In this document: piece after piece, positions 1 through 40,310 of the stretch
How positions within the stretch are numbered: position 1 is the stretch's first letter
How the letters are laid out: every line of letters starts with the position of its first letter
DNA from: Oceanicaulis sp. BBD 1991-10
GTDB taxonomy: Bacteria; Pseudomonadota; Alphaproteobacteria; Caulobacterales; Maricaulaceae
DNA: 40,310 nucleotides
Reading direction: 5' to 3'
Assembly: GCA_001657295.1 (NCBI GenBank)
Contig: LYSW01000022.1
Coordinates: forward strand, 1-40,310
Made by a program: the position numbers and the translations under genes
The notes under the pieces: generated by a model
What the model was told of the DNA's origin: nothing
What the model saw: only the letters and a program-made list of their open reading frames with translations
Databases searched by the model: none

Positions 1-63
1 TATCTTCGCCGGGACGCGACCCGTGCCGGCTGGAAACGGGCGAGCCGGGGAGGGCGCGCTGCG

Positions 64-975
64 ATGAGCCTGCCGATTTCACTTCAAGACTGGCGGGCCG
101 CCGGCGACGGCTTCTCCTATCGCGGTCACCAGATTTTCGTGCGCACCGGCGGCGATTGGACCGCCGCCGCGCGGCCTGTCCTGGTGCTCATCCACGGCTT
201 TCCCACCGCCAGCTGGGACTGGGCGCATCAATGGGACGCGTTATGCGGCCGCTATCGGGTCGCGGCGCTGGACATGATCGGCTTCGGGTTCTCCGACAAG
301 CCGCGCGACTACGCCTACTCCATCCTGGATCAAGCCGACCTCTTCGAAGCCTGGCTGGCCAGGCTGGGCGTGACGCAGGCCCACATTCTCGCCCATGATT
401 ACGGCGATACGGTCGCCCAGGAATTGCTGGCCCGGCATATCGAGCGCGAGGCGGACGGGTCAAAGGGCCTGCGCCTGAACTCCGTTTGCTTTCTAAATGG
501 CGGCCTGTTTCCGGAACAGCATCGCGCGACGTTCACGCAACGGCTTCTGCATTCGCCCGTCGGCGCGCTGGTGTCTTCGATGATGAGCCGATCGCGCTTC
601 GAAAAGGGGCTGAGCGAGGTCTTCGGCCCGAACACCCAGCCCTCCAAGGAGGCGGTGGACGGCTTCTGGACGCTTGCGACGGCCAAGGGCGGCATGCCCG
701 CCATCGGGCACAAGCTGATCCGCTATATCGCCGAGCGCCGCGCCCATCGCGATCGCTGGGTCGGCGCGCTGATCAACAGTCCGGTCCCGCTGCGCGTCAT
801 CGATGGCGCGCTCGACCCGGTCTCCGGCGCCCATATGGTCGCGCATTACCGGTCGCTCGTGCCCGATCCGGACACCGTGCTGCTCGAGCATGTCGGCCAT
901 TGGCCCCAGCTGGAGGCGCCGCGCGAAGTGCTCGACGCTTTCCTGGCGTTTCAGGCCAAGATTGAACGGGCCTGA
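64..975 (+). CDS. MEST-like alpha/beta hydrolase
   Basis: 303-residue alpha/beta-hydrolase-fold enzyme resembling vertebrate MEST/PEG1 and the haloalkane dehalogenase/epoxide hydrolase group. Visible are the oxyanion motif HGFP (44-47), an Asp nucleophile elbow HDYGD with D112, the acid D251 in GALDP, and the catalytic H279 in GHWPQLE. The segments SLNGGLFPE-like (about 142-151), RWVGAL (231-236) and HWPQLEAP match my memory of MEST, so the assignment is better than generic. An Asp nucleophile implies a covalent ester intermediate; the substrate (epoxide, haloalkane or acyl ester) cannot be told. No signal peptide is seen, so it is probably cytoplasmic. The ATG is preceded by GGGGAGGG at 47-54. 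A diverged copy of its last 15 codons lies at 3491-3538. Confidence 0.9.
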   Translation: MSLPISLQDWRAAGDGFSYRGHQIFVRTGGDWTAAARPVLVLIHGFPTASWDWAHQWDALCGRYRVAALDMIGFGFSDKPRDYAYSILDQADLFEAWLARLGVTQAHILAHDYGDTVAQELLARHIEREADGSKGLRLNSVCFLNGGLFPEQHRATFTQRLLHSPVGALVSSMMSRSRFEKGLSEVFGPNTQPSKEAVDGFWTLATAKGGMPAIGHKLIRYIAERRAHRDRWVGALINSPVPLRVIDGALDPVSGAHMVAHYRSLVPDPDTVLLEHVGHWPQLEAPREVLDAFLAFQAKIERA

Positions 976-1030
976 AGGCTTGGCTCAATGCGGGCTCGGC
1001 TTTGATGTCGACGCCGACACCAGGGCCCCT

Positions 1031-1879
1031 TCAGCTTATGGCGCGGGCCTTCTCGACAAGGTCCGCGACCAGGGGACGGCGGTCTAGACGTCTCCAGGCC
1101 ACCGCCGTCTGGAGACTCAAGCCGGTGGGCTCGCCGCGAGAGCGGGCGCGCGCCTTTTCGAAGGGGGAGGGATAGTCCTCTGTCGCGACGACCGGGCCGA
1201 AACCCGCACGGTTAAGCACCAGCGCGCCGAGCATGGTGTCGGCCTCCACATCGGGGGCGTCGCCGTCCCAGTCGCCCCGGCGGCTGAGATTTCCCATGAG
1301 CACCGGGGCTTCAGTCCTGGGGTATCGAATAAGCGGCCGGCGCACGGCCTCGGGATTATCGGTCACGGCGCCATGGCGGACGAGAGGGACTTCCTTCAGC
1401 AAGGCGTCTGACAGGCCCGGCGCGTGAAGGGGAGGGTGAAGAAAGGCCGCGTCGATTTCAGAGCGTTCAAGCATGCGCTCGAGTCTTAAGGTATTGCCCT
1501 CGAAAATCCGCAGCCGGACCCTGGGATGCGCCCGGCGAAACGCATCAAGCGCCGGAACCATCACCTGATAGGCGGAGACTTGCGTCATGCCTATGCGCAA
1601 TGTCTGACCGAAGCCGGCCTGGGCGGCGCGGGCCGCGTTTTCGGTCTCGCGAGCCGCATCAATGATGCGCGCCGCGCCTTCCACAAAGCGTTCGCCCGCG
1701 GGCGTCATCCGCACCCCGCTGCGGTCACGGTCGAACAAGCGCAGATCCAGCGCATCCTCAATCCTTCGCAGGCGGGCGGAAAGGGACGGCTGCGTGCAGC
1801 CCAAGCGGCGAGCGGCGCGCCCGAAGTGAGCTTCGTCTGCGATCACGATAACCGCCTGATAGTCCCCAAGTGCGAACAT
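1031..1879 (-). CDS. LysR-type transcriptional regulator
   Basis: 282-residue LysR-type regulator. The N-terminal winged helix-turn-helix (about residues 1-65) has the typical pattern HFGRAARRLGCTQPSLSARL and then RLFDRDRSGVRMTPAG. A linker helix and a periplasmic-binding-protein-like effector domain follow (about 90-280). The frame stays open for 40 codons upstream, but the ATG at 1879 starts exactly where LysR proteins start and has GGAGG (plus-strand CCTCC, 1886-1890) upstream, so I chose it. It is divergent from the secreted beta-propeller gene at 2038. The shared intergenic region carries a perfect inverted repeat, so control of both genes from there is likely. The effector is unknown. 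Confidence 0.93.
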   Translation of the reverse strand: MFALGDYQAVIVIADEAHFGRAARRLGCTQPSLSARLRRIEDALDLRLFDRDRSGVRMTPAGERFVEGAARIIDAARETENAARAAQAGFGQTLRIGMTQVSAYQVMVPALDAFRRAHPRVRLRIFEGNTLRLERMLERSEIDAAFLHPPLHAPGLSDALLKEVPLVRHGAVTDNPEAVRRPLIRYPRTEAPVLMGNLSRRGDWDGDAPDVEADTMLGALVLNRAGFGPVVATEDYPSPFEKARARSRGEPTGLSLQTAVAWRRLDRRPLVADLVEKARAIS

Positions 1880-1934
1880 GCCGCGCCTCCGTTCCAAGCG
1901 CCATAAGATAGGACAAAGGGCGGCGAGATGCCGT

Positions 1935-1958
1935 TTTGATATTGAATCGCCTATCAAA
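1935..1958. promoter_or_regulatory. Candidate LysR operator in divergent promoter
   Basis: A perfect 7-bp inverted repeat, TTTGATA (1935-1941) and TATCAAA (1952-1958), is separated by 10 bases. It sits between the LysR gene (start 1879) and the propeller gene (start 2038). Dyads of this kind in a divergent promoter are where LysR-type regulators usually bind (T-N11-A sites). The assignment rests on symmetry and position only. Confidence 0.5.
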
Positions 1959-2037
1959 CTTATCGCGCGGCGGCATCGAAGTCTGAGCGCGGCGACCAAC
2001 CTACAAGGCGCGCATCACCGGTCCGGAGACTTGATCC

Positions 2038-3396
2038 ATGCACGCCGCTCGCCTCGCCTCGCCGCTCTCGGCAATCGCCCTGTTTCTGTTTCCCATCGCC
2101 GCGTGGGCGCAAGCTGAGGGCTCTCGAGACGCCCGGGGCGAGCTCGACTTCCAGGGCCGCTTTCTCATCTCTGTTCAGGACGCCGATATGGTGTCTTCGG
2201 CCTATGTCGATGGATGGTTGGGCCCCCGCGAAGGTCGAGACACCTTCGCCCTGATTTCGCTAGAGGGCGATCCTCGCGACTGGACCGCTGTCGAAATCTT
2301 CGCTTCGAACTCAGTGGCGGGCCCGCCGAACGCCGTGGAAATAAGCCCAGACGGCCGTTTCGCCTACGTCGTTGAAACTTTCACGCCACGCCCCGACAAC
2401 GACGACCCACATCGCTTTGGGGACTTGAGCATAGGCGGCGCCCTGACCGTCATAACGCTTGAAAACCCCGCTGCGCCTGAGGTCGTGCAAACACTCAGGG
2501 TCGGTGATCGGCCGCTCGTGGCCAGCATCAATGCGGCCGGGACGATCCTGGCGGTCAGCTATTCGATCGCCGGCGGATCTGGCGCTGAAACGCCCGTTCA
2601 GCTCTTTAGAATCGGGCAGGACGGTTCGCTGAGCGACCCGGTGTCGCCCGCAATCGCCGGATACCCTCTGGGCGAAGACAACATCATGGATATCGACTGG
2701 CACCCGGACGAGGACGTCATCGTCTGGATCAACCAGTTCAGCAATACGATGCAATTCGCGAGGGTCACCGAAGATCTGGCGGTCGAGCCCTTCGGCAATG
2801 TCGTCGATATTGAGCGCGCGCCCTACCGGGTCCTATTCACGCCTGATGGCGGCCACGCCGTCGCCAACGCGCTTTATTGGGGCCCTGACATCGCCGGCAC
2901 TTGGACTGAAGCGCCCCGGGGCTCCGTCCTGACGGTCCGAATGAACGCCGAGACCGGCGATGACGGCGGCGTGCGGCACGCCTTTGTCGACCGCGTGCTC
3001 ACCGGCGTCTCGCCGGAGGGGCTGGCGGTCTCTCCCGACGGCCGCTGGGTCGCGACGACCAATCTCGAGCGCAGCTATCTGCCTTACGATGATGAGCGGA
3101 TCACCTGGTTCAGCTCGGTGACGCTGGCCGCGCTGGATCAGGAGACCGGCGATCTAACGGAGATCGGCACCTTCAACTATGACGGAATCCTTCCCGAAGC
3201 CGCAGTGTTTGACAACTCGAGCACTTACCTGGCGGTCGCGAACTTTGATCACTTCGATGATCGTATTGCGGGGTCTTCAATCGACTTCTGGCGAATCCAG
3301 ACCGACCCGCTCGACCGCGGCAACACGCAGCTTGTGAAGACGCGGCACGGCGTGCCGGTCGCCCGCGGCGCACATTCCATGGCGATCGCACGCTGA
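2038..3396 (+). CDS. Secreted beta-propeller protein (YVTN/lactonase-like)
   Basis: 452-residue exported protein. Residues 1-25 form a signal peptide with a hydrophobic core and an AWAQA cleavage region. The rest shows repeated blade signatures: SPDGRFAYVVE, SYSIAGGSGAE, FTPDGGHAVAN and SPDGRWVATTN. These are typical of seven-bladed YVTN/6-phosphogluconolactonase-like propellers. No catalytic centre can be assigned, so it may be an enzyme (lactonase) or a periplasmic binding or scaffold protein. GGAG at 2025-2028 supports the ATG. It is transcribed away from the LysR gene, which makes it the likely regulated target. Confidence 0.8.
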   Translation: MHAARLASPLSAIALFLFPIAAWAQAEGSRDARGELDFQGRFLISVQDADMVSSAYVDGWLGPREGRDTFALISLEGDPRDWTAVEIFASNSVAGPPNAVEISPDGRFAYVVETFTPRPDNDDPHRFGDLSIGGALTVITLENPAAPEVVQTLRVGDRPLVASINAAGTILAVSYSIAGGSGAETPVQLFRIGQDGSLSDPVSPAIAGYPLGEDNIMDIDWHPDEDVIVWINQFSNTMQFARVTEDLAVEPFGNVVDIERAPYRVLFTPDGGHAVANALYWGPDIAGTWTEAPRGSVLTVRMNAETGDDGGVRHAFVDRVLTGVSPEGLAVSPDGRWVATTNLERSYLPYDDERITWFSSVTLAALDQETGDLTEIGTFNYDGILPEAAVFDNSSTYLAVANFDHFDDRIAGSSIDFWRIQTDPLDRGNTQLVKTRHGVPVARGAHSMAIAR

Positions 3397-3490
3397 TAAT
3401 CGGCGGCGAACGCGGCGCCGGCGGCGATCATCCCTATGCCCAACCGGCAAAGCCGAGCGAGATTCGGCCTGTTCAAGCGCCGGCATGGGA

Positions 3491-3538
3491 GCGCTTGACG
3501 CTTTCCTCGATTTCCAGTCCCGTATCGCGAAGGCCTGA
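3491..3538 (+). pseudogene. 3' remnant of a MEST-like hydrolase gene
   Basis: In one frame these 48 bases read ALDAFLDFQSRIAKA and then TGA. This matches the last 15 residues of the hydrolase at 64-975 (VLDAFLAFQAKIERA, nine identical). At DNA level 33 of 48 bases agree, including both stop codons. The similarity does not continue upstream, so only the tail of a second, diverged copy remains. It ends 53 bases before the amidohydrolase start. It suggests that a hydrolase gene once lay directly upstream of the amidohydrolase and was removed or displaced when the LysR/propeller pair arrived. Confidence 0.6.
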
Positions 3539-3591
3539 CGGGAGATCAGGGCCGGGACGGCGACGACGCCGTGTGCGGGGAGGGCGAGGTG

Positions 3592-5499
3592 ATGGCGAAG
3601 GCCTTTGACTATGTGATCGCCGGCGGACTGGTGTTTGACGGCCTGGGCTCGACGCCCGTGCGCGAGGACGTTGCGGTCAAGGACGGCCGGATCGTTCAGC
3701 GTGCGCCGTCAGTGGACAAAGCCGAAGCGGAAACCGTGATCGACGCCGAGGGCCGGTGGGTGATGCCGGGCCTTCTGGACATCCACACCCATCTGGATCT
3801 GGAGGTGGAGTTCGACCCCGCGCTCAAAGAAGCCGTGCGCCACGGCACCACCACGGTGCTGATGTCGAATTGCTCGCTGGGACTGGCCTACGGCGCCCAG
3901 CGCCGTAATGGCGAAGACCCGCTGGTGGACTGCTTCGCGCGCGTGGAGAACATGCCCAAGCCGGTGCTGCGCAAGATCGCGGAAAAGGCCGCCTGGACGA
4001 CGTCCGCGGGCTATTATGCCCATCTCGACGAGCTGCCGCTGGGCTGCAACGTCATCCCGATGATCCCGCATTCCATGCTGCGCACCGAGGTGATGGGGCT
4101 GAATGGAGCGGTCAGCCGAGCCGCTACGGAAGACGACCTCTCACAGATGGAAGAGCTTCTGGAGACCGCCATGGCGGAAGGCTATGCGGGATTTTCAACC
4201 GACGCCCTGCCCTTCCACTTTCTGTCCGAGGACCCGAACCGCCGGGTGAAGATTCCCTCCCAGTTCGGTCAGTATGGCGAGCTGAAGCGGTTGACCGGCG
4301 TCTTGCGAAAGCATGGCCGGATCTGGCAGGCGACGCCGCCCAAGGACTCCCCGCTGGCGGTGATCCGCAACTTCCTGCTCACTTCCGGCCGGCTTTACGG
4401 CAAGCCGCTGAAGATCACGGCGGTGGCGGCGCTCGACGTCGCGGCGAATACGTCGATCCGGCGGCTGGCGCTGACGCTGACCAAGGTGTTCAATTCTTCG
4501 CTGCTCAACGGAAAATTCCGGCTCCAGGCCCTCGCGGCGCCGTTCAAGGTGTATTGGGACGGCCCGATCAATCCGCTGGCTGAAGAGATTCCGGCCCTGC
4601 GCGAGCTCAACGAGCTCGACCTGGAAGACAAGGCCGGCCGCCGCGCCCTGCTGGACGATCCGGCCTTCATCAGACGCTTCACCAAGATGTGGATGACCGG
4701 CAAGACCGGCTTCGGGCTGTCGCGGCTGAAGCGGATCATGAAGGCTGAGACGCTGGCCTTCGACCGTGATTTTGATGAGATGGTGTTTTATTCCGGCGGG
4801 CCGGACATCTGGACCGGGGAAAGCTTCTCCCAGGTGCTCGGCCGCTTCCAGGCCTGGCGCGAGGACGCCTCGCTGGCCCGCACCGAGGATGAAGCCGCCG
4901 CCTTCGCCGCGATGCCGGAAGCGGCCGCGGACGAGGCCGGCTTCATGCTCCATCTCTTCCGCGAATATGATCTGGGTCTTCGCTGGTGGACCATCTCGGC
5001 CAATCGCGATCCGGAGATCGTGCGCGACTTGCTGAACCATCCCAAAATACTGCCCGGCTTTAATGATAGCGGGGCGCATATCACCAATATGGCCTTTTAT
5101 GACGGCAATCTGCGCTGCCTGCAGATCGCGCAGGGCGAAGGGCCGGAGCGCGTGGCGAGCCAGATCAAACGTCTGACGTCCGAGCCGGCCGATTTCATCG
5201 GCGTGGACGCCGGGCGTCTGGAGACCGGCGCGCGCGCCGATCTGATCGTCATCGATCCCGACGCGCTCGCCGGCTATGATTCCGACGCCAATTCCCGCTT
5301 CATCTGGCGCGACGATTACGAGCACGAACAGATGGTCAACCGCTCCGACGGCGTGGTCAGCGCCGTGATCGTCGGGGGCGGCCTGGTCTGGGACGGCCAG
5401 CGCTTCACCGAGGCCGCCGGCCGCTCGCGGCTGGGCCGGGCGCTGCGCCATAAAAGCTGGGCGCCCTCGTCCGACGACGCCGCCATCGCGGCGGAATAA
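3592..5499 (+). CDS. Amidohydrolase, N-acyl-D-amino-acid deacylase type
   Basis: 635-residue metal-dependent amidohydrolase of the D-aminoacylase/dihydroorotase-like group (amidohydrolase family 3). The N-terminal beta sandwich is followed by the metal motif LLDIHTHLD (H65, H67), the TIM-barrel segment EGYAGFSTDAL (about 194-204), and the late barrel motif GFNDSGAHITNMAFYD (about 504-519). It ends with the returning sandwich GARADLIVIDPDAL. Family members remove acyl groups from D-amino acids, but many relatives have other substrates. I chose the ATG at 3592 over a GTG at 3571 because a GGGGAGGG-type ribosome site lies just upstream. The stop is 23 bases before the acylase ATG, so the two genes probably form an operon. 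Confidence 0.87.
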   Translation: MAKAFDYVIAGGLVFDGLGSTPVREDVAVKDGRIVQRAPSVDKAEAETVIDAEGRWVMPGLLDIHTHLDLEVEFDPALKEAVRHGTTTVLMSNCSLGLAYGAQRRNGEDPLVDCFARVENMPKPVLRKIAEKAAWTTSAGYYAHLDELPLGCNVIPMIPHSMLRTEVMGLNGAVSRAATEDDLSQMEELLETAMAEGYAGFSTDALPFHFLSEDPNRRVKIPSQFGQYGELKRLTGVLRKHGRIWQATPPKDSPLAVIRNFLLTSGRLYGKPLKITAVAALDVAANTSIRRLALTLTKVFNSSLLNGKFRLQALAAPFKVYWDGPINPLAEEIPALRELNELDLEDKAGRRALLDDPAFIRRFTKMWMTGKTGFGLSRLKRIMKAETLAFDRDFDEMVFYSGGPDIWTGESFSQVLGRFQAWREDASLARTEDEAAAFAAMPEAAADEAGFMLHLFREYDLGLRWWTISANRDPEIVRDLLNHPKILPGFNDSGAHITNMAFYDGNLRCLQIAQGEGPERVASQIKRLTSEPADFIGVDAGRLETGARADLIVIDPDALAGYDSDANSRFIWRDDYEHEQMVNRSDGVVSAVIVGGGLVWDGQRFTEAAGRSRLGRALRHKSWAPSSDDAAIAAE

Positions 5500-5522
5500 G
5501 CCGCAAGCTGCAGGAGACCGCC

Positions 5523-7676
5523 ATGGGGCGCCCGATCTGGATCGCCGCCGGCCTCGGCGCGCTCGCGCTTGTCGTCGCCGGTTTATTCGCCGCGGGTCTG
5601 CGTCTGGCGCCGCTGCACGGGCGCAGCTTTGATCCCGGCGCGGCGATCGCGGCCGCGGCCGCCTATGATGTGGAGATCACGCGCGACGCCTATGGCGTGC
5701 CCCGTGTGATCGGGCGCAGCGACGCCGACGCCGCCTTCGGCATCGCCTGGGCCCATTCGGAGGATGATTTCGCCACCATTCAGCAATCCCTGCGCGCGGC
5801 GTTGGGCCCGGAAATGCTGGCGAAGGACGAAAGCGAGGCGCGCACCGCCTATCTCGTCCAGCTCCTGCGCATCCGGGAGGATGTCGAGGCGCGGTTTGAC
5901 AGCGATCTGTCGCCCGAAGTGCGCGCAGTGCTGACCGGCTATGCCGACGGCCTGAATTTCTTTGCCGCACATCACCTTCAGGACGCTGAGCCGGACCTCT
6001 TCCCGGTGACCGCGCAGGATGTCGCGACGCTGTCCGGCTTTTTCTCGCCGCTCTTTTATGGATTGGGAGAGACGCTGGCCGGGCTGGCCGCGCCGGAGGC
6101 GGCGCAGGATCCCGCGCGGGGCCAGGAATTGCAGGTCATGCTGCAGCACGGACCGGCGACCGCGCTGGGCTCCAACGCCTTCGCCGTGGCGCCCGGCAAG
6201 TCCGATGACGGCCATACCCGCGTGATCATCAATTCCCATCAGCCGGTGGACGGGGCGCTGGCCTGGTATGAGGGACATCTGATCAGCGATGAAGGCCTTA
6301 ACATCGCCGGCGGCCTGTTCCCGGGCGCCCCGGCGGTGCATCTGGGGGTCAATCCCGGCCTGGCCCAGGCCGCGACGGTGAACTATCCCGATCTGATCGA
6401 TGTGTATGCGCTGGTGCGTGACGGCGCGGGCTATGTGCTCGACGGCGAGACGCGCGCCTTTGACAGCCGCGCCGCGTCCATGACGGTGCGCCTGTTCGGG
6501 CCTTTCGCCTGGCGTGTGAGCATGCCGGCGGATTGGAGCGCCCACGGCCCTGTGCTGCACACCGATCGCGGCAGCTTCGCCATCCGCTACGCCACGCTGG
6601 GCGATATCCGATTCATCGAACAGGCCTATCGCATGATGCGCGCGCGCACGGTGGATCAGTTTGAAGCCGCCCTGGCGCTTAACGCCATGGGCAACACCAA
6701 TCGGGTGGTCGGTGATTCAAGCGGACGCATCGCGCGCTATTATCTCGCCCATATGCCGTCCCGGAACCCGCGGGCCGAAGTGGATTGGAGCGGCGTCTTG
6801 CCGGGAGACCGCGCCGATCTGATCTGGTCGGGTTTTGAAGACTTCTCCGGCCTGCCGCACATGATCGACCCGGAGGCGGGCTATGTGCTGGACGCCAATC
6901 ACTCGCCCTTTCAGGTCACGCTCACCGATGAAGATCCGGACCAGGACAGCGTGCCGGATTGGTATGGCGTTGAGACCCATATGACCAATCGGGGCTTGCG
7001 GGCCACCCGGCTCATGGCGGATCTGGAGACCGTCAGCCGCGTCGACCTGCTGGCGGTCAAATATGACACGGCGTTCGCCACGGACAGCTATGCCGGACGG
7101 GTCCAGGCGCGCATCGCCGCGATGGACTGGAGCGGCGAGGCGGCGGAGGCCGCCGCACTGATCGGGAGCTGGGACCGTCACACCGATCTGGACAACGGCG
7201 CGGCCGCCCTCAGCATCATGGCGATGCTTCAATTTTTCAACGCCACCCCGGAATTCGATCAGCTCGGCGATGATCAGATCCGGGAGGCGGTGGCGGAGGC
7301 GAGCCGCCTTTTGATGGCGCATCACGATCGGCTCGATCCGCCCTGGCGCGACGTCAACTTCCTGCGCCGCGGGGCGCTGAGCGTCGCCCTGGCCGGCGCG
7401 CCGGACACGCTGCGGGCGGTCAATTCGATGATTGATGAAGAAACCGGCACCCTGACCATGCTCTCCGGAGACGGTCTGCACATGCTGGCGCAATGGCCTC
7501 CGGGCGCGGACCATCCCGAGGTCTATGCGGTTCACCAATTCGGCGCCAGCAGTGATCCCGCGTCGCCCCATTACACCGATCAGATGGATGACTTCGCGGC
7601 CCAGCGCCTGCGTCCCGTGCCGATGCGCGTGGAAGAGGTCAGGGCGGCGGCGGTGCGGACCTATCGGCCGGGCTAG
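5523..7676 (+). CDS. Penicillin acylase family Ntn-hydrolase
   Basis: 717-residue member of the penicillin/acyl-homoserine-lactone acylase family. An N-terminal membrane or signal segment (about 5-25) directs it to the periplasm. The alpha chain includes TRDAYGVPRVIG and the AFGIAWAHSEDDF signature (about 72-83). Autoproteolysis would occur before S217 in ALGSNAFAV, making Ser217 the N-terminal nucleophile of the beta chain. HQPVDGALAWYE and the NYPDLIDVYAL region follow as in the family. It hydrolyses an amide bond of an acylated substrate (beta-lactam side chain, N-acyl homoserine lactone, lipopeptide or N-acyl amino acid); which one cannot be read from sequence. AGGAG at 5512-5516 supports the ATG. 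It is probably cotranscribed with the deacylase upstream. Confidence 0.9.
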   Translation: MGRPIWIAAGLGALALVVAGLFAAGLRLAPLHGRSFDPGAAIAAAAAYDVEITRDAYGVPRVIGRSDADAAFGIAWAHSEDDFATIQQSLRAALGPEMLAKDESEARTAYLVQLLRIREDVEARFDSDLSPEVRAVLTGYADGLNFFAAHHLQDAEPDLFPVTAQDVATLSGFFSPLFYGLGETLAGLAAPEAAQDPARGQELQVMLQHGPATALGSNAFAVAPGKSDDGHTRVIINSHQPVDGALAWYEGHLISDEGLNIAGGLFPGAPAVHLGVNPGLAQAATVNYPDLIDVYALVRDGAGYVLDGETRAFDSRAASMTVRLFGPFAWRVSMPADWSAHGPVLHTDRGSFAIRYATLGDIRFIEQAYRMMRARTVDQFEAALALNAMGNTNRVVGDSSGRIARYYLAHMPSRNPRAEVDWSGVLPGDRADLIWSGFEDFSGLPHMIDPEAGYVLDANHSPFQVTLTDEDPDQDSVPDWYGVETHMTNRGLRATRLMADLETVSRVDLLAVKYDTAFATDSYAGRVQARIAAMDWSGEAAEAAALIGSWDRHTDLDNGAAALSIMAMLQFFNATPEFDQLGDDQIREAVAEASRLLMAHHDRLDPPWRDVNFLRRGALSVALAGAPDTLRAVNSMIDEETGTLTMLSGDGLHMLAQWPPGADHPEVYAVHQFGASSDPASPHYTDQMDDFAAQRLRPVPMRVEEVRAAAVRTYRPG

Positions 7677-7814
7677 GCGCGCGCCGGCCCGGCGATGAAA
7701 GCGCCGGCGCCGGCATGCCGGTCAGATATTTAAGCCGTGCCGGGCTCCAATGAAGGCGGCGCGCCGAACGGCCGGTCTGGCGCAGCGCCTCTGCTCGAGT
7801 CGGCCTTAGACGGT

Positions 7815-9344
7815 TCAGGCGCGCGCGCCGGCGGACCGGGAACCTTCGACCAGCGCTTTGCGCAGACGCGGCATGACCCGCCGGCTGACCGGCAGGGTCT
7901 GGCCGTTGGTCAGCGTCAGCGTGCCGGTGCGGGCGGCGTGCCGCTTGAGCGATGCGATGTGCTGGGCGTTGACGGTGTATGAGCGGTGAACGCGCAAGAA
8001 GTGTTCCGGCAGCTCCTTTTCCAGCGCCGCCAGTGACGCGGTCGCCACCAGCTCCCGCCCGTCCAGGAGGCGGATGACGACATAATCGCCGGCGGCCTGC
8101 AGGCTGGCGATGCTGGACACGTCCACGGCGTCGACCTTGCCGGAGTGCCGGAGGGTCAGGCGCTGGGGCGCGGGCCCGGCTGCGCGCTCCAGCGCTTGCT
8201 CCAACCGGCGGCGCACGCGCCGGGCGTTGGCCTGATCCAGCACCGCCGTGCGATAGGCTGCGGCCTGGAGCACGGTGAGAAACAAGACCAGCGCAGACAG
8301 CGCCAGAAAGTAATAGCGGTCGAGAAATTCGCCAGGATCAAACAGGTTAAGCGCGACGAAGGCGAAAAAGCCGCCGGCGTAAAGCGCGGCCGTGCGCTCG
8401 CCGGTGCGGGCCTGCCAAAGCGCGATCAGACCGGCGAAGAGATTGGGGATCAAAATGGCGCGTGACGCGGTCGCGTCAAAGCCTTCGGCCGTCATGACCG
8501 CGGCCAGCGTGACCAGGGCGATGCCGGCCAGGGTCAGCGCTTTGCGCGGCGCATTCAGCCGTATGAGGACATGGGCCGCCAGAGCGAGGCCGACCCCCAG
8601 GCCGCACAGCGTGATCGCCGCCAGGCGCAGGTCATGGACCGGATAGGGATAGCTCCAGACGGATCGAAGTGTTTCGGCGATCACTTGCGCGGCGGCCAGC
8701 ACGCAAGTGACGGCGAGAGGCGCGGCCGCCAAGGGGGCCAGGCGAAACCCGGCCACCATTCCTGCGTAAAGCCCCGCCACGACAAACACGCCGAGCGTGG
8801 CGAAGCTCGCCCAATGGGTCGCGCGCTCGTGGTGCGGGGGCTCCAGATACTCGAATACGCCCAGAATGAGCACCGGTCTGCTCGACGCGATCAGGCTGTG
8901 ATGGCCGGACATCAAGATTGCGACCTCGTCGCCGTCCGGATTCAACAGATCGCGATCGACCGCGAAGACCGCATCGATCCGGCCCGGCGTTTCGGCGGCC
9001 CGGTCAACGCCCGGGACGCCGGTCGCGCCCAGCTCCTGGCCATTCAGCACCACGCGGCTGGCCGCCTTGGCGGACACGTAAAACCCAATCGGACGATCGC
9101 TTGAAAGGAGGGCGGGCCGCGGCGCGATCCGGCCCAAAATCCAAATCGTGCGTTGATGCGGATCCATCGCCTCAAGGCCGCCGGCCGTGCAATGCGGGGA
9201 GTCGCGGACGGGCGGCGGCGCGTCGAGATCCGTGACCGCGCAGACAAGAATGCTTTCGCGCTCGAGCTGGATGAACTCATTGGCGAGCGCCGACGCGCTC
9301 ACAAGCATGGCGATGAGTATGGCGTATACGGTTGACTGGATCAT
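7815..9344 (-). CDS. Membrane-bound LytTR transcriptional regulator
   Basis: 509-residue regulator with an unusual layout. There is a signal or membrane segment at 5-22 and a periplasmic beta-rich domain at about 23-172. Seven hydrophobic helices follow (about 178-200, 206-226, 239-262, 269-286, 295-311, 317-335, 344-364). A linker rich in arginine leads to a C-terminal LytTR DNA-binding domain (394-498) with the signatures AAGDYVVIRLLDGRE, FLRVHRSYTVN and LPVSRR. It resembles 7TMR-DISM receptors fused to LytTR and probably couples an external signal directly to transcription without a kinase. No clear ribosome site precedes the ATG. It is divergent from the serine hydrolase lipoprotein at 9465, a likely target. 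Confidence 0.88.
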   Translation of the reverse strand: MIQSTVYAILIAMLVSASALANEFIQLERESILVCAVTDLDAPPPVRDSPHCTAGGLEAMDPHQRTIWILGRIAPRPALLSSDRPIGFYVSAKAASRVVLNGQELGATGVPGVDRAAETPGRIDAVFAVDRDLLNPDGDEVAILMSGHHSLIASSRPVLILGVFEYLEPPHHERATHWASFATLGVFVVAGLYAGMVAGFRLAPLAAAPLAVTCVLAAAQVIAETLRSVWSYPYPVHDLRLAAITLCGLGVGLALAAHVLIRLNAPRKALTLAGIALVTLAAVMTAEGFDATASRAILIPNLFAGLIALWQARTGERTAALYAGGFFAFVALNLFDPGEFLDRYYFLALSALVLFLTVLQAAAYRTAVLDQANARRVRRRLEQALERAAGPAPQRLTLRHSGKVDAVDVSSIASLQAAGDYVVIRLLDGRELVATASLAALEKELPEHFLRVHRSYTVNAQHIASLKRHAARTGTLTLTNGQTLPVSRRVMPRLRKALVEGSRSAGARA

Positions 9345-9464
9345 CGTCGGGTATGGCGGGTGCGCCGCTCAAGGGTCAATCGGTCCCGCTCATGGATCGG
9401 CGCTTTCGCCAGCGAATCCAAGCCCTAGGGTCCGTGCGGAACCGTTAGTCTAAGGGACGTCATC

Positions 9465-10997
9465 ATGGATCGCCAACGCACCTTCGCGCCGCTGCTCGCC
9501 CTGTTTCTGGGTCTGTGGGCCGCCGCCTGCCAGCCAAGCGCGCCGCCTGCGCCGGACGCCGCTGCGCCGCTGGAGCGCCAGGCCGCGCTCATGGAAGCGG
9601 TGGACGCTGCGATCGAAGCGGAGATGCAGGACAATCACCTGCCTGGCGTCGGGCTGGTTTTGGTCCACCAGGGCGAAATTCTGTACATGCGTGGTTATGG
9701 GCTGGCGAATGTGGAAACCGGCGCCATCATGGATCCGGACCGGACCATTGTCCGTGTCGGTTCGATCTCCAAAGCCCTGACCTTGCTCGCCCTGGCCCGG
9801 CAGGTGGATGCGGGCGAGCTGTCCCGGACCGACGATGTCTCGGCCTTCCACGCCGGGACCGGCGACGAATCGGGATTCAGTGCGCCGGTGACGGTCGATA
9901 ATCTTCTAACCCACACCACCGGCTTTGATCAGATCGGCCTGGGCCGCCAGATCACGGATTTCGACCAACCGCTGGCCGAGCGCCTGGCTTCGCCCCGTGA
10001 CCTTTCCGCGTTCCTGGCCGGCGGAAATCTGCGGCGCGTCTCCCCGGCCGGCGGCTATTTTCGCTACGACACTTATGGACCGACGCTGGCCGGCGTGATC
10101 CTGGAGCAGCTCACCGGCGACGCCTATCCGGACGCCATGGCGCGCGAAATGTTCGAGCCGCTGGGCATGGAGCGGACCTCGGTGGAGGTGGCGCCGGAGC
10201 ACCTGTCCGATCTGGCCAGCGGGCATGGCTATATCGACGGCGCCTATGTGCGCACGCCCTATGAGATTTACCGCACGACGCCGGCCTCCTCGATCGATTC
10301 CACGGTCGCGGACATGGGACGATTGCTCGAAGCCCTGACAAGCGACGGCGCCAACGCTTATGGGCGCTTCGTCGGCGCAGAGATGGCGGCCGCCATCCTC
10401 GCCCCGCAATACCGGCCCCATCCTGGCTTCGCCGGCATGACCCATGGCTTGTGGGAATCCTTCGGCCTCGGGCGCGGGGCGGATGCAATCCCGGTGCGAA
10501 CCATAGGTCACGGCGGAGACATGTGGGGCTTCAACGCCAGCCTGACCCTGATCCCTGAATTCGATCTGGGTTTCTTCGTCGTCGCGAACCGCAATGGCGA
10601 AGGCGGCGGTCCCGGCGTGTCCATCGGCCGTCCCGTCCTGCGCGCCATCATGGCCGTGCTGGATCCTGACCGCGCGGCGGCGCCGGCCGTCGTTCCGGAC
10701 CCCGATCCTGGTCAGGATCTGTCGGAATACGCCGGCGACTATGTCTGGGGCGTTTATTGCCATTCCTGCAGCGCGGCGGAGTTCGGCGCCGGCGCCTGGC
10801 CGCAGCCGCGTTCCTTCCCCGTCACGGCCGGGCGCGGCGTCCTGCGGATTCATGAGGCGGTCTTCATCCCGCGCGGCGGCGATGTCTTCGTCCGGGCTGA
10901 CGGCTATGACCAGGTGGCGTTCCGGCGGGATGAAAGCGGCTCGGTCACGGCCTTCTCCCACCAGGAAGACCCGACCGCCTATGAGCGTCTGCGCTAG
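9465..10997 (+). CDS. Beta-lactamase-fold serine hydrolase, lipoprotein
   Basis: 510-residue penicillin-binding-protein-like hydrolase (class C beta-lactamase/esterase group). Residues 1-21 form a lipoprotein-type signal ending in AAAC, which would make C22 the acylated residue. The -3 alanine is weak for a lipobox. The catalytic tetrad start S100-I-S-K103 is clear, as is the late HGG motif (349-351, in GHGGDMWGF). The second motif, normally Tyr-x-Asn, reads Y201-D-T, so the Asn is replaced; this argues for an esterase or peptidase rather than an antibiotic beta-lactamase. A C-terminal beta domain of about 120 residues (YAGDYVWG onward) is typical of this group. Its promoter region is shared with the LytTR gene. 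Confidence 0.87.
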   Translation: MDRQRTFAPLLALFLGLWAAACQPSAPPAPDAAAPLERQAALMEAVDAAIEAEMQDNHLPGVGLVLVHQGEILYMRGYGLANVETGAIMDPDRTIVRVGSISKALTLLALARQVDAGELSRTDDVSAFHAGTGDESGFSAPVTVDNLLTHTTGFDQIGLGRQITDFDQPLAERLASPRDLSAFLAGGNLRRVSPAGGYFRYDTYGPTLAGVILEQLTGDAYPDAMAREMFEPLGMERTSVEVAPEHLSDLASGHGYIDGAYVRTPYEIYRTTPASSIDSTVADMGRLLEALTSDGANAYGRFVGAEMAAAILAPQYRPHPGFAGMTHGLWESFGLGRGADAIPVRTIGHGGDMWGFNASLTLIPEFDLGFFVVANRNGEGGGPGVSIGRPVLRAIMAVLDPDRAAAPAVVPDPDPGQDLSEYAGDYVWGVYCHSCSAAEFGAGAWPQPRSFPVTAGRGVLRIHEAVFIPRGGDVFVRADGYDQVAFRRDESGSVTAFSHQEDPTAYERLR

Positions 10998-11000
10998 GCG

Positions 11001-11558
11001 CTAGAGCGTCTCGACCGTCAGATTGTCGTTGGAGAACACGCAGATCTCGGCGGCGACCGCCATGGCCTTGCGTGCGATCACTTCAGGATCGTCTTCATAA
11101 TCCATGAGCGCGCGGGCCGCTGACAGGGCGAAATTGCCGCCCGAGCCGATGGCGGCGACGCCGTGCTCGGGCTCGAGCACATCCCCCGCGCCGGTCAGGA
11201 TATAGGTCTCGGTCTCGTCCGCCACGATCAGCATGGCTTCCAGCCGGCGCAGATAGCGGTCGGTGCGCCAGTCCTTGGCCAGCTCCACACAGGCCCGGGC
11301 GAGCTGCGCCGGATAGGTCTCCAGCTTGCCTTCCAGGCGTTCAAACAGCGCGAAGGCGTCCGCCGTGGCGCCGGCGAAGCCGGCCAGCACAGTGCCGCCC
11401 GCGATCGGCCGCACCTTGCGCGCGCTGGATTTGACCACGGTGTTCCCGATCGAGACCTGGCCGTCGCCAGCAAGCGCTAACTTGCCGCTCTTACGCACGC
11501 ATAAAATGGTCGTACCGCGCCATCCCGGAAAGGCTGTTTCAGATGCCGGCCCGGTCAT
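11001..11558 (-). CDS. hslV: ATP-dependent protease peptidase subunit HslV
   Basis: 185-residue proteasome-like threonine peptidase, the proteolytic core of the HslUV complex. After a 15-residue propeptide comes the catalytic Thr16 in [29 protein letters not shown] and [15 protein letters not shown] follow, then [16 protein letters not shown]; all are diagnostic. Processing exposes Thr16 as the nucleophile. The ATG overlaps the stop of the upstream NDUFA9-like gene by four bases (11555-11558), which implies translational coupling. The unfoldase partner hslU, often adjacent, is absent: downstream lies a convergent hydrolase ending three bases away. Confidence 0.95.
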
Positions 11559-12541
11559 ACTTCCGGCTCCTCGGAGAATTGGCCGCCCTTGCGGTAGCGC
11601 GCGAGATAGGCGGGGACGATGGCTTCCACGGTCTCCGCCTCAATTCCCAAATCAGCAAGAGTTCCAACGTCTTCGCCGCTCATCCCGACGATATTGTCCC
11701 GGCGCAGCAAGGTGACCTGATCGCGGGTCAGGAAGGGCTCGACGAAGGGTAGGACTCCGGAAAGCTCGCCGGCCAGACCCATGGCGCCCGCCACCGGGAA
11801 GGGGACCGGAAGCAGCAGCCGCCGCCGCCGAATGGTGGCCAGGATGAATTCCAGCACCTCCTTGAAGGTGTAGATCTCCGGCCCGCCCAGCTCATAGGTG
11901 CGCCCGCGCGCCGCCTCGCTGTCGAGCGCGGCCACCGCCCCGGCGGCGACGTCGGCGCACCAGACCGGCTGGAATTTCGTCCGGCCGCCGCCGATCAGCG
12001 GCAGGGCCGGCGCGAAGCGCGCCATGTCGGCGAATTTGTTGAAGAACTGGTCTTCCGTGCCGAACACGATGGACGGGCGCAGCACCGTAGCGGTCGGGAT
12101 CGCTGCGCGGACGGCCTGTTCGCCGAGGGCCTTGGTGCGGGCGTATTTGCTGGGGCTGTCGGCGTCGGCGCCGATGGCGGAGATCTGCACGAAGCGCTCG
12201 ACGCCCGCCCCGGCCGCCGTCTCCGCAACCAGCCTGGCGCCGTCCGACTGCAGCGAATCAAAGCTCTGCCGACCGCTTTCAAACAGGATGCCGACCAGAT
12301 TGATCACGCCGGCGGAGCCTTCAACGGCGCGCGCGACCGAGGCCGGATTGCGCAGATTGGCCTGGACCAGCTGAATCTGCCCGACCACGCCCATGGGCTT
12401 GAGGTCGTAGGCCAGGTGCGGCCGCCGCGTCGCCGCGCGGACCCGGTAGCCCGCCTTGGCCAGGGCGCGCACCACATATCGGCCGATGAAGCCGGAGGCG
12501 CCAAATACGGTGATCATCTCGTCGCGAAGGGTCATGGGCAT
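11555..12541 (-). CDS. NAD(P)-binding epimerase-like protein, complex I NDUFA9 family
   Basis: 328-residue atypical short-chain dehydrogenase. The Rossmann motif GASGFIG (14-20) lies near the N-terminus, followed by [10 protein letters not shown], the VQISAIGAD strand and YARTK (a retained Tyr-x3-Lys). The signature [35 protein letters not shown] strongly matches the NDUFA9-type accessory subunits of respiratory complex I in Alphaproteobacteria; I identify it by those short pieces. The expected role is structural, at the quinone-binding arm, with a bound NADPH. It overlaps hslV by four bases. The first ATG (12541) is used, and ATGs at 12535 and 12517 are alternatives. Confidence 0.87.
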
Positions 12542-12615
12542 AGCCTTGGTGCTGGCCGTTACTCCTGCAGGCGATAGACCAAAATTTGTCCGGCCTGTCC
12601 ATGCGATGAAGCGGC

Positions 12616-12678
12616 GCCAGGCTTTGTGACATAGCCCTTGCCAGGCTTATTGACAGAGCCCGGTGCGCACCGTATCAC
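12616..12678 (+). promoter_or_regulatory. tRNA-Leu promoter with tandem duplication
   Basis: TTGACA (12650-12655), 17 bases and TATCAC (12673-12678) form a good sigma-70 promoter, with a predicted start a few bases before the tRNA at 12697. The -35 region lies in a tandem repeat: 12616-12637 and 12640-12661 agree in 19 of 22 bases. The first copy reads TGTGACA where the second has the TTGACA hexamer. Confidence 0.7.
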
Positions 12679-12696
12679 CCGCGCTCCCGCGATCAT

Positions 12697-12783
<87 letters not shown>

Positions 12784-12978
12784 TCTTCCCGTCCTTCCTC
12801 ACATCCGTTCGGTCGGGCGCGATGTTGGCCCGCTCAGCCTTCATCAATCGCTCGAGACCATCGCTAAGCTCATGCAGCATTGCGCAACCGATTTCCTCCC
12901 CTGCTTGCGGGGGAGGTGCTCCCGAAGGGAGCGGAGGGGGCAGGCAGCGGTTCGAGGTTGGTCCCCCACCCCGCACCA
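12784..12978 (+). repeat. tRNA-linked interspersed repeat, unit 1
   Basis: About 195 bp starting at the base after the tRNA-Leu CCA. It matches 14956-15150, which starts right after the CCA of tRNA-Ala. Shared blocks are a GTTCGGTCGGGCGCGATGT core (about 12807-12825), CGCTCGAGACC, a stem CCTCCCC/GGGGAGG (12895-12901, 12910-12916) with loop TGCTTGCG, and a second hairpin GCTCCC-GAA-GGGAGC (12918-12932). The end is CCGCACCA-like. Frames open across it look like genes but also cross the tRNA and are rejected. With the next hairpin it fills the gene-free interval 12784-13141. Confidence 0.8.
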
Positions 12979-13001
12979 TTCCTGACGATTTGCGACGCGA
13001 A

Positions 13002-13026
13002 GATATCGATCCGGGGGATCGATATC
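13002..13026. repeat. Perfect 11-bp hairpin
   Basis: GATATCGATCC (13002-13012) and GGATCGATATC (13016-13026) are exact reverse complements separated by GGG. No T-tract follows on either strand, so it is not a standard terminator. It lies between repeat unit 1 and the 3' end of the small secreted-protein gene on the minus strand (stop at 13142). The function is unknown. Confidence 0.6.
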
Positions 13027-13141
13027 GGTCGCAGAACGCGCCCCGGCGGGGGCAATCCCTGTCCATCGTCCCGCACACCGGTTCGGCCGGGCGCGCCGAA
13101 AGCCCGTCGCGATGCTTCGACCGCTCCAGGCCGATCGCGCC

Positions 13142-13612
13142 TCAGGGCGCGTCCAGCGGCCTGAAATCAAGCGTCACGCGGCTGGGCAAAAACAAATCAT
13201 GGATGAAGTCGCCATCCTCCCGGGTCCAGACGATCGTGACCTCGCGGACGGTCGAGCCGTCATATCGTCCGGTCCACAGCGCCCGCTCGTCATTCTCAAG
13301 AACATGCTCGGCCGTGAACTCAAGGACGCCGTCAATCTCACGAACCGAATAGGGTCCCGTGTCGGTCGAGGCGCCCACCGTCCAGCTCAATGCTCCGGCG
13401 TCAAAGGCCAGCCGGCCGCGCACGCTGAACAGGCCGATGAGCCCTCGCGCGCGCACGCGCCCCTCAAAGGCGAGACCGTCTAACGCGCCGGCTTCTTCGG
13501 CGGACGCACTTTCCAGGGCGGCGGGGCTGCGGGCGATGGGAGTTGGCGCAGGCGCCTCAAGGCCGCCTGCGGCGAATGCGAGCACGCTCAACGCTGGTGC
13601 GCAGATAATCAC
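13142..13612 (-). CDS. Small secreted protein of unknown function
   Basis: 156 residues starting with GTG at 13612; an in-frame TAG nine bases upstream excludes a longer form. The N-terminus (about 1-22) is hydrophobic, with Ala/Gly before a Pro-Ala-rich stretch, consistent with a signal peptide. The remainder is rich in predicted beta strands (VRGRLAFDAGALSWTVG, GVLEFTAEHV, ALWTGRYDG, REVTIVWTRE). I recognise no family. Its stop is 115 bases from the 11-bp hairpin. Coding is supported by frame length, codon positions and the plausible export signal only. Confidence 0.6.
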   Translation of the reverse strand: MIICAPALSVLAFAAGGLEAPAPTPIARSPAALESASAEEAGALDGLAFEGRVRARGLIGLFSVRGRLAFDAGALSWTVGASTDTGPYSVREIDGVLEFTAEHVLENDERALWTGRYDGSTVREVTIVWTREDGDFIHDLFLPSRVTLDFRPLDAP

Positions 13613-13679
13613 GCGAACAGTCTATCACACCGCGGATCTCTTCCGCGGCCGGCTCGCCCAGCGCCTGCCGGTCTTGTCC

Positions 13680-13991
13680 CTAGAGCAGCGGGAAGATCTG
13701 CTGGAGGAGCAGCCAGTCGCGGATGAAGAAGATCAGCAGGATCAGCACCACCGGCGACAGGTCGAACCCGCCGAGCGGCGGCAGAATGCGCCGGATCGGT
13801 CCCAGAAAAGGCTCGGTGAAAGTCGAGGAGATCCGCCAGATCGTCGCCACGAACTGATTGCGCGGGTTGATGACGTTGAAATTGATCAACCAGCTCAACA
13901 CCACGCTGATTAACACCACCCAGAAGAGGAGTGTGAGCAGGGGGGCGATGAAGTAGAAGATGATCGCCTGGCCGAGGGACAAATCGGGCAT
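13680..13991 (-). CDS. YggT family membrane protein
   Basis: 103-residue integral membrane protein. It has two hydrophobic segments (about 8-33 and 78-97) around a soluble loop with the family signature FTEPFLGPIRRILPPLGGFDLSPVV. YggT proteins are linked to cell division, membrane organisation and osmotic tolerance; the exact role is not settled. The frame is open far upstream, but the ATG at 13991 has AAGGAG just before it and gives the usual family length. Confidence 0.92.
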   Translation of the reverse strand: MPDLSLGQAIIFYFIAPLLTLLFWVVLISVVLSWLINFNVINPRNQFVATIWRISSTFTEPFLGPIRRILPPLGGFDLSPVVLILLIFFIRDWLLLQQIFPLL

Positions 13992-14058
13992 GCGGGCTCC
14001 TTTGCGCGACGCACGCCCTAGGTAGGCCGCCCGGCCGCGCTCTGGCAAGCCCAAGCGG

Positions 14059-14769
14059 TCAGTCGGCGTCCGGCGCGGTATGCGGCAGCGTGAAAATGAA
14101 GGCGGCGCCGGATCGGCCGGCCGAATCCACCCGGATCCGGCCGCCATGGCTTTCGACAAGATGCCGGCAGACCGCCAGCCCGGCGCCGCGCGCCTCCTGC
14201 GGATCGGCCGGGGGCGGGCGACGCAGGAAGTCAAACACCGCCTCGGCGTGCTCCTGCGCTATGCCCGGACCATCGTCTTCGACCCGGACTTCAATCCAGC
14301 CCGGCCCCATGATGCGTCCGGACACGCGTATCTGCGCGCCCGGGGCGAATTCAGCGGCGTTGGCGAAGAGTTCGTCGAACACGCGCCGGATCTGATTGCG
14401 ATCTGCGAAGGCGGGCGGCATGGGGGCGACATCCACCTGGACCCGCGTCTTCGAGGCGGCGGCGGCCGCCAGAGCGTTCAGATCCAGAACCTCACCCTCG
14501 ACCGGCGCGCTCACCACGCGGGCGAAGTCGACAAGCCGCTCGATCAGGGCGTTCAACCGCCCGGCGGCGGACTGGATCCGCCCCAGATAGTCTCGCCCCG
14601 CTTCGCCCAGGTCCAACCCGTGCTCGCGCTCCAGCAGCTCGATATAGATCTGAATATGGCGCACAGGCGCATTGAGGTCATGGTTCGCCGTCGTCGCGAT
14701 CGTCCGCAAGGCGGCTTCGGCCCGGGCCAGCGCGGCGGCGGCGTCAGAGGGAGCGGCGGCGTCTTTCAT
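14059..14769 (-). CDS. Soluble sensor histidine kinase without sensor domain
   Basis: 236-residue kinase core only. A dimerisation/phosphoacceptor helix contains NHDLNAPVRHI with H30, and a HATPase domain follows, with the N-box DELFANAAEFA (about 139-149), the G1 box EDDGPGI (about 173-179) and the later GAGLAVCRHLVESHGGRI. There is no membrane segment, PAS or HAMP region; the first 20 residues are Ala-rich helix. It probably receives its signal through a partner protein, and its response regulator is not in the window. No Shine-Dalgarno sequence is evident before the ATG. Confidence 0.87.
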   Translation of the reverse strand: MKDAAAPSDAAAALARAEAALRTIATTANHDLNAPVRHIQIYIELLEREHGLDLGEAGRDYLGRIQSAAGRLNALIERLVDFARVVSAPVEGEVLDLNALAAAAASKTRVQVDVAPMPPAFADRNQIRRVFDELFANAAEFAPGAQIRVSGRIMGPGWIEVRVEDDGPGIAQEHAEAVFDFLRRPPPADPQEARGAGLAVCRHLVESHGGRIRVDSAGRSGAAFIFTLPHTAPDAD

Positions 14770-14835
14770 GGCGCCGACTATGACCGGCGCCGTCGGGCCT
14801 CAGCAAGCCTTGCCCGTCGGGAGTGGACCGATCGC

Positions 14836-14864
14836 TTGACAAGGCCCGGCCTCACCCATACGAC
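14836..14864 (+). promoter_or_regulatory. tRNA-Ala promoter
   Basis: TTGACA (14836-14841), 17 bases and TACGAC (14859-14864) lie 15 bases before the tRNA-Ala gene. The -35 is consensus. The arrangement mirrors the promoter of tRNA-Leu at 12650. Confidence 0.65.
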
Positions 14865-14879
14865 CACCCGCTCTGGAAC

Positions 14880-14955
<76 letters not shown>

Positions 14956-15150
14956 GTTTCCAGTCCTCCCTCACCTGCGTTCGGTCGGGCGCGATGTCCG
15001 CCCCCTCACCCGGCGGCCGCCGCTCGAGACCTTCGCTTGGTGTGATCGGCGTTGCGAGAAGGGTGTCCTCCCCGGCTTGCGGGGGAGGTGTCCGCGAAGC
15101 GGACGGAGGGGGCGTTGAGCGGTTTGGACTTACGCCGCCCCGCGCCACCA
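14956..15150 (+). repeat. tRNA-linked interspersed repeat, unit 2
   Basis: Second copy of the repeat found at 12784-12978, again starting right after a tRNA CCA and of the same length. The first hairpin is CCTCCCC (15065-15071) with GGGGAGG (15080-15086). The second is GTCCGC-GAA-GCGGAC (15088-15102). In unit 1 that second stem is GCTCCC/GGGAGC, so both sides have changed together while the GAA loop is kept. The element also ends in CCA. Together with unit 3 it occupies the gene-free interval 14956-15349. Confidence 0.8.
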
Positions 15151-15260
15151 GTTTCTCATAGTGCTCAGCCCCGTCCGGGGCGTCGCTCCTCGCTAACGCT
15201 GCGGGCGGCTGTTCGCCTTGCGAACTCTTCGAGTTCGAACTTTCACCTCCCAGCTCCGCC

Positions 15261-15318
15261 ATTTTCCGGTCCTCCCTCACCTCCATTCGGTCGGGCGCGA
15301 TGTCGGCCCGCTCTCGCC
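15261..15318 (+). repeat. tRNA-linked repeat, unit 3 (5' part only)
   Basis: Third copy of the first part of the repeat. It has TTTTCCGGTCCTCCCTCAC, then TTCGGTCGGGCGCGATGTC and GGCCCGCTC. The hairpin part is missing. The three bases before it read CCA within GCTCCGCCA, as if it once followed a tRNA end, but no tRNA fold can be drawn upstream. The intervening 15151-15260 shows no gene. Confidence 0.65.
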
Positions 15319-15349
15319 AGGGGCGGTCGGCCGCCGCCTGCGCTCCGGG

Positions 15350-15664
15350 TCAGCCGCGACCGGGCAGATCGATCAGAGTGAAACGCGCCTCGCGCGCGCC
15401 CTGATTGGTCAGACCGGCGACGCCGCGCGGGAATAGGCGCGCTTGACCGGCTTGAAGCTTGATCCGGACGGCTTCGCCCGTTTGAGCGCCGACGTCGAGC
15501 CGCACGTCCGTGACCGCCACCACCAATACGGGCGCCGATCGCGTTTCCGGCACGGCTTCGCCTGGAGCCAGCCGAAAGCTTACGACCCGGCCGACCGTGT
15601 CGATGACCGCCACTTCTTCGACCGGGTTCTCGATCGGGCCTTCGGCTGCGGACAGCTCAATCAT
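15350..15664 (-). CDS. Small cupin-like protein, likely zinc-starvation gene
   Basis: 104 residues. The succession of short strands ([63 protein letters not shown]) fits a single small cupin barrel. The usual cupin metal histidines are absent, so metal binding by the classic motif is unlikely. The ATG at 15664 lies 22 bases from a Zur-type palindrome shared with the divergent COG0523 gene, so it should be induced when zinc is scarce. Its biochemical role is unknown. Confidence 0.65.
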
Positions 15665-15685
15665 CGTGCTGGCTTTCTGAGGTAT

Positions 15686-15700
15686 TGTTATAATATAACA
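15686..15700. promoter_or_regulatory. Zur operator
   Basis: TGTTATAATATAACA is a perfect 15-bp palindrome centred on 15693. It agrees with the published Zur consensus core as I remember it (TGTTATANTATAACA). It contains a TATAAT at 15689-15694 and would block the promoter when bound. It lies between the cupin-like gene and the COG0523 gene, so Zur with zinc would repress both. Confidence 0.85.
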
Positions 15701-15727
15701 TTCCTCCTGCTGTTGTTGAGGTCAACG

Positions 15728-16939
15728 ATGAATTCAGCCCCCTCGCCCGCCGACCGTCTTCCGGTCACCGTCCTGTCCGGCTTTCTCGGCGCGGGAAAAA
15801 CCACCCTTCTCAATCATTTGCTGACGAACACGGATGGGCTGAAGCTGGCCGTCATCGTCAACGATATGAGCGAGGTGAATATTGACGGCGACCTTGTCGA
15901 GCGCGCGGGCGCGGTGACCAAGACCGATGAAAACCTGGTCGAAATGACCAATGGCTGCATCTGCTGCACCTTGCGCGAGGATCTGCTCACTGAGGTGAAG
16001 CGGATCGCCGACATGGGCCGTTTCGACGGCCTGGTGATTGAATCCACCGGCATTTCAGAACCATTGCCGGTCGCCGCCACTTTCGATTTCCGCGATGAGG
16101 CCGGCGCCAGCCTGGGCGATCATGCGCGCATCGACGCGATGGTCACGGTCGTCGACGCGGTCAATCTGCTCAAAGACTACGCTTCCACCGAGTTTCTGTC
16201 CGACCGCGGCGAGACGGCGGGCGACGGCGATACGCGTGCGGTGATCGACTTGCTGGTCGATCAGATCGAATTCGCCGACATCATCGTGATCAACAAGGCG
16301 GGCCTCGCCGGACCGCAACAGATGGACATCGTGCGAAAAGTGGTGACCGGGCTCAATCCGGAGGCCCGGATCCTTGAGACTGATTTTTCCCGCGTCGCGC
16401 CCGCGGACATCTTGGGGACCCGATTATTCGATTTCGAGCGCGCCCAGAGCCATCCGCTTTGGGCGAAAGAGCTCTATGATTTCGAGAGCCATACGCCGGA
16501 GACCGAAGAGTATGGGATCGAGCATTTCGTCTATCGCGAACGCCGGCCCTTCGATCCGCAAAAACTCCACGCCTTCTTCAACCGGTCCTGGCCGAACGTC
16601 ATTCGCTGCAAAGGCCATTTCTGGGTCGCCACACGGCCGGCCTGGATCGCCGAGGTCAGCCAGGCCGGCGCTCTGGTGCGCCATGAAGGCCTGGGCCGCT
16701 GGTGGGCCGAAGTGCCCGCCGAGCAATGGCCCGGCGGGGATGCGTTCAACAATCTGCTCAAACAGCATTGGGATCCGGTCTGGGGCGATCGCCGCAACGA
16801 GCTGGTCTTCATCGGCATCGGCATGGATGAAGCGGCGCTCAGACGGGATCTGGACGCCTGTCTGATCGAGAGCGATGAATTCCGACCTGACGACTGGGCG
16901 GCGATGGCGGACCCGTTTCCGAAATGGGGCCAGTCTTAA
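15728..16939 (+). CDS. COG0523 GTPase, zinc metallochaperone (CobW/ZNG1-like)
   Basis: 403-residue G3E-family GTPase. The P-loop is GFLGAGKTT (18-26), the metal-binding CICC motif has C77, C79 and C80, and the switch-like ESTGISEP and the base-recognition NKAGL follow. A CobW C-terminal domain holds [12 protein letters not shown] and [13 protein letters not shown]. The Zur palindrome just upstream argues for the zinc branch (ZigA/YeiR/ZNG1-like), which supplies zinc to client enzymes during starvation, not for cobalamin synthesis. The ATG at 15728 is preceded by TGAGG. The frame is open further upstream but that part overlaps the operator and the divergent gene. Confidence 0.92.
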
Positions 16940-17076
16940 GCTCCGCCGCCCGTGACGCGCGGCGGCCGAGCCAGGTGTCATCCCGGGCCGGGTCCTGGGC
17001 GCTGAACCGCACCTCACGGAATGGCCGCCAGCCTGCTATAACGCCGTGATCCTTGGCGGTGGCGGCGGTGTTGCAG

Positions 17077-18120
17077 ATGAAGTGCTTGGTGGTTGGCGGG
17101 ACCGGATTTCTGGGCGGCGCGATCGTGGACGCCCTGGTGCGCGGCGGGCACGCCGTCACAATCCTCTCAAGGGGCAAGACCGCCCGCCCGACCCAGCATG
17201 CCGTCGAAACCATTCGAGCCGACAGATTTGGCGATCTGCGCGCAATCGCCGGCCAGGCGTTCGACTGGGTGTTCGATACCTGCGCCTTCGACCCGGAGGC
17301 GGTGGACAGGCTGTTGCGGGTGATCGGAGCGACGTGCCAGCGCTATCTATTGATCTCATCCATATCGGTATACGGACGTTTCCTCCGTCCGGGCTTGGAC
17401 GAAACGGAGCCGGTCCCGAACGCCACGGCGGCGGATCTGTCCGTCGCCGCCCGGCTGACCGGGGACGCGCGCGGCTCGGCGATGTCCTATGGCGCGTCCT
17501 ATGGACCGCTTAAACGCGCGTGCGAGATCAAGGCGGCGGAGCAATTGGGCGACCGGGCGACCATTCTGCGCGTCGGTCTCCTGGTCGGCGCCGGAGACTA
17601 TACGGACCGGCTGACATGGTGGGTGCGCCGGATTGACGAAGCGCGCGGCGGCCGCCGGCGCATTCCCGCTCCGGGGCCCAGGAACCGTCGTGTTCAATTG
17701 ATCGATGTTCGCGATGTCGCGGACTTTGCGGTGCATTGCGCAGACGCGAGACTGGCCGGGATCTGGAACGTCACCGGCGAAGCCAGGCCGCTTTCAGACA
17801 TTCTCGAACCGATCATCGGCGCCAGCAATTCCGATGCGGAGCTGGCATGGGTGTCTGAAGCGTCGATATTGGAGGCCGGCGTCGAGGCCTGGACCGATAT
17901 TCCGCTCATGGCTCCGACCGGCTCCGATTTCAGATATTTTCTGGAGGTCAGCGCCGCCAAGGCGATGCGCCATGGCCTCGATTTCCGGCCGTATGAGGAG
18001 ACGCTGCGGGATCTCCTCGAGTGGGACAGGCTGCGGCGCGACGAGCGGCTGAAGGGCGGCATGACCGCACAACAGGAAGCCGAGCTTCTGGCCGCTGATG
18101 ATCGCCGCGGCGCGCTCTAG
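17077..18120 (+). CDS. Extended SDR / NAD-dependent epimerase-like protein
   Basis: 347-residue Rossmann-fold protein. It opens with MKCLVVGGTGFLGG (glycine motif 8-14) and has YLLISSISVYG. SYGPLKRACE supplies the Tyr-x3-Lys pair, and the substrate-side RVQLIDVRDVADF is typical of nucleotide-sugar epimerase relatives. The substrate is unknown. The frame begins earlier at TTG/GTG codons, but the ATG at 17077 places the glycine motif at the normal distance from the start. The ribosome site is weak (GGCGGTG). An inverted repeat CGGCGCC-GCC-GGCGCCG (18135-18151) just downstream may help termination. Confidence 0.85.
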   Translation: MKCLVVGGTGFLGGAIVDALVRGGHAVTILSRGKTARPTQHAVETIRADRFGDLRAIAGQAFDWVFDTCAFDPEAVDRLLRVIGATCQRYLLISSISVYGRFLRPGLDETEPVPNATAADLSVAARLTGDARGSAMSYGASYGPLKRACEIKAAEQLGDRATILRVGLLVGAGDYTDRLTWWVRRIDEARGGRRRIPAPGPRNRRVQLIDVRDVADFAVHCADARLAGIWNVTGEARPLSDILEPIIGASNSDAELAWVSEASILEAGVEAWTDIPLMAPTGSDFRYFLEVSAAKAMRHGLDFRPYEETLRDLLEWDRLRRDERLKGGMTAQQEAELLAADDRRGAL

Positions 18121-18237
18121 CCCCGGGTTGGACGCGGCGCCGCCGGCGCCGGGCGGCGTTGACGGAGCCGCGTCTCGCCAAGGACCGTCTGACATGTCCG
18201 GCTCTGGACAGGGTGCGCCCTATTGGGGAAGGATTGC

Positions 18238-18279
18238 ATGGAGCACAGCCTTGAACTGAGCACCCGCGGCGACCCATGA
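18238..18279 (+). CDS. Possible 13-codon leader peptide coupled to the HlyD gene
   Basis: ATG at 18238 opens a frame MEHSLELSTRGDP ending in TGA at 18277-18279. That stop shares ATGA with the start of the HlyD-type gene at 18276. A strong ribosome site GGGGAAGGA (18225-18233) precedes the mini-frame, while the HlyD ATG has none of its own. The arrangement looks like translational coupling. Evidence is limited to spacing and overlap. Confidence 0.35.
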   Translation: MEHSLELSTRGDP

Positions 18280-19523
18280 CCGATCTGTTTCGAAAACAAG
18301 CTGTCCAGCACGCCTTGCGCGGCCGCCTTGACGGCGCCGTGGTGCTGGCCATCCCGTTGCCGGTGAAGCTTCTGGGGCTTCTCGCCGCGCTTATCGTGGC
18401 GGGCATCGTCATCTTCGCCGCATTATCAAGCTATGCGCGGCGCGAGACGGCGCCGGGATGGCTGACCCCCGACCAGGGCGTGGTGCGGGCGGCGGCGCTG
18501 TCCGGCGGCCAGGTCGCTGAGATTTTGACGCAGGAAGGCGCGTCGGTTGAACCGGGCGCGCCTCTGGCGCGGCTCCGGCTTGATCAGGACACTGAAGAGG
18601 GCGCAGCCGGCGACCAGATCCTGAACGCCTTGCGGGCCCAGGCGGACGCGGCGCGAGAAACCGCCCGTACGGAGATCGCCCGCCTTGAAGCGGAGGCCGC
18701 ACGCCTGGCGACCGCCCTTGCCGGGCTTGAACGCGAGCGCGCCGAGGTTCGCGATCAGATCGCTTTGCAGCGCGAGCAGGTGGAGTTGGCCGAGGAGCAG
18801 ATTCAGCGCGCGGTTCAGCTCTCCGAACGCGGCTTTCTGTCGGGCCGCGAACTTGACGACCGCCGCCAGCGCGCGCTCAGCGCGCGCCAGTCCCTGGCCG
18901 CGTTCGAGCGCAATCTCGCCACGCTCGACCGCCAGATCGCCGACACCCGCTCGGCCATTGAAACGACGCCGCTCGAGATTGAGGCCGCCGAGGCGCGCGC
19001 CCGGTCCGCCGAAGCCTCTTTGCAGGAACGGCTCAGCGGTCAGGCGGCGCGCACCCGCGCCCTGGTGGTCGCGCCGACCGCCGCCCGGGTCGCGGCCCTG
19101 CCGGTCCGGCCCGGCCAGACCGTCGGCCCCGGGGAGACGATCGCGGTTCTGGTGCCCGATGGCGGCCGGCTCATCGCGGAGCTTTATCTGCCGACCCGCG
19201 CGGCCGGATTTATCGAGCCCGGCCAGGAGGTTCAGCTAAGAGTCGACGCCTTTCCGCATCAGCGTTTCGGCACCGCCCCGGCGACGATCACCTCGGTCTC
19301 GCGCACCGTGCTGGCTCCGAATGAAGCCGCGATTCCCGGCCTTGCCTTGTCCGAGCCGGTATTCCGTGTCGAGGCGGCGCTGGAGTTCACCGAAATCGAG
19401 GCCTATGGCGAGGCGATTCCCTTGCAGCCCGGCCTTCTGGTGTCCGCGGACATCATCATCGATCGGCGCAATCTGATTGAATGGCTGTTCGATCCGCTAT
19501 TCGCGGCGGGCCGGCGCAGCTAG
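18276..19523 (+). CDS. HlyD-family adaptor of a peptide exporter
   Basis: 415-residue membrane fusion protein of a type I secretion system. A short cytoplasmic N-terminus (1-27) leads to one membrane helix (about 28-50). A lipoyl-like half domain follows (GGQVAEILTQEGASVEPGAPL, about 74-95), then a long coiled-coil hairpin (about 110-250, rich in Glu/Arg/Ala). The second lipoyl half (VVAPTAARVAALPVRPGQTV, about 265-285) and beta-barrel regions complete it. It resembles the CvaA-type partners of bacteriocin exporters, bridging the inner-membrane ABC exporter to TolC. The C39 ABC exporter at 21924 is its obvious partner. The start shares ATGA with a mini-frame upstream. Confidence 0.9.
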   Translation: MTDLFRKQAVQHALRGRLDGAVVLAIPLPVKLLGLLAALIVAGIVIFAALSSYARRETAPGWLTPDQGVVRAAALSGGQVAEILTQEGASVEPGAPLARLRLDQDTEEGAAGDQILNALRAQADAARETARTEIARLEAEAARLATALAGLERERAEVRDQIALQREQVELAEEQIQRAVQLSERGFLSGRELDDRRQRALSARQSLAAFERNLATLDRQIADTRSAIETTPLEIEAAEARARSAEASLQERLSGQAARTRALVVAPTAARVAALPVRPGQTVGPGETIAVLVPDGGRLIAELYLPTRAAGFIEPGQEVQLRVDAFPHQRFGTAPATITSVSRTVLAPNEAAIPGLALSEPVFRVEAALEFTEIEAYGEAIPLQPGLLVSADIIIDRRNLIEWLFDPLFAAGRRS

Positions 19524-19536
19524 GCGAAGAGGCCGC

Positions 19537-19668
19537 TTAGGCGGCGGCTGCGCAGAGCGCCGCAAGCCCGGCTCCGGCGGCGTCGCCGGCGCCAATCGCG
19601 CCCCGCGCGGCGATCGCGTCCATTTCGTCCAGCGTCAGCCGGCGAACACCCTCGAACTCCCCCGTCAT
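19537..19668 (-). CDS. Short peptide precursor with double-glycine-type leader
   Basis: 43-codon frame from ATG 19668 to TAA 19537-19539. It starts MTGEFEGVRRLTLDEMDAIA and continues with ARGAIGAGDAAGAGLAALC and then four alanines. RRLTLDEMDAIA aligns with RELTMNEIDAVY in the precursor at 21236, position by position. Both then have a glycine-ending processing site (ARG here, YGG there) and a GDAA motif. The core after ARG is only 20 residues, with one cysteine (C39). It lies 14 bases after the HlyD stop, on the other strand. It may be a second exported peptide or a shrunken paralogue. Upstream AGG gives only a weak ribosome site. Confidence 0.6.
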   Translation of the reverse strand: MTGEFEGVRRLTLDEMDAIAARGAIGAGDAAGAGLAALCAAAA

Positions 19669-20235
19669 CGACGGCCTGGCGCGCCTCTTGATTGAGGATT
19701 GCACAGAAGCCGCGCGGCTAGGCTCGCGACGCCTTCTGCGGCGTGACTTAATAAATCAGGACGGATTCAGCCCCAAAATCCAAGCGCTTCTCCCGCCACG
19801 GCCCGCATCAATCCCAGTCGATGCTGCGTCCGGGCGCCGGGCCGATGACGCCGCGAGTTCGCCGCGCCGCCGACACGGACGCATCGTCCACCTCAGGTCA
19901 CGAGCGAAAGCGCTCGGCTCGCTCTCAAACCAGCGACTGGCCGTTGTCGCGGCGCGGACGGACTCCGCTTCGGTCTGCGAGATTTCCCGTCTGTTTGCGT
20001 GGCTTAGTTGACGCCGCCTCGGAACCCCGCAGCGTGCTGGCGCTCCCCTCAGGCGCGCAAAGCACTTGAGCGTTATCGCCTTTAGCGCGTAGGCTGAGCG
20101 TGTGAGTTGTCGATGCAGTCACGAGGAAGCGACGCTCTTGGTCTGGGCGCCAAGGGAATGCTGAAGCGGGCCATGTATCGAAATAGCCCGAGTCATTCGC
20201 GTTAGACACCCTTACAGTGGAAGGCGACGACGAGT
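19669..20235. other. Gene-free interval between peptide gene and AT-rich island
   Basis: I find no convincing gene here on either strand. Frames of 60-107 codons exist, but they lack ribosome sites and recognisable features. A short inverted repeat ACGCC/GGCGT flanks 19730-19745. Base composition moves from GC-rich to AT-rich near 20210, marking the left edge of the cargo island. Confidence 0.5.
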
Positions 20236-20631
20236 ATGAATGCTAATGATATAATAAAGAACATGTCACAGGAAATCTGGGACGCGCGAAATCTTGACGC
20301 ACTTGAGAAGTGGTATTCAAGTGAATTCGTAAACTATGTTGGTTCCAATAGGCATGTGACTTCTCTAGACACATTTCGGTAAGGGCTGCAGATTATCTTT
20401 TCTGGGTTTTCGGATACGAAGCTCAGGATAATAGAACAGATTTCCAACGGAGAAATGGTTGCATCACGCGTCATGCTGCATGGCATCCATTCAGGTGATT
20501 TTATGAATATCGCGTCAACACAAAAAGAGATCGCCATTTCCGGAAGTCGATTTGACCGTGTTCGCGACGGAAAAATCATAGAACATTGGTCTATGTTTGA
20601 TTTCTTTTCGCTCATTCAGAAAATCCAATAA
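20236..20631 (+). pseudogene. SnoaL-like protein interrupted by an in-frame stop
   Basis: One frame of 132 codons runs from ATG 20236 to TAA 20629-20631, broken only by TAA at 20380-20382 (codon 49). The second part has the hallmarks of SnoaL-like/ester-cyclase folds: VASRVMLHGIHSGDF, then IAISGSRFDRVRDGKIIEHWSMFD. The first part (QEIWDARNLDALEKWYSSEFVNYVG) fits the N-terminal helices of the same fold. A single substitution, for example GAA, AAA or CAA to TAA, would explain it. A sequencing error is also possible. Composition is AT-rich, like the next two genes. A role in the peptide locus is unknown. Confidence 0.65.
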
Positions 20632-20736
20632 AACTTATTTCTTAAGTTCGAGGTTAAACAAATGATACTATACAATAAAAACGGAATTGTTGGATACAAT
20701 CCGATGTTATCTTTCACGCATACTCTGGAGGGAGAT

Positions 20737-21171
20737 ATGTCGTATGTGCTCTTTCCCGTTTCAGAGGGCACGCATTGGCGAGTCATTTTTACCACCGTAT
20801 TGTCGGTTTCGGGATTCTGCGTGATCGCCTTTAGTCATCATTTTGATAGCGTTAGCGCATATGGATTGCTCGGCGCCGCATTATTGCTTTGTGTTAGTAT
20901 GTACATATTCGTGCAAGGATTATTAAAAAAGAGAAAAATATTCACAAGTAAACCGAAGCCAGTTGGAAGAGCGCCTGACATATACGCTATTGAATGGTTT
21001 TTCAACTTTGCTTTTGCGGCGTTCGCGGTCTTGATGAGTGCAAACTATTTTACGAGTATTTGGATAAAATCGGCTCTGATTATTTGTTCTTCATTGCCAG
21101 CTTTAATGGCGACTATTCCATTCTGGGGCGACAGGCTCTTCACGGCCGCGCAGCGAAATGAATCAGATTGA
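20737..21171 (+). CDS. Four-helix membrane protein, candidate immunity protein
   Basis: 144 residues from ATG 20737, which has a very strong ribosome site, GGAGGGAG (20727-20734). An earlier ATG at 20662 would add 25 residues and has a weaker GAGG. Four hydrophobic helices lie at about 15-34, 42-63, 84-105 and 110-130, with a Lys/Arg-rich cytoplasmic loop (KKRKIFTSKPKP) in the middle. I recognise no family. It is AT-rich and ends 65 bases before the bacteriocin-like precursor. Small membrane proteins beside class II-type bacteriocins are commonly immunity proteins, which is my inference. Confidence 0.7.
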   Translation: MSYVLFPVSEGTHWRVIFTTVLSVSGFCVIAFSHHFDSVSAYGLLGAALLLCVSMYIFVQGLLKKRKIFTSKPKPVGRAPDIYAIEWFFNFAFAAFAVLMSANYFTSIWIKSALIICSSLPALMATIPFWGDRLFTAAQRNESD

Positions 21172-21202
21172 CGCATATTGATTGTCATTGTATCTCCTGA
21201 AA

Positions 21203-21219
21203 GGCGACTAATAGTCGCC
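21203..21219. promoter_or_regulatory. 17-bp palindrome upstream of the peptide precursor
   Basis: GGCGACTA and TAGTCGCC are exact reverse complements around a single A. The site ends 17 bases before the TTG start of the precursor. It could be an operator or an RNA hairpin near the ribosome site. No regulator gene is adjacent. Confidence 0.5.
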
Positions 21220-21235
21220 GTTTATCAATGGAGAA

Positions 21236-21469
21236 TTGAATAAGCGCGAGCTTACGATGAATGAGATTGACGCCGTGTATGGCGGCCTCGACAAGGGTGA
21301 CGCGGCCGCAATGGCTGCGGTCCTTGGCGTTGGCGCCGCCCTTACAGGAACAACCGCGCTGGCGGCAGGCGCCACGGGCGTCGGTGCTCCGGCTGCGCTC
21401 GCTGCAGGGGCGGTGTCGGCCGTGATGGGCCTCGCGGCGGCCGGGCTGGCGCTCTACGCGGCGACCTAG
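21236..21469 (+). CDS. Double-glycine-leader bacteriocin-like precursor
   Basis: 77 residues from TTG. The leader MNKRELTMNEIDAVYGG fits the double-glycine type (E-L-x4-I-x3-GG) removed by C39 peptidases. The predicted 60-residue core begins LDKGDAAAM and is almost wholly Ala, Gly, Val, Leu and Thr. It has no cysteine and has two glycine-zipper-like hydrophobic stretches separated near APAALAAG, so it should insert into membranes like microcin V or class II bacteriocins. An in-frame TAG at 21212 limits the start. ATG 21257 would leave only a 10-residue leader. GGAG at 21230-21233 is unusually close to the TTG. The position between the HlyD and C39 exporter genes supports export. Confidence 0.8.
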   Translation: MNKRELTMNEIDAVYGGLDKGDAAAMAAVLGVGAALTGTTALAAGATGVGAPAALAAGAVSAVMGLAAAGLALYAAT

Positions 21470-21493
21470 CCGCAGACGCTTTTTCCGGAGGTT

Positions 21494-21525
21494 GAGAATG
21501 GGATCCGTCCAGTGATCCCATTCTC
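21494..21525 (+). terminator. Strong hairpin after the peptide precursor
   Basis: GAGAATGGGATC (21494-21505) and GATCCCATTCTC (21514-21525) form a perfect 12-bp stem with an 8-base loop, 24 bases after the precursor stop. No U-tract follows, so it may act as an RNA-stabilising 3' end or a partial terminator that keeps precursor mRNA in excess of exporter mRNA. Confidence 0.55.
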
Positions 21526-21923
21526 GACGGCCGTGCTGGAGCAATGGTCGACCGGGTCCTTGCTCAACCGAGCTGACGGATTGGCCCATCGCCTGTCGGC
21601 ACGATCGAAGGCGGCCAGGCCCTTCAGGGCAGTCCGTCGCCTCCCGGTTTTGCAGGCCGCGGCGAAAGTCTCACCCGATATACACCTGGTTAAATACAAC
21701 CTGGCTCAACGTCAGTCTGACGAGCCGCTTCGGCAGTCATCACGCTCGCCTCATCATAATCTCAGCCGAGTGATTTCCAGTCGCCATCAGCGAGAATCAT
21801 CAGGCCTCAGCGGATTGCGCAGCAATGCCTGAGAGTATGGGGCGTCACGATTCCCCGTTCGCCGCCCGCGACATTGCATCAGAGCTTGTGGCCCGCCGCC
21901 TGAAGCATTAACTCCGCTGAGGC
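21526..21923. other. Gene-free interval before the exporter gene
   Basis: No supported gene. A GTG-initiated frame (21512-21832) has no ribosome site and overlaps the hairpin. A short repeat ACCTGGTTAAATACAACCTGG-like dyad lies around 21685-21706. No further leader resembling LTxxEIDA was found on either strand. Confidence 0.45.
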
Positions 21924-24065
21924 ATGATCGCGCCCTGGGGGAAAGGCATGACCCGACACGATGCTCTCGACCTGTTCAAAGGCCGCCGCCTACCCATCGT
22001 GATCGGCGCGGAGGCGGCGGAATGCGGCCTGGCTTGCATGACCATGATCGCGCGTTGGCATGGCCATGACGTGGATCTCAACGGATTGCGCCAACGCTCG
22101 GGCCTGTCGATCTCCGGCGCCTCGCTGCGCACGCTCATGCAGATGGCCGACGGGCTGGGTCTGGCGACGCGGGCGCTGAAGGTCGAGCTGGAGTCGCTGC
22201 AGAAGGTGCGCACGCCCGCCATCCTGCACTGGGACCTCAATCACTTCGTCGTCCTGGCCAAGGCCGGGCGCAAATCCATCACCATCCACGATCCCGCGGT
22301 CGGCCGGCGCACGCTGAGCCTGGAAGAAGCCTCGAAGCATTTCACCGGCGTGGTGCTCGAGCTGACCCCCAGCGATGAATTTCAATCCATCGAGGCCAAG
22401 CGGCCGGTCAAGCTGTCCAGCCTCTGGTCCAAGATGCAGGGATTCTGGAGCTCGTTCGGGCAGATCATCGCCCTCTCCATCGTCCTGCAGATCGCAGTCT
22501 TCGCCGCGCCCTTCTTCAACCAGCTGGTGATCGATGAGGCGATCGCGCGCTCCGATGTCGATCTGCTGGCGGTGCTGGCGGTCGGGTTCGGCCTTCTCGG
22601 GCTTATCAGCGTCGGCCTGACGGCGCTGCGCGCCTACGCCTTGCAGGTGATCGGCCAGCTGATGAGCTTTCAGATGGTCGGCAATCTTGTGCGCCACCTG
22701 TTGCGGCTCACGACCAGCTTTTATGAGAAACGCCATGTCGGGGACATCCTGTCCCGCATTCAATCCACCCGTCCGATCCAGGATGCGCTGACCCGGGGCG
22801 CCGCCACCGTCGTGATCGACGGGTTGATGGCGGTGATCGCCCTGGTGATCCTGTTCTTCTACTCGGCCACGCTGACCCTGGTGGTGCTCGCGGCGCTGGT
22901 GCTGAGCCTGATCGTCACCTTCGCCTTCTACCCGATCACGCGGCGGCGCTCGGAAGAGGTCATCGTCGCACAGGCCAAGGAAAGCACGCACATGATCGAA
23001 AGCGTGCGCGCCTCGCGCACGCTGCGCCTCATGGGGCGGGAGGCGGAACGGGAAGCGGCCTGGCGCAATCTCTTCGCCGACGCGATCAATGCGGAGTTTT
23101 CGGTCGCCCGCTTTGAAATCATCCGAACCGCGCTGCAGGGGGCGATCACCACCGTCCAGACCATTGTGGTGGTGTATCTGGCCGCCCGCATGATCATCAA
23201 TGGAGACGGGTTTTCAGTCGGCATGCTGTTCGCCTTTCTGAGCTTCCGGCAGACCTTCACGGACCGCGTCATCGCGCTGATCAACGAGGCGTTCAATTTC
23301 CGGCTCCTGACCCTGCACCTGGAACGGATCGGCGACATCGTGCATGCCGAGCGCGAACCGGTTCCCGCCCAGGAACCGCCGGAGGATGCGCCGCCGCCCC
23401 AAGGCGCGATCGAAGCGCGGGGCTTGCGGTTTCGATACGGAGAGGGCGACCGGCTGATCCTGGACGGCGCTGATCTGACGGTGGCGCCGGGCGAGTTTCT
23501 CGCCATCACCGGGGCCTCCGGCGGCGGCAAATCAACTCTGCTGAAGCTCCTGCTCGGCCTGTATGATCCCGAAGGCGGCGAGATATTGCTCGACGGCCAG
23601 CCGCCCGCCGTCACGGGCTGGCGCGCCTGGCGGCGCCATATCGGGGTCGTGGCCCAGGACGACCAGCTGCTCTCCGGAACGATCGCCGACAATATCGCCT
23701 TCTTCGACCCGGATATGGATTTGGCGCGGGTCCAGGCCGCCGCCCAGAAGGCCGAAGTTCACGCGGACATCTCCAGGATGCCGATGCAGTATCTCTCGCT
23801 GGTCGGCGACATGGGGTCGGCCCTGTCCGGCGGTCAGCGCCAGCGGGTGCTGCTTGCGCGCGCGCTCTATCGCCAGCCGTCAATTCTGATCCTGGATGAG
23901 GGCACCGCCAATCTCGACGCGGAGACCGAGGCGCAGATCGCCGACACGGTCTCGGCGATGCCCATCACGCGCATCGTGGTGGCCCACCGTCCCGCCCTGG
24001 TCCAACGCGCCGACCGTGTCGTGCGGGTCGAGGGCGCTCGGATCGTGGACGTCAAGGACGTCTGA
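21924..24065 (+). CDS. C39-peptidase ABC exporter (bacteriocin type)
   Basis: 713-residue exporter that removes double-glycine leaders and moves the peptide across the inner membrane. The C39 peptidase domain (about 20-150) has C34 in EAAECGLAC, H107 in LNHFVVL and D123 in HDPAVG. The Gln usually found six residues before the Cys is G28 here, which is odd because it contributes the oxyanion hole. Six membrane helices follow (about 165-460). The nucleotide-binding domain has Walker A GASGGGKST (K536), LSGGQRQRVLLARAL and Walker B ILILDEG (D658-E659). ATG 21948 after GGGGGAAAGG is an alternative start. It pairs with the HlyD adaptor at 18276. Confidence 0.93.
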   Translation: MIAPWGKGMTRHDALDLFKGRRLPIVIGAEAAECGLACMTMIARWHGHDVDLNGLRQRSGLSISGASLRTLMQMADGLGLATRALKVELESLQKVRTPAILHWDLNHFVVLAKAGRKSITIHDPAVGRRTLSLEEASKHFTGVVLELTPSDEFQSIEAKRPVKLSSLWSKMQGFWSSFGQIIALSIVLQIAVFAAPFFNQLVIDEAIARSDVDLLAVLAVGFGLLGLISVGLTALRAYALQVIGQLMSFQMVGNLVRHLLRLTTSFYEKRHVGDILSRIQSTRPIQDALTRGAATVVIDGLMAVIALVILFFYSATLTLVVLAALVLSLIVTFAFYPITRRRSEEVIVAQAKESTHMIESVRASRTLRLMGREAEREAAWRNLFADAINAEFSVARFEIIRTALQGAITTVQTIVVVYLAARMIINGDGFSVGMLFAFLSFRQTFTDRVIALINEAFNFRLLTLHLERIGDIVHAEREPVPAQEPPEDAPPPQGAIEARGLRFRYGEGDRLILDGADLTVAPGEFLAITGASGGGKSTLLKLLLGLYDPEGGEILLDGQPPAVTGWRAWRRHIGVVAQDDQLLSGTIADNIAFFDPDMDLARVQAAAQKAEVHADISRMPMQYLSLVGDMGSALSGGQRQRVLLARALYRQPSILILDEGTANLDAETEAQIADTVSAMPITRIVVAHRPALVQRADRVVRVEGARIVDVKDV

Positions 24066-24223
24066 TCCTGCCGGACGATCCCGCCCGGCGCCCCGCAGAT
24101 CTTTGCGCGATGCGGCCGGGCCCGTGACATATCCATGACGGCCCGCCGGTTTTGCTGGTGATGTGGCCTCGCATTTGCTTCTCTTGAGGCGGGAATGGCC
24201 CGGAAGAGGTCATTTCGGTGGAT

Positions 24224-24252
24224 GTCGCCGCGAAATCTCCGGCGACGAGGGG
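24224..24252 (+). promoter_or_regulatory. Hairpin abutting the adhesin ribosome site
   Basis: GTCGCCG (24224-24230) and CGGCGAC (24240-24246) form a 7-bp stem with a 9-base loop. The ribosome site GAGGGG (24247-24252) begins at the very next base. Such a hairpin could modulate translation or protect the 5' end of the very long adhesin mRNA. Confidence 0.4.
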
Positions 24253-24258
24253 ATTGCA

Positions 24259-27200
24259 ATGCGCAAGTCGAACCTGCTCGTTACGGCGGGCGTCAGCCTC
24301 GTGCTGGCCGCGCCCGGTTTCGCCTACGCCGCGCCGAGTGAGAAGCTCGCCGCGGTCACCAAGGTGGAGGCCGCCACTGGCGTTAGCGACCGGGAACGAA
24401 TCAGTCGAAGCCGCGGGCGCGACAGCGCCCAGGGTGACGCCGCAGCCCTCAACGCGGTCCTGGAAGAGCTGGCCGCCTTGCGCTCCGAGCTCGCCGCCAC
24501 GCGTGACGAGCTGGCGGAGCTGCGTGCAAGCGCTCGCTCACAACAAGAATACCAGGCCGCGCAGCGAGCGAACGCTAGCCGCTATGAGCGCTACGCCGAG
24601 CCGGCCTTCCTGGCCGTGCTGGCCGGCGCCGTCGTCGCGCTGGCCGCTGAAGAAGATGACGTCGTCGATCCGCAGGCGCGCGCCGTGCTTCAGGCCGCCG
24701 TGGACGCCATCGAGGTGCTCCAAACCGAGATCGAGATTCTGCGCGCACCGCCTTTGCCCGAAGCGGGCGCCCAGGCGGCCAATGTCGGCGACGGCTGTAA
24801 TGACGGGTCCGGCTCCGGCTCTCTGCAGTGCGGCGATCTGGCGGACGCAAGCGGCACCAGCGGTGTCGCCATCGGTGACGGCGCGGTGGCCAGCGCGAAC
24901 TTCACCACGGCGGTGGGCCGCCTGGCGGAGGCCACTGGCCAGAATTCCGTCGCGGTCGGCAATATCGCCGACGCCACCGCGCAGGACACGGTCGCGGTGG
25001 GCGGCGGCGCTGTCGCCAGCGCCGAAGATTCGACGGCCATCGGCGCGAACGCCACCGCCAGCAGCACGATTTCCGGCGGCGCGACCGCGATCGGTTCAGA
25101 CGCCACCGCCAGCACCATCTCCGCCACGGCCGTGGGCGCGGGCTCCACCGCCAGTGGCGGCGGCGCGGCGGCTTTGGGCCGGGACAGCGTCGCATCGGGA
25201 CAACGCGCGCTTGCGCTGGGCATTAGCTCTGACGCCACTGAGACCGGCGCGGTCGCCATTGGCGGCGTTGCGCAAGCCACGGGTGAGGGCGCGATCGCGA
25301 TCGGCGATGATGTGGATGGCAATAATGCGGGCGCCGCGGCTTCCGCGTCCGGAGCGATCGCCATCGGCGAAGACAGCGCGGCGTCGGCGACGAATGCCCT
25401 GGTGATCGGGTCGAACGCCGGTTCGGCCTCCAACAACACCATCGTGCTGGGCGCGAATGCGTCCGCCAATGGCAGCTTCGTCACCAATGCGATTGTGATC
25501 GGCGAGAGTGCGTCGGCGAACAATCTGGCCAGCGGCGCGGTCATCATCGGGCGTAGCGCGACGTCGAACGCCAATGACACAGTGGCGATCGGCGATGACG
25601 CGTCGGCGACAAACAGCGATGCTGTGGCTTTGGGCGCGTCCGCGTCGGCGACGGCTTCGGGCGCGATCGCTTTGGGTGCGGATTCGCTCGCCAATGAGGC
25701 AAACACGCTCTCGGTGGGCCGTTCCGGCAACGAGCGTCAGATCGTCAATCTCGCCGACGGCGACATCGCCAGCGGCTCGACCGATGCCGTGACCGGCGGC
25801 CAGCTCTTCACAACCAATGAGAATGTCGCGCAGAACGCCACAGACATCGCGGCGCTGTCGGCCACCGTGGATTATGTGGGCATCAACTCAACCGGCACAG
25901 CGGCCAGCGCAACGGGGACGGACGCGGTCGCCATCGGTGAGGGCGCGGCCGCCAGCGCCGCTGGCGCCATCGCTATGGGCGAAAGCGCCGTCGCCTCCAG
26001 CGTCGACGCGGTCGCCATCGGGCGCGGCGCTGTGGCGTCCGGTTCGACCGCGGTGGGCGGCGGGGCGCAGGCGACCGGCGCGAACTCGGCCGCCTTTGGC
26101 CAGAACGCGACGGCAGCCGGTGATGATTCCTCGGCGCTGGGGGAAAACTCCACGGCGAGTGCGTCTGATGCGACCGCCGTGGGCGAAAGCGCCGAGGCGA
26201 GCGCGACGCAAACCACCGCTGTCGGTTCCGGGGCCACGGCAACCGGTAGCAGCGCGACCGCTGTCGGTTTCAACGCCGATGCGACGGCGAGCGACGCGAC
26301 CGCGTTTGGCAATGGCTCCAGCGCAGCTGGTGCGGACTCCACGGCTTTGGGTGCAGGCGCTGCGGCAGTTGCCGACGCCGTCGGTGTCGGCTCTGGCGCG
26401 CTGGCCGCCGGTGAGCGCTCGGTGGCGCTGGGCCGTACGGTGGTTGCCAGCGGTGAAGGCTCGATCGCCATCGGCAGCGATGGCGATGACACCGACATCA
26501 TTGGCAGCCCGAGCATTCAGATCGGCGCCCAGGCGACGGGCGATTTCGCGATTGCCCTGGGCGCGGACGCCAACGCTGCGGGTACAAGCTCGGTCGCTAT
26601 CGGTGACGGGGCGGATTCGTCCGGTGAAAATTCGACGGCGCTGGGTGACAGCGCGACGGCCAGCGGCATCAACGCCGTCGCTCTGGGTCTGAACGCCGTG
26701 GCTTCGGGCGCGGAATCCACCGCGGTGGGTGATGGGGCCAGCGCCACGACGGACAATGCGACCGCGCTCGGCAACGCGGCGTCGGCGACGGGGCTGGACG
26801 CCACGACGCTGGGCGCCCTGTCTGAGGCGAGCGGTGATTTCTCCACCGCTGTTGGCACGGGCGCCATCGCGGACGCGGTAGAAGCCGTGGCTATCGGCGA
26901 CACCAGCCAGGCCTCCGGCATCGCCTCTGTGGCGGTCGGCTCCCTGGCGTTCGCCGATGCCGACAACACAGTCGCCATTGGCGGTGATGCGGACGGTGAC
27001 GGCTTTGGCGCGGTCGCCGTCGACACCGAGGCCACCGCCATCGGCGCGGACGCTGTGGCGTCCGATGACGATGCGACGGCTGTGGGTCACAACGCCCAGG
27101 CGACGGCCGAGAACACCACCGCTGTGGGCGAAGGGTCTCGAGCCAGCGAATTTAACGCCAGCGCGTTTGGAGAAAGCGCCGTGGCCAGCGGAATCATCTC

Positions 27201-30200
27201 GACGGCGCTCGGCAATGACGCCGACGCGACGGGCATCGGCTCGGTCGCCGTCGGCGCCTTCGCGGCGGCCATCAGTGACGGCGCGATCGCCATTGGTGCG
27301 GACTATGACGCAGACGGCACGGGCGCGCTGGCCTCCGGGCTGGATTCCCTGGCGATCGGCGGCGACGCGCTGGCGTCGGGCTCGGAAGCCCAGGCGATCG
27401 GCTGGCTGTCCCAGGCGACGGGCGATCAGTCCATCGCTCAGGGCTGTGAAGCCGTGTCGTCCGGAGACGGATCCATCGCCATCGGCATGAGCGAAGCCTG
27501 CGACGACGCCGACGCCAACGCCGGCGCGCAAGCGACCGCTGACGGCGCGATTGCGATGGGTGAGGCGGCCGTGGCCGGAGGCACGGATTCCACTGCGATT
27601 GGCGCTGGCGCCTCGGCAACCGGAAACAACGCCGCCGCATTTGGCGGTAGTGCAGAGGCGTCTGGCCTTAACTCAATTGCGATCGGGTCAGGTGCAACAG
27701 CGAGCGCAAGCGCATCGCTGGCGATGGGAGATAACGCCGCCGCCAGTGGCTTTAACGCCATTGCGATTGGTCAAAACACGACCGCGACCGACAACACGGC
27801 GATCGCCATCGGTGCTGTGTCCGACGCGACTGCGCAATTCTCTGTGGCCATGGGCCTTGGCGCATTGGCGTCTGAACAAGACGCCATCGCCATTGGTCGA
27901 GGCGCTGCTTCGCAAGGGTCAAGTGCGCTCGCTTTTGGCTTCGGCAGTGAAGCGACCGGCGCGCAATCCATGGCCCAGGGCTGTTTCTCCGACGCCACCG
28001 GCGACGGCGCCATCGCCATCGGCGGCGCCGAGCTGTGCGACGGCAGCGATGACGGCGCACAAGCGACCGCGGATGGCGCCGTTGCGATGGGTGAGAGCGC
28101 GGCTGCGAGCGGGCTGAGTTCAATTGCGATGGGCGAAGGCGCGTCTGCGAGCGAAACTCTTGCTACGGCCATCGGCCAGAACGCGGCGGCCAGCGAGTTT
28201 GGCGCGCTGGCGTCGGGCGCGCAGTCCGTCGCAAGCGGAATTTCCGCGACGGCCATTGGATACTCGGCTGATGCGACCGGCAGCGACGCCGTCGCCGTCG
28301 GCGAACACAGCCAGTCCAGCGCGATTGGCAGTGTCGCCATTGGCGGTGACATCACATCTGACGGCATCGGGGCTTCGGCCAGTGCCGACTACTCGACCGC
28401 GGTCGGCGCTGAGGCAGGCGTATCCGGACAGGCGGCAAGCGCCCTGGGCTTCCGGGCTGATGCGTCCGGCATCGGCGCAGTCGCCATCGGCGGCGATGGC
28501 GATCTTGACGGCACCGGCGCCACCGCAAGCGCAGCAAGCGCCATCGCCATTGGGGATGACAGCGCCGCCAGCGGATCCGCGGCGGTGGCCCTGGGCCGCG
28601 GCGCGGACGCCGGCAGCTTTGGCGCGATCGCCGTCGGATCGGGCGCCGCATCCAATACCAGCTCGATTGCGATCGGCCTGGGCAGCAATGCGTCGGCGCT
28701 GGATTCGGTGGCGCTGGGAACCAGCGCGACCGCGTCGGGTGATCTGTCCGCGGTGATCGGCTTTAGCAGTTCGGCGAGCGGCTTCAGCTCTGTGGCCCTG
28801 GGGACCAACGCCACGGCCAATTTCGACAACTCCATGGCGCTGGGCGGCTCGACTTCAACGACGCGCGCCAACCAGATCGTGCTGGGCACGGCGAGTCATA
28901 CGCTGACCGTTGCGGGCATCCCGACGGCGGCCGCCACTGCGGCGCAGGGCGCGGTCGACGGCTTCGTCACGGTGGACGCGGATGGTAATCTGGCGTCGGA
29001 CGGCGGCGCGGCGCTGGCCAATATCGCCGCGCTGCAAACGGCGACAGCGGATCTGGACTATTTTGCGGTGAACTCCACCGGGACCGCCGCGTCAGCCACG
29101 GGCACGGATGCGATCGCCATCGGCGAGGGCGCAAGCGCGACCGGCTGGGGCACGGTGGCCATCGGTCTGAATGCGCAATCCAGCGGCGCGATCGACTCCA
29201 TCGCCATCGGATGGTCGGCGAACGCGTCCGCCAACAGCGCCATTGCGATCGGCGCGGACACCTTCGCGGCGCAAGATGGGACAGCGCTCGGCGATTTCGC
29301 CAGCGCCGGCGGCACACAGTCGACCGCCATCGGCCACTTCAACTCAGCCGGCGGCGTCCGGTCCCTGGCCATGGGCTGCGGGGCGGAGTCCAATGGGACG
29401 GGCTCGATTGCGATCGGCTCCGGTCAAACCTGCGCTTTTGGCCCTCACGGCCCGAACGCCAACGGTGACGAGGCCATAGCGATCGGCGATCTGGCGAATG
29501 CGAACGGGGCGAGCGCCATCGCATTCGGCGCCGATTCCAGCGCCAACCAGGATGACGCCGTCGCCATCGGCCGCAATGCGCGGGCGAATTTAACGGCGTC
29601 GGTTGCGATCGGCGCCGGCGCCGCGACCACCCGCGCCAACCAGATCGTGCTGGGCACGGCAGGTGAGACGATCACCATCGCCGGCATCCCGACGGCGGCG
29701 GCGACGGCGGCGCAAGGCACGGTGACCGGCCTGGTGACCACGGATGCGGACGGCAATCTCGCGTCGGACGGCGGAGCGCTTCAAAGCCAGGTGGACGGCA
29801 ACACCGCTGACATCGCCGCTTTGGTCGTAGCCTCGGGCAGCACGCCCTATCTGGCGGTGAATTCCACCGGATCGCCCGCCAACGCCAGCGGCGACGACGC
29901 GGTCGCGATCGGCGAAAACGCTCAGAGCAGCGCTGAAGCCAGCATCGCCATGGGCCGCGATTCTGAAGCCTCCAACACTGGCGCGGTCGCCATCGGCGAC
30001 GGCGCTGTCGCGTCAGGCTCCACGGCCGTGGGCGCCGGCGCGCAGGCGACCGGCGCGGACAGCGCCGCCTATGGCATGAACGCCCTGGCGACCGCGGCGT
30101 CGGCCACGGCGCTGGGCGAAAACGCTTCCGCCGCCGCAGCGCAGGCGACGGCGGTCGGCGAAAGCGCCAGCGCGTCCGGGATCGCCGCGACCGCGCTGGG

Positions 30201-32532
30201 TCAGGGCGCGGCGGCCGGCTTTGACGGCTCGATGGCCTTGGGCGCCGGCGCCAGCGCATCGCGCGCCAATCAGATCGTTCTGGGCACGGCGTCTGAGACC
30301 CTGACGGTGGCGGGCGTGACCAGCGCGGCCTCGCAGGCGGCTCAAGGCGCGATCGACGGCGTGCTGATAACCGATGCGGACGGCAATATCGCTTCGGACG
30401 GCGGGGCTCTGCAGGCCCAGGTCGACGGCAATGCAAGCGACATCACGACGAATGCCGGAGACATCGCCGCCAATGCGTCAGATATCTCCACCAACAGCAC
30501 CGATATCGCTACGAATGTCACCGCGATCTCCGACAATGCGGCGCTGATCGCGGCGAATACGGCGGATATCTCGACCAATGCAGCCGACATCTCCACCAAT
30601 GCGACCGGCATTTCAGACAATGCCGCGCTGATCACCGCAAATACGGGCGACATCACCCAGAACACCGCGGACATCGCCGTGAACGCCGCCGATATTGCGG
30701 CGCTTCAATCCGATGTCGGCACGCTGGATTTCGTGGCGATCAACTCCGACGGCGGCGACGCCTCGGCGACGGGTGAAGACGCGATCGCCATCGGCGAGGA
30801 CGCGGATGCGTCGGGTGATGAGAGCGTGGCTCTGGGCCGCGGCGCTTCGGCGTCGGGCGCAGGATCGCTGGCGATCGGGGCGGGCGCTGCGGCGGACTTC
30901 GCCGACGCCATGGCCATCGGCGCCGGCGCCATCGCCAGCCGAAACAATCAGATCGTGATCGGCACGGCGACCCAGACCCTGACCGTGGCGGGCCTGCCCA
31001 GCCAGGCGTCGCGCGATGCGCAGGGGACGGTCACCGGTTTTGTGACCACCGACGCCGACGGCAATCTGGCCTCCGACAATGGCGCGGCCCAGGCTCAGAT
31101 CAATCAGAACGCGGCCGACATCGCCCAGAACGCCAGCGATATCGCCGGGGTGCGGGCCGGCCAGAGCTCCATTCCCTTTATCGAGGTGAACTCCTCCGGC
31201 GGGTCGCCGACCGCCAGCGGTCAGGACGCCATCGCGATCGGTCAGGGCGCCCAGGCGACCAGCGACGGCGCGGTTGCGATCGGTTTGAACGCCATCGCAT
31301 CGGGTTCCACCGCTGTGGGCGCCGACTCTGAAGCCAGCGGCACGGATGCGGCGGCCTTTGGCGAAGACGCCAAAGCCACGGGTGAACAGGCCACGGCTTT
31401 GGGTGAAGACAGCGAAGCCAGCGGTGAAGATTCAACCGCCGTCGGCCAAGGCGCCGTCGCCAGCGGCGACTTCTCTCTCGCCTTCGGGCGCGGGGCTGAG
31501 GCCAGCCATGACAACGCCATGGCCATCGGCGCCGGCGTTGCGACCTGGCGGGACAATCAGATCGTCGTCGGCACGGTGCTGCAGACGGTGACCCTGCCCG
31601 GCCTGCCCAGCCAGGCTTCGCGCGATGCGCAAGGGACCGTGGACGGCTTCGTCACGACGGACGCCGACGGCAATCTGGCCTCGGACGGCGGGGCGGCCCA
31701 GGCGCAGATCGACGGCAATGCGGCGGGCGTTGCGGCCAATGCGGCCAATATCACCGCCACCAATAATGATCTGACCCAAGTCCAAAACGATGTCGCAGCC
31801 AACGGCACGGCCATCGCGTCCAATGCCGGGGACATTGCGAACAATTCCGCAGCGATCTCCACAAATACAGGCGGCATCGCGGTGAACGCGGCGGATATCG
31901 CCTTGTTGAAGGCGGGCGTATCCGGAGACGGGTCGCGCTTTATAGAGCTGGAAAATCAGGTCGATGACCATGAGGGCCGGATCACCCGGAACGAAGCGGA
32001 CATCGCCGATAATCGGTCGGATATCGACGCGAACCGCGCCGATATCGACTCCAACACCAGCGCGATCGCGGCGACGAACGCCCGTGTGGACGGCCATGAA
32101 ACCCGGATCACGGCGAATGAAACCGCGATCACCAGCAATACCGCGACCCTGGTCACCCATGGCCGGCGGATCAGCGCCAATGAAGCCAATATCGCAGCGA
32201 ACACCTCCGCGATCTCGATCCTTCAAAACGATGTCGCAGCCATGCAGGTGAGCGTCGAGCAGCTGGCGTTGCAGTCCAGCCGCAACGCCGGCCAGATCGC
32301 CCAGAACACCGACGGCATCGCAATCGCCAACGCGCTCTCCGGGTCGACCTGGCTGCAGTCCAATGAGGACGTCGCCTTCTCGGCCAATTGGGGACATTAT
32401 GACGGCTCGAACGCCATCGCCTTCTCGGCGGCGCGGCGGATCGATCACCGCTTTTCGGCGAATGTGGCGGTCGGCTACGCCGACCAGACCGGCAAGGTCG
32501 GGGCCCGGGCGGGCGTGCGGATGGGATGGTAG
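24259..32532 (+). CDS. Giant trimeric autotransporter adhesin (YadA-like)
   Basis: 2757 residues from ATG 24259, preceded by GAGGGG. An earlier in-frame ATG at 24163 lacks a signal-like start. There is a signal peptide of about 25 residues and a coiled-coil segment (about 70-165). Very long YadA-type head repeats follow, of the form AIGxxAxASGxxAxAxG. Neck/connector units NQIVLGT...TVAGIPTAA recur at about residues 1535, 1791, 2000, 2227 and 2429, each followed by TDADGNLASDGGA. Heptad stalks of the type DIxxNAx occupy about 2058-2152 and 2481-2690. The YadA anchor (about 2695-2757) ends in an aromatic Trp. It should form a surface trimer for adhesion or biofilm. Cysteine pairs at 1063/1081, 1242/1260 and 1707/1725 are unusual. 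Confidence 0.95.
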   Translation: MRKSNLLVTAGVSLVLAAPGFAYAAPSEKLAAVTKVEAATGVSDRERISRSRGRDSAQGDAAALNAVLEELAALRSELAATRDELAELRASARSQQEYQAAQRANASRYERYAEPAFLAVLAGAVVALAAEEDDVVDPQARAVLQAAVDAIEVLQTEIEILRAPPLPEAGAQAANVGDGCNDGSGSGSLQCGDLADASGTSGVAIGDGAVASANFTTAVGRLAEATGQNSVAVGNIADATAQDTVAVGGGAVASAEDSTAIGANATASSTISGGATAIGSDATASTISATAVGAGSTASGGGAAALGRDSVASGQRALALGISSDATETGAVAIGGVAQATGEGAIAIGDDVDGNNAGAAASASGAIAIGEDSAASATNALVIGSNAGSASNNTIVLGANASANGSFVTNAIVIGESASANNLASGAVIIGRSATSNANDTVAIGDDASATNSDAVALGASASATASGAIALGADSLANEANTLSVGRSGNERQIVNLADGDIASGSTDAVTGGQLFTTNENVAQNATDIAALSATVDYVGINSTGTAASATGTDAVAIGEGAAASAAGAIAMGESAVASSVDAVAIGRGAVASGSTAVGGGAQATGANSAAFGQNATAAGDDSSALGENSTASASDATAVGESAEASATQTTAVGSGATATGSSATAVGFNADATASDATAFGNGSSAAGADSTALGAGAAAVADAVGVGSGALAAGERSVALGRTVVASGEGSIAIGSDGDDTDIIGSPSIQIGAQATGDFAIALGADANAAGTSSVAIGDGADSSGENSTALGDSATASGINAVALGLNAVASGAESTAVGDGASATTDNATALGNAASATGLDATTLGALSEASGDFSTAVGTGAIADAVEAVAIGDTSQASGIASVAVGSLAFADADNTVAIGGDADGDGFGAVAVDTEATAIGADAVASDDDATAVGHNAQATAENTTAVGEGSRASEFNASAFGESAVASGIISTALGNDADATGIGSVAVGAFAAAISDGAIAIGADYDADGTGALASGLDSLAIGGDALASGSEAQAIGWLSQATGDQSIAQGCEAVSSGDGSIAIGMSEACDDADANAGAQATADGAIAMGEAAVAGGTDSTAIGAGASATGNNAAAFGGSAEASGLNSIAIGSGATASASASLAMGDNAAASGFNAIAIGQNTTATDNTAIAIGAVSDATAQFSVAMGLGALASEQDAIAIGRGAASQGSSALAFGFGSEATGAQSMAQGCFSDATGDGAIAIGGAELCDGSDDGAQATADGAVAMGESAAASGLSSIAMGEGASASETLATAIGQNAAASEFGALASGAQSVASGISATAIGYSADATGSDAVAVGEHSQSSAIGSVAIGGDITSDGIGASASADYSTAVGAEAGVSGQAASALGFRADASGIGAVAIGGDGDLDGTGATASAASAIAIGDDSAASGSAAVALGRGADAGSFGAIAVGSGAASNTSSIAIGLGSNASALDSVALGTSATASGDLSAVIGFSSSASGFSSVALGTNATANFDNSMALGGSTSTTRANQIVLGTASHTLTVAGIPTAAATAAQGAVDGFVTVDADGNLASDGGAALANIAALQTATADLDYFAVNSTGTAASATGTDAIAIGEGASATGWGTVAIGLNAQSSGAIDSIAIGWSANASANSAIAIGADTFAAQDGTALGDFASAGGTQSTAIGHFNSAGGVRSLAMGCGAESNGTGSIAIGSGQTCAFGPHGPNANGDEAIAIGDLANANGASAIAFGADSSANQDDAVAIGRNARANLTASVAIGAGAATTRANQIVLGTAGETITIAGIPTAAATAAQGTVTGLVTTDADGNLASDGGALQSQVDGNTADIAALVVASGSTPYLAVNSTGSPANASGDDAVAIGENAQSSAEASIAMGRDSEASNTGAVAIGDGAVASGSTAVGAGAQATGADSAAYGMNALATAASATALGENASAAAAQATAVGESASASGIAATALGQGAAAGFDGSMALGAGASASRANQIVLGTASETLTVAGVTSAASQAAQGAIDGVLITDADGNIASDGGALQAQVDGNASDITTNAGDIAANASDISTNSTDIATNVTAISDNAALIAANTADISTNAADISTNATGISDNAALITANTGDITQNTADIAVNAADIAALQSDVGTLDFVAINSDGGDASATGEDAIAIGEDADASGDESVALGRGASASGAGSLAIGAGAAADFADAMAIGAGAIASRNNQIVIGTATQTLTVAGLPSQASRDAQGTVTGFVTTDADGNLASDNGAAQAQINQNAADIAQNASDIAGVRAGQSSIPFIEVNSSGGSPTASGQDAIAIGQGAQATSDGAVAIGLNAIASGSTAVGADSEASGTDAAAFGEDAKATGEQATALGEDSEASGEDSTAVGQGAVASGDFSLAFGRGAEASHDNAMAIGAGVATWRDNQIVVGTVLQTVTLPGLPSQASRDAQGTVDGFVTTDADGNLASDGGAAQAQIDGNAAGVAANAANITATNNDLTQVQNDVAANGTAIASNAGDIANNSAAISTNTGGIAVNAADIALLKAGVSGDGSRFIELENQVDDHEGRITRNEADIADNRSDIDANRADIDSNTSAIAATNARVDGHETRITANETAITSNTATLVTHGRRISANEANIAANTSAISILQNDVAAMQVSVEQLALQSSRNAGQIAQNTDGIAIANALSGSTWLQSNEDVAFSANWGHYDGSNAIAFSAARRIDHRFSANVAVGYADQTGKVGARAGVRMGW

Positions 32533-32572
32533 GGGCGCGTTTAGAGGCCGCGACGGCTCAAGCCCCTATTTT
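32530..32572. terminator. Shared terminator of adhesin and antiporter
   Basis: TAGGGGC (32530-32536) pairs with GCCCCTA (32562-32568), and an inner GCCG-CGA-CGGC stem lies between. TTTT follows on the plus strand. It overlaps both stop codons of the convergent genes, so it could serve both directions. Confidence 0.55.
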
Positions 32573-34431
32573 CCCTTCGTTTTGCCTTGGAGTTCGGCCT
32601 CCCAGGCCTCCCGGATCTCATTGATCTTGTCGACATAGGGCTGGTTTTCGTGGGCCGGGATGTCCGGGTCATAGACGGCGGCGGCGTCCGCCATCATCTC
32701 CCGGTCCATCGTTTCAAAGGTCGCGGTCAGGCGGTCAGCCTCATCGCGGCCATGGCCGAGCGCCTCCAGCGCGGAACGCCCAGCGCGCAATGAGCTGTCA
32801 TAGGTTTCCCGGATGATGTCCCGGCAGCCCAGCGCGTAGAGTTCATAGACATGGTGGCGATCCACCGCACGCGCGAGGACGTGGACCTTGGGATAGGTCT
32901 CGAGCACATACCGCACGACCCGGGTGATCTCCGCCTTATTGTCGATCGCGACGACGAAGAGCCGCGCGCGGTCCATGCCGGCGGCTTTCAATAAATCCGG
33001 ACGGGTTGCGTCTCCGAAATGGATCGGCAGGCCGAATTTCCGCAGGATATCCAGCTGGCTGCTCGAGAAATCCACGACAGTCGTCGCATAGCCGGCGCCG
33101 CGCAGAATGCGATTGATGATGCCGCCAAATCGACCATGCCCGGCGATGATGACCTCGGAGGGATCGTCGATCCGGTCGGCCTCACGCGACGCCTGGCCCG
33201 CATAGCGCGGGGCGATCAAGCGATCCTGGATGATAAACAAAAGCGGGGTCAGCAACATCGACAGCGCCACCACCAGCAATAGCGGATCTGCAACAGCGGG
33301 CGGCAGGACATGGCTGGCGACGGTGAAAGAGATCAACACAAATCCGAACTCGCCGGCCTGCGCCAATGACAGCGTGAACAGCCAGCGGTCGGCGCCGCCG
33401 ATGCGGAACAGGAAAGTCAGAGCGAAAAGCACCGCGGCCTTAAGCGCCATCAACGCCAGGGTCAGCGAAATCACCGCCTGCCACTGCTCCGCCAGCAAGG
33501 CGAAATTCACGCCCGCCCCCACGGTCATGAAGAACAAGCCGAGGAGCAGGCCGCGAAACGGGTCGATATCGGATTCCAGCTCGTGGCGATACTCGCTGCC
33601 GGCCAGCACGACGCCGGCCAGAAAGGCGCCCAGCGCCGGAGACAGGTCGACGAGCATCATCAGGAGCGCGATGCCGATGACGATCAGCAATGCGCCTGCG
33701 GTGAACAATTCCCGCAGATTCGCCCAGGCGATGAGATGGAAGATGGGCCGGGTCAGCCGGGTTCCGATCAGCACCACCAAACCGATCGCTCCAAGGGTGA
33801 CGAGGGCGGTCTGCCAGGGGCCGAGACCGGCCACAAGGCTGATGGCCGCGCCCGGTCCGCTGTCGCCATGCCCGGCTTCGGCATGCGCTGCGGCGGTCTG
33901 CGACAGCTCGGCCAATTCTGGCGCGGCCAGCAGCGGAATCAGCGCCAGCATGGGTATGACCGCGACGTCTTGAAACAAAAGCACGGAGAATCCGGACTGA
34001 CCGCCGTCCGATCGCATCAGCCCTTTTTCGTTATAGGTCTGCAGCACGATCGCCGTGGACGACAGGGCGAGGATCAGGCCGATCGTGAGCGCGATCGCGG
34101 GCGGTTGCCCCAACACCAGCGCGCCGGCTCCGATCAGGCCGGTCGTGCAGATCACCTGCAGACCGCCAAGACCGCCAAGCCGGGCGCGCATGGCCCAGAG
34201 CTTTTCCGGCTCCAGCTCCAGTCCGACCAGAAACAGCATCATCACAACGCCGAACTCGGCGAAATGCTGGATCGCGATCACATCGACCGACAGGGCGCTC
34301 AGCACGGGGCTGATCGCGACGCCCGCGATCAGATAGCCGAGGACGGAACCCAGTCCGAGCCGCGTTGCGACCGGCACGGCGATGACGCCGGCGAACAGGA
34401 AGATCGTGGCAAGGAGAAGAAAGTCGGTCAC
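32566..34431 (-). CDS. CPA2 cation/proton antiporter with RCK domain (KefB/C-like)
   Basis: 621 residues from GTG. About 12-13 membrane helices span roughly 1-390, with family motifs FLVGLELEPEKLW, SSTAIVLQ and FQDVAVIPMLALIPL. A TrkA-N (RCK) domain begins near VIIAGHGRFGGIINRIL (about 418) with FGDATRPDLLKAAGMDRA and RHHVYELYALGCRDII. KefB/KefC relatives expel potassium in exchange for protons under electrophile stress, gated by glutathione adducts or nucleotides. The ancillary KefF/KefG subunit is absent here. It is convergent with the adhesin gene, 33 bases away. Confidence 0.92.
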   Translation of the reverse strand: MTDFLLLATIFLFAGVIAVPVATRLGLGSVLGYLIAGVAISPVLSALSVDVIAIQHFAEFGVVMMLFLVGLELEPEKLWAMRARLGGLGGLQVICTTGLIGAGALVLGQPPAIALTIGLILALSSTAIVLQTYNEKGLMRSDGGQSGFSVLLFQDVAVIPMLALIPLLAAPELAELSQTAAAHAEAGHGDSGPGAAISLVAGLGPWQTALVTLGAIGLVVLIGTRLTRPIFHLIAWANLRELFTAGALLIVIGIALLMMLVDLSPALGAFLAGVVLAGSEYRHELESDIDPFRGLLLGLFFMTVGAGVNFALLAEQWQAVISLTLALMALKAAVLFALTFLFRIGGADRWLFTLSLAQAGEFGFVLISFTVASHVLPPAVADPLLLVVALSMLLTPLLFIIQDRLIAPRYAGQASREADRIDDPSEVIIAGHGRFGGIINRILRGAGYATTVVDFSSSQLDILRKFGLPIHFGDATRPDLLKAAGMDRARLFVVAIDNKAEITRVVRYVLETYPKVHVLARAVDRHHVYELYALGCRDIIRETYDSSLRAGRSALEALGHGRDEADRLTATFETMDREMMADAAAVYDPDIPAHENQPYVDKINEIREAWEAELQGKTKGK

Positions 34432-34573
34432 GCGGCGCCCCCGGCTAGTCCCTAATCAGCTTAGGGGCAATCGCCGGGCCGGCGCGAGAGGGATTCTTGG
34501 CGCACGCCGAAACAGTCCGTTGCGCCACCTTCAGTTGTTCGGTTTAATTGAGGCGACGTAATGGGGGAATATC

Positions 34574-35545
34574 ATGGATCAGCGCGATCTCGACGCCCTG
34601 TATCGCCGCCTTCCTGCTGAAGCTGTCGAGGACAGCGCGTCCGGCAGCCGCGAGGAGATGCATGTGCAGTTCACCAACCAGCTGCCTGTGACGATCCAGG
34701 TGGCCAAGGTTCTCGGCGACGGCCGGATCAAAATCTACACCACGATCAAGCCCAGCAAGACCGGTCCCAGCACCAGCAAGGGCCAGAAGACCCATGACGG
34801 CTCGGAGTGGGTCTTCTTCACCGCCTGGACCGGATCCTATATCGGCCGTTTGACCATGTCGAAGAAACACCCGGTGGATGGAGCCGGCATCGCGCAATAT
34901 GACGTGGACGCCCGCCTTCTGCACAAACCCAATGATATCGGTCCGCCGCCGGACCCCGATCAGCCGGACCCGGACGGCCCGGCTGGAGACGGTCAGAATT
35001 CAGGCATTCTGATTCCGCCGGATTCGCCGCGCGTGCTGGTCGGGATCGGCACGATCCCGCCAGGGGTCGTGAGCTATGAAGATAAGGGCGAGGTCAGCAA
35101 CGTCCTGCTGCGCGAGCAATTCTGGCGGCGCCAGCCCGACAGCTACGCGATCGCCCCGGGCGAACACAAGACGGTCAGTCTGACGACGACGCGCGGCAAG
35201 CAATCCACCTCGTCCAATAGCGACACCATGGCGAAAAGCGTCGGGCTTTCGACGGGGGCGGGGTGGGGGCCGGTGTCGGCGTCCATTTCAGCCAGCCTGA
35301 GCAGCTCGTCGACCACGACCCAGCAAGTCACGATCACCGAAGAAACCACGGTGTATGAATCCACCACCTTCACCAATACCGATCCGCGCCAGCAGACCGA
35401 GGTCTTTCTGCTGTGGCAGTTGGTGGACGTGAAAACGAGCTTCGACGGGGCGGGAGAGGCGCAGGCCGTAGTCAGCCAGGGCGCCGCGCCGATCTGGATC
35501 AAGGGTCCCTATGACGACACCGGCAAGATAATCGAGCCCTCCTAG
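34574..35545 (+). CDS. Beta-rich two-domain protein of unknown function
   Basis: 323 residues, no signal peptide; the ribosome site GGGGGA (34563-34568) supports the ATG. Domain 1 (about 28-115) has VQFTNQLPVTIQVAKV, DGRIKIYTTIKPS and SEWVFFTAWTGSYIGR, which recalls a VHL-beta-type sandwich. A linker of Pro and Asp (about 122-145) follows. Domain 2 (about 150-323) contains a long run of alternating Ser/Thr and small hydrophobic residues (about 210-260), then QQVTITEETTVYESTTFTNT. Such amphipathic strands are seen in aerolysin-type beta-pore-forming proteins; this is resemblance, not proof. The next gene starts 13 bases after its stop and encodes a DNase I-fold enzyme, so the two are probably cotranscribed. 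Confidence 0.75.
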   Translation: MDQRDLDALYRRLPAEAVEDSASGSREEMHVQFTNQLPVTIQVAKVLGDGRIKIYTTIKPSKTGPSTSKGQKTHDGSEWVFFTAWTGSYIGRLTMSKKHPVDGAGIAQYDVDARLLHKPNDIGPPPDPDQPDPDGPAGDGQNSGILIPPDSPRVLVGIGTIPPGVVSYEDKGEVSNVLLREQFWRRQPDSYAIAPGEHKTVSLTTTRGKQSTSSNSDTMAKSVGLSTGAGWGPVSASISASLSSSSTTTQQVTITEETTVYESTTFTNTDPRQQTEVFLLWQLVDVKTSFDGAGEAQAVVSQGAAPIWIKGPYDDTGKIIEPS

Positions 35546-35558
35546 GCGGGCCGGCTCG

Positions 35559-36425
35559 ATGCCGCGACTACGCGATAGACAGCTGGTTGTCGGAAGCTGG
35601 AATGTTCAGCGCCTGACAAGGCGGAACCAGCCTCAGATCCCGGTCGAGCGTAAATTCCGCTTCGTCGGCGATACCGTCGCGCGTTGGCTCAGGAGCCCGG
35701 GCCAATTATCCCCGGACATGCTCTTTCTTTGCGAAGTCACCCAATCCGGCGAGCGAGTGGCCGCCGACTTGCTGCGCAGGATCGAAGACGTCCCGATGCC
35801 GCATGAGTACCGCGCCCGCTTCTATCCGCTGCCGGACCAGGCGGGCGGCGTCAGTCCTTGCAGCTATCTGCTCATCTGGAATTCCACCCATCCATGCCTT
35901 CAACATCTTGGAGAACAGGGCGGCCAGCTGAGCGACCTGCTCGAAAACCACAACCGGCCCTATCTTTTTGTCGATATTCCCGAGGGCCGCGCCACCATGG
36001 CGCTTCGCGCGGCGTTCAGCCATGAGCCGTCCCGGAATGACGGCGGTCCGGTCCTGGAGACCTGCAGGTCGATCACACAGGGGATCGCCGACGCCGGAGC
36101 GCCTGCGCGGCGTGCATTCGGGGCGTTTTTGCTCGGCGACCTGAACTGCCCGCCGCCGGTGTTGAATCCGCCCGACAACCGCCGGCTTGAGCATATGGGG
36201 TGGCGAATCCAGACGCCGATCGAACTCTATACCTATTACAAAGAGTGGTATTGGGAGGTCTCCGAACACCCGCACCGCACGCGCTCGCTCCTGGATTTCA
36301 TGGTTCTCAACGGCGCGCTGCCGCCGCCGGAGCCGCTGGAAAACACACCGAATTTCTCTCAGGACGCCTACGCGTTGGTCGACCACCGGCCGGTGGCTTT
36401 CGCGCTCGATCTTTCAGTCGCGTAA
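35559..36425 (+). CDS. Endonuclease/exonuclease/phosphatase (DNase I-fold) protein
   Basis: 288 residues with the full set of family motifs: GSWNVQRL (N15), FLCEVTQSG (E59), a candidate His in AAFSHEP (H155), LLGDLNCPP (D194, N196), SLLDFMVL (D246) and VDHRPV (D275, H276). The metal-dependent fold cleaves phosphodiesters; members include DNase I, CdtB, sphingomyelinases and inositol phosphatases, and the substrate cannot be decided. No signal peptide is seen. It starts 13 bases after the beta-rich protein gene, without a clear ribosome site, suggesting coupled expression and a shared task. Confidence 0.87.
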   Translation: MPRLRDRQLVVGSWNVQRLTRRNQPQIPVERKFRFVGDTVARWLRSPGQLSPDMLFLCEVTQSGERVAADLLRRIEDVPMPHEYRARFYPLPDQAGGVSPCSYLLIWNSTHPCLQHLGEQGGQLSDLLENHNRPYLFVDIPEGRATMALRAAFSHEPSRNDGGPVLETCRSITQGIADAGAPARRAFGAFLLGDLNCPPPVLNPPDNRRLEHMGWRIQTPIELYTYYKEWYWEVSEHPHRTRSLLDFMVLNGALPPPEPLENTPNFSQDAYALVDHRPVAFALDLSVA

Positions 36426-36439
36426 TTCCGGTCCTGGCG

Positions 36440-36459
36440 CGGCGAGCCCCGCTTCGCCG
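36440..36459. terminator. Hairpin between convergent genes
   Basis: CGGCGA (36440-36445) and TCGCCG (36454-36459) with an 8-base loop lie between the nuclease-fold gene and the convergent MipA gene. It is a plausible terminator without a U-tract. Confidence 0.35.
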
Positions 36460-36473
36460 GCGGCGCGTTGATC

Positions 36474-37292
36474 CTAAAATCGCCGACCCAGCGCGACGCC
36501 GGTGAAGGCCTGGGTCTCCTCGCCGCGCACCGCGACGATCGGGCTGTCGGCGAAGTCGCCCTGGAGCTGGGAGACGCCGAGAATGGTGGTGACGGACCAG
36601 TCCTCGCCCAGGCCCCAATTGATCAGCGCGTTGACGCCGATATCCTGAACCCCGCCTTCCGCATTAAAGACCGGCAGGCCGGAAGCGGCCGCGCCCGCCG
36701 CGTCGACCGAGAACAGGGTATCGGCGTAATCGTCCGAATAGCCTGAGACGGAGGCGGACAGCACCAGGAAGCTGGTCTGCGACAGGGCGGTCATATAGCT
36801 CGCCGAGGTCGACCACGCTGCGCCGTCAAACTCGCCGAGCGCGTCGACGCCGAGATTGGCGCCGATGCTGATCCGGTCAAACCCGGTGAAGACATTCTGC
36901 GCCAGCTGCAGATTGGCGAAGCCACCGAGAATGATGGAATTATCCACCTCCGGCAGCAGCGCGACGACGGCGTCGTCGACATCATTGCGCCCGCCCGACC
37001 AGCGGCCATAGACCCCGGCGGTGAGCGGTCCGGAGCGGTACAGATCGGCGGCGAGCCCGGGGCCTTCGGTGCGGATCACCACCTCGCCCCATTCATAGCG
37101 CACCGCGCCGAAGGGGATGACCCGGTAGTCGTCGGAGCCGGTGTAGTCCGGCAGATAGGCGGCGCCGAGCGCGAAGATATTCATCGGCTCGCCGGCGCCC
37201 GGGCCGGCTTGCGCGCTTTGGGCGGCGGACGGGGCGGTGAGCGCCAGAGCGGCGGCGCTGGCGAACAGGACGGTGCGAAGACAGGCGGTCAT
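36474..37292 (-). CDS. MipA/OmpV family outer-membrane protein
   Basis: 272 residues. A signal peptide of about 24 residues ends near APSAAQ. The mature part starts with NIFALGAAYLPDYTGSDDYRVIPFGAVRYEWG, the standard MipA/OmpV opening (quoted here only as its recognisable beginning). Alternating beta strands follow, and the protein ends in the aromatic RRF typical of outer-membrane barrels. MipA scaffolds murein enzymes in E. coli; other members are porin-like. GGAG lies upstream of the ATG. The class A penicillin-binding protein nearby could be a functional neighbour, but it is not in the same operon. Confidence 0.9.
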   Translation of the reverse strand: MTACLRTVLFASAAALALTAPSAAQSAQAGPGAGEPMNIFALGAAYLPDYTGSDDYRVIPFGAVRYEWGEVVIRTEGPGLAADLYRSGPLTAGVYGRWSGGRNDVDDAVVALLPEVDNSIILGGFANLQLAQNVFTGFDRISIGANLGVDALGEFDGAAWSTSASYMTALSQTSFLVLSASVSGYSDDYADTLFSVDAAGAAASGLPVFNAEGGVQDIGVNALINWGLGEDWSVTTILGVSQLQGDFADSPIVAVRGEETQAFTGVALGRRF

Positions 37293-37399
37293 GAGTGGCG
37301 CTCCAAGCCGGGTGAGTTGCGGGCAGAGCTAAGGCGGCGACGGGCTTCGGCAAGTTGCCGGCGAACGGAATTTTTACCCCGTCATGGCAGGCTGGCGCC

Positions 37400-37855
37400 A
37401 TGATCAACCGGATGCGGACATTTCTGTTTAAAGCCGCTGCCGCGGCGAGCCTCGCTTTTGCGGCGGGCGCCGGCGCTGTGGCGGCCCCGGCCCCGCCCTC
37501 GGACCCGTCGGTGGATGAGAGCGGCCGGGTGCTCAGCGGCGCGTCGAGCTATGTTCGCATGCCCGCGGTGCAGACCGCCGTGCAGTCCGACCGCCGCATG
37601 AGCGGCATGCTCCAGGTGCGCCTGGCGTTGGATGCGCCTCAGGGCCGGACCCGGCGGCTGATCGGCGAGCGCGAGATGTGGCTGCGTGACGCCTATGCGG
37701 AGACCCTGCTGCTTTACGGCGCGCGCATGTATCGCTGGGGCCAGGTGCCCGATGCGGACCTGATCGGCCAGCTCTTGCAGGAAGACACCGACCGCCTTCT
37801 CGGCGAAGGCCGGGCGCAGGTCGTGCTCGATACGGTGATGATCTACGCCAACTAG
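37400..37855 (+). CDS. Small secreted protein with FliL-like features
   Basis: 151 residues from ATG 37400; a second ATG at 37412 is possible. A signal or anchor segment (about 5-30) ends near AVAAPAPP. The mature region has SSYVRMPAVQTAVQ, a strand MLQVRLALDAP, a helix around RDAYAETLLLYG, LIGQLLQEDTDRLLGEG and the final strand AQVVLDTVMIYAN. This order of one strand, two helices and one strand recalls FliL-type domains, but sequence identity is low and no flagellar genes are near. Function unknown. Confidence 0.6.
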   Translation: MINRMRTFLFKAAAAASLAFAAGAGAVAAPAPPSDPSVDESGRVLSGASSYVRMPAVQTAVQSDRRMSGMLQVRLALDAPQGRTRRLIGEREMWLRDAYAETLLLYGARMYRWGQVPDADLIGQLLQEDTDRLLGEGRAQVVLDTVMIYAN

Positions 37856-37867
37856 ACGGCGTTTCGC

Positions 37868-39844
37868 CTATTGCTCGGTCGGCGTGTCCTCGCCGAGGCG
37901 GCCCAGAAGCGCAGCGATGGGGTCGGACGCGTCCTCAGGCGCGTCTTCGGACCCGGTCTGCGGCGTCTGGGGCGCAGCGGTCTCAGCCTCGGCGCTGAGC
38001 AGGGAGGCGATGGGGTCGGTGTTGCGGCCGGCCAGCAGGGCGTCCAGGCTTGCCGGATAGACCGGCGCGGCTTCGATGAATCGGGCGAAGATCCGGGCGG
38101 GTCCGGCCCCGCCGACGGCGCCTTCGGTGGGCGTGAAATCGTCATTGCCCATCCACACCACGGCGGCCAGTCCGCTCGACCAGCCGGCGAACCAGGCGTC
38201 GCGGCTGTCATTGGTGGTGCCGGTCTTGCCGCGCACCTCTCGGCCGGCGACCGCCGCGCCCCGCGAGGTTCCGTAGGCCACCGAGGCGGAAAACAGCTGA
38301 TCCATCTGCGCCAGGACGCGCCCCGCCAGCGCCAGATCGCCTTGAGACGGGGTGCGTTCGAACAGCCGTTCGCCCTCGCCGGTGTCGATCGCGGTGATGG
38401 CGTGCAATTCCACGCTGCGCCCGCCATTCATGAAGGGCAGATAGGCGCCGGCGAGCTCCAGGGGCGTGACCTCATAGGCGCCCAGCGCCAGCGAGCGGGT
38501 GTTCTGAAGCGGACTTTCAATGCCCATGCGCCGCGCGGTGCGCAACACCCAGCCCCGGCCGGCCGCATCGGAGACCTGAACCGCGACGGCGTTGGAGGAG
38601 CGGGCGAAGGCGCGCTCGAGGCTCATCTCGCCTTCATAGCGGCCGTTATAATTCTCCGGCGCCCAATCGCCATACTGGACCGGCGCGTCCTCAAACACGT
38701 CCTGCGGGCTATAGCCCGCCTCCATGGCGGTGAGATAGACGAAGGGTTTAAACGCCGAACCGGGCTGGCGGCGGGCGTTGACCGCGCGATTGAACGGCGC
38801 GCGTTCATAGTCGGACCCGCCGACCATGGCGGCGACGCCGCCCGTGCCGTCCAGCGCGATCAGCGCGCCTTCGCTGGCGCCGCGCGCCCAGTCCGGCGTG
38901 CTCAAGCCCAGGCGCAAGGCGGCTTCGGCGGCGCGCTGGGCGTTGACATCGAGCGTCGTGCGCACGACCAGGTCGCCCTCATGGCCGCCGGACAATTCGC
39001 GCACCTGCGGCAGGACCCAGTCGGCGAACCAACCCGCGCCGGGGCTGGAGGCGCCGCGCGAAACCCGGACCGGAATCTGCGCGGCTTCAATGCGCTCGGC
39101 TTCGGTGATCCGGCGGGAGGCCAGCATCAGGTCCAGCACCACGGTGGCGCGGACGCTGGCGCGGGTGGCGTCATTGGTCGGCGCATAGCGCGACGGCGCT
39201 TTTAGAAGGCCCGCAAGCAGCGCGGCCTCGCCGATCGACAATTGGTCGGCCGGCTTGCCGAAATAGCGCCGCGAGGCGGCCTCCGCGCCCCAGGCGCCGG
39301 CGCCGAAATAGACCCGGTTTAGATAGAGCGCGAGGATTTCATCCTTGCTGAACCGGCGCTCCAGCCAGAGCGCCAGCATCATCTCCTGGGCCTTGCGCCG
39401 ATAGGTGCGTTCAGACGTCAGGAAGAGATTCTTCGCCAATTGCTGGGTGATGGTCGAGCCGCCCTGCACCACCCGGCCGGCGCGCAGATTGGCGAGCGCG
39501 GCGCGGCTCGTGCCGATCAAATCGACGCCGAAATGGCCATAAAAGCGCCGGTCCTCCACCGCCAGAACGGCGTCGACCAGGTGCTGCGGCAGGGCCTCGG
39601 CCTGGATCGCCTCCTGGCTCACTTCTCCGCGCCGGGCGATGGTTCGGCCGTTCCGATCCAAAAGCACCACCTCGCCGGACCGCGGCGCGGCCTCAAGTCC
39701 GGACAGATCCGGCAGCGTGCGCGCCAGATGCACCATCCACACGCCGACGCCCAGCACGGCGAGCAGGCCAAGGCTGGCCACCGCCCGGGCGAGCGGGCGC
39801 GGTCTGGCGGATCTGGCGCGGGTGCGAGAGCGGCGCGCAGCCAT
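37868..39844 (-). CDS. Class A penicillin-binding protein (PBP1A type)
   Basis: 658 residues; bifunctional peptidoglycan synthase. A basic N-terminus and one membrane helix (about 19-40) precede the glycosyltransferase 51 domain with catalytic E97 in AVEDRRFYGHFG and GGSTITQQLAKNLFL. The transpeptidase domain has S363-A-F-K366, S416-S-N418 and K540-TGTT. An acidic, Pro/Ala-rich tail closes the protein. ATG 39844 is chosen because AAGG sits nine bases upstream; ATG 39853 and TTG 39880 are alternatives. It polymerises and crosslinks glycan strands at the outer face of the inner membrane. Confidence 0.95.
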   Translation of the reverse strand: MAARRSRTRARSARPRPLARAVASLGLLAVLGVGVWMVHLARTLPDLSGLEAAPRSGEVVLLDRNGRTIARRGEVSQEAIQAEALPQHLVDAVLAVEDRRFYGHFGVDLIGTSRAALANLRAGRVVQGGSTITQQLAKNLFLTSERTYRRKAQEMMLALWLERRFSKDEILALYLNRVYFGAGAWGAEAASRRYFGKPADQLSIGEAALLAGLLKAPSRYAPTNDATRASVRATVVLDLMLASRRITEAERIEAAQIPVRVSRGASSPGAGWFADWVLPQVRELSGGHEGDLVVRTTLDVNAQRAAEAALRLGLSTPDWARGASEGALIALDGTGGVAAMVGGSDYERAPFNRAVNARRQPGSAFKPFVYLTAMEAGYSPQDVFEDAPVQYGDWAPENYNGRYEGEMSLERAFARSSNAVAVQVSDAAGRGWVLRTARRMGIESPLQNTRSLALGAYEVTPLELAGAYLPFMNGGRSVELHAITAIDTGEGERLFERTPSQGDLALAGRVLAQMDQLFSASVAYGTSRGAAVAGREVRGKTGTTNDSRDAWFAGWSSGLAAVVWMGNDDFTPTEGAVGGAGPARIFARFIEAAPVYPASLDALLAGRNTDPIASLLSAEAETAAPQTPQTGSEDAPEDASDPIAALLGRLGEDTPTEQ

Positions 39845-39933
39845 ATCGCTCATCCTTGTTTCATCGGCGTGCGGCGACAATGCTCAGGTGAGCCCAACGC
39901 GGTTAAGGTCTCGTGAACTTTGTCGGTGCGAAA

Positions 39934-39960
39934 CGCCCGCTCGCCCTTGCGGTGCGGGCG
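39934..39960. repeat. Hairpin upstream of the small lipoprotein gene
   Basis: CGCCCGC (39934-39940) and GCGGGCG (39954-39960) pair perfectly with a 13-base loop, in the divergent region between the penicillin-binding protein and the lipoprotein. Its role is unknown. Confidence 0.35.
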
Positions 39961-40019
39961 TCGAGACGTGATCATGACGCCTGCGCGGCCAAGGCCTTGC
40001 GCGGAGTGAGGGGTGATCC

Positions 40020-40223
40020 ATGACCAAGACACGCTGGGCGCAGGGCGCCGTTCTGGCCTTAGGCGCAGCGCTGTTGAGCGCCTGCGCGATCGTGCCGGAG
40101 GGCGAGGCCATCTGCACCGAGGGCGGTCCGAACGCGCCGGGCTGGCCCTATTGCGCGCCGTCCGATCCGGGCGGGCCGGGCCCGGCGGACGATCCCATCG
40201 ACCCCACGGGGGGCCGCGGTTAA
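40020..40223 (+). CDS. Small lipoprotein
   Basis: 67 residues. The lipoprotein signal runs to LLSAC, with C22 as the lipidated residue. The mature part is 46 residues, rich in Pro, Gly and Asp, with two further cysteines (in AICTEG and PYCAPS) that could form a disulfide. GAGGGGTG just upstream supports the ATG. No family is recognised. The remaining 40224-40310 shows nothing I can name. Confidence 0.75.
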   Translation: MTKTRWAQGAVLALGAALLSACAIVPEGEAICTEGGPNAPGWPYCAPSDPGGPGPADDPIDPTGGRG

Positions 40224-40310
40224 CCCGGATTCTTGACGTCTAATAGGGCGCGAAGTCCGCCCCTTGCGTACGCATGACCGGCGGCAGCCCGGTCCTTCCG
40301 CGCCGCGCCC

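Follow-up and report, generated by a model that had tools for sequence, protein, structure and literature searches.

The locus found at 18276..24065 of a 40,310-nucleotide stretch of Oceanicaulis sp. BBD 1991-10 DNA (the whole of which is called the window here) raises the question as to whether it exports a bacteriocin, and whether the peptide encoded there is a fixed product or an exchangeable cargo. The HlyD-type adaptor, the double-glycine precursor and the C39 exporter reported in the first-pass annotation were all found in place, and the precursor has the features announced there: a 77-residue frame and a 60-residue core devoid of cysteines.

Organization of the locus and the export machinery

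The features of the locus are listed in Table 1. The SnoaL-like frame with its stop, the 169-residue membrane protein and the minus-strand leader frame were absent from the first-pass annotation.

Table 1. Features of the locus (positions in the window).
Feature	Position	Strand	Basis
HlyD-type adaptor (membrane fusion protein), 415 aa	18276..19523	+	HlyD_3, E=5.4e-17
43-aa frame with a second leader-like N-terminus	19537..19668	-	Leader HMM, translation
SnoaL-like (NTF2-fold family) frame, interrupted	20236..20631	+	SnoaL match of the C-terminal piece
169-aa four-segment protein, candidate immunity protein	20662..21171	+	Hydropathy, G009 homologue
GGAG, probable ribosome-binding site for the precursor	21230..21233	+	Aligned with the AGGAGG preceding the precursor in G009
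Double-glycine precursor, 77 aa from TTG	21236..21469	+	Leader 21236-21286, core 21287-21466
C39-peptidase ABC exporter, 713 aa as listed	21924..24065	+	Pfam domains, triad; likely start 21948

The exporter carries the Peptidase_C39 (1.3e-33), ABC_membrane (8.3e-40) and ABC_tran (3.9e-33) domains of Pfam, and it is the sole Peptidase_C39 match in the genome. Its catalytic triad is intact: C34, H107 and D123 (713-residue numbering) align with two solved bacteriocin-transporter chains, those for which alignments were displayed, and show the same spacing as the Cys32/His105/Asp121 triad reported for CvaB (PMC9746304). ComA is among its solved-structure relatives. The ATG at 21948, giving 705 residues, is more likely to be the start than the listed position 21924. 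The adaptor, the orthologues of which in five congeners are 64-79% identical, scored 153.5 bits against the NCBIfam model type_I_hlyD, under the cut-off of 208.65. Both proteins stayed below the cut-offs of the NHLP export families TIGR03796/TIGR03794 (exporter 504 versus 853.3 bits, adaptor 47.8 versus 156.2 bits). The exporter would cleave off a leader that ends in GG or GA, then export the core, which might cross the outer membrane via a TolC-type protein encoded elsewhere: the genome has three OEP (TolC-type) frames, all of them outside the locus.

The four neighbouring genes scanned (CobW, an epimerase, a YadA-type adhesin and a Na/H exchanger) include no sensor kinase. The adhesin (24163-32532) is not supported as a part of the system, since the window ORFs outside the locus (at least 100 residues, E<=1e-15) had no match in the DNA surrounding the five congener loci; the upstream epimerase occurs in one of the 15 genomes of the genus, that of the window itself.

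The precursor peptide and its conservation

The precursor is short and its leader, ELTMNEIDAVYGG, has the GG/GA type of ending. A leader HMM trained on five leaders from outside the window locus (four from the congeners G001 and G012, one from contig C38 of the same genome) placed 21245-21286(+) first among the 1059 six-frame segments of the window (E=2.9e-6), and gave nothing below E=1.4 on the reversed-DNA nulls of six loci. The core is Ala/Gly-rich, with two hydrophobic segments, a GRAVY of 1.27 and a calculated monoisotopic mass of 5165.7.

The frame is strongly conserved between the window and the congener G009: 73 of 75 residues are identical, a single residue distinguishes the two cores, the differences at codon positions 1, 2 and 3 number 2, 0 and 40 over 74 codons, and omega is 0.015. 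None of the 74-codon windows of the exporter (0/630) or the adaptor (0/341) showed an omega as low as the 0.0151 of the precursor, and a dN as low as 0.0189 was found in 5 of the 630 exporter windows.

The core falls in no known family, in keeping with the earlier remark that it resembles no named bacteriocin: Pfam gave two sub-threshold matches (best E=0.074) indicating no function, the PDB a single one at E=0.93, and no match came from NCBIfam (E<=1) or PADLOC (E<=0.1). The precursor matched neither Bacteriocin_IIc (PF10439; E<=1, with no match elsewhere in its genome either) nor the lactobin A/cerein 7B family (TIGR03949). GxxxG motifs are lacking in the core (0 versus 1.4 expected). Among 299 genomes of the order, nine gave precursor matches at E<=0.01, including the window genome and G009; the seven others (E 0.00095-0.0089) lie inside frames of 252-806 residues and were taken as low complexity. 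Spread by plasmids or phages found no support, the precursor being unmatched in plasmids, phages and viral contigs and the 169-residue protein in plasmids.

The strong constraint on the core and the presence of ComA among the relatives of the exporter would fit a signalling role, in which a ComA-like transporter would release the core as a pheromone. This is nevertheless very improbable: pheromones are usually shorter than this core of 60 residues and two hydrophobic segments, the scanned neighbours include no sensor kinase, and the congeners swap in unrelated cores.

Gap content in the congeners

Orthologous adaptor and exporter genes were compared in five congeners (G009, G001, G012, G008 and G006). 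The gap between the two genes amounts to about 2.4 kb in the window and 2.1-3.6 kb in the first four congeners; in G006 it is 59 bp, and no leader was detected at E<0.1 in 19.5 kb. Outside the genus, the gap was 3-135 bp in all 11 loci with a same-strand upstream adaptor, among the 41 locus rows examined.

The content of this gap varies. The window and G009 share a plus-strand cassette consisting of the SnoaL-like gene, the 169-residue four-segment membrane protein and the precursor. The gaps of G001 and G012 carry minus-strand modules, each composed of a near-identical leader, a glycine-rich core and a small membrane protein, while that of G008 contains nothing but truncated leaders, or relics. 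The core is replaced in congeners by unrelated cores, each paired with a membrane protein. GxxxG motifs number 13, 9, 6 and 11 in the four modules subjected to a shuffle test (P 0.000, 0.010, 0.075 and 0.003), three of which stand out; G001 module 2 was outside this test. The latter module scored below the gathering score of Bacteriocin_IIc (PF10439; 25.4 versus 27.1 bits) and below the cut-off of TIGR03949 (17.3 versus 21.5 bits), and a G001 module matched MccV weakly (E=0.078).

Conservation of the precursor in relatives keeping the exporter had been proposed as a check of the original reading, and the outcome was mixed: the precursor is present in one of the five congeners, G009, other glycine-rich precursors occupy the gap of G001 and G012, and G008 and G006 have truncated leaders and no leader, respectively. 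This is the pattern expected of exchangeable cargo and not of a chance frame.

Leader DNA repeats number three in G012 and two each in G001 and G008; the 5' end of the exporter is duplicated in G001 (403 bp at 92%) and the 3' end of the adaptor in G009 (121 bp at 92.6%). These repeats and duplicated ends look like insertion footprints. The window has a minus-strand leader of its own at 19609-19668(-), second among the 1059 segments (E=3.5e-5), in a frame lacking the GG at the usual place, and this frame is probably the relic of an older cargo module. Truncated minus-strand leaders also occur in G009 and G008.

An intact module with a GG leader, unlinked to the locus, was found at C38:53633-53956 in the same genome: it encodes a glycine-zipper precursor with two cysteines and a 77-residue two-segment partner. 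Its core (68/93) and its partner (34/75) are both related to those of G012 module A, which suggests that a core type pairs with a partner type. The type-1 core (C38, G012 A and G001 2) occurs in two of the 299 genomes of the order at E<=1e-6 (the same genome and G001), G012 not being among the matches listed. The array organization in the relatives, this orphan module and the possible signs of decay had not been mentioned in the first-pass annotation.

Candidate partner proteins and possible decay

The 169-residue protein has no Pfam or NCBIfam match and no solved-structure relative, all at E<=1. It occurs in two of the 299 genomes of the order, and the G009 homologue is identical at 88 of 169 positions. 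Among 385 genomes of the class it gave four matches, its own genome and three weak ones (E 1.2e-4 to 4.2e-4) with 2-5 internal stops, taken as chance. With its four hydrophobic segments, it is a candidate immunity protein. The immunity proteins of class II microcins have 51-216 residues and usually membrane helices (PMC9746304), and the membrane partners described here fall within this size range and have this membrane character.

The core is conserved beyond its partners and hydrophobic, and it might be retained on the surface of the producer as an aggregating or adhesive peptide, conserved for its self-assembly and not mainly a toxin. CdzC is indeed retained at the surface and aggregates, but it also kills (PMC5380434), the window core has no GxxxG zipper, and the pairing of cores with membrane proteins in the congener modules is in toxin-immunity style. 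We therefore find a surface role improbable.

There are signs that the window cassette may be in decay. An in-frame stop at 20380-20382 breaks up the SnoaL-like frame (the C-terminal piece still matching SnoaL at E=2.1e-17), whereas the G009 copy is uninterrupted (E=1.8e-23), and the window has no start codon at the position aligned with the start codon of the G009 precursor. With these two lesions, expression of the cassette may be weak or absent. The cassette might even be dead and the exporter, the single C39 exporter of the genome, retained for the intact C38 module. This is rather unlikely, since the precursor, 169-residue protein, adaptor and exporter frames are all open, a TTG start exists 2 nt after GGAG, an assembly error could underlie either lesion, and a producer strain of Moraxella has been recorded in which the start codon of the peptide gene is changed (PMC2761928). 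Together with the in-frame stop in the G012 exporter, the two lesions indicate that systems in this genus are frequently damaged; the short G008 exporter was ruled out as a pseudogene, its frame reaching the contig end.

A probable export island with exchangeable cargo

We conclude that the locus is probably an island for the export of a peptide bacteriocin, with a slot in which the cargo can be exchanged. The C39 peptide-export locus proposed in the first-pass annotation is well supported, and the bacteriocin role is plausible: we infer that the locus is most likely a class II microcin/Cdz-like bacteriocin system, in which the membrane proteins would confer immunity. The adaptor and the exporter would form the fixed chassis. 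Modules, each a precursor with its membrane-protein partner, would be acquired, displaced and lost in the gap between them, probably through recombination involving the 3' end of the adaptor, the 5' end of the exporter and the repeated leader DNA. The slot of the window would thus hold the plus-strand cassette and the old minus-strand leader relic. Its Ala/Gly-rich, two-segment peptide would be the cargo and would most likely insert into the membranes of related bacteria, while the membrane protein would shield the producer. Several points weigh against this reading: the peptide has changed far less than the supposed immunity protein (73/75 versus 88/169 identical), where co-change might be expected; it occurs in just one of the five orthologous congener loci; its core lacks GxxxG, and the weak Pfam matches of the core point to no function; and the window copy and the G012 exporter carry the lesions described above. 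A more specific version is conceivable, although we lean against it: in this alphaproteobacterial type I bacteriocin chassis the gap would be a cargo-exchange slot, modules being captured and displaced at the three places just named, much as toxin tips are in CDI loci, and the cassette of the window and G009, with its nearly invariant Ala-rich hairpin peptide, would be a new module class, the SnoaL-like protein and the four-helix membrane protein jointly protecting the producer.

If the cargo reading is true, the genus offers a view of how cargo is changed in a Gram-negative peptide exporter, with surviving intermediates: repeated leaders, duplicated ends of the exporter and the adaptor, orphan genes for membrane proteins and an unlinked orphan module. 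Cargo swapping in type I bacteriocin systems would become directly testable, several candidate peptide-immunity pairs would be gained, and the two cases of a peptide more constrained than its partner would be the reverse of a simple arms-race expectation.

Comparison with known systems

None of the papers found on Maricaulaceae bacteriocins or Alkalicaulis deals with such a locus, as judged by title or abstract. The class II microcins, such as microcin V, likewise have a precursor, a C39 exporter, an adaptor and a small membrane partner nearby, and a TolC-type protein encoded elsewhere may be a further common feature (PMC9746304); the window differs in that the cargo lies within the adaptor-exporter gap and the core does not match MccV. 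McbABCI of Moraxella catarrhalis shares the two secretion genes, the double-glycine peptide and the small immunity gene, but its cargo is described as single, fixed and downstream of the secretion genes (PMC2761928). In the blp region of Streptococcus pneumoniae, bacteriocin and immunity genes vary next to transport genes that are conserved, and leaders have recombined between cargo genes; the organism is Gram-positive, however, the region is regulated by its own peptide pheromone, and as described it has no adaptor and no homologous cargo (PMC4860687). In the orphan toxin-immunity modules of CDI, new modules displace old ones, leaving fragments of the conserved gene and decaying pairs; the resemblance is confined to the way of working, CDI relying on CdiA/CdiB secretion and having no homology to the locus (PMC4927057).

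Cdz of Caulobacter crescentus (CdzABCDI), an organism placed by GTDB in the same order, has in common a type I exporter, an adaptor, hydrophobic Gly/Ala-rich leader peptides and a small membrane immunity protein (PMC5380434). The comparison was made on the published criteria: Cdz-like peptides have 60-151 residues, a leader ending in G[G/A/S], a type I exporter nearby, and one or two glycine zippers (extended GxxxG), and they are further marked by retention at the surface and by killing that depends on contact (PMC5380434). The window peptide has this size and leader end near such an exporter; it was rejected as a member of the group on two criteria, its core having neither GxxxG nor a polar C-terminus (it ends in LALYAAT). 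It also differs from Cdz in that its cargo lies between adaptor and exporter and is accompanied by a SnoaL-like partner. In Cdz systems, the secretion genes are alike between related strains and the peptides vary (PMC5380434).

Organization of the export locus

The window lies within an 85-kb contig (G000:C19:1-40310) of a 3.2-Mb genome that is 98.95% complete. The adaptor, double-glycine precursor and C39 exporter claimed in the first-pass annotation were all found to be present (see the table). The exporter carries the peptidase triad C34/H107/D123 and is the sole C39 match in a profile search of its own genome. Two more genes lie between the adaptor and the precursor. One encodes a SnoaL-like protein, its reading frame broken at codon 49 by an in-frame stop; the product of the other is 169 aa long and has four hydrophobic segments. 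Directly beyond the adaptor, the minus strand holds a 43-aa frame with a second leader-like start. When a leader HMM trained on five leaders, all from outside the window locus, was run on 1059 six-frame window segments, exactly two places were matched at E<=2: the precursor leader (E=2.9e-6) and the minus-strand frame (E=3.5e-5). Six reversed-DNA nulls gave no match below E=1.4. The 2789-aa frame beside the exporter is a trimeric autotransporter adhesin, with a YadA anchor and YadA head repeats, of which 15 stretches score over threshold; it was not found in the congener loci.

Features of the window and of stretches fetched from congeners G009 (L034) and G012 (L036) and from contig C38 of the window genome (L051)
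Feature	Location	Strand	Basis
Adaptor	18276-19523		ORF call and expected domain
SnoaL-like and 169-aa protein genes	20236-21171	+	
Double-glycine precursor	21236-21469	+	ORF call
C39 exporter	21924-24065		ORF call and expected domains
Adhesin frame	24163-32532	+	YadA head repeats and anchor
SnoaL-like and 169-aa protein genes, G009	L034 6654-7588		
Exporter, G012	L036 9596-11731	+	
Further double-glycine frame, G012	L036 16082-16192	+	Leader HMM E=0.0019
Orphan module, window genome	G000:C38:53633-53956; L051 7634-7957	-	

Distribution in the genus

At E<=1e-10, the adaptor was matched in seven of the 15 genus genomes: six of these matches are clear orthologues, one being that of the window itself and the other five sharing 64-79% identity with it, and the seventh, in G003, is a partial or weak match (52% over 137 residues, 31% over 249). 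Exporter identity amounts to 87% in G009, 81% in G001, 80% in G012 and 75% in G006; the G008 exporter is a contig-end piece. In G012 the exporter frame, read from L036 9596 onward, is interrupted at its codon 491 by an in-frame stop, which could reflect a broken system or an assembly error. Second-type C39 exporters (about 50% identity) occur in G008 (L048, G008:C6), where the adaptor is on the opposite strand, and in G003 (L020, G003:C180).

The adaptor-exporter gap measures 2.1-3.6 kb in G009, G001, G012 and G008. In the window it is about 2.4 kb long, and in G006 it is 59 bp. Among 41 locus rows examined (some being the same place fetched twice), 11 non-genus loci have an adaptor upstream on the same strand; every one of them has a gap of 3-135 bp, and in seven a regular expression located a precursor no more than 600 bp upstream of the adaptor. 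The filled gap therefore looks derived in the genus. Window ORFs outside the locus had no match in the stretches around five congener loci (E<=1e-15), and the upstream epimerase was found in only one of the 15 genus genomes, its own; the unit thus occurs in differing surroundings.

Conservation and state of the cassette

The three-gene cassette is also present in G009. The two precursors are identical at 73 of 75 residues (dN 0.019, dS 1.29, omega 0.015), and over 74 codons they differ at 2, 0 and 40 first, second and third positions, respectively. An omega as low as 0.0151 was reached in none of the 74-codon segments of the exporter (0/630) or adaptor (0/341), and a dN as low as 0.0189 in 5/630 exporter segments. 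Between the same two genomes, 608/704 exporter residues (omega 0.123), 328/415 adaptor residues (omega 0.141), 88/169 residues of the 169-aa protein and 72/131 of the SnoaL-like protein (dS not estimable) are identical. These substitution patterns indicate very strong past selection on the precursor frame. A second module type shows the same tendency: the C38 orphan shares 68/93 core residues and 34/75 partner residues with G012 module A. The SnoaL-like gene (40.7% G+C in the window, 48.2% in G009) and that of the 169-aa protein (42.5% and 46.4%, respectively) are both AT-rich, and the adjoining precursor has 69-70% G+C in either genome.

The G009 precursor start is preceded by AGGAGG. The aligned window position has no start codon, and the TTG chosen by the ORF finder lies two bases after GGAG. 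Together with the interrupted SnoaL-like gene, this could mean that the window cassette is at an early stage of decay or that the assembly is in error. According to PMC2761928, one producer strain of Moraxella has an altered start codon in its peptide gene, so the difference in the window is no proof of lost function.

Contents of the gap

The gap in G001 and G012 contains minus-strand modules in which nearly identical leaders precede differing glycine-rich cores, with small hydrophobic frames following. G012 has three copies of the DNA surrounding the leader, and G001 and G008 have two each; it was not found in the other 12 of the 15 genus genomes (E<=0.001). G009 retains a short leader remnant (59 bp at 78% to G012; leader HMM E=3.1e-8), and the last 121 bp of its adaptor are present twice (92.6%). 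In G001, a 403-bp stretch comprising the leader, intergenic DNA and the exporter 5' end is present twice (92%); the core of the module farther from the exporter is gapped relative to G012 module A, and its partner region, read by eye, has two overlapping frames versus one in G012. G008 has no core; it has kept truncated leaders along with hydrophobic frames. We read these repeats, duplicated ends and gapped or truncated modules as probable footprints of capture, displacement and decay. G012 has a further double-glycine frame, some 4 kb downstream of its exporter.

The window genome also carries an unlinked orphan module on contig C38, with a GG leader and a glycine-zipper core that has two cysteines. 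The partner behind it is 77 aa long and has two hydrophobic segments. Since the genome has one C39 exporter, this orphan would need to share that of the window.

Function and relation to known systems

The genes put forward for a bacteriocin export locus were confirmed, and their functional interpretation is partly supported. The system is of a known kind, double-glycine peptide export, in a form for which no description was found in the literature searched: a gap between adaptor and exporter within which cargo modules would be exchanged. By analogy with Cdz (PMC5380434), Mcb (PMC2761928) and class II microcins (PMC9746304), the likeliest role would be that of a bacteriocin acting on membranes, paired with a membrane protein that confers immunity. 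The stronger conservation of the peptide relative to its putative immunity protein speaks against this reading. The window peptide was not assigned to Cdz, since its core has neither GxxxG nor a polar C-terminus. Of four further module cores tested, GxxxG exceeded shuffles in three (P 0.000, 0.010, 0.003), and not clearly in the fourth (P 0.075). The slot footprints can be likened to those of CDI orphan modules, where capture, displacement and decay of like kind are described (PMC4927057), and the leader repeats to the recombined leaders of blp (PMC4860687).
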